Assembly: GCF_035083965.1 (NCBI RefSeq)
Contig: NC_089722.1
Span: forward strand, 39,975,958 to 40,039,957
Origin: Branchiostoma lanceolatum
Taxonomy: Eukaryota; Chordata; Leptocardii; Amphioxiformes; Branchiostomatidae
DNA: 64,000 nucleotides
Reading direction: 5' to 3'
The notes under the pieces: generated by a model
The model's database searches: none
The model's input: the letters and a program-made list of their open reading frames with translations, nothing else
Told to the model about the DNA's origin: nothing
Program-made: the position numbers and the translations under genes
In this document: positions 1 through 64,000 of the stretch, piece after piece
Layout of the letters: every line of letters starts with the position of its first letter
How positions within the stretch are numbered: the stretch's first letter is position 1

Positions 1-500
1 GTTCACATTCACCTAACTTCAAAATGTGATAAGTATAAAATTGCCGTCATTTACCAGTATGGAATTATAGTAGTTTCTCATTGATTATGCAAATTAGGTC
101 TTCATTTGCATATTTTATATTTATCAACATTCCTCTCTTCTTCAGCTACAAATGTCAAATATTTGAATAGTCAAATCATGGAACACAGTGCATATTATAA
201 ACTGATTTGCATAATTATCGTATTATCATGTAAATCATCACTTAAGCTATCTACAAACCAAAACTAGTATTTTCTCATTAATTATGTAAATGAGGGCTTC
301 ATTTGCATGGTTGATATCTATTAATATTGTTCTCTTCCTCAGTTACATTTGTCACATATTTGAGAGTCCTTTCATGAAATATGGCGGATGTAAAATTGTC
401 CTCATTGATTATGCAAATCAGATGTGAATATTAAGTATTTAATTATGTAAATCATCACTCATGCCATCTGCATACCAAAAATCATGACCATCCACCAAGC
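1..500. repeat. Diverged tandem copies of an AT-rich dispersed repeat
   Basis: Two related blocks of roughly 200-225 bp follow each other (about 75-265 and 275-485). Both carry in the same order a TTTCTCATT-ATTATG stretch, a CTTCATTTGCAT motif, a TCTTC-TCAG-TACA motif and a TGTAAATCATCACT motif, and both end near CATACCAAAA. They are diverged, with no reading frame. No gene is seen here. Confidence 0.6.
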
Positions 501-539
501 CCTTCATGAGTTATTCCCTGTCAAAGTCTGAAGCAAAAC

Positions 540-818
540 CTGCTCCTGCAGTTACATAAAAGCAACGAGGGGCCCTAAATCTATACCGCTTACTCTCTGC
601 CCAAAAAGCCATCTAACACTAAAAAATCAGGACCATAGCATGTCCAGAACACGAAACATCAAAACAGGAAGTTCCGCTGCAGTACCGTAACAAGCCACCA
701 GGTTACTCAAAATCTAATCATTCCTAGGTCTCATCAAGACCTACCCACATACCAAGTATCAAGACAATCAACCCAAGCCTTCTTGAGTTATGCTGGTCAG
801 TTACACACAAACAAACAC

Positions 819-883
<65 letters not shown>

Positions 884-900
884 TACAAACGCTACCTTAT
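540..900. repeat. Dispersed repeat ending in (CA)n microsatellite
   Basis: The block runs from a region rich in GGGGCCC and 'GCTGCAGTACC' motifs into TTCTTGAGTTATGCTG and then a pure CA tract at about 820-880. Two further copies with the same order of motifs lie at 46230-46620 and 55150-55480 in this window, so it is a dispersed family. Because the CA tract recurs at the same place in the family, it looks like part of the element. Confidence 0.7.
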
Positions 901-924
901 GCATAACCTTCCCGCGGAAGGTAA

Positions 925-1095
925 TAAGAGATTGTCAGTGCTATTCAAATGTTGAAAACTAGGGAAGTTATCTAGAATACATTTAAAGAGAATACTTCTC
1001 TCATTGCCAGTGTATAGTTTACAATCAACAACAAAATGACAGTCACCCTCAATCTTATGTAAATCACAATATTGAATTGCTGTTGTTCTGGACAC
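925..1095 (-). pseudogene. Fragment of a non-LTR retrotransposon ORF2 C-terminus
   Basis: The minus-strand frame reads a short stretch with YCDLHKIEGDCHFVVDC and FPSFQHLN. This resembles the cysteine/histidine-containing tail after the reverse transcriptase of animal LINEs (typical pattern C-x2-C...H-F-x2-C-P). Only about 60 codons remain, with no RT core, so it is a dead fragment. The family assignment is by pattern only. Confidence 0.55.
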
Positions 1096-1099
1096 AATG

Positions 1100-2004
1100 C
1101 TTACTGATAAACCTTGAGATTTCTTTGGAGACGATCACACTGATTTGAAATAGTTGAAATGCATCGCAAACAATAACGTTAACTTGGTTGAGACAGTGTT
1201 ACCTGCATAACTGCCCTGTTGCACTTTGGACATGTTGATCTCTCAGCTGTGCGGGTATATATCATAGGCGTTTATTTGGTTCCCTATAATTTGTGTACGT
1301 AGAGCGTGATGGAACGGATAAAACCTGGAACAAATAAGATTCAATTAAATTTGCATACCTTGAATGTTCACTAAAATACCTATCAACTTGAACAAAGCTT
1401 CAGCCGTTATCTACGTTAAAATCAACTGAATTAGGCCGTAATGTTGTTGTAGTAGTATAGTGTTATTCGTTGTGTCATAAATCTCTGTTGTCTTGGTGGT
1501 GATACGACATATAGTTTAGGACCCTATGGGGCGATCTTCAAAAGAAACTCACCACCCTCAGTTCAGCCCAGTCTGAAAAGGATGACTAAAAACAGACAGT
1601 TCTTATGCTACAAATGGCAAGCAAATGGCCTCTCATTTGGTGCTAACTATATCGATCGTATTGACACGACAGATAAATGATGATCGTACATAATTTCCAT
1701 TAATAACAGTGGCATCGGTCCCTTTGACTGTCCATTTATTTACAAAGCGATGACGCACGTGTTGCCTTAGTGCCCGCTTAACGGCAAACAAGTTCCCAGC
1801 AACTGGTTAATACACTTTAGATTGCTGCCAACAAAAATGTTAGCTTCCAACCATGCGTGTCCATGTGACTCAGGGGGCAACGCGAGGTCAGTAGTCAATA
1901 ATTGGTGGGCTACTTAAGATATGGCATGGGGCCAAAGTATAACCTAACACTATCTATCTTCAGTAACAATTATATAGTGTTACTCTAATATCTGCTTTCA
2001 CTTT
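1100..2004. other. No gene seen
   Basis: AT-rich unique-looking sequence. I see no open frame with family character, no clear splice-bounded exon and no tandem structure. Confidence 0.5.
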
Positions 2005-2047
2005 TGAGTGTGCGTGTGTATATGTGTGTGTGCCTGTGCCTGTGCGC

Positions 2048-2085
<38 letters not shown>

Positions 2086-2145
2086 GTGTCTGTGTGTGCG
2101 TGTGTGTGCGTGTGTGTGTGTACGTTTGTGTGTGTGTGCATTATT
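2005..2145. repeat. GT microsatellite, interrupted
   Basis: Long GT/TGTG tract with scattered CG and TA interruptions. Open frames over it (poly Cys/Val or His/Thr) are artefacts of the dinucleotide. Confidence 0.95.
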
Positions 2146-2529
2146 GCGGACAAATGTCTGTCTATTGATTGTTTCTGCCTTTCCCACCTGAGAGAACAAC
2201 AGAGAACTTTTGGCAAAGAATGACTTGCCTTGACGGTCTAAGCCAGTCAGACAAAAACAGTGACGTTCTTCTCCCCACATGCGACACGAACGGAAACAGA
2301 CAACCGAACTGGTCTGTACCACTGCTCGCTGTACAACTACAGAAAGTTGGCTACTTGGACTTAATCAGCGATAAAAGATCTAAAATGCGATTGTAAGGTT
2401 TAAAACACCAATATGGGTGGCAAGTAGTAAGTATTTTAGTGGCATAACGTTACAGAAAAGACGGAAGCCTACTTACCCTTCATGTTTCACTTCCAACTTC
2501 TGTAATCTGGTGTTATTGTTTGCTTAAGG

Positions 2530-2584
2530 TGACGTCATGGGACTCCCCAAGGCTCGTCTGACTGGTATTTTAAACGTGACGTCA
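2530..2584. promoter_or_regulatory. Two perfect CRE palindromes, possible promoter element
   Basis: TGACGTCA occurs at 2530-2537 and again at 2577-2584, each followed by TGG. A third TGACGTCA lies at about 5664. CREB/ATF proteins bind this octamer. No first exon can be identified nearby, so regulatory use is conjecture. The surrounding 2150-2990 shows no gene. Confidence 0.25.
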
Positions 2585-2990
2585 TGGAGAATCCCCTTTC
2601 GAATAGAAAGTCCCAGCTAATGACGTGTTGAGTATATTTATCCGCAGCAAGACGTTTCGTAGAGCAGGGACCAGTGAATTGACTGTTAATCGGAAATTGC
2701 GGTGAAGACAGAAACCGTGATTAGGCACAATTTCTTCAAAACACGACCAGTACTGCGCAGACCTCGTATCTTGTTAACTTCATTGAAAAGCTAGATTTGT
2801 GTGACACCAGGATTTCAGCCCCTTTCTCCGCGTTCAGTACACATCATCCACAACGTCTAGACCCGGTCTAAATCCACCAAATACGTACGTGTGTATGAAA
2901 TTGTTATTGTGTGTCTTTTGTGTAATACATCATACGGCCGCAAGAGGGCTCATGTGGCCTTTTCGTCAACTACAAAGATAGCCGCGGCGA

Positions 2991-4113
2991 CTCTAGTGGG
3001 AAGACGTATTTACTTGTATATTATACCAAGGACATATACAGTGTCTTCCAACAGAGTCGCGGAAAGGTTTCCCTGAAGGTTTCCCTGAAGCCTTACCGAG
3101 TGCACCAGTGTTCCTTGTCTTGATTCCCCCCTAAGTAGCCCGCAACGCGACCTTTGTCACCCGATTCTGACGTCGAGGGGAACCAAAACAGACCGCGCCG
3201 CCATGATGGATATCTTCGGCGATGTTCGGTGCCGTCGTCGGAAGTGTTCGGTAGCCTTTCGGGTTATGAGCATTTACCGAAGCGCTTCCGATTATAACTA
3301 TCCGATTATATATGAATAACATATGTGAATGGGTGCGTTTGAACAAACTCTTCTTGAATGCAAAAAAGACCAAGTGTATGTTGATTGGGAGTAAACCAAA
3401 AATGTCAAAGAAACCTGAACTCACCTTATCTGCTGACGGGAGCCCAATACAGCAGGTTACAACTATGAAGCTACTTGGGAGTACATTGGATCAATGTCTT
3501 ACATGGGACCTCCACATAAAAGAAACGACGAAGAAAATGGCTTGATCCTTGGGTGCCATCAGAAGAAGTGCGGCATATTTGGACCAGTCGTTGTTGAAAT
3601 TGTTGACGGAAACACTCACCTTGACACACTTGGACTACTGCACAGCGGTTTGGACTTCTACTACACAAAAAAAACATCAATGCTCTACAAGTAATGCAGA
3701 ATCTGTACCATCCACATTCAAAATACACATCAAAGACAGAGTAAAAATGGACACAAACATTATGATCTGGTAGCAATTTGAAATTTGAAATTGATGTTAA
3801 TATGTACATATCATGTAATGTTATGTTATGTGTATGTGTCCCAATGTAATCTGTATGTTCAACATGATGTGACTCCAGGAAGAGTAGTGCAGTACACTCG
3901 TGTACTCACTAATGGAGTCGTTTTACCAATAAACCAATAAACCAATAACTTTCAGGATACTTCAGGGAAACCTGGGACGTGCAGAAAACTTGAGAAAAAG
4001 GCGATCTCCGTGCATCAGATGCGGGTTGTTCGCCGAGTTATTTTTCATGTACCTTTCCGCGACTCTGTTGGAAGACACTGTATAATATACAAGTCAATAC
4101 GTCTTCCCACTAG
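2991..4113. mobile_element. Element bounded by long imperfect inverted repeats
   Basis: The sequence at 2991-3067 (CTCTAGTGGGAAGACG ... AGTCGCGGAAAGGT) reappears inverted at about 4051-4113, nearly identical except for a 12-13 bp insertion in the left copy. A shorter inner pair (TTTCCCTGAAG at 3068-3090 against its complement near 3960-3975) is also present. This looks like a DNA transposon with long terminal inverted repeats into which a LINE fragment has inserted. Target duplication was not resolved. Confidence 0.5.
3305..3949 (+). pseudogene. 3' end of a CR1/L2-like non-LTR retrotransposon, frameshifted
   Basis: Frame one reads RT C-terminal motifs (WVRLNKLFLNAKKTKCM, then KLLGSTLDQCLTWDLHI) up to about 3545. 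After a frameshift the next piece continues with AIRRSAAYLDQ, LTHLDYCTAVW at 3549-3680. These match the thumb region of animal CR1/L2 reverse transcriptases in order. The 3' end carries a short tandem tail (CCAATAAA repeated) at about 3927-3949, typical of these elements. Truncated at the 5' side and frameshifted, so inactive. It lies inside the inverted repeats at 2991-4113. Confidence 0.8.
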
Positions 4114-4399
4114 AGAGACGTGGCTACTACTACAAAGAGGGCCCTGCCATGATCATGGGAAGGAGAAGGTATTTTTGACGCATAGTACTAGTATTCTGGG
4201 AGAAGGTTAAGTATCCTGAAACGAGCTAAAAGAAATACTACTGGTTCTTATATGGCAATGGATAGGCAGTCATCTTGATTGTAGCATATCAATCTATCAT
4301 TGGTGACACGTAAATGTACTAATGATTTCTACTACTTCGCTGACCCTAAGAACGAAGAAAAAGCGTTGCTGTCTAGAAATAGAATGAAGATAGTAAACT

Positions 4400-4459
4400 A
4401 ACAGTGTTTGCGTATGTGTGTGCGTATGTGTGTGCGTATGTGTGTGTATGTATGTGTCT

Positions 4460-4552
<93 letters not shown>
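4400..4552. repeat. GT microsatellite
   Basis: Interrupted GT at 4408-4465, then a nearly pure tract to 4550. No coding meaning. Confidence 0.95.
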
Positions 4553-4725
4553 GGGGGAGTTGGGTCGTCAAGACATTAGACCAAGGAAAACAGGACACAG
4601 AGGGGTGAAAGCAGTTTTTTGCACACGAAAAAGCCAATCCAACGCCCTCTTGACGCCACTTCCACGGATGCGTGCTACATCCTAATGGTGTTAAGTGCTT
4701 GAGAAGAACCATTGAGTACTCAGCT

Positions 4726-5560
4726 AGTGACGGGCATGACAGTAATGACTCCCACCGACACCATAATCCTGCGAGTGCGCAGAATCCCTACACGCTGCAG
4801 CTGCGTATTCCTAACGGCTTATACTCAGGATCCCGAGCGCCTATAAAAAAGCCCTCCGTGGTGAGAGCACCCAGCTAATAACACATCCGTAGATCTGAGA
4901 TGTACTCTGTTGAATAGATAAATTGAAATAAAAAAAATAAAAAACGTTCAATGACAGTAATGACTCTCACCGTGCACCATAATTGTACAAGTGCGCAGAA
5001 TCCCTACTCTGCGTACGCGTATCCCCGCCGGCTTGTACTCAGGATGCTGAGTGCCTTTCAAAAGCCCTCCCTGGTGAGAGCACCCAGCTAGCAACGTCCG
5101 ATGACAGTAATGACTCCCACCAAACATCATAATCCTACAAGTGCCCACACGCTGCGTACCCCCGCCGGCGTGTACTCAGAAAGCTGAGTGCCTTTCAAAA
5201 GCCAACGAGCTCCCTGATGAGAGCGGCTGTTACTATTGATGTTTTTTGTAGTGAGCGACCTTATAAGTGCGTAGAGTCGTATTATCGTGTAATCTAATTG
5301 TTCCATATATGTATGCTGTATCTCTCATATTGAATAGCGTAATGTTTAGTCTTAAGTTATGCAGAACACATATACTGATATTTAGTACTGCTTGATAAAG
5401 TGCCATACATTGTACCCTTTACATTTGGTGGGCAATAAAGATCAATTTGAAGTTTATACGCACTGCGTATCCCCTACGGCTTGTACTCTACATACAGTAT
5501 CTCAGTGCCTCTAAAAAGCCCTCTCCGAGAAGAGAGCGGCTTTTATGGTGCTCTTAAGGC
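4726..5560 (+). repeat. Degenerate tandem repeat, about 130-160 bp units, with a hairpin at each unit end
   Basis: Units begin ATGACAGTAATGACTC at 4736, 4951 and 5101. They share GTGCGCAGAATCCCTAC, CGGCTTGTACTCAG and a terminal AAAAGCCCTCC...GAGAGC block. A fourth partial copy is at 5455-5550. The terminal block can fold (GCCCTC with GAGAGC, one mismatch), and in the first two units it is followed by ACCCAGC. A LINE-like tail with GGCAATAAAGATC (about 5240-5455) separates units three and four. Function unknown. Confidence 0.65.
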
Positions 5561-6313
5561 GCTTTGAATATAGTACTGTGACGTTTCCTAAATAAAATAA
5601 AAATAGTGAGCGACCTGCGTCAGTCGTTGTCTATGCCATGTGTCCGTCGCTATGGCAACGTATGACGTCATTACGCAGAATCACATTCTGCCAGAGTGGA
5701 TCATGATCATTAGAGGCTAATTTTCCGGTACTTTGATATAAAGGGGATTGTACATTATCTTAGTGGCGTCTCGCGCCGTAGTAGCGAAACAAAGAAGTGT
5801 ACTCTAGGTGACTTTGGACGGGGAAGTTCTAAAGCATACCCACAAAATATCAATGTATTTCACATAGCTCTGTTTCTTTTTTTTAATCAGAAATAAAAAC
5901 ATGCAAATTAGTACTTTATTTGCCTGGATATCTTGATCATAATTGATTGATGTGTCGTAATTTTATTACATGCCCACATGGCATTTCTTATACAGTGTGA
6001 CTCTCTCGAACGCGATGCGGCCCTTTGTGAATGTAGGTATTCATGCGTTGCATAGGACACTTGTACTGTATTGTATTAAAACAAAAACGAAAACACACCT
6101 AACTTTATACATGTCAATGATAATTATCATTATTCAAGTGCGCCAGATATCACAAGGTATTTACTTGGTACAGACTTATATTAGCATTACGCAACTTGTT
6201 TGGTATACAGACAAATATTAGCAATACGCAACTTGCTTCTTAGGTTATTGGATCAAAGGCTTGTACAGTAAGTTGCTAAAGTCCAGATACAACATTGTGG
6301 ATTGGGTTCTCAT
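5560..6313. other. No gene seen
   Basis: AT-rich sequence between the tandem repeat and the NACHT exon; it includes the 3' flank of that gene. No supported exon. One CRE octamer sits at about 5664. Confidence 0.5.
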
Positions 6314-7701
6314 TTAAACCTCTATGTTCTCGCTGTCCTTGATGGCATCCAGATGGGCTTCAAACAAAACAGCAAGTCTTTCTTTACTTTCCACGGAGTT
6401 ACGTTTGAAAATCCCTTTAAAGAATTTGTGAACCTCATAAAGTGTTGGGGAGGTCATCACGAGTTTCAGTTCATCTCGCAGTGAGTACGTTTGGTCCCTG
6501 GCCGCGGCAGCTACCTCGCACCACAAGAAATGCGCCGCCATGTACTCTTGGAATGTCTCGTGGAGGAATTCAGAGTGACCACATTTTCTCGCGAGAAAAC
6601 GCGAGAAGTCCGTCGTCAGGAGTCCTACGGAAAGCATATCCTGTGCGTTGGGAAACTCTTTTTTAATGAAATCTATTTCAAACTGTAGTTCTCCTATTCT
6701 GAGCCCGTCCCATGCAAGCTTTCCCAAACTTCTCAACACTTGTTGTATTGGTGGGTTCTTTAGGTCAAACTCCCATCCTTTCTTGCAGCAGAAGAGTTTT
6801 ACAATACAATGGACCATAGCCGTGTACAAATCAGCTTTCCCTGAAAACTCTAATATACCATCATATCTCCAGATGGAACAGATCAACATAATGTTAAGAG
6901 GATTTAGAGCAAGTTCTCGTATTTTTCGGTTTTCCTCAACTTTCATCAGAAGCTGACGTGCAGTGTCTTCGCTGTCCTTGAAAAATTTCATGACATAGTC
7001 TTGAGAGCATTCCCACGTAAACCCCATGAGTTTGCAAACGGTATCGCACTGTTCTAAGTCCTGTGCTCGTGGGGATGGCCTAGAAGTTACAAGAACATGG
7101 CAGCCCGGCAACAGTTGTCCATCAGTCGATTTCAGACCATCCGAGATTGATTTCACATGAGAGCTGAATTCATTCAAACCGTCAAGAATGAATAGAATTT
7201 GGTCCTGATGCTGAACAATGTACTTCCGTAGTTCTTCTTTGCTTATATTGATGTCATGGCACAGTATTTGATCAAATATTGCATCAATTACGTTGCCCTT
7301 TATGTGCCTAACCTCAAGAAGAAACACCATTGAATAGCGGCCTAGTTTACCGGTAGCCCAGTCGTATGCAAGTTTCTTGCAGCAGACTGACTTTCCAGTA
7401 CCGGCCGGACCCTCGAGGTGCACTTTTCTGATCTTTGTCTGCGTCATCGTTTCTTCTGATTGATGTTTTCCTTGTGAGCTCGATGTTCGGGGTTCCTTGA
7501 AGATGTTCGTAAGGCTGTCACCATTGATGTCGTCATCAAAGTGGCCATTGTCGCTCCGACACTGAATGTGCGATTTGGTGTAAACCTCCGAGAGATGTAG
7601 TTCATGTCCTTCAGTCAAAAGTAGAGGGCACACCTGCTCAAAGTGTGTCTTGTAGAAATCTTTCAAGTAGCTCGTGACTTCTTCCATGGCATGGAATGAA
7701 T
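6314..7701 (-). CDS. NACHT-domain NLR-like protein (NACHT exon, no LRR in this exon)
   Basis: Intracellular nucleotide-binding immune-type receptor of the STAND/NLR class. The large exon encodes 457 aa from the ATG at 7687 to TAA at 6314-6316. Visible motifs are Walker A GPAGTGKS (aa 93-100), Walker B ILFILDGLNEF (164-174), a sensor-like VLVTSRP (198-204), the NLR-typical ALNPLNIMLIC (260-270), and FLHETFQEYMAAHFL (374-388) in the winged-helix/HD2 region. The C-terminus stops shortly after, so no leucine-rich repeats are encoded here. Just upstream of the ATG is a good acceptor (TTCCTTTAG, exon start 7701) in phase 1, with the frame open through it. The exon may therefore receive upstream exons (a death-fold or other N-terminal domain), and the ATG at 7687 may be internal. 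NLR genes are greatly expanded in amphioxus. Ligand unknown. Confidence 0.88.
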
Positions 7702-8035
7702 CTAAAGGAACAGTAATTTAAAAATGTCAATATCAGTTCTTTAAATCTGAAATCTTGAAGACTATACGCTGAAAAACATCGTGTCTATGTGTATCTGACT
7801 AGATAACAACTTCTTTAAGAATATAAGCATTCATTCTTTACAACTTTTGCAGTAAGGAGTTGTTTAAAGTTTGTATTGCTTTTAGAAATTATCAATTAGA
7901 TAAAGAGCTGATTTGCAATTAACGTTGAATTCTAAAACAACAACACCAACGACGATAAAACCAAACCATTGAAGCCTACGTTCCGATTTTTCCGAGGTCC
8001 AGTTGACATTAACGAAAACAGTACCTTTTTATCTT
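7702..8035. other. Probable intron or upstream region of the NACHT gene
   Basis: AT-rich, no open frame. It lies between the acceptor of the NACHT exon and the first unit of the 142-bp array. Confidence 0.4.
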
Positions 8036-8844
8036 AAAAATACAATTCAACCAGACTCACTACTACAACCGCCTGATGCTAGTCATGAATAAGGTACCTG
8101 GCAGATTTACGACAGTTAACGTTTACGGAAAACCGTTAACTTTTTGATTTTCAAAATACAATACCTGCGGCTATATGACAGTAAAGAGTGTCACACAGCA
8201 GGTAAAAGGGCTCCCAAATACCCGCTTTTTGCACGGCAGCAGTCAAATTACCGTTACCGTTTAGATTTAGAAAATACAACTCAACCCTACTCACCACTGC
8301 AACCACCTGTAGCTATATGACAGTTGAGAGTGTCGCACAGCAGGTAAAAAGGCTCCCAAAGACTCGCTTTTTGCACAGCAGCAGTCAAATTACCGTTACC
8401 GTTTAGATTTAGAAAATACAATTCAATCCTACTCACCACTGCAACAACCTGCGGCTATATGACAGTTAAGAGTGTCGCACAGCAGGTAAAAAGGCTCCCA
8501 AATACCCGCTTTTTGCACGGCAGCAGTCAAATTACCGTTACCGTTTAGATTTAGAAAATACAACTCAACCCTACTCACCACTGCAACCACCTGTAGCTAT
8601 ATGACAGTTGAGAGTGTCGCACAGCAGGTAAAAAGGCTCCCAAAGACTCGCTTTTTGCACAGCAGCAGTCAAATTACCGTTACCGTTTAGATTTAGAAAA
8701 TACAATTCAATCCTACTCACCACTGCAACAACCTGCGGCTATATGACAGTTAAGAGTGTCGCACAGCAGGTAAAAAGGCTCCCAAAAACTCGCTTTTTGC
8801 ACAGCAGCAGTCAAATTACCGTTACCGTTTAGATTTAGAAAATA

Positions 8845-9822
8845 CAGTAGAAGCCACTTAATTGCACCTCGGATAAACGCACCTTCCGTTTAATTGCACC
8901 GAATTCCAATATCCAAAACCGGTTCCCATTCACTGCATTGTTAGTGACTCCGCATATCTGCACCGCGCATGGTCGCCAATGCCGGATAACTGCACCAATT
9001 TTTTTCAAAAATCCTTGACAAGTTAACTGAAAAGGTTCGCTAAAATCGGCAAACGCGGTACAAATGAGCCGATACCTGCCGGTGTAAAGGCGCAATACCA
9101 CCAATATGTTTAAAACTGTTTTGAGTAGCAAAAGAAGGCGGTCTCCATTGACAGTTATGTTGATAGGAATCGTATGGGAGGTCCCGGGCGGGTCACCCGT
9201 AATCAGTAACCAAGTTTTAATTTCAGTTCCTAGTTTCATGGCGGTACATGATTTACGTAAATCGACAACTGCACGCTACGTAATGTAACACAGAAACTGT
9301 TTTCCTATGAGTGGCATGACGATGTTTCAGAATGCCTCCCCTGTAACATTACGTGTGTTGTAATGCGGTAGATCGCAGGGAAAAATGAAAGAATGCAATA
9401 TCAAAACAGGTTCGTAGTCGTCGTAGTCATTTCTTTATTTTCAGCAAGGGTTAACTCCAAGCAGATCTACATTGGGCGCGAAAATCGTATATGCTAGCCA
9501 AGAGAAGCTCCAGTCAGCCAGAGAAGCTCCAGTCACCCAGAGAAGCTCCGGAGCTTATCTGGCTGACTGGACCTTCTCTGGCTAGCATATACGATTTTCG
9601 CGCCCCGTGTAGATCTGCTTGAATATTAAGCAAGGGGTCAATAAATAAAGTTAATAACTGCATAATTTCGTCTGTTTTCCTTGTGCTAGTGTTTCTGACT
9701 AATAATACACCCCCTCGCCCATGGTGGTGCGGTCCAGCTGGGCATTTCGCATAATTGCACCAGCCGGATAATTGCACCAAAAACGCTGACAAATGGGTGG
9801 TGCAGTTAAGCGGATTCTACTG
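8845..9822. mobile_element. 978-bp pogo/Tc1-like non-autonomous DNA transposon with TA target duplication
   Basis: Ends are CAGTAGAAGCCACTTAA on the left and, inverted, CAGTAGAATCCGCTTAA on the right. Flanking TA at 8843-8844 and 9823-9824. The other array units read AAAATACAATTC with one TA at this point, so the unoccupied site is visible in the same window and fixes the boundaries. Subterminal AATTGCACC motifs recur near both ends. No transposase is seen; the 134-codon minus-strand frame over the left part is not recognisable. Confidence 0.85.
9459..9620. mobile_element. Nested palindrome inside the pogo-like element
   Basis: About 70-bp arms: the left begins AAGCAGATCTACA, and the right ends with its complement TGTAGATCTGCTT. 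Both arms contain GCGCGAAAATCGTATATG (inverted) and AGAAGCTCCAGTCAGCC variants. The centre has extra copies of CAGAGAAGCTCC. Probably a small foldback element inserted in the older one. Confidence 0.65.
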
Positions 9823-10477
9823 TACAATTCAATCCTACTCACCACTGCAACAACCTGCGGCTATATGACAGTTAAGAGTGTCGCACAGCAGGTAAAAAGG
9901 CTCCCAAAAACTCGCTTTTTGCACAGCAGCAGTCAAATTACCGTTACCGTTTAGATTTAGAAAATACAATTCAATCCTACTCACCACTGCAACAACCTGC
10001 GGCTAAATGACAGTTAAGAGTGTCGCACAGCAGGTAAAAAGGCTCCCAAATACCCGCTTTTTGCACAGCAGCAGTCAAATTACCGTTACCGTTTAGATTT
10101 AGAAAATACAACTCAACCCCACTCACCACTGCAACCACCGGTAGCTATATGACAGTAAAGAGTGTCGCACAGCAGGTAAAAAGGCTCCCAAATACCCGCT
10201 TTTTGCACGGCAGCAGTCAAATTACCGTTACCGTTTAGATTTAGAAAATACAACTCAACCCCACTCACCACTGCAACAACCTGCGGCTATATGACAGTAA
10301 AGAGCGTCGCACAGCAGGTAAAAAGGCTGCTACATGTAAATACTCGCGTTTTGCACAGCAGCACCTAAATCACCATATGTGGACGTGTCACCTCACGTTA
10401 GTCACGTGATCCGGTAGAACAAATATTGGTCTTCAATAATGGGTTCATGGTCCGGCCGGTCAACTTAGGGACACATG

Positions 10478-10695
10478 ACCTTCTGTTAGCCTCCATAACA
10501 GGCTCTGAACCGGCCTTTTTGGGGGCTAAATAATACACCTTTTGCAGCCAGCTCGTAACCATCAGCCACCCCGTAACCATTTTGCCGGTAAAATGGTTAC
10601 GGGGTGGCTGATGGTTACGAGCTGGCTGCAAAAGGTGTATTATTTAGCCCCCAAAAAGGCCGGTTCAGAGCCTGCTATGGAGGCTAACCTTCTGT
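10478..10695. mobile_element. 200-bp near-perfect palindromic (foldback) element with 9-bp target duplication
   Basis: The element spans 10487-10686, beginning TAGCCTCCATAACAGG and ending CCTGCTATGGAGGCTA. The two halves of about 98 bp match with one mismatch in the arm (ATAACAGG against ATAGCAGG) and one at the centre. Flanking direct repeats ACCTTCTGT lie at 10478-10486 and 10687-10695. A 9-bp duplication is characteristic of Mutator-like elements. The near-identity of the arms implies recent insertion or gene conversion between arms. No protein encoded. Confidence 0.85.
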
Positions 10696-10819
10696 GCGGT
10701 GAACGTTTTTGTTTGTACTGCATAGATACCAGTAAACCGCCTCATGGCGTAATACACCAGGTTTGTATTGAAGAGTACCAGCTGAATATTTGAATAGATT
10801 TATTTGATCCACTCATACC

Positions 10820-10950
10820 GTGATGGATTCCTGCTCTTTTCGATAAGTGTGCTGGGTTCTTTAACGTGCTCGAGGTGTAGCTCTTTTCAAACACGGGATC
10901 CTGGCCCTCAGTTTTAACGCCCGCTCCGATGGACATCCCTAGCCAGAGCT
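10820..10950 (+). repeat. Dispersed repeat (GGGTTCTTTAACGTGC family)
   Basis: Contains GGGTTCTTTAACGTGC and later ACACGGGATCCTGGCC. The same ordered motifs occur inverted at about 13690-13800 and 40660-40760. A retroposon-like family; no coding content. Confidence 0.6.
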
Positions 10951-11400
10951 AGATACTCAACTAACCCCCAAAAATGTATTTACACAGTAATTATCCAAAC
11001 AGCGACCTAGAATGCTCAATACTCAATATGATTTTCACCTTTACCTAACTTTAAAATCTCACAAGAATTATGTATATTCATTCGCCACAGGATGATTAAT
11101 TCTTTATTTTCAAACTCGAGCAAAATTCTTTTGAATATCCAAGTGACATTTTGATAGACTTCTGTGGGACTTTAGAATACTAGTAATCTTACAACTACAA
11201 CAGTTACAGTGTAATTAGATGCAGGTCATGATATATCCGACAGAGGGCGCTGTTGCATGGCCTGTCATTTGCACTTGACAATGAAGAATGACCTTCCTAG
11301 ATCCTTTCGGTGATCGCGTGATCGCGCGTCATGCTCGCATTCACGACTCGCACGTCCTCCTCATCACCCAAGGTGTCCCTCGGTTGTCCCTCACGTATTC
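10950..11400. other. No gene seen
   Basis: AT-rich to 11220, then increasingly GC/CpG-rich toward 11400. No exon can be supported; the CpG-rich part may be upstream of the transporter's first exon. Confidence 0.35.
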
Positions 11401-11540
11401 GGTCAAGCGATGTGGAATTCCCGCAGCCCGAATCGTGCTCTAAGACTATGTAAGGTCGGTCCGGCTTTGTCTGGATACAGCAAGAGCTCGAGACGGAATT
11501 TCCCCAACCGGTATATGGAAATTTGACGGCTTGGTTTAAG
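11400..11540 (+). other. Candidate 5'UTR exon of the SLC16-like gene
   Basis: CpG-rich sequence ends in TTTAAG followed by GTAAGG at 11541, a good donor. The first coding exon of the transporter begins at an acceptor (16731) with only 21 nt of 5'UTR before its ATG, so at least one upstream non-coding exon is expected. This position is a guess based on composition and donor. Transcript ends are needed. Confidence 0.25.
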
Positions 11541-11811
11541 GTAAGGCGGATCGATATTTCGGATGGTTGGAACGGTTTATTTTACAGGTTCATCTTACCA
11601 GTGCACACAATGGTCATATTCAGTTTTTATTTGTTGTCAAATGTATCATGCTTGTTTTTGTATGGCCTGCGATGAGACGGAAGCGGATCGATTTGTACGG
11701 TGATTGCTCGTCGGCATAGCGCAGTACGCCGGTACCGTATGTCATAGACCGCCGCCTAGCAACCGCACGTCGACGTCTTTTTCTATTGAGTAATATTAAT
11801 ATTCAAGCGAG

Positions 11812-12604
11812 CCGGCATCAAAGGCCTCTACGCAGACAATTATCGGTAAAATTCTCTCAACTATTGTAAGCTCTCGGACGGAAAATATCACCCATCAACA
11901 AAGCTGTAACGTTACCAAAATACTGTTATTGGTGATAAATAGATAGAAGGGTATATTCTTAAGAAATCGCATTAAAATTTCTTGTACCGTTCTACTTCTA
12001 GGCATGTACATTTTAAATTCATATCCGTCTGTACAATTGTTATATGGTCCTGTATTGTAAATAGGTTTACAGGTACGCATATCTCCCCCGACATTTTTCC
12101 TGTATTAGTTGTGTATTCTGATAGATGTTACGTCGACCTTACCAGCGATTTGTCAACAGAATAGATTAAGCCGGTATTGCTTAACCTTTCCTGTTGCGAG
12201 GCGGCATCAAAGGCCTCTACGCAGACAATTATCGACACAATTCTCTCAGTGGTGGTAAACGTGTCTCGGACGGATATTACCATCCGTCATCAAAACTGTA
12301 ACGTTACCAAAATATTGATATTTTGCATTGATAGACAGAAGTGCATATTTTCAAGAAATCCCATTGGAATTGTTTTTGTACCGTTTCAAACATGTACGGC
12401 GTTGATATATCTACATTTATTTTCTAAATCTATAGAACATTACGTACAATTATTCTCATATATGGTCATGTAGTACATATAGGCCAGATGTACAGGTAAG
12501 TATGTCTTCCCTATTCTTTCATGTATTAATTGTGTATTCTGACAGATTTTACCTTGACCTACTCAAGGTTTCGTAGCCTGAATACATTAAGCCAGTATTG
12601 CGTT
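11812..12604. repeat. Tandem duplication, about 390-bp unit
   Basis: GGCATCAAAGGCCTCTACGC at 11814 recurs at 12203. The order TGTAACGTTACCAAAAT, AAGAAATC, TTGTACCGTT, CATGTAC, then ATTAAGCC-GTATTGC repeats in both copies (about 11812-12184 and 12201-12604) with moderate divergence. Lies in the presumed first intron of the transporter gene. Confidence 0.75.
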
Positions 12605-12607
12605 GGG

Positions 12608-12845
12608 CCCCCATTCCACTGGACGGCGATCGCGCTGCGCTCTCGCTGCGACCTAAATCGGATTTGTCTAATCCTTGATTTCATAATTGGAATATCATGC
12701 AAAATGTAAAAGTATGGCTGAAGAGACAACAAAAGACACAAAGCTTGAAAATATTTAATTTTATCTATGACATTCGTTGAGCGTCCTGTTAAATTTGAGG
12801 TCGCAGAGAGCGCGCGGCGAGAGCGCCGTCCTCGTGGAATGGGGG
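12608..12845. mobile_element. 238-bp MITE with about 45-bp terminal inverted repeats
   Basis: Left end CCCCCATTCCACTGGACG...GCTGCGACC; right end is its inverse (GGTCGC...GTGGAATGGGGG). Related copies sharing TCGCTGCGACC and GAGCG-TCAACG motifs lie at 43123-43370 and 49847-50050. No coding content. Confidence 0.75.
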
Positions 12846-13540
12846 CATCCCCCAAATAATGGACAAGGTCGTCTGTATTCCTATTCGCTAGATCAGTCTG
12901 CCGCAGGTACTGTTCACTCCCTTATGTCAGACCGGGGGGGGGGGGGATATTTTTTGCTCTATTTCTTCATTTTATCACTTGTTATTTACAAGATCCCCAC
13001 TTTATGGAATAATAATATTAACAGATTTCATTAGTGGCTTTGCCAAGAAGAGACGTCTTTATAAATGATTTATTATTACAGAAACGTGCGTGGATTTGTG
13101 GTATTCAGGCTGTGGCCCAAATTATACATTAGGAGGCTGTGGCCAAAATAATACATTAGGAGATGTTGTAATAGATTTCAGCTGAATGTTAGGCTTGCAA
13201 TTTGTCTTATTCTGATATTATCACAATAATGTTTAATATTCACGAGAAACGATAAAGCTATGGGTTCATTTAAATGATTTTCAATAGTTTTTCAGAAACA
13301 CTGACTGACTTTGTTAGACTGCACTTCAAACATGTCTTAAATAATGTATCATTCGCCATCATCGCCAATGCGTGAATTTCGTGCTTCCTATGTGTTCGGG
13401 GATAGTGATGTCATACAATGTTATTTCAAAGAGATATCAGAAATAGCAAATGATACCAAAAATGAACATTGGGTTTCTTTTTCACGGTTAATTATTTCAC
13501 ATTTTACATTTCGAGCAGTATATATCATACACATCGATGT
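12846..13540. other. No gene seen
   Basis: Contains a G13-like homopolymer near 12934-12947, otherwise AT-rich. No exon supported. Confidence 0.5.
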
Positions 13541-13544
13541 TCCC

Positions 13545-13800
13545 GTGGTGCGGGCGGTAACGCAAACACGCTGTTTCGCCATCTGAGTAGAATTCCGTGG
13601 ATCCGTGGGCCCGAGCTCGATCCTAGGGTCGGCCCCAGCTCAAACATGATGTAAGGGAATGCATTCGTCATTTCAGACATTTTCATAACATTTCAGAAGC
13701 GACGTAAAGCCAGCAGCCCCGTGTATGAGGGAGTTTCATGCATTAGCCTCAAGCGTCAAACCTCTGCACGTAAAATCATCTGGTACACCTTATAATATCG
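13545..13800. repeat. tRNA-like and dispersed repeat debris
   Basis: 13575-13640 includes GAGCTCGATCCTAGG, close to a pol III B-box (GGTTCGAATCC), consistent with a SINE head. 13690-13800 is an inverted copy of the family at 10820-10950 (CCCGTGTATGAGGGAG, CTGCACGTAAAATCATC). Confidence 0.45.
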
Positions 13801-15500
13801 AGATGACCAGGGGTGACTCGGTGTGCTTGTCTAAACAATCACGCGAGCCGAAGCCACATTGCACTACTAGCTAATGACAAAGCGCAATGCTTCGTCCTCA
13901 GTCTGAGGTCCCAGCGCTTAATATATACATCAATATTCCGGGCGTAAAGCTTAATTAGAAGCTCCATATCCACGTGCAATACTTCATTGCTGTCAACGGG
14001 AAAACGGGTCACTAATGCAAGGTCGCCTTTGCCATAGTATAACACACATAATAAAGTTTCAATTTGTTAATTAAACACTCAATCAGCACATTGATATTTT
14101 AAGACTATACCATAGGAACGTTTCCACACTTTCAATGTATGTCCAGTATTGAAAAATTTTTCTTATGCGTTTTGACCATACTATATCAAACAACCTATAT
14201 CTTTAACATCACAAAGAAACGAGAAGAAGCCGAAGCTATGAATATTTTATTAGAGTGGTTTTACAACCGATATTTTAGATTAGTCCCGTCATTGTTATTA
14301 TATGTACTTTTTTTACGACTTACGACTGTATCTGTATGCCTGTAATTAGCCCGATAGGGCATAAATGTACAATAAAGGTTATCGATATATTATTTATGAA
14401 AACCTCGATATCTACTGCGCACTACAGTAATCAGTCTAGCAGTCGTAGAGACGCTTTCGACCTTACCTGACCTGAGCATGTTCCCCGACTGATTGAACTG
14501 TGCAATTTGAACCCACATGGACCCTAACACTATGTACCTGTAGTACAATATAAAAACAAGGTGACTTGATGTTTGGTACAAGTGTGCTAAGGATATGTTC
14601 GCAGTTTATTTGAATGTGAGACTAAAATGTAAGGAATTTGTTATTTGTTAATGCAAAGCGTACATTTTCTCGATTTTTTAATCGCAGTGATATTGCTGGT
14701 AAATCACATAGACTTTATAGTTGATAAAACGTAGCAACTTTAATGTGTATTTGATAAGCTTTACTTGCATTGGTTTCAATGAGGAAATATTTGGCATATT
14801 CCGGAACTTGACTATCTCTTAAAAAGAGACTATATATGAAATGCATTTTTATCATTTATTCTATATCAAGCACATTGACCCCACATTACGTTTGAAATTG
14901 CTATCGATATCATTACAACAATGCCATTTTACAGCTTGTACAAACTGCACATACATACTTCCCGTAAGAGGCACTTTCGCGCTGCTACCTTTCAAATTTA
15001 AAAGCCAAGTCGTTAAAGTTATACCTCTAACCTAGCGCTCGGCAACAGACAATTAAGTACCTTCAAATACAATATATACATGTTTTCACATATGCGCTGC
15101 TACATTGCAAATTTAGAAACCAGGGCGTTATACCAAGGCGCATGGCAACCGACAATGCAATGTTTTCAGCGGGTAAAATAGGCAGCGTAAATGCATGCAA
15201 GGCACATTCACAATGCCACCGTTTCGCAAAAATAAAGCACTCCGAAAATCTAAATATTTTCAGCAATCGGATTTAAAGAAATTGGCAAGGAACGATTAAT
15301 TGCCAACGGCACAGCGTCGTTACTCATACTGGTTTTACTTTAGATGTAACGTAGCGGTACTGTACCGTCACACACCATGCCTGTCACGTTCTATGCTTTC
15401 ACAGACTGTGCCCGGAAGTGCTGTCAATCACTGTGACTGACGGGGCAGTGATGCCCGCGTTTCCATATAAGGCAGCGTGTTTTTGTTTACCGCAGTCACC
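13800..15500. other. No gene; LINE-like tail at about 14330-14400
   Basis: AT-rich intronic-looking sequence. TTAGCCCGATAGGGCAT followed by GTACAATAAAGG (about 14345-14385) resembles a LINE 3' end. The remaining stretch shows no supported exon. It lies within the presumed long first intron of the transporter gene. Confidence 0.45.
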
Positions 15501-15504
15501 CCAC

Positions 15505-16350
15505 CCCCCCGTCATCTTTGTTTTTTGGGGCGCTGAGGTAAGGAGGAACAGCGTAATTCTCGCTTTGTAAAATAATTGAATAACTTAGACCTAGAATTGA
15601 AGTGGCACAAAAAGACAGTGTCTATAACAGAACTAAAAAAAAAACAGTTTGTAAGACTTAATATATTCTATCCAGGGAAACCAGATCTAGACTAGGATCG
15701 GGCCACTTGCCGATTACTTCGACGTCCCGAGGCAGTCAGCTCGCCCGATCTAAATCAATGCTACGGGAAGTTGTAGCCCCGGGCACTGTCCAGGCACGGT
15801 TCGTGACAGTGCCGGAGTGTCACAAACTGTGCTTTTGCCCCAGGCACGGTTTGTGACACTCAGGCACTGTCACAATCCGTGCCTGGGGCAAAAGCACGGT
15901 TTGTGACACTCCGGCACTGTCACGAACCGTGCCTCAGGACACAGTCGTGAATGGCACGGTTCGGGACGGATTTCTGTTGTAAAAATTCGTGATGAGACGT
16001 CCGTCTGTTTGTGCCACATCAACTCTAAGTCCAAATCATCCAAGACAAGCGCGAAATGTATTTCAATGAGCGAGAATTACGCTGATTCTTTCTCATCCCA
16101 GCGCCCCGAAAAAAACAAAGATGGCGGGCTGCAGGGAAAAAAACGCGACTCCTCCCCCTCAAAACACTAAGCTCCGCCCAAAAGCACAGTATGGGATAAG
16201 ACCCCCTGTGTGTCACGAACTGTGCTCGGTTGGGCACCATTCGTGACGGTGTCCGAGTGTCACAAACCGTGCTTTTGTCCCAGGCACGGTTTGTGACACG
16301 CGGGCACTGTCACAAACCGTGCCTAGGCACCAAACGTGACAAAGCACCAA
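15505..16350. mobile_element. Large foldback element built around repeats of GCACGGTTTGTGACAC
   Basis: Outer arms: about 15505-15622 matches the complement of about 16000-16128 (shared GGGGCGCTG, CAGCGTAATTCTCGCT, GTGGCACAAA). The core at 15792-15934 is a palindrome with about 60-bp arms made of the 16-mer GCACGGTTTGTGACAC in direct and inverted copies, and the motif recurs at 16205-16345. At least ten near-copies in total. No coding content. Confidence 0.75.
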
Positions 16351-16362
16351 ACGTGACGCAAC

Positions 16363-16447
16363 AGGTACCCATCATCGTGAGGTATCCATTATCGCGAGGT
16401 ACCTGTTATCGTGAGGTACCCATTATCGTGAGGTACCCATTATCGTC
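16363..16447 (+). repeat. 17-bp minisatellite, five units
   Basis: AGGTACCCATTATCGTG repeated at 16363, 16380, 16397, 16414 and 16431 with one to three substitutions per unit. It abuts the foldback element. The following 280 bp to the first coding exon shows no feature. Confidence 0.85.
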
Positions 16448-16730
16448 CACTTTGGGTAATGTCCACATGTCGATCCAAGGACTGCTGATGTTTCTTCCCA
16501 TGGATTACATACTTTGATTCTGCCCAACCGCTTTTAACATAAATGACGTTTTGAATCAATTGGATGATAGGCATTTCAATTATTTCAATATACATTTGTA
16601 TACATCTAACTCCCCTAGGCTAAAGAGAGATGGAAATGTATGTATCTGTAAGTCGGACAGATTAAGTCACTTGAATATGCTATTGTCGATATCCAATCCG
16701 AATTAATAATGACTTATCATTTACCCACAG

Positions 16731-19700
16731 TTGTCTGACAATTAAAGAAGCATGATCGACAAGAAGAAAGTCCTCGAGCGGCAATCCAGCGCCGCTGCGG
16801 GAGACTTGGACGCCGTCTCCGCCCCCCGCACGCCCGAACACGCCGCGATCACCGAGGGACAACCAAATGTCTCCAAGAGGAGAGTCCTCAAACGGCAATC
16901 CAGCACCGCGGCAGCCGACGTGGACGCGATCTGCGCTCCTTGTACACCCAAACACGCCGTCATCATCGCCGATGAACAACCACTGAGGATTGCCAAGAGA
17001 AAAAAACAAGTGGAGTACCTTGAACATCCGCCAGATGGCGGCTGGGGTTGGCTGGTGGTGTTGAGCAGTTTCCTGATGCACATCGTCGTTATTGCGTCCA
17101 TTAAGTCGTTCGGCGTGTTCTACCCCGTATTCCGGACGGAGTTCAACGAAGGTGCGGGGGACACGGCGTTTATCCAGTCAACATTGGTGGGGATGACGCT
17201 GATATGTTGTAAGTACAGATTTTTATATCTTCAATTAACTTAGAACATCTGTTGTCATTGTAATATGAGTGCCAGTGTGTAAAATGCATTAAACAGAATC
17301 AGCAAGAAATGACCAAAAATGAATAAAACAAGAAATTCACAAAGCTGACAGTTTTTCACGGAGGGATGTTTTCTTTGATTTCTTGTAACCGTCAACAAGA
17401 AAGTTATGTTTTCGGTTGCGCGTGTCCATCCTCCTACGCAGGCCTGAATCCCTAAACACAGCCTCGCGGAAGTGAGGCCTGCGTAGGAGGTTGCGTGTGT
17501 CTGTATATATATATATGTGTGTCAACACGGTAAGTCAAGAATGCCAGGGCGGATTGTCTTGATATCTATCTAGCATGTTGTGAGTAATTATACAAAAATT
17601 AGATTTTGGGCCCCCTAGTGGCTCGTTAAGGTAGTGCAGTAGAACTTCCGGTTTTGTTATCGTAAGTGTTCTGCTGTTTTCTGATTGTTTAGTGGTAGAT
17701 AGTGATTTTGTTTTAGACATTAAAGGAGACTTAAACTCAGGTTAGGGTTGACGAATCGTCGTTATTTTTGGTAATTGTACTAGATAGCTTGCAATTGCAA
17801 TGTTTATCCCAGCTCCGATCGCCTGCGCCCTGAGCAAGCTGACCAGCTGCCGACTGATGGTGATGTCGGGAGGAGTTCTCGCCGCCGTAGGGCTCGTCAT
17901 CAGCTCTTTCGCCAGGAGTGTGACGTATCTGCTGTTCAGCCTGGGAATTCTCACAGGTGAAGACCACGTCACATTGTTTATTCTTTTATTTTGAAGATCT
18001 ACAGTACTAGCAGTAGTGGCCTTCCAAGTAAAGCAGACCCGGACCACAAGTATGAGTAACGGATAGTAATTTTGATTTGTTTTCATTTATGTTTTTGGTT
18101 ACTAGTATGTATACTTTTGGTTACTCGTGTTACTTAGGTCTCAACAATCCTCTGTTACTTATGTTACAGATTTGTCATACGTTTATTTTCTTTGTTATAC
18201 TTATGATTTTACTGTTTTGAAGTCTGGGCCCCATTGATTGAATGGGCCACCCAGCTGTCTAAAAAAGTCGATAAATGAAAATACATAGTATTACATATAC
18301 TACTATTAGTTTTCCTGGCCTGGAGTCATATTGATTACAAACATGTACATCACATAACATTATACTAAAATTAGCTTGAGCTCACAATATTTTTATGTAA
18401 CGTTACATTCATACATTTTAACTGATACTGCTTATACCATGGAATGTGAATTTTCTTCACATCTATTTCCAGGATTCGCTATGTCCCTGATGTACTCGCC
18501 ATGTCTGACGATGGTGGGGCGTTACTTCGACAAGAAGAGAGCAACGGCGAACGGGATAGGCTTGTCAGGGAATGGAGTGGGCATGTTTGCCTTGTCGCCT
18601 CTGTACCAGGTTCTGATAGATGAGTATAGCTATCATGGAGCGCTGCTAGTGATCGCTGCTATCACCCTTCACGGTTGTGTATGCGGGGCCTTACTCCGTC
18701 CGATAAGGCTCAGAGAAGACCTGGAACAGCAAGCTTTGATGTCCAAAAATCATAGAAACCCCCAAAACAACTCCAGATCAGCTTGTAGCAAGTGTTTGTC
18801 CTCTACTCGTAAGGTCTTGGAGATTTTCGACGTGTCGCTCCTGACGGATGTCGCTTTTGCGTTGTTCGTTGTCTCTCATTTCGGCACCATGCTTGGCTAC
18901 TCCATTGTATTTGTCCACATGGCAAAACATGCTCAGAACATCGGCGTTGGTAAAACCGAGGCGTCATTCTTGATCTCTGTCATGGGAATCAGCGAGTTCA
19001 TATTCCGTCTGATCGCTGGCTGGTTTGCCGATCTTGGGCTGGTTAGTAGACTTCACGTGTACATGATCGGGGCTGCAGGGGTGGGGGTGTGTAACCTGTT
19101 TGTCCCCTTCTGTAAGTCGTACGCTTCGCTCATTGTGTACATGGCGTTCTACGGGCTGTTCTCCGGGGTGTTCCACTCGCTGATAGCCGTGCTGGTGAGA
19201 GAGTACACCGGTGTGGCCCGGCTGTTCAACGGAATAGGGTGGACCTTGCTGGCAGGAGGAACAGCGTATCTACTGGGGGCACCAATCGCAGGTATCGTGA
19301 TTTTTGCACATACTTTTAAAAACTATATTTTATAAATTTTGTTGTTTCCTACCAATCTGTGATCTTGTGACTAAAGTAAAAGCGTGTTATAAAGTCTTCT
19401 GTTAAAAAGGACAGAGCTTCATTCATATTAAAGGAAAAGAGAATGACCGCAGATGACCCGAAACGGAACACGCGTTTAGTTCGACTTGGTTGTTGCCTTC
19501 GAACTGTAGTGTACTATCTCTACGAAGTCTCGCAAAACCTCCGCCGAAATTTAGCACTACAGCCTCTGAGAGTGTAGTAGACTTCTGTAGTAGACTACAG
19601 CAGTTTTCCTTTTACACCCAGAAAAAAAGCTGTTGTCTACTACAGTAGTAGATTATGATGTGTAGTACAACAGTTAAAAGGATAAGTGTAAGTTGGGCCT

Positions 19701-20576
19701 TAGGTGATACGTAAAGGTTCCGTTTGTATCTCTATGGTATAATACAATGGAAGCACTAAGTAAACTCCTCTATTTAACCACACGTAAAGCATGCGTAAAT
19801 GTTCCATTTATATGATCCTGTCCACATAAATCTGCTTCCATTTTTGGCGACGCCTCAGGGGCGAGCCTAATGGCATAGTATTGAAAGCAAGAATTTTAGG
19901 AATTTCACAGGAATCTGTAGACAAGACAAGACTTTCATACTTTGAACAAGATGATCAACTGATATAATGTAGGCAAATGATGTCCTTATTTGCACGTGGG
20001 CAAAACGAAAACACTTACAGAGACAGCTGTCGTCACGGCAACAACTTTCTACGTTGCCAATCTTGTTCAAATAGTCTCTTTTGACTTTACATATGGCCTC
20101 CGTCGGTCGGTATTGGCCATGGTAAAGCCCTAGTTCACAGTAGCCCTACAGCATCGACTATGTCTATGGTTAAACAGCCCTATGCGAGAATGACAGTCTC
20201 TGCCACATTGGTCACATCTCTAAGCTGACACAATTCGGTTGCAAAGTTCTTTCCTGTGGAGCCGCTTTTCTTCTGCGCTGTGCATCAGTTTGGCTTCTCC
20301 TGATATCAGCTGCCTAGACATTGTGCACATGCATGTTATTACCTTCCCACAGGTTGGCTGTACGACGCTACGGGAAACTACAACGTCTCGTTCTACTCGG
20401 CCGGCTCCATCATCGTCTGCTCCCTCAGCCTGCTCTTCCTGAGGAAACCGCGCAACCCCGACGGGGAGGGCACGGATGACGACTCGCCGTCGCCAGGAAA
20501 CAACCTCAGTATTGTGGATGAAGATGGACATTTCGACGATTCACCCACTCACTTAGAGCAGGAAACAGCAATTTAG
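16731..20576 (+). CDS. SLC16 (monocarboxylate transporter)-like protein, 547 aa, four coding exons
   Basis: Plasma-membrane transporter of the major facilitator superfamily, SLC16 family, which moves monocarboxylates or related solutes, usually with a proton. Exons: 16731-17208 (ATG at 16752), 17813-17956, 18473-19291, 20353-20576 (TAG 20574-20576). All three introns are GT-AG and phase 1, and the frame closes exactly. Family signatures: DGGWGW at aa 95-100 starting TM1, and YFDKKRATANGIGLSGNGVG (aa 218-237) around TM4-5. In the TM8 region an acidic residue and arginine lie four apart (E375, R379 in SEFIFR), matching the Asp/Arg pair of characterised MCTs except that Asp is Glu. The N-terminal cytosolic tail has two tandem 38-residue copies (VLERQSS at 7, VLKRQSS at 45). 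The C-terminus ends ETAI, a class I PDZ-ligand pattern. Substrate cannot be told from sequence. Very likely a real gene. Confidence 0.92.
17209..17812 (+). other. Intron 1 (coding) of the SLC16-like gene, with a perfect hairpin
   Basis: CCTCCTACGCAGGCCT at 17430-17445 is repeated inverted at 17475-17490, giving a 16-bp perfect stem with a 29-nt loop. No exon seen inside. The acceptor is TTTATCCCAG at 17803-17812. Confidence 0.6.
17957..18472 (+). other. Intron 2 (coding) of the SLC16-like gene
   Basis: Begins GTGAAG, ends CTATTTCCAG. AT-rich, nothing else recognised. Confidence 0.7.
19292..20352 (+). other. Intron 3 (coding) of the SLC16-like gene
   Basis: Begins GTATCG, ends CTTCCCACAG. 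Contains inverted GTAGTAGAC / GTCTACTAC pieces (about 19575-19660). GCGTAAATGTTCCATTTATA near 19790-19815 is found again at about 23729-23750, so it belongs to a dispersed repeat. Confidence 0.6.
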
Positions 20577-22990
20577 TTACAGATCACGCAACGCTATTGC
20601 ACATTCAGTACATGGCAATGTATGCTAGTTTTTTTTAGTTATAGTCGTAAAAAATATTGTAGATGAAGGTGGGCATATCAACGTTTCACCCACTTAGAGC
20701 AGGGAACAGCTATTTAGTTTCAGAGTTGTAATGATCATACAACGCTATTCAAGATTTATTGCACAACATTCAGTACGTGACAGTGTATAAAGTTATAGTC
20801 ATCAGGAGACAGCCTAAGTATTGTAGATGAAGGTGGACATATCAATGATTCACCCACTCGCTTGGAGCAGGAAATTGAAACAGCCATTTAGTTTTCCAAG
20901 TTGTAATGATCATGCAATGCTATTGTTGAAAAATTCAAGATTAATTCCATATCATTCCGTATTTGACAGGGTATGATAGTCTTCAATTTGTAGTAAGTAA
21001 AGTAAAGTGAGAGCAAAGCATTACTGTCGTTGCTGTTCCATGCCACTGAGTCTTAATTCGATAGAAGGCCCTTGAGGTGAAAAGTGTGATATGAAAAAAG
21101 TGTGAATTGTAGTTTATTACTCAGATTCTTCTATCCATCTATTTAGGTTTCTGTTCCTTTTTAAACAGAAGAGATGACTTTTTCACTCCTTCGGTGGTAA
21201 GATTTTTCAAGACTGACAATATAAAGGAAATGTATAACTTTTATTTTCTATTGTCTTCTTTCTTTACCTTCATATTTACTTTTTCATGTTGTTTAACATT
21301 GGATTATAATATCTAGATTTCTTTTGGGGACATGTAGGGTGGCAAGGAAAGAAGAACACGGCCTAGCTTTTGAAAGTTTGTACTACTTGTCTGCAACATT
21401 TATTTATTACATAAAGTGAAGGTACAATTGAAAGGTACAATGCATTATATGCTGTCATTCAGTGCTATTATCTAGCATACGTTTGTGAATGTTTGTTGCA
21501 AACGAATTATCCCACTTAGTTCTTGTAGCACTATACTGTTCGGTGTAGAAAGCAAATAGCCAAAAGTGTTATGAACTTTTCCGTCATTCGTTATGGATGC
21601 TGGTGTATTTGTATGGGATTTTAGTAGTTTGGAAAGTGTCAAACTGGTGCTTTTAGGTCTATCTGTGGTTGCTGCTAATCTTAGTCTATTTGTAAAATAT
21701 GTAAAACATTGTAAGGACCACTTTGCACTGAGGCAAAACTGTTGTATGATCTATGAATTTTTGAATTAGATATAATCAGTGATATGAAATTATTATTTGA
21801 AAGATAAAACTTTCAAAGCGTACGTCTTGACTATACATACGGTTTTTAGTCGCTCGTCATCAATGCTCGCTCAACGTTGTTTTCTTTAGTGTAAAAGAGA
21901 ACCAGGTGAGAGTGATTTCTCCGTGTCTGTTGTCAGAAGTGGTTGGGACTTAAATTTTGTTGCATTTTTCAAAGTATCGATCCCATTGAAATGAGATCAC
22001 TGTCACAGTGTTGTTTTGTCAGTAATTGCTGAAAGCAGTGTTCAATGCGTTAGCAGGAGGTTTTGGTCATTCTGTGAGCTTGATTGTTATGTATATGTAG
22101 TCAGAAGATGTCTGCAATAATATATTGAGCGTTTAGTAAGTGTAGGACATGTGTTTTGTACATCAGAATCAACATAAGCAATCATTGTTTAAAAAGAATT
22201 TGCTGTAAAAGCTGAAAGATGGAAAAATACTATAATCAATATATTTCACCAGAGAATATACTGAAGATATTTATGTAAATCAGCAGTGCTAAAAGTAGAG
22301 ACAAATGTATTACTGGATTAGACGTATTTTCTCTGTCGGCGTTCCTTGTGTCAAGGAAAATCACATATCTCAGATCCTGTCGCAATGACATGAAATAAAT
22401 TATAAAACATGAAATGCATTTTCATGAGTACGTTTTGTGTACCTTTTAAGACCAAATTATAAATAAACATAAAGTTGACAAACAAGAACGTCATTTGAAT
22501 ACTCAGTTGAAGGTGTAGTAGACGTCCACTGTTTTCTGCTGCTGCAGTGAAGGTGTGCATATAATTTTAGTGGTAAGTAATAGGAATTTCATATCAATGA
22601 CTGTAAACTTGATTGATGAAACTTCTTTCTGAATTAGTTACAATTCTTGGTTTGGTTTGGTAATAGTTAGCAGAGACGCTGTTTTTACATTTCTGATAAA
22701 TGTTCATTTCTTCTAAATTCCTTTTTAACAATTTAAATCATTGGAAAGCTGGAGCTATCTCTTCTCCGTGTTTCGTTACTTAGAGGTCACTTGTAAGATA
22801 AGATAACTGCCTTCTACATTGTATTGATTCCTTTATCGACAATATTTCCCATCTAATTCAATGTAGTTATAGCTACATGCAGGCATATAGGGTGTCGGTG
22901 GGAAGGTATCCACACCCTTTATATCAGAGAACATCTTTGTGTATTTTGTAGTATCTATCCATTGAATAAAGACCAAAACCCATCAGATCA
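20577..22990 (+). other. Presumed 3'UTR of the SLC16-like gene, with repeated terminal-exon copies
   Basis: After the stop codon the end of the coding sequence is repeated twice: about 20650-20710 (broken by TAG after SPT) and 20801-20890. The second copy still reads in frame SIVDEGGHINDSPTRLEQE...ETAI and stop. A canonical AATAAA lies at 22965-22970, and weaker ones occur near 22395 and 22455. No other gene is seen. The true cleavage site is unknown. Confidence 0.5.
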
Positions 22991-23776
22991 AAAATACTTC
23001 TTCAAAGAAGACGCTACAAGATCATATTGGAACGACAACTGCAACTTTATTCTAAAGTAAACTTGAAGATACACATTTCAAGCGTTAACGCAACAGTATC
23101 AACCGGAACTTCTCTTCTCATTTAAGTACTACACCACCACAAGTGTTGCATGTTACTTAAAATAGCGTGATATTTTCACTCAGACAGAAGTACGACAGAG
23201 CTGGTGTTGACCAATCGTTACATGTAAGTGTCCTAGTCAAGTTGCTGGAATTCTTGGGTAAAATGAAATATTAGATAAAAGAAATAAGAAAACATTTGCG
23301 CAGCTAGATTATGGGCATCTAAATCATTGCATGGGTTGAATAATCTTTGTACTTGCAGCTTAGCAGGTATTAGTCACACATTCGTTAGATGAAACCAATC
23401 ATCCAACCAACCAACCAACCAAACAGCAGATGTAATTGTTTGCGAGTAGATGTCAACAATCGAGATGCCCAAAACCCTTGGCAGCTAGTTTTCATAACTC
23501 AACATTGTGACAGTATGTCAGGCTGGTGCCTTCATCGAGTCACTATGCAATGTCTTAAGTCTTGAGTAAAACAAAAAAGTCGTTTCTGTTGCAACATACT
23601 CCTCTGTCACAGTGCTGATATATGTACTTGAAACTAAGACGACATCCATTGATGTTGCGGGACCTATTTGCAGTTCTTTCGTTATGACTAATATCAGTAC
23701 ACATCAATATAACACTGTGTTGCAGTTGCGTAAATGTTCCATTTATATGATCATGATATAAAGCAATGGAAGCACC
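22991..23776. other. No gene seen
   Basis: AT-rich. A minus-strand AATAAA (plus-strand TTTATT at about 23049) could serve the repeat-protein gene that ends at 23777. Part of the dispersed repeat also found in the transporter intron lies at 23725-23770. Confidence 0.4.
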
Positions 23777-25229
23777 TTAACATAGATAGCCCCGGCCGTC
23801 TTGTTTCTTCCTCTCTGCAGAGTCGTCAGCCCGGCCGTCTTGTTTCTTACAATGTAAAGGGTAAGCCCTGCCGTCTTGTACCACCAACTTTGCAGAGTCG
23901 TCAGCCCTGCCGTCTTGTATCCCCAACTTTGCAGAGTCGTCAGCCCTGCCGTCTTGTATCCCCAACTTTGCAGAGTCGACAGCCCTGCCGTCTTGTATCC
24001 CCAACTTTGCAGAGTCGACAGCCCTGCCGTCTTGTATCCCCAACTTTGCAGAGTCGTCAGCCCTGCCGTCTTGTATCCCCAACTTTGCAGAGTCGACAGC
24101 CCTGCCGTCTTGTATCCCCAACTTTGCAGAGTCGTCAGCCCGGCCGTCTTGTATCCCCAACTTTGCAGAGTCGTCAGCCCGGCCGTCTTGTATCCGCAAC
24201 TTTGCAGAGTCGTCAGCCCGGCCGTCTTGCTTCCCCCACTTTGCAGAGTCGTCAGCCCGGCCGTCTTGCTTCCCCCACTTTGCAGAGTCGTCAGCCCGGC
24301 CGTCTTGTTTCCTCCACTTTGCAGAGTCGTCAGCCCGGCCGTCTTGTTTCCTCCACTTTGCAGAGTCGTCAGCCCGGCCGTCTTGTTTCCTCCACTTTGC
24401 AGAGTCGTAAGCCCTGCCGTCTTGTATCCCCAACTTTGCAGAGTCGTCAGCCCGGCCGTCTTGTTTCCTCCACTTTGCAGAGTCGTCAGCCCGGCCGTCT
24501 TGTTTCCTCCACTTTGCAGAGTCGTCAGCCCGGCCGTCTTGCTTCCCCCACTTTGCAGAGTCGTCAGCCCGGCCGTCTTGTTTCCTCCACTTTGCAGAGT
24601 CGTCAGCCCGGCCGTCTTGTTTCCTCCACTTTGCAGAGTCGTCAGCCCGGCCGTCTTGCTTCCCCCACTTTGCAGAGTCGTCAGCCCGGCCGTCTTGTTT
24701 CCTCCACTTTGCAGAGTCGTCAGCCCGGCCGTCTTGTTTCCTCCACTTTGCAGAGTCGTCAGCCCGGCCTTCTTGTTTCCTCCACTTTGCAGAGTCGTCA
24801 GCCCGGCCGTCTTGTTTCCTCCACTTTGCAGAGTCGTCAGCCCGGCCGTCTTGCTTCCCCCACTTTGCAGAGTCGTCAGCCCGGCCGTCTTGTTTCCTCC
24901 ACTTTGCAGAGTCGTCAGCCCGGCCGTCTTGTTTCCTCCACTTTGCAGAGTCGTCAGCCCGGCCGTCTTGCTTCCCCCACTTTGCAGAGTCGTCAGCCCG
25001 GCCGTCTTGTTTCCTCCACTTTGCAGAGTCGTCAGCCCGGCCGTCTTGTTTCCTCCACTTTGCAGAGTCGTCAGCCCGGCCGTCTTGCTTCCCCCACTTT
25101 GCAGAGTCGTCAGCCCGGCCGTCTTGTTTCCTCCACTTTGCAGAGTCGTCAGCCCGGCCGTCTTGTTTCCTCCACTTTGCAGAGTCGTCAGCCCGGCCGT
25201 CTTGTTTCCTCCACTTTGCAGAGTCGTCA
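23777..25229 (-). pseudogene. 3' half of a 13-residue-repeat secreted-protein gene, cut off by a transposon
   Basis: About 37 tandem 39-bp units (plus strand CAGCCCGGCCGTCTTG... ending CAGAGTCGT). In the minus-strand frame continuous with the signal-peptide half at 34760-36040 they read ADDSAKWRKQDGR and variants (KLGI in the left third, KWR/KWG in the right). The frame ends with irregular units (LVVQDGRAYPLHCKKQDGR, then AERKKQDGRGYLC) and TAA at 23777-23779. Irregular terminal units are usual at the end of repeat genes. It now has no start codon or signal peptide of its own. Variation favours this frame: CGG/AGG and AAA/AAG changes are silent. The 39-bp period keeps several other frames open, and those are shadows. 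Confidence 0.65.
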
Positions 25230-25344
25230 CACTATGCGAAAGGGGGTTATTTCCGGACATTTCAAAGTTTGTATACGTCCGGACTGGGAACGTTTTCGGA
25301 CATATCCGGGCAATATCCGGACGATACGCCCCTACGTGTTTGGA

Positions 25345-26400
25345 TAATATTCAAGTCCAGAATGGGAACATTTTACTATTTCTCATATCCGGATTTCCAG
25401 TAATGGGACATTTTCGGACTCATTTAAGACAAAACACGTTCCGAATATGTCATAATTTCGGACCCAGTTCGGAGGAATAACCCTCCGGAAAGATAGCAAA
25501 TGCTGAAAATATTCAAGTCCAGAATGGGAACATAATACTATTTCTCATATCCGGATTTCCAGTAATGGGACATTTTCGGACTCATTTAAGACAAAACACG
25601 TTCCGAATATGTCATAATTTCGGACCCAGTTCGGAGGAATAACCCTCCGGAAAGATAGCAAATGCTGAAAATATTCAAGTCCAGAATGGGAACATAATAC
25701 TATTTCTCATATCCGGATTTCCAGTAATGGGACATTTTCGGACTCATTTAAGACAAAACACGTTCTGAATATGTCATAATTTCGGACACAGTTCGGAGGA
25801 ATAAACCTCCGGAAAGATAGCAAATGCTGAAAATATTCGGAATCCAAAATGGGAACATAATACTATTTCTCATATCCGGATTTCCAGTAATTGGCCATTT
25901 TTTGAGTCATTTGGGACAAAACTCGTTCCGAATATGACATATTTTCTGACCGCGTTCGGAGCTGTTACACACCGGGAAATTGCATATACTAAGGATATTC
26001 GGGACCAAGAATCGGACCGTAACACTACTCCTCATATCCGGATTCATAGTAACGCCCGAAAGCGAAAGATGGTGATGTCCGGATATTTTTAGGTACGTAT
26101 ACGTCCGAATTGGTAACGTTTTCGGATATATCCGGACAAAAAAAACAACTCAACTTCCTCACGTTTTCGGATTATTTCCGTAGTCAAGAACGGGACCACA
26201 GTGCTCTTCATAATATCCGGACTTCCAGTTTCGGACTCATTTAAGACGAAATGCGTTCAGAAAATGACCTAACTTCTGACCGCGCGTTCGGGCTGTTACG
26301 CTCCGGAAAGTTTACATATAACTAGGATATTCGGAACCGAGAATCGGACCGTAACACTTCTCCTTTCAGAAACTCTATTAGGCGTTACATTTTCAGACTA
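25345..26400. repeat. 162-bp subterminal tandem repeats of the CACTA-like element
   Basis: TCAAGTCCAGAATGGGAACA occurs at 25351, 25513 and 25675, exactly 162 bp apart. A fourth, diverged copy starts near 25834, and further degenerate copies near 25990 and 26170. Each unit contains several CCGGA or TCGGA motifs. The first three copies are almost identical, implying recent expansion. Confidence 0.85.
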
Positions 26401-26559
26401 TTTGGGAGAGAAAATGATCCTAATACAGTATAATATGTTTTGAATTCCTAACTCTTTACACATAGACGAATATACTGCACGAACTAAGAATAACAGAAGT
26501 ACCACACCAAAGATTTAGGCAAATCAATACACGAATGCAAAACAGAAGTATCATCAAAT

Positions 26560-26900
26560 GCAAGTTGTATTGGAGAACTCTCACTAACACCACTATCACA
26601 AAGACGTGAGGAACTATGCAGAAACTTTGCACTCTCTCGACTGAGATCCCCGACCTTCAGGGACTGGTTCCCACTGTGTCGTGAAAGACTCGCTCGAGTA
26701 ACCGACTACAACAAACATTTAAAGCCAACACTGTGAGATATACAAAAAAGGCTTATCTACGTACTACGGGTCAACTTGCTAAACTACGATAGTAAAAACC
26801 GACTTCAACAAACTTTTAAAGCCAACACTGTGAGATATACAAAAAGTCATATCTACGTACTATAGGGTCAACTTACTAAGCAGTGATAGTAAATAGTGGA
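26560..26900 (+). pseudogene. 3' end of a LINE reverse-transcriptase ORF, nested in the CACTA element
   Basis: Reads LSLTPLSQRREELCRNFALS, then LRSPTFRDWFPLCRERLA and a stop near 26732. This matches the extreme C-terminus of CR1-like ORF2 proteins (pattern ER-R-x-L-C-x-x-FA-x-S, then W-F-P). A stretch of about 97 bp covering the stop and tail (TTTAAAGCCAACACTGTGAG) is repeated once at about 26815-26890. No RT core, so a 5'-truncated dead copy. 26900-27078 has nothing further. Confidence 0.7.
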
Positions 26901-27078
26901 ATGTGACGTTTTAATGATGAAGTATGCCACTGTATGTGCTTCTTATATAATGTATGTAAAAAAAAGCTAGCCTTTTGTCAACAAGCCTACCAAGTACCAA
27001 TCCAACCCTAGGGCTGCCATGTGGTTTGTTTTATAAGTTGTATAAACCAGTCATCAGTCATCATCACAACTCCTAGCT

Positions 27079-27494
27079 TCAGTCGCTGTCTTCCTCTTCC
27101 TCCGTGTCTTCCTCTCCCTCTGTGCGTTCTTCTCCCTCTACGCGTTCCTCTCCCTCCGCGCCTTCCTCTTCCTGGGAGGCCACAGTCATGAGGTGTGGCT
27201 GTGCAGCCCGCTGGATGGTGGACATCTGTCTGTAAACTCCTCCCCTTGCTTTCTCTCTTTGTTGGAGAAGGGCAGGCGCCTGTCTCTCCTATTCTGGTCT
27301 AGGACCGGCTGGCACCTTCGCGTTATGTCCGTTAACTTGTCCGCCCGCCAGGCGGGTGGCTGGACCCACACCGATGACTTGTCATCCTCATCGCTGACTT
27401 CATCGGACATGTAAACCTGTCCTGATGACTTCAGGTAGTCGTATTCTTCTCTGTCCAAGACGTCCCCTGCCACCCGAACTCGGGACTTGAACAG
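27079..27494 (-). CDS. Acidic-tailed ORF fragment of a transposon-type accessory protein (unrecognised)
   Basis: A good acceptor (TTTCTGTACCCACTCAG) opens an exon at 27494. It reads LFKSRVRVAGDVLDREEYDY, then YMSDEVSDEDDKSSVWV and PPAWRADKLTDI. This resembles, by pattern, the MSDEE...PPWRS segment of proteins encoded by animal DNA transposons. Near 27240 the frame forks: one frame stops soon (27186). The other continues through a highly acidic tail (GEE/EGEE/EEEEDSD) to TGA at 27079, so a one-base frameshift or an alternative splice is needed to join them. A possible upstream exon with basic RKAEAVKRKK ends at donor 28023. Function unknown. It lies inside the CACTA element and may be its accessory gene. 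Confidence 0.4.
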
Positions 27495-28022
27495 CTGAGT
27501 GGGTACAGAAAAAATCTTGTTATTAAGCATGGCGGGCACCTGGGCAGGGCTACACTGCAATAAACGATTTTGAAGGACACAAACCAATATCATCATAGGG
27601 GGATTTTTAACACAAACCGCCGCGTTATTAAAAAAACAAGATACATATTACTTTACCATTCTAAATATAGCCGGCAAAATGTAGCCAGTCTTGGTAGGAA
27701 ATGCATTTTTCATGACTAATAGTTTTCATAAACGTTGTTTCCAATGATCACTTGTAATTTAGATAGAATGTTAGATCTTGGATAGAAAATTCGAAAACAC
27801 GCAAAATATGCATAAATGCCTGATAAATATTACAGCTTTCTTTTGGAATTTGGTTTTATAAAAAAGAAACTAGTCAGATAGTTCTACTTTAGTGTCAGTT
27901 GCATACCAGGTTTTCTTGAACTTCATGATACCCTAACACGTGGATGCCATGCACAAAGCCACTTGAACAATCGCCTAACCCATCCCTTCAATCTGTTAAT
28001 TTTAATAGATTAATACACATAC

Positions 28023-28130
28023 CATCATTTTCTTTCTCTTGACCGCCTCAGCCTTCCGTCCTCCTCTAGCAGCTTGCTCTGCGCCCTCAGATGTTGGTGC
28101 AGGTGGTTGAATTCGTGGAAGGAAGGAAAT
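28023..28130 (-). other. Possible upstream exon of the acidic-tailed transposon ORF
   Basis: The minus strand reads QPPAPTSEGAEQAARGGRK then AEAVKRKKMM and a donor GTATGT at 28022-28017. The acceptor side is unclear. Paired with the acceptor at 27494 it would give a basic, disordered N-terminal region. Speculative. 27500-28020 between them is AT-rich without other features. Confidence 0.25.
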
Positions 28131-28149
28131 AATTTTAGTGTTAATGGAG

Positions 28150-28400
28150 GTTACCACTAAGGTTATCCATTGCGAGGTTAAGGTCATCTATGGCTAAATT
28201 GTCCAGGAAAACCTGCACGCCGTAGTCGTCGCGCGTGCGCTGGTCGGCTCCGGGGTAGGCTAGAGCAAGGAGGTTAAGGCTAGAGCGACCGCCTGGCGCA
28301 CTCTCAGTTCCAATTGCTGCGGGGTCTCGCTGCGCTTTTGCCGCAAAGCCTGGGTGTCGCTGCGGTAGTGGAACGGGTCCTGTGTGCGGCTGTACATCCG
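28150..28400 (-). pseudogene. Gag-like fragment of an LTR retrotransposon, frameshifted
   Basis: The minus strand reads DPFHYRSDTQALRQKRSET and PQQLELRVRQAVALA in one frame. After a small indel it reads LALAYPGADQRTRDDYGVQ and FLDNLAIDDLNLAM in another. The order Q-x2-E-x-L...R-LA-x-LAYPGAD...FLDNL is typical of Ty3/Gypsy-like gag in animals. No protease, RT or LTR is seen nearby. A nested dead remnant. Confidence 0.55.
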
Positions 28401-28433
28401 CCTTAGATGAGGGTCTGCATGGGGGGGTCCTGG

Positions 28434-29450
28434 CAACGCTTAACGGTAAATTCAGGCCAGCCGATAACGCTTAACGGTAAATTCAGGCCGGCCGATAACG
28501 CTTAACGGTAAATTCAGCATTTTAAAGAACATGAGGTACCCCTGAAGACGACGTCCTGGTCCGTGGCAAGAGACCTATTACGCTATGCCATTTTCGCACG
28601 CCTGCTCCGAACCCTTTAAATTCGGCGGCGACAGGAAATTTTGAATTGGTGGGCGAAATGTTCATGATCATGATGAAGAGCACCGAAGGTGCGACGAAAA
28701 CTTTGAGATCTTGACCCTCTGAAACGCTTTTTCTTGCATTCTGAGGGGGGGGGGATTTTTGCTGAAGAGTAAGCTAAGTTTTATGATATCTCTATTTAAA
28801 AATAAAAAAAAAAAAAAACAGAAGAGTTGCAGCTTGAGGGGCGTCACGCCCTCCAAACCTCGTTGGAGCTGCGACATGCTCCCGGGGAAAATTCTTGACA
28901 CCCTGAAATGCTATTTCTTGCATTTCAACGGGAAAATATTACTGGTAATACAAGTTAAGTTTAATGATATCTCTATTTGTGAAAAAATACAGACGAGTTT
29001 CAGCTTGACTTTGTGGGGTCGACGCCCTCCTGATAATATTTTTCGACGGAGGCCCGGCATGCACCCGGGGAAAATTTTAAAATCTTCAACCACGAAACGC
29101 TTAATTTCCTGAATTTTGATGAGAAAACTTTGCTCGTAGAGTGAAAAATAGAAGTGTTTCAGCTTGAAATTTTGTGGGGGGCTGGGGGCGCCCTCCTGAC
29201 ATATTTTCGCCTGAGCCGTGTGCTCCCTGGAGAAAATTTTGAAATCTTCACCCATTGAAATGCTTTTTCCTGCGTAACGAGGAATTACTCAATAACGCTT
29301 AACGTTGAATTCAGGATGACAAATAACGCTTAACGAGGAATTAAAACGACCAGTAACGCTTCACGATTAATGTACGGATAACGCTTAACGGTGAATTCAG
29401 GGCGGCCGGTAACGATTAACGGTGAATTAAAATCGCTCGTAACGCTTCAC
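28434..29450. repeat. Composite repeat: AACGCTTAACGGTAAATTC units flanking four copies of a 160-187 bp repeat
   Basis: 31-bp units (AACGCTTAACGGTAAATTC plus a spacer) at 28434, 28465 and 28496. About six diverged copies of the same motif lie at 29289-29450. Between them, units starting near 28690, 28880, 29065 and 29228 share GGGGAAAATTTT, GAAACGCTTTTTCTTGCATT, AATGATATCTCTATTT, GTTTCAGCTTGA and GGGCGCCCTCC. No coding content. All inside the CACTA element. Confidence 0.75.
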
Positions 29451-29459
29451 GAAAAAGGG

Positions 29460-31640
29460 CATGCAGACCCTCTTAGATAGACGCAGAGAAACCGGGGAGC
29501 CAGGAGCTCTTCGGAGTAAGACGTGGGGTGGGTAGCCATCGCCGGTGACGAAGCAGGAATGGGGCCGTAGAAGAAGGACCGAAATCAATCTCCGGGGCAT
29601 TAGTTTTGGCGGCCGCCATGATGGTACAAAAATAAAAAAAGCCAAACAGAAATGGGTACTACAAAACGGGGAGCCAAAACAGAATAGGTCTAAAAACACA
29701 GACGAGATTTTGAGCAAACGATAGTGAAAGAATAATTTATGGAGTAGGACACAGAAAACTGACAACAACGGTATATCCATTTGCAAGTCAAGGCGTCCGG
29801 GAGAGCGGTCTTCTTGGCAAAACAATGGCCCGAAAGGCGCACAGCGGGACTCTAGAGACGGACTGCGATGTCGGCAAGGTCCAATCAATTATGCAGTGTG
29901 AAAAAACGGACGCGAAACCCACGCCACTAGTAACACAGCTGGAAAACGGAAAATATGCAGAAAACTGTAGCCAAAACAGCAGGACAAAGAATTTGGTAGA
30001 ACAGGAAAAGCAACAACACTCGTACGGCACACAAACAGTCGGGAAACGTTAACTAGCTACGCAAAGAAACGGGCCGAAAACAAGCCGCACGCGTAGTACA
30101 CGGGAACCGACAGCGCAAAAAGAAGCACACAAAATTCACAATTACAAGCAAGCAGAAACCACAGTTGTCCGAACAAGCGGTGTAGGAATCAATGCAACTT
30201 TTCTGGTCTAGGGTATAGGATGTGGACTTAACCTTTACATCTTAAGTTACGCTACTATAGAGATAAGAACGCCAAGCCGGTTTGATTAATACTCTTGTTC
30301 GGATCGTTATTTATCCCGTGGTATATGCAGTACTATACAAGCCAAGTCTACTATAAAGGCCTACAGTACAAGATGCACAGTAATCGATCTAGAGCGTTAC
30401 GATTACGGAGGTTGAGTACTAGTGTAATGATGGAAATGTAGGATATTCTACAATCATCTAGTATTTATTACGAACAAAATACAGAGAGCTAATCTACGTG
30501 TGATCACTTACCTTAGTCACAGGATAGCTTCTGAGTTCAAATCGGCGGGCTTATGCTAAGGTGCTAGCTGTTCTCACTCGCTATTGGTCAACACTAATCT
30601 ATTCAGATGAGCTTCCGAATACGGCCTGGTCACGTGTCTTAGTCCTAAATATAGCTTGCTTACTGCCTAGCTACTGAGAAACCTTTGTATAAGATCAGGA
30701 CACATTATGTCGTCTATTCTATCTGTTACAGCTGACAGGATGATCCTGTCAGCAGTGCAGATTTTTCTACTGCTGACCAGGATCGTCCTGACTCAGTAGC
30801 CACTTCCAAATGTCTGGTGGAAGATCGCGAAACGCTCTTTCCCGGGAACACTACACTACAGCCTCAAATCAACCTCCTTGCTCAATTTGCCTGCTAAGTA
30901 TCCACTGTAGTGTCAGCTACCCTACCCTCCACGCAGATGTTAGGCTTGTACATGTTTTGCATAACTAAAAGACAGAAGCTATTGACAGGCTAGTCTTACC
31001 CTTAATATACAATCATAGCATTGAACATAATCATGTAAAATGTCTTGGCTTGTGCTGGTCAGACTGGTATCGGGCCATTGACCAGCAGTTCATTCGGCGG
31101 CCCAAAGCAGTCATCCCGCGGTAAATAGAGCTCAGCACTCCTGGGGAGTTTCCCGGCCCCGCCCAGTAGTACCAGCCCGGCTTTTGCTTCAGCTTGTATG
31201 CCCGCCCCGCCAGCAAGGGGAAAACTACTAAATGCATTTTATGTGTGTTGAAGACTCCCAAACATACAACCCTAAACATCATTCGTTGAAATGGGACACG
31301 TGGTAGATTAATAATGATGATCCATGTCATTTGTTAGATGGTAGTAAGGTTTCGGGGGAATCTCCCGTCAGCGCCTTTGGGTATCAAAGACATGAAAGAT
31401 GCAGCTGAGCTAACGGGGTCAGGTTACATGCGAGAAAGCTTATTTTTTGTAAACAAATCCATTGTGTACTTACCAGTTCAAATCTTGCATGTTGCACACA
31501 TTCGCAAACATCGTGGTGGCGCGGTATAGACCGTTGTTTGTCGGGCTTTGACTGCTCCAAACACGCGTGGTACGGTCTCATCAGGTCAAACTGTCGCACA
31601 CTTCACTGTTTACATCCGCACAAAAATAAAACACAGATAT
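29460..31640. other. CACTA interior without a recognisable gene
   Basis: 29600-30050 is purine-rich on the plus strand; short frames there (75 codons at 29825-30052, 153 on the minus) have no recognisable motif. A minus-strand frame at 31031-31330 includes KPGWYYWAGPGNSPG but no known domain. CTGACAGGATGATCCTGTCAG at about 30732-30752 is a short palindrome. No transposase core was identified in any frame by eye. Confidence 0.4.
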
Positions 31641-31679
31641 TATGTTCCAACACACATATATAATGTGCCTCAGCTCCGA

Positions 31680-34600
31680 TCCGTTCTAAAAAAAATCTGG
31701 TTCCGAATGACCTGACTTTCAGAAACTGCACCACCCGTATACATTTTATTCTCGGTTGAATTTGGCTTCCTGATACTCCTTGGTGACAGTATCATCAAAT
31801 AGCCTAGAATGTGCTGCCACCATGATAAAGTTGCAGCGCCACTGTACGGCGAACAATAGTACAGCACATCGCATATTCTGACCATGAGTGCCTGTTTTAG
31901 TCCGAAAATGGGACTTTCCCATGCTGCAACGCTTCCATGGAGTATCATGAGTAAATTTGGAGCATGATACTGTCCGTATATGGAGCTTTCCCATACTGCA
32001 ACGCGTCTATGGAGTATTTTGAGTGAATTTTGAGCATGATATTTCCGGATATGTAACTTTCTTATAATGCACCGCTATCACTAGTATAGATCTATAGTAT
32101 TTCGATGGAGTATGTGCTTCATATGATATCGTGTCAACTCCTAATTTGTCTAAATTTATTTCCAAAATATATCATCTCAAGGGCGACATAATCCTTGATC
32201 AATTACAATGAAACCTACATACAATATATGAACCGTATCACAGCAAGAATCGCCAATGACGCGTATCTTGAAAAAAAAGACGTCTTATTTGTCCGGACAC
32301 GCAACAGAAATGAACACCCAAAACCATGCCCGGAAACGGTCGGAATATGTAGCATGTCATGTTACTCCAAATATGTCCGAACACTGTCACTGATTCTTGG
32401 TATATCTCTAGCTCTCTAGCTCTTGTATCTGTGTCGTGAATTGAACATGAGTACGGAACAAGAAACGCCAATGGCACGTATTCGGAAAAAACTGGAAGCT
32501 TTTATCCGTCCGGATATGCTTCGGAACAATTTCTGAATCATGATATTTGCGGATGTAGTAAATATCGAATGTCGTCCGAAAATGGTCCAGAAATGAGGCA
32601 TATCATGCTACGTGTCAACTCCTAATATGTCCAAAATTTATTCCTGGAATATAATTACCTTGGATATGTTCAGAATATAAAGCGTGTTATGCATTCGGAA
32701 GCAAGATACGTCAATGGCGCGTATCTTGAAATATAGGAAAGTCTTATTCGTCCGGATTCGCAACAAAACATGTCCGGACTCAGGATATTCCAGGATATGG
32801 TAAATATCAGACATCTTGTCCGGACACATTCCAAATATCAAGCATGTCTTGGAATATATCAACTCCGAATTTTTCCGGAAATCAGCCCCTTTCGCATAGT
32901 GTGTCTGTGAAACTCTCCTAGCTTCAAATTGACACACTAGGGAGAAATAACTACTTTCTGATGTAGGTATTAGTTTAACAAGTCACCAAACAGTGGATAA
33001 TGGAATTCGAAGTTACCGTGTTCTCGGCTTGTCCATGCTTGTCCATCGTCTGAGGTCAATTTGCACCCTGACCCCGTCCTCGCTCCATCCACTTCGGTCC
33101 TGACTCCCGAGTTCATGCAGGTCATTTCTCGTCATCCCAGTTCAGAAAAGAAGAATCTTACGGTGTAATCCGTCAGATCATATCGAGAATATGAGGACTT
33201 GAACTCAGATACCGAGCATCGGCACACCCCGGTTTCCTCTAACCGTTAAGTTCCGCGCTCACATTCCAGGCATGCGTGGTAGACATACACTACTATACAA
33301 ACGGACCAATCAGAAATGAGGCATGCTAGGGTCCATCTGGTGGCCCGATGTACACATACCAGAGCGTTTCTTGGCACAATGTTCAATCTTCAAGACAGGC
33401 AAGCCGGTATTAACACAGAACTGTGCTGGAAGGGTGCCGTTATATATTTCTAGGGCAGGCTACATGCTTGTAGACACGTATACAAGCATTACCAATGAAT
33501 TCACATCATGCAGTAGCAATATTTGAATATTGCAGTTATATGTTGTATTTCAATTTTCAAGTTTAGCATAATACACTCTTGTAATATTTTCTAAGATTTT
33601 AAAAACTACCAAAAACCCAAAATGGTATATTTGCTGATTGATTTGATTGATATGCATAGAGGCAAAAAAGCTCCTCCTAGAGGCATAAGATATTATTGTA
33701 CCAACCGTATCCTGATCGTGATACGTACGAACACGTCCGGAAATCTAAGTGGCCCACAATCCACCTCTGCTATGAATTGTCATTTCCGACTTATTTCCGG
33801 ACAATTGATTCTGTTCAATTTCGGAGTCCGGAACGCCTTCAGAAAATATGCTACGTATACGGATTTCAGATATTTCCCGCAAACGCACATGGCACGTATT
33901 CGGAAGAATCAGGAGCACTTGCTTTGCTTTAACAAAGATAGCAACTTTTTCGGAGTCAATATATTCTCGGATATGTAGCGTGTTTTGACGTAGTCATGAC
34001 ACAGCATGGATTGCTGAAGTATCTTAACAGATATCTCCGTATGTGTAAAGAACACGTATCCGGAGTTACAAAACGCCCATGTACAGTATCCGCAAATATC
34101 ATTTGTCGAATTTTTCTGCATACGCAATCAAACAATTCCTGATTGAAAATATTTCCGTAAATGTTATGTATCGACAAAATGTCCGGAAACGCTCAGCCTA
34201 CTACGTGGCATGTCCAATAATGTGTCAAACTCATGATTTGTCCGTATACATGTATCCAAAGAATTCGGAAAAGTCATATTTATCCGGATTTGCTAGGAAA
34301 CATTTCTTGACAAAAAATATGTCCGAATATGTTAGTGGTCGAAAAAGCACTTGCAAATGGTTTGTATATTTGACATGCCCAGTGATGTGTCAAACTTTGG
34401 ATTTGTCCAGAAATACTATTTGAATGGATAACAACATTTTCGGAGTCAATATATTCACGGATATCTGACCTTTCACGACAGAGTCAGAATACAACATGGA
34501 TTGCCGGAGTATCGTAACAATGAATATCTCCGTATACATACAGAAACACATATCTGGAGTAAGGATACGACCCTAAACAGTATCCGGAAAAATAAAATGT

Positions 34601-34740
34601 TGTATTTTTCCGGATTTGCTTGGAAAAATATATTGAATCAAAATATTTCCGAATATGTTAGGTATCGATTTGAGTACTTGGAAACGGTCCGAATATGTGA
34701 CATGCCCAGTGATGTGTCAATTTCGGATTTGTCCGGAAAT
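31680..34740. repeat. Right subterminal region of the CACTA-like element, TCCGGA-rich
   Basis: Numerous TTTCCGGA, GTCCGGA and TCCGAATATG motifs in both orientations, with loose local repetition (for example GGCGCGTATCTTGAAA at about 32258 and 32715, CATGCCCAGTGATGTGTCAA at about 34374 and 34706). It mirrors the left subterminal region at 25240-26350. No gene seen. Confidence 0.65.
33188..33258 (-). repeat. tRNA-like sequence (SINE head or tRNA pseudogene)
   Basis: The minus strand contains an A-box-like TTAACGGTTAGAGG and, about 35 nt on, a B-box-like GAGTTCAAGTCC. No perfect cloverleaf was drawn. Probably a SINE remnant inside the CACTA element. Confidence 0.4.
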
Positions 34741-34759
34741 GGACCCCTTTCGCGCAGTG

Positions 34760-36040
34760 TCAGCCCGGCCGTCTTGTTTCCTCCACTTTGCAGAGTCGTC
34801 AGCCCGGCCGTCTTGCTTCCCCCACTTTGCAGAGTCGTCAGCCCGGCCGTCTTGTTTCCTCCACTTTGCAGAGTCGTCAGCCCGGCCGTCTTGCTTCCCC
34901 CACTTTGCAGAGTCGTCAGCCCGGCCGTCTTGTTTCCTCCACTTTGCAGAGTCGTCAGCCCGGCCGTCTTGTTTCCCCAACTTTGCAGAGTGGTCAGCCC
35001 GGCCGTCTTGCTTCCCCAACTTTGCAGAGTCGTCAGCCCGGCCGTCTTGTTTCCTCCATATTGCAGAGTCATCAGCCCGGCCGTCTTGCTTCCCCAACTT
35101 TGCAGAGTCGTCAGCCCGGCCGTCTTGCTTCCCCCACTTTGCAGAGTCGACAGCCCGGCCGTCTTGTTTCCTCCATATTGCAGAGTCGTCAGCCCGGCCG
35201 TCTTGCTTCCCCAACTTTGCAGAGTCGTCAGCCCGGCCGTCTTGTTTCCCCCATATTGCAGAGTCATCAGCCCGGCCGTCTTGCTTCCCCAACTTTGCAG
35301 AGTCGACAGCCCGGCCGTCTTGTTTCCTCCATATTGCAGAGTCGTCAGCCCGGCCGTCTTGCTTCCCCAACTTTGCAGAGTCGTCAGCCCGGCCGTCTTG
35401 TTTCCCCCACTTTGCAGAGTCGACAGCCCGGCCGTCTTGTTTCCTCCATATTGCAGAGTCGTCAGCCCGGCCGTCTTGTATCATCTTCCACTTTGCAGAG
35501 TCGTCAGCCCGGCCGTCTTGTTTCCTCCACTTTGCAGAGTCGTCAGCCCGGCCGTCTTGCTTCCCCCACTTTGCAGAGTCGTCAGCCCGGCCGTCTTGCT
35601 TCCCCAACTTTGCAGAGTCGTCAGCCCGGCCGTCTTGCTTCCCCCACTTTGCAGAGTCGACAGCCCGGCCGTCTTGTTTCCTCCACTTTGCAGAGTCGTC
35701 AGCCCGGCCGTCTTGCTTCCTCCACTTTGCAGAGTCGTCAGCCCGGCCGTCTTGTATCCCCAACTTTGCAGAGTCGTCAGCCCGGCCGTCTTGTTTCATC
35801 TTCCACTTTGCAGAGTCGTCAGCCCGGCCGTCTTGCTTCCCCAACTTTGCAGAGTCGTCAGCCCGGCCGTCTTGCTTCCCCAACTTTGCAGAGTCGTCAG
35901 CCCGGCCGTCTTGCTTCCCCAACTTTGCAGAGTCGTCAGCGGAAAGGCCGTTCAGGATGTATCCATCAGCGAAAAGCGTGCTGGTCCCAAGCAAGACCAT
36001 CAAACCCACCGTGAAGGCCGCGAGGACATTCATGTTTCGG
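34760..36040 (-). CDS. 5' half of a secreted 13-residue-repeat protein gene (signal peptide plus about 30 repeats)
   Basis: Unrecognised protein. The minus-strand exon starts at an acceptor (CCATTTTAG, first base 36040); ATG at 36033-36031. The N-terminus MNVLAAFTVGLMVLLGTS, with TLFADG following, is a textbook signal peptide (likely cut after LFA). After a short spacer (YILNGLS) come about 30 repeats of ADDSAK(W/L)(G/R)KQDGR. Repeat changes are often silent in this frame (GAC/GAT, AAA/AAG), and two 3-nt insertions (near 35480 and 35795) keep it open. The array runs into the CACTA element at 34759, where the frame continues 14 residues (TARKGSISGQIRN) to a stop near 34717, so today's product would be about 438 aa. 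Ancestral continuation: 23777-25229. It could be a structural secretion, an adhesive or a multi-peptide precursor. No dibasic processing sites are seen, which weakens the last. Confidence 0.65.
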
Positions 36041-36479
36041 CTAAAATGGGTCATATGAATAATATGAAAGCATTAGTGGTTATCCATTGAGAACTGTAAT
36101 TTTTTTTATTCAGAAAGCATCGGTTGTTATGTTGAGAAGTTTGTCTGAACTGCATTAAATTTGGCTTTTTCCGGAGAGAACACACCTAAAAATAAAATAT
36201 TTATCAAAATAGGCCCATGATCACCATATCTTATTAAATGTGCTAAGAGATTTACTTTGCAATAAATTAGAAGTGGCAAAGTTAGGCTGAGCTTTGCAAT
36301 GTGACACAGCGTTAGACAGGCCCCAAGATCTGCCAGTGGGAAATAGATTAAATTCTACATCCACATGGCCACTGCTGATATACTAGTACTCCATTCACAA
36401 AGAAAAAGAATGCTACGTATTAAACAAATGGTTAAACACCTGAACAAGATGACGTGCACATGCAGTGTAAATGATAAAG

Positions 36480-36605
36480 AACAAAGACACACACCCTGAA
36501 AAATAGATCGCTAAAGATATGGATGTCTCTTCCAGTCGTCGCTCGGTGTTCTCTGGTCTGTGGATAGTGCGAGTTTTGAAGCCAGCTCAGGGGACTTCTT
36601 TTATA
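36480..36605 (-). promoter_or_regulatory. TATA box and probable 5'UTR exon of the repeat-protein gene
   Basis: The minus strand has GGTATAAAAG (TATA core at 36598-36605). A start about 30 bp downstream (near 36570) would give a short leader exon. A possible donor is TTTTTCAGG/GTGTGT near 36497, joining to the acceptor at 36041-36042. A TATA box plus leader exon plus signal-peptide exon suits a highly expressed secreted product. The donor is the weakest part. 36060-36480 shows no other feature. Confidence 0.4.
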
Positions 36606-36609
36606 CCCT

Positions 36610-39373
36610 TGCTGGTTGAATTCAATATGATTGGCAGATGTGTTATTTCCGTTTTCTCCGAACCATATTGAAATGTGTAGATTAATATGAATATGATTGT
36701 TTGACCATGTGCTTGTGAACGACAGACCATCTGATGCTGCAAGAGGAAAGCAAATATAGTCTCAATGGAATTTTACTGTTGAACCGTTTCCTGAAAAACT
36801 AGATTGTCATACATTGTCACCGATGCAATTGTTGTGCAATAAAATCGTTCGTTCCTTATGTATAATGTTTTTGATTTTTCTAGAAAGAGCAGTTTCCATT
36901 TAAATCATTTGGACTGTAACTGTTGCAATTTGTCTTTGTGTCACTGATATTTTTGCGGTCACACGCGTACGTTTATACTTTTTTCAGTTTGCAAAAATGA
37001 GAAGTGCACGCTCTTATGTAATTTTTTTGTCTCCAGATATTGCCTTTGCACAGCACTTATAAAGGACGCAAATACAACGTATTAAAACGGAAGACACAGG
37101 CAGCAGGAACAAGGAGATCTTAGGAATTTCCGAGTGTTGTGGGTTGGCAGAAAGTTTAATTTCCTTTTGATATACGGCTTCGGGGGTGCTGATATTTGAA
37201 GAAAACTTATATTACATGTCTGAATTGCAAAGCAAATTCGTATATCAAGGAGGAAATATCAAAGAGGAAATATCACATCTATCGACAGATGCAACCATGG
37301 CATTTCTATACTCTTTTTCTGTCTACTGTTTGAGGCAACAATTGTAAAAAAGCTGTAATTTCCAACATTATAAGTGTTGCGCAAAGAGCAATAACTAAAA
37401 AGTTTCAATTGGCTGACGTTCCCGGTTGACTTTTTGCTAACTTTTGCCACCCCCCACCCCCACGAAAGGCCAGGTGAGTAAAGTAGAGGTATGTATTATA
37501 ATCATCATTGACGTTTTTCGCTAGCGGTTGTGCTGGCTTTCGAACTGGCGTATACCGTGACGCAATGCCCTCAGAGTAAGCGTATAGTCCAACTAACTGG
37601 CGGTATAATACCAGAGTCAGAAGCATATTTTGTGTTCAAGGTGAACTCAGTGATCAGATGTCGTGTTTCCAAATAAAGGAAACAGGAATTATAGGGGCAG
37701 CTTGAGATTGAGTTCCGACGAGCAAGCAGCTGCATTTAGATAAATCAACAATGTTCTGATCCCCTCCCCAGAACGCCCTCCAGATATATGTATTTCCCTA
37801 TTGTCAGGGAATTGGCGCCATCTCAGACGATATTGAGTTTATTTTTCTTTGCGTTAGCTGATATTTTGGCGTCCCCTTCCCCATTGTTTCCGTTAAGAAT
37901 AACTCTGATGATATTTCCCTGGACACCACAGGGATGGTCCGGTATGTTTTCTTTCTTTCCGCCTCCTCCTGCCACTTGGTCAAATATATTTACGTTTTTT
38001 TCCAGCCAAATAACCAATGTTACCATAGAGGTAGAGTGGGCGTTTTGATCGTACTTTGTCAAATATCGACCTATTGAAGTCCGGTTAGATGATCCCTGAC
38101 AAATATTTTGTAGTCTTTGATTATCCGGGGTCACCTAGTGTTATCGTTATTATGTGAACATAAAACCCATTAATGCAGAAACGGATCAGAAAACATAGAA
38201 ATAAAAATCAATTTTTGGTCATCTGAATAAATTGCATACATGTTTTATGTATCTTCGTGTACATTTGTAATTTCATATGTTGAGCGGCGTTAGTTTGGTC
38301 ACTTCTTTGCATGTTTGTTAGTTTATTTGTCAATTTTGGTATAAGTTTCTGGACAGCTTATGATGATCTGGCCAAATAGAAAATTGAGCTACGAAATATA
38401 CTGTGCTATATCACACAAGTGTTGGTATAAAAAAACATGTACAGTTCATCTTGTGTGTGTGTGGGGGGGGGGCATTTTATATAGCAATTGGATGATAGAT
38501 ACACATATCAAACACAATGCCTACCGCAAAATCGATATGAAATCAAAGCGTTAGAGTAAACTACAATTTATTTTCTCTGCTACCCATATACATGCCAATT
38601 CCTAATACTATCCAGTGAGAGAACCAGAGAGGGGCGAAATAAGAAAACAAAAACACAGACTTTCTATCATCGTTACACAAGAATGTCAAAAATGTCATTG
38701 AACCTTGCTTGAGGTATGTGTGGACGTCCCATCATACATTTCCTTTCAGTTCATTTTATTTATACAGGGCAAATACAACTCAGGCTATGAAGCCTGGTTT
38801 TCAGGTATCCCTGATTTTACATTGCAATAACAAGTCAATTGAATATCAAACTCTATGGTACACACATACTCGTAAGAGGGCAACATAACATGTACCAGAA
38901 CTTATTGCTCTGTGATTCTTTGACATCTGTTGTTACAGTGATGATGTTATTGAGAAACATGTAATAGGAGTGGTTCATCACCATGTAGGTTCTTGACACT
39001 GATACTGCCCACACACACCACATTGGAACGCTATCTTTAGTAAGGTCATGCTTTGACGTAAACAAACGATATGTTAAGAACATCACGCATATCCGCCAAA
39101 TCATTTGTAATACTCAATAGACGCGGAACGGCTAATATCTTTGATATCAGGATATCATTGATGATATGACCAATAGCGGGCTTTCCGGACCGATCGAATA
39201 TCCTTTCATAATGACCAGTGAACCCGACAGAAACGACCACGTCCACACCAGTACACGACTTCGTAAATATTAGAAAACCACGACCTTCTCCAAACGTCCA
39301 CCGTCCGGTCCTGTGAACAGAAGTCTGTCTTTTCTGGAGTGCGGGATCCAAAGCTGTGGCCGAAGAAGGCGAA
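36610..39373. other. Intergenic, no gene seen
   Basis: AT-rich. Short G-run at about 38461-38471 after a GT tract. Open frames of 60-120 codons (for example 37788-38048) have no family character or splice context. Confidence 0.5.
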
Positions 39374-42300
39374 ATGAAGGTCTTAGAATGTGTGCCGCTA
39401 CTCGTCCTAGTTCTCACTCTATCTGGCGATTCAAGTAAGGCTTATCATGCTTTCTTAGATTTCTAGTCACATGTTGATAGCATAGAATATGCTGTGGATA
39501 TTAAAAAGACTACCACTCGTTTTAATACAGAGATGGATTTCCTTCTAATCGTCTTGGAATACTTTTTTTGGGTGAAGAATTGGTAAGATAATTTCATCAG
39601 TGGTTCTTCGGATATGGTTTGTAGATAAACAAATCCCTGCAAAAAAATGTTGAGTATTGCATCATACTCAACATTTTCACTTGGCCCTAATATGTATACA
39701 TTGTATTCTGAATACCACCGATTGCTTGGTAACAGTGTGATCAGAACCACCTATATGCGTGGAGTTCTTTGTTTGAACAGGATTGTGACAAAGCGATTGA
39801 ATGTGTACAGATGTGTACATATACATGGGATGAAATGTAAATATCAAGTAAGATGGTGTCAACCTCAACTGTATGAAATGTTTGCGGAGTCGTATATCTG
39901 TTGTCTTTCATAACTCCGCCAGGTATAAAATTTGAACATCACATTAAAAGAATATCTTCTAAAGAATTCGTTAAACAACTTTAACGTAACGATAACAATA
40001 ATCATTCATGAAAACATGTCGATCTGTATCAAACAAAAAACAGTTCTGACGAGCAAAAAGAACGATCTATGTATGATCTTAGTCATATGACTCTCTTTTA
40101 TACAAATCAGTAAAATAGGCCTGCATCCAGCGCCAAAACTGAATAGTCTCCTGAAGACGTAACAACAAGTTGGCTGGAAGCGTTATGCATTGCGTATTTC
40201 ATATGTAATTCGACACCACGTATTTCATCATTCTTTTGTACCTCGCAGGATATCTCTTAGCGCCCACCCCCCTCAACCTTAACAATACGTCTTCGCGCAT
40301 TAAGACATTGTTGTCATGCAGTTATTACGTGAATTGCCGATCAGTGTGGGAAATTGACTGCACAACATTATTTCTTCAACGTGTCACGCGATCAGCGGGA
40401 CACACACAGTGACTTAACTGTTATTTCTTTGTATACTACTTGGGGCAACTCGTGCGCATTTCGCACTGATACATGCTCTTTAAGTAGAGCACCAGAAAGA
40501 GTAAAACGACGATACTAGGCCTCCCTCACTAGCCTGGAGTCCAGCCTTCTTAGCTTTAGTCCGCTACCAAGCTTGGCTTAAGAAGGCTGGACTCTAGACT
40601 TCCCCCTCACACAATTCGGTCATCACATATTTTACTACTAAACTTCTTTCTGGTCGTCATAGTTCGAAGCCTGCGGTCCCGTGTATGAGGGAGGATCAGC
40701 CGGTAGCCTTAACTGTCAAACCTATGCACGTAAAAGAACCCAGTATACTTAAAGAGAAGAGTAGAGTAAAGTTGACGCTAGCCGATTCTAGATACGTGAG
40801 CCGTAGCGAAGCTTCTCTGCACTACTATCTAACGAAAAAGCGCCACGTTGTGACCAAGATCAACCAGAAATTTAAAACAAAACTCGTTGAATTAAATTTG
40901 ACATTATGTGCGTAAGACGCACTGCTAAACTGGATGCTCTTTATTTCATCAACAGCCGAATCTCACTCTATAAAAGGGGTCATTTCCCTCTCTTAGAGAC
41001 CTCCAGACCTTACTCAGATTTTGTTTTCTACGTTATGAGACCGGATGTTGCCTGAAGTAACCCCATTGGCCAGAGCTGATTTCATCAGGTATCCTTGTCC
41101 CTTTAGATAGGCTAGAACCTATTATGTTTCAAGAACGTTGACTAAGACGACTCACAATATGATGATAGATTTATTGCAAAACCATGTCAGAAGCTAATTG
41201 CAAACGAAGCAAACAGTGGTATCCAACGAGTGTATACATACAAGAGAAGCAAAATAAAATACGTAAATAAAAATAAGAGCTGTTCTAAATCTATATCTAT
41301 TTCAAGAAGGATTGACGTATTTTCTGAAGGGAGTCGAAAATCAATTGCCCAAGTTTTTGATAAATAAAGTATTTAGGCGACTGGAGCAATAGTTTTTTTT
41401 TGTTGATCGGCAAGTTGTGGAAAGGTTGGGAAAATTTTCTGTTAAAGGAGTCCTAAACTCCAGAAGGCGGTGTTATTTTCCACTAGATTATGTATCAATG
41501 AATACATAATCAGCCGACTTTGTACAGAATTCCGCTTGTGGTGAATTACACAAGGTGTGTTTTGTAAAACAATATTATACTCACTAAACCCCTGCAGACC
41601 CTACCAGTGTATTCCCTATGCGTAAACATACATTGTTAAACGTGGATATTTCGGCGTAAATGAGGGTGGTTAAGCACAATAAAAAGGCCGATTGTTAATA
41701 AGATATAAAAGAACACATAGCAAGACGAGTTTTTCTTAACCACCCTGACATTCTATTTGTAATCTAACTTTTGTCAGGCATTGTCAGGCACATTGTAAAA
41801 AACACATAGGCTGAGGGTCACCTGGGGAATTTGGTAGAATACTGAATACTTTTGGATGCGTGTGGACTAGTGGGTACTTTAACGTACACTGTAAAAAATA
41901 TTCATTTCTACTTCCTAAAATTACCATCCATTGGAAAATAACTCCCCCCTCTGGAGTTTAGGACTCCTTCAATAGTATATGCTTCTTACAGAATAGCATT
42001 GTGGACATCGACAGCTGGAATGTGATCACGTTGTTCATCTTCCACTGCTTTCCCTGTACAGCATTTACGTTTTCTGTCGTCTCGTTTTTATCTTTCCTTT
42101 TCTATTCTTTAATGAATGAGCACCTGCTTTGATTTTATAAAAAGTCGACCGTAAGTCAAAACTTTAGAAAAATTTCATCACCATCACCACATTATCTTGC
42201 CGCAAGGTATCATTCTAGTAGAAAGACACATCAATTTCCAAATATAAATTTAAAGTCAAATAATGAAAACATTCAAGTGATAACTTAGATTTGGTACGTA

Positions 42301-45300
42301 CACCAGTGCGTGGTAGAACATTCATTGATTTTAATTTGTTTTTGTTTACCTACGTTCTCTTTCTGCTGAAAATGTGCGACGAAGTTTTAAGCTTACAATA
42401 TATTACATTAAAGATGATATCATGCCTGTACCAGTTCTTACAGCATCTCTGAGTGACGTGAACATCATGAAGGATGCTCTTCCGCTTCCAGATGATCTCG
42501 ACCTTTCGGAAGACTCACTTGAAGAGCTTGACCGAGTGAAGAAGGTGGGTTTAAAAATGGCAAACAAGCGTCGTCTCTAAAAAAAGTAGTAAAATTGCAA
42601 CCGTTGCATTATGAACCTGGAACGTCGCCATACACCTAGTTTGTATAGTATTCCACAGTTGATAGACACCGAAAACAGTTATGTGGCTTTTCCACTTGTC
42701 TAACATCTTTATACAACTTGCGCTTAATTTGTATTTATTTTACCGCGATACCTACTTCAAAAACCCTTTGAGGCATATGTGTGTATAGATTGCTGTTTCT
42801 ATCTTTTTCTTGTTTTATTCTCATTTTTGCACAGAATGGTAATGTGAAACATGAAGGGAAAACATCGCGGCATTTTCAATAAATATCGGGTGGGTTATGT
42901 GTATACTGGTCCAAGATAGCTTTCATATCTACTCCTTGTTCTATCTCTATGCAGCTTGCAGTCAGGAGTGTGGCCATGGGGTGCAGCAACCTCGCCCCAG
43001 ACTGTCATTGCAACTTCTGGAAATATGTGGGTTTATGCGAAGCTCCAAACTTCCAAATATGGATGAAAGACTTTTGTGCAGCCAGCTGTGAATTTTGTAT
43101 TGGAGGTAGGACGCGTTTATAAAGCCATATCTCACCGGACCCGCGGCACGTGGGCGACCTCGCTGCGACCAGGCGTCGATTTTGACAGAGCGCTCAACAA
43201 ATTCCATCGATAAAAAACGAATCATGTTACGCTATGTGTGTTTTGTTGTCACTTTAGTCATACTTGTACGTTTTGTATGGTATTCCCATTGTAAAGTCAA
43301 GGCTAACTCAAATTCAATCTAGGACGCAGCGAGGCCGCCAACGTGCCGCAGGTCCAGTGAGATGAGGGCTTACCGTTGCTACGCCTACGTATGGCATAAA
43401 ATGCATACAGAGAATATTCACATTTCAATTCATACCACAGATATGTCTGCTTTACGAAAATAAAGAAATGAGTTACTCTTGTGGCTCAGTATCCCGGGAA
43501 TACATGAAAAACATGTCACCGCTGACCTCAGTTTTTTGTGTGACCAGACCAGACCAGACCAGACTAAACAAAAAGTACAATGAAATGGAGTTCGATAACC
43601 AACAGAAACCCCCGTGTATAACGTTTTATGGTTCGGTTCAGATCCACTCTACTCAACGTACATTTTGTACATATTGCTTTCGTGATCTTTCTTGACTTGT
43701 TTATTTGCATATGTCCTGGTACACTGTTTACATATCAATAAACACTCTGTCGATCAGATAGTGTACATGTAAGGTTACCTGCGGTAAGGATTTCGTGTAC
43801 ATGCCTCTAGCCGCATTGTTTATTGGTTTATTCACTCCTTTAGCTGTCGTGTGTAAATGGAACAGCTACTCTTCTTGGAGTAACAAATGCACACAGAGAA
43901 CATGGACAGGATTAGCTTCCTTTGCAGACCTCCCAGGCGGCGCCGGCGATAATTTTTGGGATTGCTGATTCGCGTTTTTTTTTTAACTTATCGGGGCGAG
44001 GGTCTTTTGCGGGGGAACGGTTCAAAGAGCGCATTGCTGGGGAACCCTTGTACATGTATTGCCGCATATGGGCTCCCCATTATTGCAGTAATACGGTCTT
44101 TGAACCGTTCCCCAGCAAACGACCCTCGCTCAGATAAGTTTTAAAAACGCGAATCAGTGCTCTCCAAAAATTATCTCCGGCGCCGCCTGGGAGGCCTGCA
44201 ATGGACACTAGCATACAACAACATCTCATAATAACAAGTACTAACAACATATATAACATATCACAAAACCGCATGTGCAATATCGTGTACCTCATCAGTT
44301 CATTTGGTATTTTTGAAGAGTCCATTGGCAGCGAGTGCCAGAACAAGTATGCAGACGAGACCTGCGACATGCTGGCGAAGCACGAGATCCACCTCATGCA
44401 GCGGTTCCGGTACTTCATGGCGTGTCGCTGCCCGAGGGTCTGTGGGATCTGCACGGCAGGTAGGCAACACATCACAGTACAACTTCATCTGAGATGTATA
44501 TTTCATACCTGGGCCGCAAAAAAAGTTCGATACGGGTGTTCCTGACTGGGTGATAACTTTGGGTTATCACACGGGCTTCCATGGAATATTTTTGAATTTT
44601 CATCACTCAGATGTCAGATCGAAAACTTCCTGTCCCAATTAAGGCGTCGATCGAAAAAAAAGGCTTGGGTCGACAGGTATTTGCTAGGTTCTGTCGGGTA
44701 ATCGGAAGCACACATACATAATCTGTTATGCGAACACCTAATCAGTACTTGTAGATTATGTTATGGCAATTCTTGATATTTAGTTTTGGACTGTGTATAT
44801 CTATTATTTTGGCAATGATGTTATTTTGTATACTAGTAATTATCCTTGAATTTTCTACGTACATGTATATTATTGCATTGCCTGGTTAATTGCGATTGCA
44901 CTTACTGATTTCTGTATACTTTTCAATTGACTCAGAATGTCACTTCTGTCTTTTAAATCTATTTTCAGAACTAGAAAAATTCCCGCCAACATCCCCACCA
45001 ACGCTACCACCGACAACTCAGGACTCTTACGATGTCGAGGTGGAATGTCTGCGGCTTCATAACGAGATAAGGAGGTATCACGGTGCAGCAGAACTAACCT
45101 GGTGCCCGGTACGTATTTTTAAAGGCAACCCAAGGAATATAAGGGCCCAAAAAAGGATTTTGAAAGTCAATTCATTTAGTCATTTCTATCTATGATTAGT
45201 TCGAACAATACTATCACAATGTATAGAGACGTCCATGTTACAAAAATAACGACTTCGTTGTTATGTGAGAACTCACTGAAAATCGTCACCATTTTTTTTG

Positions 45301-46492
45301 TAGGCTCACGAAACTGAGGGGATCGTGGTATGGCATGTGTTTGCATGGTTTTAAAATGCTCAAAGTATGAAGTTATTACACAAATGGGCTAAACAGTGTT
45401 AGCAAATGCCACTGTCCCTAATATTGCTTCGGTTGCCTTAAAAAAGTAAGACAATGCATGTGCTATGTCCCTATTTGTTACACGTGCCAAGTATATGCAG
45501 GGTAACAGTTACACATCCAAAGCAATTGGACAGGTTTTGGTCTTATTAGACTTAGATTAAGTTATTTAGATTACTTAAATTAAAATTTATTATTTTAGTC
45601 TTAGTCTAAAATTAGACTTTACTCCATTTAGATATCGATTCACAGTCTACGATTCACTGAACTAGCAGCTGGTGATCCTATGCTGTCACGTGAAAAATCT
45701 GATTTCTCTTGTACATCAAGACATGTTTCTTTCCTCTCATGATTTTTTTGTTCCTTTTTGTTGTTACACTTCGATTGACACTATCAATTGCAATTCCCTT
45801 AATAGGAGTGTGCAGATTTTGCGCAAAAAGTCGTGAACGGAAATCAAGACAGCAAGAAACCACGGACACATTCAAGCCCAGAGGACCGCACCTGGCTGGT
45901 GGAGGGGGAACAAGTCGTGTGAGTCTTGTCTTTACTTTTTTTAAAGCAGGATTGGAGACTGTTATCAAAGCGCATCCATTACCTAATGCAAACATCATGC
46001 GGCCCCCTGGCCCTGACACGATCGCCTAGAACGTACCTAATTCCTCATACATTATCTCCAAAAGCTAAGCTAGTCATTTTCACCGATCCGGAAAACTCTA
46101 TCAATTCAATCAATATTTCAATCGTCGCAGGTCGATGTAATCTTTGTCAGCTTTCTTTACTAAATATCATGGAAATCCGTTGTTCCTTTGTTCAGTAATT
46201 CTCCTTAGAAGATTTTCACTATAACGCCAATGCAGTTCTAGAGCAAGCTGCTAGGGGGCCCAAACCTACACCACTTCTTTATTACATCACAAGCTATTTG
46301 CCACCCAAAAATCAAGCACCTCTAGTTCAAAATATACGAAAATTGAAGTTCTGCTGCAGTACCAAGGTCACATACCATGCCAGGGGGCCCAACATCGACC
46401 ATGAATTTCGGCTCCACAACACCCGCCCACATATCAAATATCATCGTAATCCATCCAGAGGTTCTTGAGTTATGCTGACTACAATAGTCCGG

Positions 46493-46546
<54 letters not shown>

Positions 46547-47740
46547 ACACACACGCACACACACACAGACAGACAGACACGCCAAAAACAATATCTCCAT
46601 TTTTCATGGAGATAATTAGCGCTACGGGGACTTCAAGCCCGAGAGACATGGTTGATCGGCCCTTCCAAAAACCCAAGTCTGGCTCCTAGGCGGCGCCGAC
46701 ATTTATTTTTGGGGAACAATACGACTTCTCCAGCAAATGATCCTGGCCATGATATGTTGAAAATCTCAAATCAGCACTCCACCTAAAAGGCCTACAAAGG
46801 AGGCTAGCTGGACTTGCGTAAGCTCATGACTGATTTTATTGATTTATAGATTTATTGATTCTGTAGGCATGGGGAAAGCCTGCAGTTCGACTCGTCACAG
46901 ATAGACTGTTTGACGGCCGTGAAGTCCTGGTACAGCGAACGGGACCTTTACGATCAACAGCATCCTCTAAACTCCATGCTGGAGTCAGCCGGTCATTTTA
47001 CACAGGTCAGAGTCAAAGTGCTAGAATTGTTAGACAAGAACAACATTTTAAGAAAAAAATCTCACTTTCATTAGCTTTAGCCCAATTTATAATTAAGCTA
47101 TGGTTATTAGAACTTCTTCATCTTCTGAAATATATAATTAAGCTATGGTTATTAGAACTTCTTCATCTTCTGATATGTTTTGCTGTTATATTTTAATGGC
47201 ACATCATCAAATGCGCAAATACATAGATTGTTACATGGTCGATAAATAAGTCAAGATTTTTCTTCTTTTCATTTGATTTGAAGTCTTTCAAACATCTTTC
47301 TATGCCGTGTGTTATATGTATTGTTATATGATAAGAAAAAAAAATAGGCACTACTATTTTAGCCTGAGAGTCCAAACAGTGAAGGTAGAGCCTGGAACTA
47401 AACAGAATGGCACTAAGGCTAAGGTATTTTTGAAACTTTTTTAGATTGATCATATTACGACACTGAAGGCTTTGCCACTGACCCGATGCTTGAAATAATA
47501 TCAATGATAATTTGCAATGCAAATGAACTATTTTCAAAATCATATTCGCAAAGAATTTCCAATGTCTCAGATGCCGGTCACTGCTGATGAAACAGTTGTC
47601 TACTTTCTCCCCTATAGATGGTGTGGAAGAGTACACGGAGAGTGGGATGTGCTAAGTCGAAGAATGTTTTAGCATGCATCTATGAGCCGAGTGGCAACAC
47701 ACAGAACCCCTACACTATCGAAAAGAACGTCCAACCATAG
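39374..47740 (+). CDS. Secreted ShK-ShK-CAP domain protein, 322 aa, eight coding exons (paralogue A)
   Basis: Secreted cysteine-rich protein combining two ShKT modules with a CAP (CRISP/antigen 5/PR-1) domain. Coding exons: 39374-39434, 42444-42544, 42955-43105, 44319-44459, 44969-45108, 45806-45918, 46867-47005, 47618-47740 (TAG 47738-47740). All are GT-AG, with phases 1,0,1,1,0,2,0, and the total is exactly 322 codons. Signal peptide MKVLECVPLLVLVLTLSG. ShK1 at aa 64-101 (six Cys, CEFC end); ShK2 about 110-148 (ending CRCPRVCGIC). P/T-rich linker 156-168. CAP about 178-320 with LRLHNEIRR, HGESL (usual GENL has Ser for Asn), AVKSWYSE, GHFTQ and YEPSGN. Both cavity histidines (182 and 279) are present. 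AATAAA at 48105. Biological role unknown; such proteins occur in innate-immunity, matrix and venom settings, and nothing here says toxin. Confidence 0.88.
40537..40760. repeat. Perfect hairpin and inverted copy of the dispersed repeat, in intron 1 of paralogue A
   Basis: GAGTCCAGCCTTCTTA at 40537-40552 is inverted at 40579-40594. 40660-40760 is a minus-strand copy of the family at 10820 (CCCGTGTATGAGGGAG ... GCACGTAAAAGAACCC). Confidence 0.6.
41446..41968. mobile_element. 523-bp MITE with about 40-bp inverted ends, TTAA-type flanks
   Basis: Left AGGAGTCCTAAACTCCAGA (41446) and right inverse ending AGGACTCCT (41968). Flanked by TTAA on the left and TCAA on the right (TTGA inverted), so an imperfect TTAA duplication is likely. 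A related end (AAGGGGGAATC...CAGAAGCTGGTG) is at about 52053. Lies in intron 1 of paralogue A (39435-42443), the remainder of which shows no exon. Confidence 0.65.
43123..43370. mobile_element. 248-bp MITE, same family as 12608-12845
   Basis: Left AGCCATATCTCACCGGACC..CGACCTCGCTGCGACC; right is the inverse with about 75 percent match over 50 bp. Interior GAGCGCTCAAC and GTGTGTTTTGTTGTCA are shared with 49847-50050. In intron 3 of paralogue A. Confidence 0.7.
43923..44200. mobile_element. 278-bp MITE with about 110-bp inverted repeats (GGCGGCGCCGG family)
   Basis: Left TGCAGACCTCCCAGGCGG, right CCGCCTGGGAGGCCTGCA. The arms stay alignable through GATAATTTTTGG, GATTCGCGTTTTT, GAGGGTC-TTTGC and GGGGAACGGTTCAAAG. 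A diverged relative (CCTAGGCGGCGCCGAC) lies at about 46683-46800 in intron 6 of paralogue A. Confidence 0.75.
45109..45805 (+). other. Intron 5 of paralogue A
   Basis: Begins GTACGT, ends CCCTTAATAG. AT-rich; TTAGACTTAGATTAAG-type short repeats at 45548-45625. No exon. Confidence 0.6.
46230..46620. repeat. Dispersed repeat with internal (CA)n, in intron 6 of paralogue A
   Basis: Same ordered motifs as 540-900: CTAGGGGGCCCAAAC, GCTGCAGTACCAAGGTCAC, AAATATCATCGTAATCCATC, GGTTCTTGAGTTATG, then CA tract 46495-46565 and a conserved tail AATATCTCCATTTTTCATGG. Confidence 0.8.
47090..47185 (+). repeat. Direct 52-bp duplication in intron 7 of paralogue A
   Basis: ATAATTAAGCTATGGTTATT followed by AGAACTTCTTCATCTTCTGA occurs twice back to back, almost identical, so a recent slippage duplication. 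Confidence 0.8.
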
Positions 47741-49846
47741 GCTGAACCAGATTTGGTAAATCTTCGACAATGCAGAAAATCGTACCATCGGTTTAACATT
47801 GGAAATATTGGCATCTTTCAGTTCATTATATCCTATTGTGCCATAAATAATTGAGACTATGGATGGCTAGATTGAAAATTATCAAATGAGAAATGGCAAC
47901 TTTCCGTGTGATAAGTTGTACCAATTATCACACTACTAATGCCTAATCTTAAAATGACTAACTTTTAGAAAACTATCATAATAGTCTTGGAATTTCGTAA
48001 AAGTAGCAAAGTAACTAATAGTCCTCAATGGCCCATTATGAAAATCAGTAATCTTGCGGAAAATAACATCGTTAACACTCGTTTATTTGTTGGCCGCTAC
48101 GAACAATAAAGTTATCATGGAAGTAGAAACGTAGTCTATTGTGCTTATTGATGACGTTCAGTTGTTATTTGGTTGAATTTATGTATGTCAAACTTGCCGA
48201 TATGCCAGCAAGTAGATAATGTAAGACACTGCCCCCAGCACCGCATCTCACGCTTCGCGAGATTGCACCAAATGTCCTTAATTTTGCCTGTTAAAACAGA
48301 CTTAGTCTTTGAAGCCCGCCACTGTGTTACTTTAAAAAAGATATCTATTTGACACTTGAGGTAGAATTGCTATTATGTGAAGTTTATGAAAACCCGATAA
48401 TTTTTTTGGTGCAAGCAATATCGAGGAAGTCCGAAATTGTTGGTTGGGTGTCTGGCAGGTGATTTGTAGTTACATGCTAGCTGCAGACCATACCTCGATT
48501 AAATAGTCTGTGCATAATGCTTCAAACACGTGGAGAAGCCGGACGTTTCGCTGGAGGAGCACCAGAGAAAACACACTCTCAACCACTTTGTATAAACGTC
48601 ACTATATTAGTTCAATACGTGTCCAGAAGAGGTACTTGATAATGAACTAAGTGGTCAGCCTTCTTCCGAAGTTTCCTACGGAGTAAATGTATTTCCGGAA
48701 ATACTTCCACGGAGACTGTAGAATAAACTTTAATCTTAAGTAAACAAAATCAAACGATAGTGTTCTGATGACATATTGTAATATTTATTGCACTGATCAT
48801 ACTGAAGGATGCAGTCCTTTATGAAGAACTGCATCCTCTTCATCACTATGAATACAAGGGGAGGGATATCTATTCTCAAACCAACATATACTTTGTATTA
48901 CTTGATTCATTTTTAATCCTGCATTTGCCCTATTAATATTTTGAACATCAATAGTTGCATGTGATATCTGTTTAGCAGTATTTGATTCTCGGCAGAATCC
49001 TACATGTAGTGAAGGTTGAATGGGCGTTAGAAGGATGACGGCTGAGACACAACGATTTACCGGTTTCGACCTTTTATTCAAAAGTCTTCTTCATCAGAAT
49101 CCTAAATGTAGTAAAGGTGTTACCCATTCTGTTTATGAATGAAAAGAATATGGGCCTGCCAATTTTCTAATTGCACGACAATTAACCTATCATCCCATTG
49201 GAACTCATACTTAGATACAAAGAAGGGTCTACATCGTCATCATCATACCTCTGCATACATCAAAGAATGTTCGGACATTAGAACAAGCAATGTATACAAG
49301 TATACGACATATGAAATCAGTACGATAAGTTGCTCTTGCCCATATGATTGTGTGCATTCAAACTCATTTGTATACACCTAGTATGTATGTATAGATGTAA
49401 TAGACCTTACGAAAGTCGCTGTATTTTTGTTGTGTCAATAAAGATCTCTCATACATGGGGGGGGGGGGGGGGGCAGTCTTCAATCAATGGATTATAAATG
49501 GTCCAGTTCATTATCAAACTGTGATCACATATTATATGTGTTTCAAAAACAACATCTAGGTAATGCAGTTGGGTACCAATTGAGTGGAGCACAAACACAC
49601 TGCAAACATTATTCTTAAAACCAGCCCTAAATTTCTGAACATAGCCCACCTTTTTTGGGAATAACAGATTATATGGTGGATACTTTTGGGGATTATCCGT
49701 ATATCGTTGCTATATAATGCAACTGCTGCCTAGGCAAATCTCAACGCAAAGTTTTCACTACAATTCTGTTAGGGATTCAGATATTAAGCCAACTTAGTAT
49801 CTGTAGAATCAGAACATTGGCCTATGTACTGTGTATTTCTTTTTAT

Positions 49847-50050
49847 CCCTATTGCACTAGGACGGCGACCTCGCTGCGACCTAGAATTTGACTGAGCGCT
49901 CAACGATATTCATGAATAAAGAACGAATACTTTTACGCTTTGTGTGCTTTGTTGTCTTTTCTGTCACACTTTCACATTCCAATAATGAAACCAAGGCTTA
50001 CACGAATCCAATTTAGGTCTCAGTGCGATCACCGTCTAGTGTAAAGAGGG
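49847..50050. mobile_element. 204-bp MITE, third copy of the TCGCTGCGACC family
   Basis: Left CCCTATTGCACTAGGACGG then CGACCTCGCTGCGACCTA. Right is the inverse (TAGGTCTCAGTGCGATC ... CTAGTGTAAAGAGGG). Interior GAGCGCTCAACGAT and TTTGTGTGCTTTGTTGTC as in the 43123 copy. Confidence 0.7.
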
Positions 50051-50205
50051 CTTCAAAGATTGTTTTCGTAATTAGGATGTTACTTTTTATTCTATACGTT
50101 GTATTATGTTTAATAGTTGTTGCCTACATTGTCCCGTGTACATGTATCGTGCAAATAAAGTTCTATATTACGTTGATGAAGGTTAGACATCCAGGTAGTA
50201 AGATA

Positions 50206-50300
50206 CGCCACAAATAATTACTCAAGCAAGTGAAGCAATTGGATTGATTTTTTGTGAATTTCAAAATTTTATCCAGTTGCTTGAGTAACTATTTTTGGCG
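50206..50300. repeat. 24-bp inverted repeat in the 3' flank of paralogue B
   Basis: CGCCACAAATAATTACTCAA at 50206 is matched, inverted with two mismatches, by the sequence at 50277-50300, only 18 bp past the stop codon. It would form a hairpin in the paralogue B transcript if the 3'UTR extends that far; alternatively a small MITE. Confidence 0.5.
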
Positions 50301-50318
50301 AAAGTTCAGTTCCCGGAT

Positions 50319-53300
50319 CTACATCTGCACATTCCGGTGGAATCGGAAAACAGACTTCCAGTTCCCTGCCTCCTCGTAGATGCAGCAGAGGTACCGGTCT
50401 GTTTTGGCACACCCCACACTCTTTGTAGACTTCCACACAAGCTGAAGGAGACAGCAGAAAGTATGGGTTAGTTCTCAAAAATATCTCGGGTATTGTGTAA
50501 TGAACAAGCAGCTTCAAAAAAGTAGGGAGATAAGCAGGGAATAATGCCGGAACAAATGGAAGTTTATTTGCAAGTTCTTGCCCGAGGCCTTGTTGCAACA
50601 TAAAACAATGTAAAGAAAAAAAATGCTTGGTAGGTTTCTTCGAATATCTATAGACTTCGTCACAAGAATTGTAGACATGCCCAATAGTAGCGTGCAATTC
50701 AAACCACAGGGTACGCTATGAACGAATGAGTTCTGTCCTGTTTTTTTTTCGCTATACCGCTGCAATGCTTACTGTATTACTGTTCGAATCCCATGAAGCC
50801 ACCGATCTTGTGCCCTTGGGAAAGGCACTTTACACAATTTTCCTCACTACACTCAGGTGTAAAAACGGGCATATTACGTATTGGCCACGACACCAGCAAT
50901 AGCTGTGTCCCACGTGTATTGCACCATTGCATTTCTAATCAAATCAAATCAAATCAGGCTCTGACCTGTGTGAAGTGTCCAGATTCCTCTATCTGAAATA
51001 GAGGATGACGCGGGTTGTAGACGTGCCTTTCCTCGTACCAGGACTCCACGGCTGCTTGACAGTCCACACGCGGGAACTTGTACATCAGGTTTTCTCCGTG
51101 CCTGTAGAGGAGTGGTCGGTAAAACATACACTCTGTCAGGAGCTTTTGTTTGCTTGTTTGTTTGTTTGTTTGTTTGAACCTTTGTTTATTCATGATAAGC
51201 TCCAATCGGCACGCAGGCCGCTTTTCATTGACGTCACGAGGGAAGAGATAAGGGTCAGATACAATATAGCAGAGTTACACAGTCATTTGAGTCCTAATAA
51301 CGCTATCAACATATATCATTACATATATATGATACAACAATATGCAATCGCTACAACATGCAACATGTATTCATTCTTTCTATTTCTTGACTAGAGGTGA
51401 AAAATATCTAGATAAAATCTGCATCACAAGACATATCTTAAGTCAAGTGTAATGCACGAATTTTTAATGTGATCTTATAATATAGATGTACTAGTCTAAT
51501 AATATATTGATAATATTTAACGGCTCTAAGTGGCAAAAATGTGCTAGATGCTGGCACATTGTCAACCAAATCCGTAGTGTGTTTTTGGCACACATTTTGA
51601 CAGATTAGCCAAAGAGGCTCGGTGGGCGTCACTCCACCACCAGGGAAGGTCTTGTACAGTGCCTTTCCGAAGGGCACAACGGCGGGGCTAACGCTCTAAC
51701 AGTTGCGCCACATCGACATCACTAGTCTAAGGGGCATTCATTTAGGACGTCTAACAACGACCTGTTGTACATGTAGGTAATGGATCATCATTCAAGCGAT
51801 TATTGTAACTACCTTGCCAAAAATGTTTTTAGTATCATGCATGCATGACAACTACGTGACACTGTACTACCCTTTCTTAGATGGGAAAATGATTTGAATA
51901 TCAGAAAACTCACTTGATCATTTTACCATTCACTTCCCACGTGCGATATACTGACTTTGAATGCATCAATGGTGAATTGGATCCTTCCAATGCCTTCACC
52001 ACTTGTTCTGCAAAGTCCGCACACTTCTGCGAAGAGAATCAGTATTGTCGTTTTAAGGGGGAATCAACCCCAGAAGCTGGTGCTATTTTCTATAAGACTA
52101 TATTGATATGAATATCAAATCCAGCATATTTGTAAAATTTCATCACAGATTAACAACGAAATATTACATTGGTATATTTAGTATATTGCACAACAATTGC
52201 ACAAGGTACAAGGTATGGCATCCACTGGTTCTATGTCAAGCAAAGGCTAATCTACCTAATACAAGAGTGTATAGTATGGGATCAATTAACCATTCATAAT
52301 ACTGTAGCTGGATAGTTTCCCCCATGCAGACCCATGTATGGGGATGATAGCTATTCCTAAGCGATAATTGATTTAGGTCTTGGTCGATTTTTAGCTCGAA
52401 GCAAGAAGAGAATTAAGCTGTCAGGGCTGAGAATTGATGAACAACTATTAACAAACAAACATTGTTTTCAGGAACGGCCCTAGATTTCCTTACATCGCTC
52501 CATTTTTCTGGGGGCCCTGTTTTCAAATCTTTCAAATGTTGGAGGCTTTTATAACTGGTTGCTATGGTGACTGAGAATTCTGGGCCGCTATTTTGTGAAA
52601 TGGTACAAACTATGCGTGAAGGGGCTCCATAGATCCCTGGTCAGGGTGAGTTTTGTTACACAGACTAACAGGACAAAGCAATTCCACTGAATGTACGACA
52701 ACACTGAACCAAAAAATAACTTAATGCGATACATTTCAGAATAAACGTTGCCAGTATCCTTATTAAACGTAAATAATGCTAACATTGTATGTTTATACAT
52801 ATACTTTATTTGCACGTTCTTGCCCGAGGGCTAATTACATCATTAAAGCAATGTAACAATACATAGAAATAGTATACAGACAGTACAAACTAACGATGGT
52901 GACAAGTGGAACAAGTTACTATTCTAAGGACTGCTACTAAATTAAGCCTTTTGGGTTTGAATTCCTATTTGGAGGCATTGGAAGAGGAAGTGTATCACTT
53001 TTTCTGCAATGTGTGGGTTTTGCGAGGTTAACAGGGTTGTAGTTTTCTTTTCGTCAGTAAACGTTTGGACCAAATTTGGAAATTGTGGTAAGTCTTGGTG
53101 GCTTCTATGAATACCTCTTTTCTTGTTTGATCATTAAAGGGACAGCTTGAGATAAAATGTATTTCGTCTTCTTACATCATTGCAGATGTGATGTGAAGTG
53201 AAGTGAACTTTATTGCTCAACAATCGTACATGGTACAATGTATGGCATGAAATCAACAATCTGTTCTACAAGGCTAATTTATCCTACAATTCTAAGTACA

Positions 53301-56300
53301 AAATATTTTCGAAACCAGTGTATTTGTTACAATATATAGTCATGTATGGGTAATTCTGTCTCGCTTTTCGAATGATTTATGGAGAAATTGACCTATGTAC
53401 ATGGATATAGGAGTCGGACATGACAACAGTACATAGAAAATATCGCTCTGTGTACCAGATAGGGTGAAGTTTGTCTTAGTAGTAATAGTCTGTAAAAGCA
53501 TCTCTCTCTCTTTTCTATAAGTTGGACAATTCATCACAAAGTGGAATTCATCTTCATGTGTTTAGCCTGATATTACATACCTGGCACCAGCTCAGCGGTT
53601 CGGCACCGTGACGACTCCGCTTCTCATTATGAAGCCTCAGACATTCCTCCTGGGGAAACACGTCCTCGGGGTTTGACGTTGCTGCACTTTCGATATCTAA
53701 ATCAGGGAATATATCATTTTCCGGACATCAGGTTTTATTTTAAGTGCAAGACCTGTGCTTAATGTTAACAATGGATTCTACAGTCTAGATGCAATTGCAA
53801 ATCTCCAATTGCAAATTGCAAATTCTACCGTTCATCGCACGACGTATTTCGGCGTGTGTATTACATAACGTCATATCACGGATACCATTGCCAGACAGGC
53901 AGCTGAAACAAATGTTAACTTTGTTTTGGTGACATCTACATGTTTCAAGAGTAACAATTCATTACGCTTGTGGCAGAGAACATAGTCAAAGTCCATGCTC
54001 TATATATTGGCTCTGTACTTAATCTTTTTTCAGCATTACGTACATGGCAATGTTAAAGGACCATTTCAGTAAATATGTAAACATTTAGCAAGACAAAAGG
54101 GTTAATATAAAATGGCTCACAATGTTACAATAGTCAATACAAACTGTTCTGAGAAGTATTGTGTATGGCTGTGCATTTTGTTGAGTTCTACCTCTTGCCC
54201 AAAGTCTTTTTTCTTTAATGAAGACTAATTTCATTGATATGTCGATGAAATGATAAAAGAAATTGAACAATTTACAGGGATTGATGGATTTGTCCCATAT
54301 CTGTATGACTGTATCTAATCAATCCATCTTAGTTATTCTTTGGATTCTACCTAAAATGCTGATTTGAATTTGTATAAGTCAATTGCTTACTTGTTTCCAC
54401 TGTCTTGTGTGTGTACTTTATTTATAAAAACTGATTTTGATAGAAAGACTAATTATCATCCCAATTACAGTGATTCTATCTGTTGTTTTTGTTGATAATA
54501 ACAAAATGGAGCTGCTTACTCATATTGCAGATTCCGCATGCTTTGGGGCATTTACACGCCATGAAATACTGCAGATGTGGCTTCTCGTGGAGACCACGTG
54601 TTGCGAAGATGTCGCACATGTGGTCTGGATAGACGTTGTCACACTTGAAGTCGGCGGGGTCTTTGAAAATAAAGTTAGAAAAAGATTATCAACGCGTTAT
54701 GAAAGTCGCTTTAGCATCACAGAACGTTATATAACTGATCATGTGGGGGTCAACCTCCATTGCTTTCTAAAACAAGATTTTGAGTAAGAAATTAGAGCAG
54801 TCCTCAGTAAATATTATAGCTCCATATATTATTGACCCCTCTCGGAGTCTACAGAAACATTTATGATTTTCAAAGTAGAGTGCCAATATTCGTCAAAGAT
54901 TAGGAGAATAGGAGGGGCGTTTGAGGGTTAACGACTACAAATACGAACTCAGATATAATGCAAAATGTTAGAAACTGTAAAAGTACGCCAAATAACAGTT
55001 ACTGAAGTGGTTGGATATGATTTTGAAAACGGTCAGACTTTTCAAGTAACATCCACTACTTTTCGTCAGTGACTCTGAGCGAGATTTGTCGAACAGCAGG
55101 TTTTAACCACGAACTATGAATTGATTATGCAAATAAAGTGAAGATATCTTTAGATATTCCAATAGGGAAACAAATTAGACAGTCAAGACATGGGCGCAAC
55201 TGTAACAAGCTATCTTCCACCCAAAAATCAAGACCATGGCAGGTCCAAGTCAAAAGATACAAAAACGGAAGTTTTGCTGCAGTACCAAGGTCACATACTA
55301 GGGGGCCCAAAATCGATCTTGAATTTTGGCTTCACAACACCTGCCCACATACCAAATATCATCGTAATCCATCTAAAGGTTCTTGAGGTATAATGACTAC
55401 AGTAGTGCGGAAACAGACAGCCGCTGCAGACACACCCAAAACTATATCCCAATTTTTGATGGAGATAATGAGGTAATTTGATAATGTTCTTACCTGCGAT
55501 GCACACTCCACATGTGGCTGGGCAGTTGTCGACCATCCATGCTTTGTAAACAGGCGAGACGCAGTGGTCCTTCAGTTTGTAGAAATTGCAGGCGCAGTTG
55601 CTGTAGACGTTCTTACAGTCAGCACTTCTTTTTACAATCTGCAGAAGAATAGATGTTTACATATATATATATATATATACATATATATGAATTTGTGTAT
55701 GTGTGTGTGTCTGTTTAATGTATCTGTGTGAGTGTGTGTGTGTGTGCTTAATGTATCTGTGTGTGTGTGTGTGTGCATAATGCATGTGTGTGTATTATGT
55801 GTGTGTGTGTGTGAGTCTATGAGTTTGTGTCTGTATAATGTATCTCTCTGTGTGTGTGTGCGTGTGTGTGTGTGTGCATAATGTATCTCTGTGTGTGCGT
55901 GTGTATCATGTACCTGTGTGCATGAGTGTATGTCTGTGTGTCTGCATAATGTATACGTGTGCGTGTGTGAGAGTGAGTGTCTGTGTCTTCATAATGTATT
56001 CTCGTCATGTATGAATTAATGAAAACTTTATTATTATGACTGAATGAATGAATTTGAGTAAATCTGTAGCATTGACCTATGTACTCACCCTCTTCACTTC
56101 CAAGTCTTTAAGGAACTCCTCCCTCTCCTTTTCATCTGTCGGGAGAGGAGGGGCACCCTTCAGAATCTCCATGTCACTTAGAGATTCTGCAAAATATGTT
56201 GTATAAATCTTCATAGTCTATGCTCTTCATGGAAGACATTTGAAGCAAACAGAAATCTTTGAAGACAGAGAGTTAATTAGGGTTAACAAGGAAGGGGGGG

Positions 56301-58894
56301 GGGGAGACCTGCCTCAGAACTCAGACGTTTAAAGCGTAAAACAAAACAATAAGTTTTAATGTGTAGAATCTGTACTATTCATAGTCTTACTGGATATAGA
56401 CCGACGAATGCCTACTATTTTATTTTGCCTATACGAATATTTGGTCTTCTCGGGAAGGCAGAATTATCGTTTTGTCTTCAAGACTTTGTTAGGATCACAG
56501 GTATAACAAACTGAACCACCGTTCTACTGATTTCCCCAGCCTACAGTGTTTGATTTTAATGAAAATGGCTAAAAGTGTGGACGCAGTGCGTCAAGCTTCT
56601 TTGATATGGCGCCGACACTTTTAACTGTACGCGTCTGTAAACAAAGAACAAAGGGAAGATAACGTACAGTAAAACAACCATTACTCATGTTTTTGTTGGT
56701 ATGATGTCAGTCAAAAATGTCTCAATTGTCGACAACATATCACGGTCTTGTCAAAACAAGAGAAGATCAAAAGTTAGGGGGTCTCATCTTTATTAAAAAG
56801 GGACATTAATCACATTTTAAGGGATATGGCCTTCTATCACTGTTTGCCGAACATTAGAGCATTGTTATCGTGTTCGTGCACGCGATGACATTTAAACAGT
56901 AGTGGGCGAATCGATTCCCGTGGAAGAAAACGTGAATAGATCGAGCTGCTTCCAGAAGCGTGGGGGTCAACTTCAGAGCTTAGCCCCATTTCTTTCCGTT
57001 CGAAATTCAAGGGTGTCCTCGCCAAATCTTTTTATATTTTCGTTACAACGGGGTTTACGAACACAGCTCTGATCACAGCTCTAGCCTCTTTTGTACCTTT
57101 TTTCTTTTATCCATTGCTAAAAGATGAAAATGTTGATAATTTAAATTTCGTAGCCATTGAGAGGACGAGTTCATAGGAATGTCCCGTAGTTTGAATAAAT
57201 GTCTCATTATTTTCCCCGTATTCTTTATTCAACGTTAATGATTTCCTTGATCCAGAGCAAAATACACCAAAAACACAGTGGAGCGTTAAGCATAATAAGA
57301 AAATGTTCACAACAATGTCTATAGTACAATAAACCTCAACAGGAAATAAAGGGTATGGTTAAAATCTTGGTGTATAGATATAGACTAAATGGTTCAAATT
57401 CAAAATCATTATGATCGTGACTTTCTTGCACGAAACTGTATCTAACATCCGTATTGGATAGGATAAGAAAGAAAATATATAAGAAAAACATTTTGTGGGT
57501 ATCATTTCAATGGGTAAACATTTTTCAGTCTTAAAGTAGAGCAGGAAAATGTCTAAAGTTGACCCCACACCTCTGTGTGTAGCTCGATTGTCCATTGTTT
57601 CCCATTAAAGGGGCATATTGTGACATGAACATGAAACAAAATTCTTTGTTTTTGATTATTTTTCTACATCATTTGTTGAATCTACCTTATAACACTGCAC
57701 AGCAATATTCATCACGTACGGATGCGACTTTGTAGTGTCGTGCGAACGTCTTGAAAGAAAATATATACGCAATCCTCACCGCCGCTTGAATTGGCCGCCA
57801 TCTTGTCCAACATTCCGACGAACTACCGAACACGCGAACGAACGCCCGACGTTCTGAAGTTTGTTTACTTGTGGTGATTTTCCTGTGACGCTCGAACTCC
57901 GACCATAACGGTCGATTCGGATTTTTCGTAGCGTTCTACGCTGGCTTATTTGCATATTAACTTGCGGGACGCAAGTTAATATGTAGATGACCAGATTTTA
58001 CACGTTTTGCGTTATTCGTCGTTTTGTTAATGGTGGAAATGTGACAAAATGACGGGAATATGTTGGAAATAAGTAACAAATAAGTTACAAATGTGAATCT
58101 TAGTGTAGATCTTTCAAATTCTTACTATTTGTAGTTTTTGCCCAACAGATTCTACAACATGCCCCTTTAAATGCTACCTCACCTGCTGATGTTCACAAGT
58201 GCGTTGCCCACAGAAAAAATGGCTTAAAGTTTACTTGGTATCGACATGTTCAGAAACAATTTCAGATGAGACCCCGTGGTACATACTGGTAGTCGTCCCA
58301 ATGTTCTGCAGCCACCAATTACTACCTTACGAAACGTTACGCACTTAACATATAGAACAAAATCTGCTTTCTTTCCGCTTTACTAGACCGACGAACGCGT
58401 ACTATTTTCTTTACTGATACGAGTATTTGGTCTTCGAGGGAGAGCGAAATAGTCGTGCTGTCTTCCAAACTTTGTTTAGACCACAAGTTACGAGCCACCT
58501 AACAAATTATCAATCGGTCGGTAACAGCTGCATTTTTGGAACAGTAATGTTTCACAAAATCTAGCTGTGTTATGCCGTATAGTAGATCCTTGTCGACGTG
58601 TAGATCTTTCAAAGCCCCGATAAAAATACCTACCATCGAACAGCAAATGTTACCGCGGTTTATCAAAGCTGTTGACCGATCCCTTAGCACCGCCCACCTC
58701 CATTAAAACAAAACGCAAGTAAATGATATAAGTAGAAATGCTCAAATGTGACGGACATGCAGTTAACCGCTTATTGCATATCGAAGACCTGTCTGCTATG
58801 CTTTGAACCCCTCAAATATATCTTAATCCTTACTTGCGATGGTAAGCAGAGGTAGAGCCATGACGAAGAGAGCGACATGTCCAAGTACCCTCAT
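50319..58894 (-). CDS. Secreted ShK-ShK-CAP domain protein, 310 aa, eight coding exons (paralogue B)
   Basis: Convergent paralogue of the gene at 39374-47740 with the same domain order and intron phases. Coding exons in transcript order: 58894-58834, 56186-56089, 55638-55494, 54660-54520, 53696-53581, 52026-51914, 51101-50966, 50441-50319 (TAG 50321-50319). Total exactly 310 codons, all GT-AG. Signal peptide MRVLGHVALFVMALPLLTIA. ShK1 about aa 61-100 (ends CPATCGVC); ShK2 about 104-146 (CKCPKACGIC). CAP about 167-310 with LRLHNEKRSRHGA, canonical HGENL, AVESWYEE and GHFTQ/LVWKST. Both cavity histidines are retained. Exons 1, 4, 6 and 8 have the same coding length as in paralogue A; the linker exon is 24 nt shorter and lacks the P/T tract. 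Role unknown. Confidence 0.88.
50755..50955 (+). mobile_element. tRNA-derived SINE with (AATC)n tail, in intron 7 of paralogue B
   Basis: A perfect B-box core GTTCGAATCCC at about 50782-50792, then TGCCCTTGGGAAAGGCACTT, CTCACTACACTCAGGTGTAA and a tail of AATCA repeats ending at 50955, ten bases before the exon. The order matches tRNA-head SINEs of animals. The other orientation is seen at 51590-51715. Confidence 0.65.
51590..51715 (-). mobile_element. tRNA-derived SINE, A-box end preserved
   Basis: The minus strand reads GTGGCGCAACTGTTAGAGCG (A-box region), then GCCCTTCGGAAAGGCAC and CCTTCCCTGGTGGTGGAGTG. Related by the GCCCTT-GGAAAGGCAC core to the element at 50755. In intron 6 of paralogue B. 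Confidence 0.6.
52795..52880 (-). repeat. LINE 3' tail remnant
   Basis: The minus strand ends with CCCTCGGGCAAGAACGTGC then AAATAAAG. A close relative lies at about 50560-50600 (plus-strand GCAAGTTCTTGCCCGAGG). Probably 3'UTR ends of one LINE family. In intron 5 of paralogue B. Confidence 0.45.
53190..53560 (-). pseudogene. LINE ORF2 C-terminal fragment with 3' tail, in intron 5 of paralogue B
   Basis: The minus strand reads HEDEFHFVMNCPTYRKERE, then ISMYIGQFLHKSFEKRDRI and a stop near 53340. This is the zinc-knuckle-like tail of animal LINE ORF2 proteins (same class as 925-1095). Downstream are GAGCAATAAAGTTCACTTC and repeated CACTT units near 53190-53215, the tandem tail. 5'-truncated, inactive. 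Confidence 0.75.
55150..55480 (+). repeat. Dispersed repeat (third copy of the 540-900 family), in intron 3 of paralogue B
   Basis: CACCCAAAAATCAAGACCATG, GCTGCAGTACCAAGGTCAC, TAGGGGGCCCAAAATCGA, ATCATCGTAATCCATCTAAA, TTCTTGAGGTATAATG in the same order. Here the CA tract is nearly absent (ACAGACAGCC), while the tail AATTTTTGATGGAGATAATG is kept. The repeat ends within 20 bases of the exon at 55494. Confidence 0.8.
55660..55990. repeat. Interrupted TA/GT microsatellite, in intron 2 of paralogue B
   Basis: ATATAT tract at 55660-55690, then GTGT blocks separated by recurring CATAATGTATCT-type spacers, giving an irregular higher-order repeat of about 45-55 bp. Confidence 0.85.
56187..57604 (-). 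other. Proximal part of intron 1 of paralogue B
   Basis: G-run at about 56295-56306. The sequence near 56400-56470 (GACCGACGAATGCC...GTATTTGGTCTTC) recurs at about 58385-58440, an internal duplication. No exon. Confidence 0.5.
57605..58170. mobile_element. 558-bp TTAA-flanked MITE, in intron 1 of paralogue B
   Basis: TTAA at 57605-57608 and 58167-58170. Ends AGGGGCATATTGT (left) and inverted AGGGGCATGTTGT (right). TTAA duplication is typical of piggyBac-type transposition. The interior has a small palindrome TTAACTTGCGGGACGCAAGTTAA at about 57958. No transposase. Confidence 0.75.
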
Positions 58895-59690
58895 CCTGCC
58901 GTCTTCAGCCACACCAATGTCTTCCGCACTTCAAACTGGAGAACCAAACAGTCGACTGTCTCACCGACGAGACTACGAACGTTCTGACGATTTTGCGGGC
59001 TCCGCGTTGTTTATCAAGCTCCCAATGACGAACGTGTCGATTTTTATCAGGAAGATAAACTTTAACCTGGGTACGTGAATCATGAGGGCTGATGTCTGAT
59101 CAACGTGGTCGAGGTTACTGTCCACGTATGCAGGCCGGAGTGACCTTCGGTAGGGCAAGATAGGTCGCGATTGGTCCTTTTGATAAGGATATTATGGGTA
59201 CATGGTGAGATCTATGTCCACTAGAATAGAAGAAAGGGCGACGACATGTTCTGTGAATTCCGTGGGCGTCGTATTGTTTATGCTGTTTTGAATGGCGATG
59301 AATGGCCCTTTTTATCAGGATGATACGGACGGCAACGACATAACGACGTCTAAGTCAAATTAGTCTTTCAGATATAGGATGGCATATTCTGACCACTGCA
59401 GCAGCAGAACACAGTGGATTACTATCAATGGCATATTGGACCCTCTCTCCGAAGTCGACTCCCTTTAAAGCATGCTATTCAATATATTTGGCTAATCTAT
59501 ACTATTTTACAGCCATCCGCGGAGCCTGGTAGAGGCTAGATTGCTAATCCCTTGACAAAAGCTGGAGTTGATCAGTCGAAAATTTGGGCAGTCCAACTCT
59601 ATGTTGGCAATTGCAGTTCAACTGCGACTCAGGATTTCTCATACCAATCCGTATCTTTTGATATAAAATCTGGCTGCTTCAATTCCTAGA
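58895..59690. other. 5' flank of paralogue B, no gene seen
   Basis: Upstream of the start codon of paralogue B; AT-balanced, no convincing TATA box or other exon. The 79-codon plus-strand frame at 58839-59078 is antisense to exon 1 and not supported. Confidence 0.45.
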
Positions 59691-61625
59691 CACCCTGGCG
59701 GCAAAGATCAAACGTTTTCCCCCCAACATGGCAACTGACGCCACCACCTCACAAATCGTTCCCCCGCACGTCAGGCCGGGGCGGAACTACACGGCAGTTG
59801 TGTATTTATAGCAACACACGCAACATGAGTGACGCCTTGTGTGATCCTCTCGGTGATTCCGCCGTGGCGGCGCCATGTTTACATGTTTGTGGTTCCGTCG
59901 TGTATATGTTCAGGGTCATTTGACATGTCACCAACGTAGTATATAATGTTGGCGTGTTCATGATTTGTTTTTCTGGCTACTTTAGACTTCTGGCGAACCA
60001 TGTAGTAACTAACAGTTTTGATAATGACATCTGTTAACTCAGCCGAAATTGTGCAGTTGTGGGGTTGCTAGAACAAAGTTTTAGGAAGGTGCTGGTCCTA
60101 CTGAACCTCTGGTACATCATGGTTGTAGTGGATATTTTGGGCCACCGAGGTCGCCATCTTTGTATTACCGTCAACACAAAGGGTCACTTCTTTGCCATAA
60201 ATCAGACGGAAAATATGTGTTTGCCGAAATGATTTATTGCATAGAATTTATTGTTTGTAATAACATGGGGTTAAGTATAGTGCTTTGGTGTGTCAAAACA
60301 ACTTAGTTTGGGTTTTATGTCTTCAATTTGGAATCCATCAAAATATGTTAAAGATTTCAACAGCAGCTTATTTAATCTATTTCATCTTGAGACACCTGGG
60401 TGGCCGAAACAGCTACGATAGCTGATTTCCATTGGGGCCCGGTATAACTTATACACAGACAATAATCGCAATACGTGTTACAATTTGGCAGTAGAACGGA
60501 AGCGGACAACATACAATGATACTTAAACTTCGTTAAGCAACCTTTTTTTCTTACCCGGAGTGTACAATTTGTGATCTACTTCAAAGCAAAACCGATAGGT
60601 GATACAAAAGATCCCAACTTCTGGACACACATTCTATGTTGCACTGTCCGGACACTGACCCTTACAAACTACTTGGATCACCATTCATCTCGTCCAATGA
60701 GAGGACCGTTGAGTGAGAGTCATATGACCTAAATACATTTATGAATGGAGCATGGTCGATAATGTACTCGAGTGATCTAAAAAAAAAAGAAGGTAAAAAA
60801 AAATTAATGTATGTTTCAGTCCAATCTATGGATAAATTTTCTGGTACCCTGTCGGGAAAGATAAAACATGCCTACCATTGTTAGAATGATGCAACCCCAC
60901 ACGTTACCACGCACGTTTATCCTGGGAGGAACTTCATGTATTTATAGCGACACTCTCGTGTATGCCACATGAGTGACGCCTGGTGTGATCCTCTTGGTGA
61001 CTCCAGCATGTCGGCGCCATGTTTACATGTTTGTGTTTTCGATGTATAATAGACCGGTCCACGTCACGTCCCCTGTTCTATTTCGAACACAGTGCCCTGT
61101 TCTATTTCGAAAACAGTGCTCGACAGACAAAAATGTCCGCCTCCGCTTGGCTGACTGACCTCGGTTGAGTTTTTATTGCTCTGAAGCCCTTTTAGAACAG
61201 GAGGTTCTATATGTTCGATATGGTGTTCGACAGGATCGGTCTATTATGTTCAGGGTCATTTGACATGTCACGCCCGTAGCACAATGTTTGCGTGTTCATG
61301 ATTTGTTTTTCTGGTAACTTTCGACACCTGGTGGACCAGGTAGTAACGAACCGTTGTCATAATGATATCTGTTAAATGGAGTGGTCGGAATCACACAGCT
61401 GTGCGGTTGCTAAAACAAAGTTTCACAAATGTGTATCCTAGCGATCCGGTACATGATATGCTTGGACTGTTTGTGATGTTTTCGGCCACCAAGGTCGCGC
61501 TCTTTGTTTTACCGTCAATACAAAGGGACACTTCTCTGATATAAATCACACGGAAAATCTATGTTGGTCGAAATGATTCATCGCATAGATATTAGGGAAT
61601 ATTAGCAACACGGGGTTACTAAAGT
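59690..61625. repeat. Segmental duplication, about 600-bp copies at 59690-60290 and 60845-61625
   Basis: Both copies contain TGTATTTATAGC, ATGAGTGACGCC-TGTGTGATCCTCT, GCGCCATGTTTACATGTTTG, TGTTCAGGGTCATTTGACAT, GTTCATGATTTGTTTTTCTG, GGTTGCTA-AACAAAGTTT and AAATGATT-AT-GCATAGA in the same order. Copy two carries an extra 196-bp insertion (61049-61244). No gene recognised in or between the copies. Confidence 0.85.
61049..61244. mobile_element. 196-bp MITE with TA duplication, unoccupied site visible in the other copy
   Basis: Ends ATAGACCGGTCC and inverted ATAGACCGATCC. TA at 61047-61048 and 61245-61246. The sister copy at about 59898-59912 reads GTGTATATGTTCAGG with no insertion. Inside, CCCTGTTCTATTTCGAA-ACAGTG is repeated in tandem. 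A relative with the same ends lies at 63135-63315. Confidence 0.8.
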
Positions 61626-61629
61626 GCAC

Positions 61630-62098
61630 CACCGGGTATCATGTGGTGTGAGATGGTTGAAGGTTGTGACTTCGTGTAAAGATATGCTAATGATTTCAAA
61701 CACAACAGGACACAGCGGTCGTATCTCACAACAAACTCATATTTCTCTCACCTGTCTACACTTAGTTAGCCTGTTTGCTATCTTTGAAGGTTTGACGGGT
61801 AATGCTTCTCACCGTTAGCCGTCGCTAAAAGTGATAACATTGGTAATTTCTTAAGGATTAAAAAGTCGTAACGTAATTTTCCGCATATGTACTTTATCTT
61901 AAGGTATAACATCCACTTAGGACCTCCATGTCGATTTATCGACGATCAATTTCTTCCCGCTCTCCATCTGCGATCTCTTATACTGAGACTTAGGCCAATG
62001 AGCGCTCATTGAGCAACTGAAAATCTCATCAGTGATTGAATCGTATTTTTAATTTTTCAAATATCCTTATACGAGCATTGGGCGGGTGCAATAAACCA
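61630..62098. other. No gene seen
   Basis: AT-rich; short frames only. Confidence 0.5.
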
Positions 62099-62298
62099 GG
62101 TGCAATGAGCCCACTGGTAGATTCGAGTGCGCATGCACAGTGTCAAAGGTGAAGGCCCCTGGCTTGTTAACAGTTCCCGTCTCGACCATTGTCTAGATTT
62201 GCATAACAATGCCCAGACAGGTTTTGATTACGTCTCAGGGGCCTTCACCTTTGACGCTGCACATGCGTACTCGAATCTACTGGTGGGCTTATTGCACC
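62099..62298. mobile_element. 200-bp MITE with about 62-bp inverted repeats
   Basis: Left GGTGCAATGAGCCCACTGGT..TCAAAGGTGAAGGCCCC; right is the inverse, ending GGTGGGCTTATTGCACC. Further partial copies of the end (GGTGCAATAA, GGGCTTATTGC) flank it on both sides, so insertion was next to or within an older copy. Confidence 0.75.
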
Positions 62299-62973
62299 GG
62301 GCTTGTCGACTTCGAGTGGGCTTATTGCTGTCGAACTTAAGTAGCGGACTACAATGTTAAACAAGAGTATGGAGACCTCATCTTCCCGATGAATAATTTA
62401 CTATTTGTCCATAGTGAAATGTGATGGGAATAGAAATAGTCAATATGCATGACACAATAAACATCCGCTTTAGTAGTATAAAGAGTTTGCAAAAACGCCC
62501 CCTTGGTACATAATAATGAACTGCATGATCAGCTTTTTTCTCAAGTTTCACAGAGCTTATGCAATTTTCCGAAATACGCGGAGTCAATTTGACAAAAGAA
62601 CATATTTCTTCATGATACATTAAGTTGTAATTTACTCCAAACGGAGACTCTACGGCAGGATCGATAGTTAGAGAGATTACAAGCATATAGATCTTGAAAG
62701 TACACACGCCAGCTTCTCAGGTTTTATTCTCAGGTTGCATTTCTTCTCTTGGATTGCATTTATCCGTGTAAACCTGGCATCAGTGATCACCCACTCCCTG
62801 ACAACAGTAAGAAAACGTCATTGAGAAGGTGATTGTGATACCGACATTCTTTATTTCAAGGATGTTCCTTTCAAAACCTTCAGGCCTTTTGCCCGTGGTT
62901 CTAAAATCTTTCAGCCACCACGTATACAGGAAACTAGTTAAGACTAATTAAAACAGCTAAATCAGCGTATCTA

Positions 62974-62974
62974 T

Positions 62975-63067
<93 letters not shown>
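62974..63067. repeat. (ATC)n trinucleotide microsatellite, about 31 units
   Basis: Pure ATC repeat with no interruption. The poly-Met frame across it is an artefact. Confidence 0.97.
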
Positions 63068-63068
<1 letters not shown>

Positions 63069-63134
63069 CCGAGTATCGGTGTGTAACACTGATGCGGGAC
63101 GTCATTGCCCTCCACATCTTCTTATCTGCAGCAA

Positions 63135-63315
63135 ATAGACCGATACCGAAGCCACACCCCCTTAGCAACGCCCTAGCAACTCGAACACCTACGTCAAAAT
63201 TAGCCACATGTCCGTCAATATGGCGGCCACGCCCGTTCATGGTCACGTGAGAAAATCATATCCTCTTATTGGCCGAATCGCTAATTTTAATTGACAGCCA
63301 GGATCGGTCTATTCC
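63135..63315. mobile_element. About 181-bp MITE, same ends as 61049-61244
   Basis: Left ATAGACCGATACCG, right inverse ending GGATCGGTCTAT. The interior differs from the 61049 copy, so only the termini define the family. Target duplication unclear. Confidence 0.55.
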
Positions 63316-63319
63316 ATAG

Positions 63320-64000
63320 CGACGGTACTTTCCTGCAGTACTACTCTCAATAACAATCTTTAGCTCATAAGCCATACCGGTATCCTGTGCAATACGGACA
63401 CAACTATGTCTTGTCTACCCCAATGGTTATTTATTTAAAGACAAACTAATAAACTAGAAAATGTTTCTATTTCTTCAGAAACTAATTTTATGGTTTCTAG
63501 ACGTAACGTTGATTCACTAAGTGTTTACTTATTTATTTTATTTACTGCAAATGATTCGCAGGTCACAATAGGTATACAGTGAAATGATAGCGTATGTTAT
63601 GTTTCTTCCGATTATGATATATTTAAACGCTTCTAGTCGTATTCTATGTGATGATACCATTTTTTCACATTAACAGTTGCATATTATATCTTTATCTAAA
63701 TGTCTTGATTGACAGTTGTTTTTTGATGCTAATGTTATGCGTAGAATGTTCAATATGTATGTTTTCATTTCTAAACCTCCTATATTGTTGGATTTTATAC
63801 CAAGTTTGAAAGGAATCTTTAAGTTGCTAAAAGAAAACAATTTCATGGATTGCTGTTCGCATTTTACCATATTTCAATCTGCTCGTATGGACAAGGCAGA
63901 GTCTCTACCTCTCTATTACTTCTCTACCTCAATTCTTTAAGCTCCCCTTTTGCTCTAAGCCATGAATTGACCTGTATCTTAAGCAATTTCTCCCATTCAA
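63320..64000. other. No gene seen
   Basis: AT-rich sequence without a supported exon; the plus-strand 74-codon frame at 63716-63940 has no family character. Confidence 0.5.

Follow-up and report, generated by a model that had tools for sequence, protein, structure and literature searches.

Repeat arrays and their common frame

Within the window, that is, the whole stretch of 64,000 nucleotides of Branchiostoma lanceolatum DNA analysed here, TRF placed 39-bp tandem arrays at 23791-25229 (37.0 copies) and 34759-35940 (30.2 copies). The two arrays have one minus-strand frame in common, which reads ADDSAK(W/L)(G/R)KQDGR. A unit walk, with the unit cut by an insertion taken once, gave 67 units, 64 of them of 39 bp, two of 42 bp and one of 36 bp; the number of distinct 39-mers in the arrays is 19. 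On the minus strand, the 5' part of the array (34762..35940; TRF, translation, unit walk) consists of 30 complete units plus the opening codon of the one that was cut, and the 3' part (23777..25228; translation) holds the remainder of that unit followed by 36 more, the last ones irregular, and ends in GYLC-stop. The common frame runs for 431 codons ahead of the insertion and for a further 483 beyond it, up to a TAA at 23779-23777, and corresponds to an uninterrupted protein of ~914 aa. All 67 units keep this frame, including the diverged end units and the three length variants. The sequence-only reading, which had described two 39-bp arrays of about 67 units in a single minus-strand frame with whole-codon indels only, is thus confirmed in these respects by TRF, the unit walk and translation, although just 3 of the 67 units carry an indel.

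The inserted element

The two parts of the array are separated by 9,530 bp (25230..34759, minus strand) which, judging by terminal inverted repeats, target-site duplication and subterminal tandem repeats, represent a CACTA-like (CMC-type) DNA transposon. The terminal inverted repeats are CACTGCGCGAAAGGGG at 34744..34759 on the minus strand and CACTATGCGAAAGGGG at 25230..25245 on the plus strand; the inverted ends start with CACTGCG and CACTATG and are identical, without gaps, at 25 of the first 30 positions. Copies of TGA lie on the minus strand at 34760..34762 (gene-5' side) and at 25227..25229 (gene-3' side), the flanks being GGGCTGA and TGACGACTC with TGA on each side (TCA on the plus strand). 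This duplication and the in-frame flanks confirm the earlier proposal that a transposon split the arrays and that its removal rejoins the frame. The length of about 438 aa suggested for the product of the present allele is borne out as well: translation from the first Met gives 445 residues, and hence 438 from the second. Of the 445 codons, the signal peptide and repeats take up 431, and the other 14 are read into the element.

CACTA target duplications are 3 bp long, and the element has the CAC...GTG inverted ends and the 3-bp duplication of CACTA/CMC elements, as well as the subterminal repeats. PMC4079192 lists CAC...GTG termini and a 3-bp (3-4 bp) target duplication as hallmarks of Chapaev, which belongs to CMC; the TWA pattern that it gives for Chapaev3 target duplications is absent from the TGA duplication here. 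No transposase was recognised when 11 of the element's 25 longest ORFs (28911-29255 included) were compared with Pfam, in which no family reached the cut-off. The comparison reached down to exons as long as these ORFs, and its sole signal was a weak DUF4616 match.

The CACTATG start of one element end is shared with ProtoRAG of lancelets, in which, according to PMC8289069, this heptamer is identical in all TIRs. However, ProtoRAG carries CACTATG on both ends, whereas the other end here is CACTGCG, and its target duplication is 5 bp as opposed to 3 bp here (GCTGA versus TGACG). The identity with ProtoRAG raised by the heptamer was rejected because of the length of the target duplication. Pfam recognised neither RAG1 nor RAG2 in those 11 of the 25 longest ORFs that were tested. 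We also considered the element as a spliced intron and rejected this possibility: the acceptor at 25231, on the 3' edge, is fair (best 3.4% of AG), but of six donors listed near the element edge just one, 34826, is also fair (best 3.7% of GT), and it breaks the frame when read by hand.

The 5' and 3' ends of the putative gene

Upstream of the array, the minus strand carries a TATA box sequence, TATAAAAG, at 36598..36605, one of three occurrences of TATAAAAG on this strand of the window. It is followed by a candidate leader intron (36186..36494, minus strand) with donor AGG/GTGTGT and acceptor TTTTTAG/G, which a weight matrix places within the top 1.5% of GT and the top 2.7% of AG, respectively, on the minus strand. 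The exact intron is uncertain because better acceptors (36495, 36439) and a slightly better donor (36186) are close by. The N-terminal coding stretch MTHFSRNMNVLAAFTVGLMVLLGTSTLFADGYILNGLS (35941..36054, minus strand), delineated by translation, a heuristic control and codon score, has candidate start codons at 36054 (ATG) and 36033 (second Met). By a heuristic hydropathy and cleavage rule it begins with a putative signal peptide in frame with the repeats. Its codon score, with two other ORFs of the window as the codon usage reference, is highest in the claimed frame (+9.5 nats).

Signal-peptide-like in-frame starts occurred at 252 of 23,032 control positions, which were sampled from the window with four tandem-repeat stretches omitted, and in 67 of 5,000 shuffles of the 400-bp flank. 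The combination of such a start with TATAAAWR 50-800 bases upstream was found at 9 of the 23,032 positions, a figure to be read with the facts that the positions are not independent, that a start could have come to lie in any of several array frames and that the distance range was picked after the locus had been seen. Past the stop codon by about 30 bases, a TATAAA (23742..23747, minus strand) might serve as a weak polyadenylation signal; the next AATAAA beyond it is at 23051. The TATA box, acceptor and signal peptide reported earlier to precede the upstream array were therefore recovered as TATAAAAG at 36605, a plausible leader intron and a signal-peptide-like ORF leading into the array, and it is at this 5' end that the backing for a secreted-protein gene is located.

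Sequence searches

Pfam searches with a limit of E 10 yielded no family for either half of the array; one sub-cut-off match, to PA14 (E 0.17), came from a shorter segment taken from the downstream half. Against the protein database, none of the 7,994 best word-sharing candidates scored for the whole 445-aa upstream ORF qualified at E up to 1, and none of 72 candidates for its residues 1-60 did so at E up to 10. Both searches covered the upstream half and proteins of about 245-779 aa, a length range that put the ~914-aa uninterrupted protein out of reach; lancelet proteins are present in the database, as a control search showed. Within this scope (Pfam for both halves, the database for the upstream half), the earlier statement that no known family has this repeat holds. 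In PDB, phmmer found matches with E down to 7.7e-11, namely the designed beta-propellers Cake8-10 (6tjg, 6tjh, 6tji), and each of the 10 sequences listed up to E 10 is a Cake or Scone design. However, the high whole-sequence scores of Cake8-10 are accompanied by weak single-stretch scores (E 0.00037-0.0078 for Cake/Scone in two alignments shown). The matches are compositional (KW, GKA, DG), and we judged kinship to these designs to be a repeat-versus-repeat artefact.

Contigs of viruses and prokaryotes contained no exact match to the unit patterns tried, viral contigs contained none to six peptide patterns taken from the upstream ORF, and literature searches with four unit strings yielded nothing. 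In titles and the beginnings of abstracts, the amphioxus literature on secreted tandem repeats, minisatellites, mucus and neuropeptide precursors contained nothing on the repeat protein, nor did that on amphioxus CACTA elements and orphan genes among the matches listed.

Coding and non-coding explanations

The most serious alternative, to which we would give a substantial chance though not an even one, is a non-coding 39-bp minisatellite with a unit that happens to be stop-free in several frames, lying beside a chance signal-peptide-like ORF and TATA sequence, grown by unequal exchange and later hit by the transposon. The selection tests agree with it. Only 3 of the 18 variants are silent in the claimed frame (expected fraction 0.24), the lowest number of all six frames, the other five having 5, 4, 8, 4 and 7; the 'many silent changes' noted originally are in fact the fewest. 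With a pN/pS of 0.89, there is no silent excess that would indicate purifying selection on the repeat frame, the power of 18 variants being low, and variable positions are spread evenly over codon positions (5, 5, 4; n=14, last regular unit omitted), without third-position bias. Protein-level constraint is not borne out either, silent changes not being in excess and the preset six-frame test of silent against replacement changes having come out against it. Since the unit is open in several frames, and other frames on both strands likewise have long ORFs across the arrays, open frames prove little, and the unit codon score of another frame (+14.28 nats) exceeds that of the claimed one (+8.75). 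A minisatellite would also fit the lack of a homologous protein for the upstream half and the higher-order regional patterns (WRK-WRK-WGK, for example) that unequal exchange typically leaves, though these are expected in a coding array too. What speaks against it is the joint rarity of the in-frame signal-peptide-like start and the TATA-like box in the control, dependent as its positions are, and a frame intact across irregular end units and all length variants. If it is instead the opposite strand that codes, in frames PAVLFPPLCRVVS or GRLVSPTLQSRQP, this would explain why silent variants are most numerous (8 and 7 of 18) and pN/pS is lowest (0.71 and 0.46) in these frames, and the listed ORFs there do span most of both arrays. 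Yet these differences rest on 18 variants, the unit codon score is negative in both frames, and the plus-strand ORF into the downstream array (23734, MFHLYDHDIK...) has no signal peptide by eye, so we consider this very improbable.

Another coding possibility is a multi-peptide precursor cut at basic residues, for example into units that start with Gln and end in W-G-K or L-G-K and would yield pyroglutamyl, amidated peptides. A signal peptide followed by tandem units would suit such a precursor, as would the KWGK, KLGK or IWGK centres followed by Gln in 24 of the 67 units and the Gly-Arg conserved in every one (67/67), at which cutting may occur. However, known precursors have conserved cleavage sites and variable spacers, whereas the putative cleavage triplet here falls where the unit varies most: in 28 units the centre has RK without Gly (KWRK 24, IWRK 4), and in 12 the Lys is replaced by Ile or Val (KLGI 9, KLRI 1, KLVV 1, KWKMI 1). 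Conserved basic sites are therefore lacking at the centre triplet, and a multi-peptide precursor, proposed previously as one option, now appears improbable.

Proposed gene and protein

The arrays and the insertion are real, and the evidence from sequence that a protein is produced is moderate. We put at about evens the interpretation of the locus as a lancelet-restricted, mostly-minisatellite gene for a secreted, probably disordered polyampholyte, truncated here by the CACTA-like element. For such a gene we infer transcription, splicing, secretion, lineage restriction and function along the following lines. The TATA promoter at 36605 would start transcription, the leader intron would probably be removed by splicing, and the product would consist of a signal peptide and, after it, some 67 copies of ADDSAK(W/L)(G/R)KQDGR. 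Every unit would be acidic at one end (ADD), contain basic residues (K..KQ..R) and, as a rule, include a single Trp or Leu. With 216 K+R versus 191 D+E in 872 residues and 5.0% W, the chain may be disordered, a polyampholyte with almost balanced charges and with hydrophobic 'stickers' at regular intervals, possibly secreted in bulk as a component of mucus, matrix or adhesive. AlphaFold2 without an alignment predicted the signal helix only (mean pLDDT 38.9, too poor for a fold search), which is weak evidence consistent with disorder. Array length would shift through unequal exchange, and in this haplotype the element would leave the 445-residue product and a 3' half without a start.

Secreted low-complexity tandem-repeat proteins include mucins and glue-type and silk-type proteins, and coding minisatellites are known. 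The putative protein resembles them in its signal peptide, near-identical units that share one frame, a length that shifts through unequal exchange, and biased composition. However, they are rich in Ser/Thr/Pro or Gly/Ala, whereas the 13-mer unit here is charged and has a single Trp or Leu, without a sequence match and without visible coding constraint. It is tempting to go further and propose a secreted polyampholyte peculiar to lancelets, its roughly 67 units of 13 residues studded with Trp or Leu and diversifying at their centre, of which the species has both working alleles and a transposon-made natural null, but this fuller version is rather unlikely.

If the locus is not expressed, it illustrates that a stop-free minisatellite next to a signal-peptide-like ORF can pass for a gene, and that the silent-change test discriminates weakly between a gene and its mimic. 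If it is expressed, a basal chordate would have a lineage-restricted secretion, made in bulk and built on an unusual sticker-and-spacer plan, and the natural knock-out allele would permit a direct test of its function.

Two repeat arrays separated by an inserted element

The sequence-only reading had described two 39-bp arrays sharing one minus-strand frame and separated by an insertion, and this observation is confirmed. TRF places the downstream array at 23791-25229 and the upstream one at 34759-35940, both read on the minus strand. Together they hold 67 units in one frame with the consensus ADDSAK(W/L)(G/R)KQDGR, of which 64 are 39 bp long, two 42 bp and one 36 bp. The unit centres are KWRK (24), KWGK (13), KLGK (10), KLGI (9) and IWRK (4), with seven others found once each. 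Locally, units follow a higher-order pattern, WRK-WRK-WGK in the downstream half and runs of LGI near the 3' end, as expected from unequal exchange.

The intervening element (25230-34759, 9,530 bp) has the terminal sequences CACTGCGCGAAAGGGG and CACTATGCGAAAGGGG, alike at 25 of 30 positions, and a copy of TGA on each side; read from the flanks, its removal together with one TGA leaves GCT GAC GAC in frame. CACTA elements have CAC...GTG ends with a 3-bp duplication. The same features are hallmarks of Chapaev (CMC group) according to PMC4079192, and those of our element are compatible with this group. One end also resembles ProtoRAG in carrying the heptamer CACTATG (PMC8289069); ProtoRAG itself was rejected because its duplications are 5 bp, whereas here GCTGA and TGACG are unlike. 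The element has subterminal tandem repeats, namely a 162-bp family at 25346-25961 (TRF) and further diverged repeats, and no Pfam family reached the cut-off in the 11 scanned of its 25 longest ORFs. A third terminal motif CACTATGCGAAAGGGG at 32886-32901 (minus strand), oriented like the 34759 end, points to a possibly nested or composite CACTA-like structure. A 136-aa ORF at 27186-27596 (minus strand), perhaps a gene of the element or cargo that it carries, weakly matches DUF4616 below cut-off (PF15394, E 0.033; 0.042 in a second scan). The 3' edge of the element, CCCCCTTTCGCATAG at 25231 (minus strand), has a fair splice-acceptor score and by hand reading is in phase with the downstream array; no in-phase donor to pair with it was seen.

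The 5' end and neighbouring genes

The window's minus strand has three occurrences of the TATA-like box TATAAAAG, one of them at 36605. By score, the donor (36495) of the putative leader intron ranks in the top 1.5% of GT and its acceptor (36185) in the top 2.7% of AG dinucleotides of the strand, and better-scoring sites lie nearby (acceptors 36495 and 36439, donor 36186). The putative coding start, MTHFSRNMNVLAAFTVGLMVLLGTSTLFADG..., leads directly into the repeats. A simple rule, which asks for a hydrophobic 10-mer together with small residues, finds an in-frame signal-peptide-like start at 188 of 16,600 window positions and in 67 of 5,000 shuffled flanks. Denser sampling gave 252 of 23,032 positions; 126 of these reach the hydropathy of the locus, and nine of the 252 have a TATA-like box 50-800 bases away, a range fixed after the locus was seen. 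Four tandem-repeat stretches were excluded from both control samples. Since sampled positions overlap, the range is post hoc and hits could have fallen in more than one open frame next to the array, at either end, the true chance of a signal-peptide/TATA coincidence exceeds the raw fraction, by our guess several-fold.

Elsewhere in the window, the protein database search relates an MFS ORF (18376-19335) to lancelet monocarboxylate transporters; the figures are 93% across 88% of the query for a B. floridae x B. belcheri protein and 96% across 52% for SLC16A12 of B. lanceolatum. The ORF upstream of it (16752-17243) is identical to the N-terminus of B. lanceolatum SLC16A12 at 146 of 152 residues. 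These matches mark the window as lancelet DNA, most likely from B. lanceolatum or a closely related species. Two arrays of apparently one 142-bp unit type (8163-8846 and 9823-10328, about 1 kb between; TRF) lie close to a NACHT-domain ORF (6314-7687), and a perfect ATC microsatellite of 31.3 copies occupies 62975-63068.

Coding or non-coding arrays

The excess of silent variants on which the sequence-only reading had let its case depend was not found: silent changes make up 3 of the 18 site variants in the frame of the consensus (expected fraction 0.24), and 5, 4, 8, 4 and 7 of 18 in the other five. Among 19 distinct units, pN/pS is 0.89 in this frame and 1.15, 1.55, 0.71, 1.11 and 0.46 elsewhere; with the last regular unit omitted, 14 variable positions are split 5, 5 and 4 by codon position, and the codon score of the unit is 14.28 nats in another frame versus 8.75 in this one. 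We regard the missing silent excess as a lack of support rather than a refutation, for two reasons: few of the variants are independent once unequal exchange has acted, and a low-complexity chain can be under loose selection. Ten of the 16 variable positions fall in codons 6-9, an interval picked after the data were seen (P 0.0005 by a hypergeometric test), or 8 of 14 without the last regular unit (P 0.011); since scanning every 12-base stretch in the 14-position set gave P 0.13, this clustering is suggestive at most. The earlier interpretation is supported in part, in its shared frame, insertion and signal-peptide-like 5' end and not in its silent excess. The reading in which a CACTA-like element has interrupted a coding minisatellite gene has about an even chance of being correct and is somewhat likelier than a non-coding array, itself a realistic prospect.

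Predicted product

Searches of a protein database with the upstream half, which covered proteins of about 245-779 aa, found no homologue, although the database includes lancelet proteins, and Pfam gave no family for either half at E up to 10. Unit patterns had no exact match when viral and prokaryote contigs were scanned, peptide patterns of the upstream ORF had none in viral contigs, and a literature text search for four unit strings returned no paper. Designed propellers in the PDB were rejected as relatives, their matches being compositional. The 872 repeat residues are rich in D (21.7%), A (15.3%), K (13.6%), G (11.5%) and R (11.1%), with W at 5.0%, and K+R number 216 versus 191 for D+E. 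AlphaFold2 without alignment predicts the signal helix as the sole structure (mean pLDDT 38.9). A peptide precursor might be cleaved at the centre triplet, but this is unlikely because the residues there vary between units; the conserved Gly-Arg would be another putative cleavage point. The putative product is most simply read as a disordered secretion whose charges nearly balance and whose units each carry about one hydrophobic residue; it may serve in mucus, matrix or adhesion.
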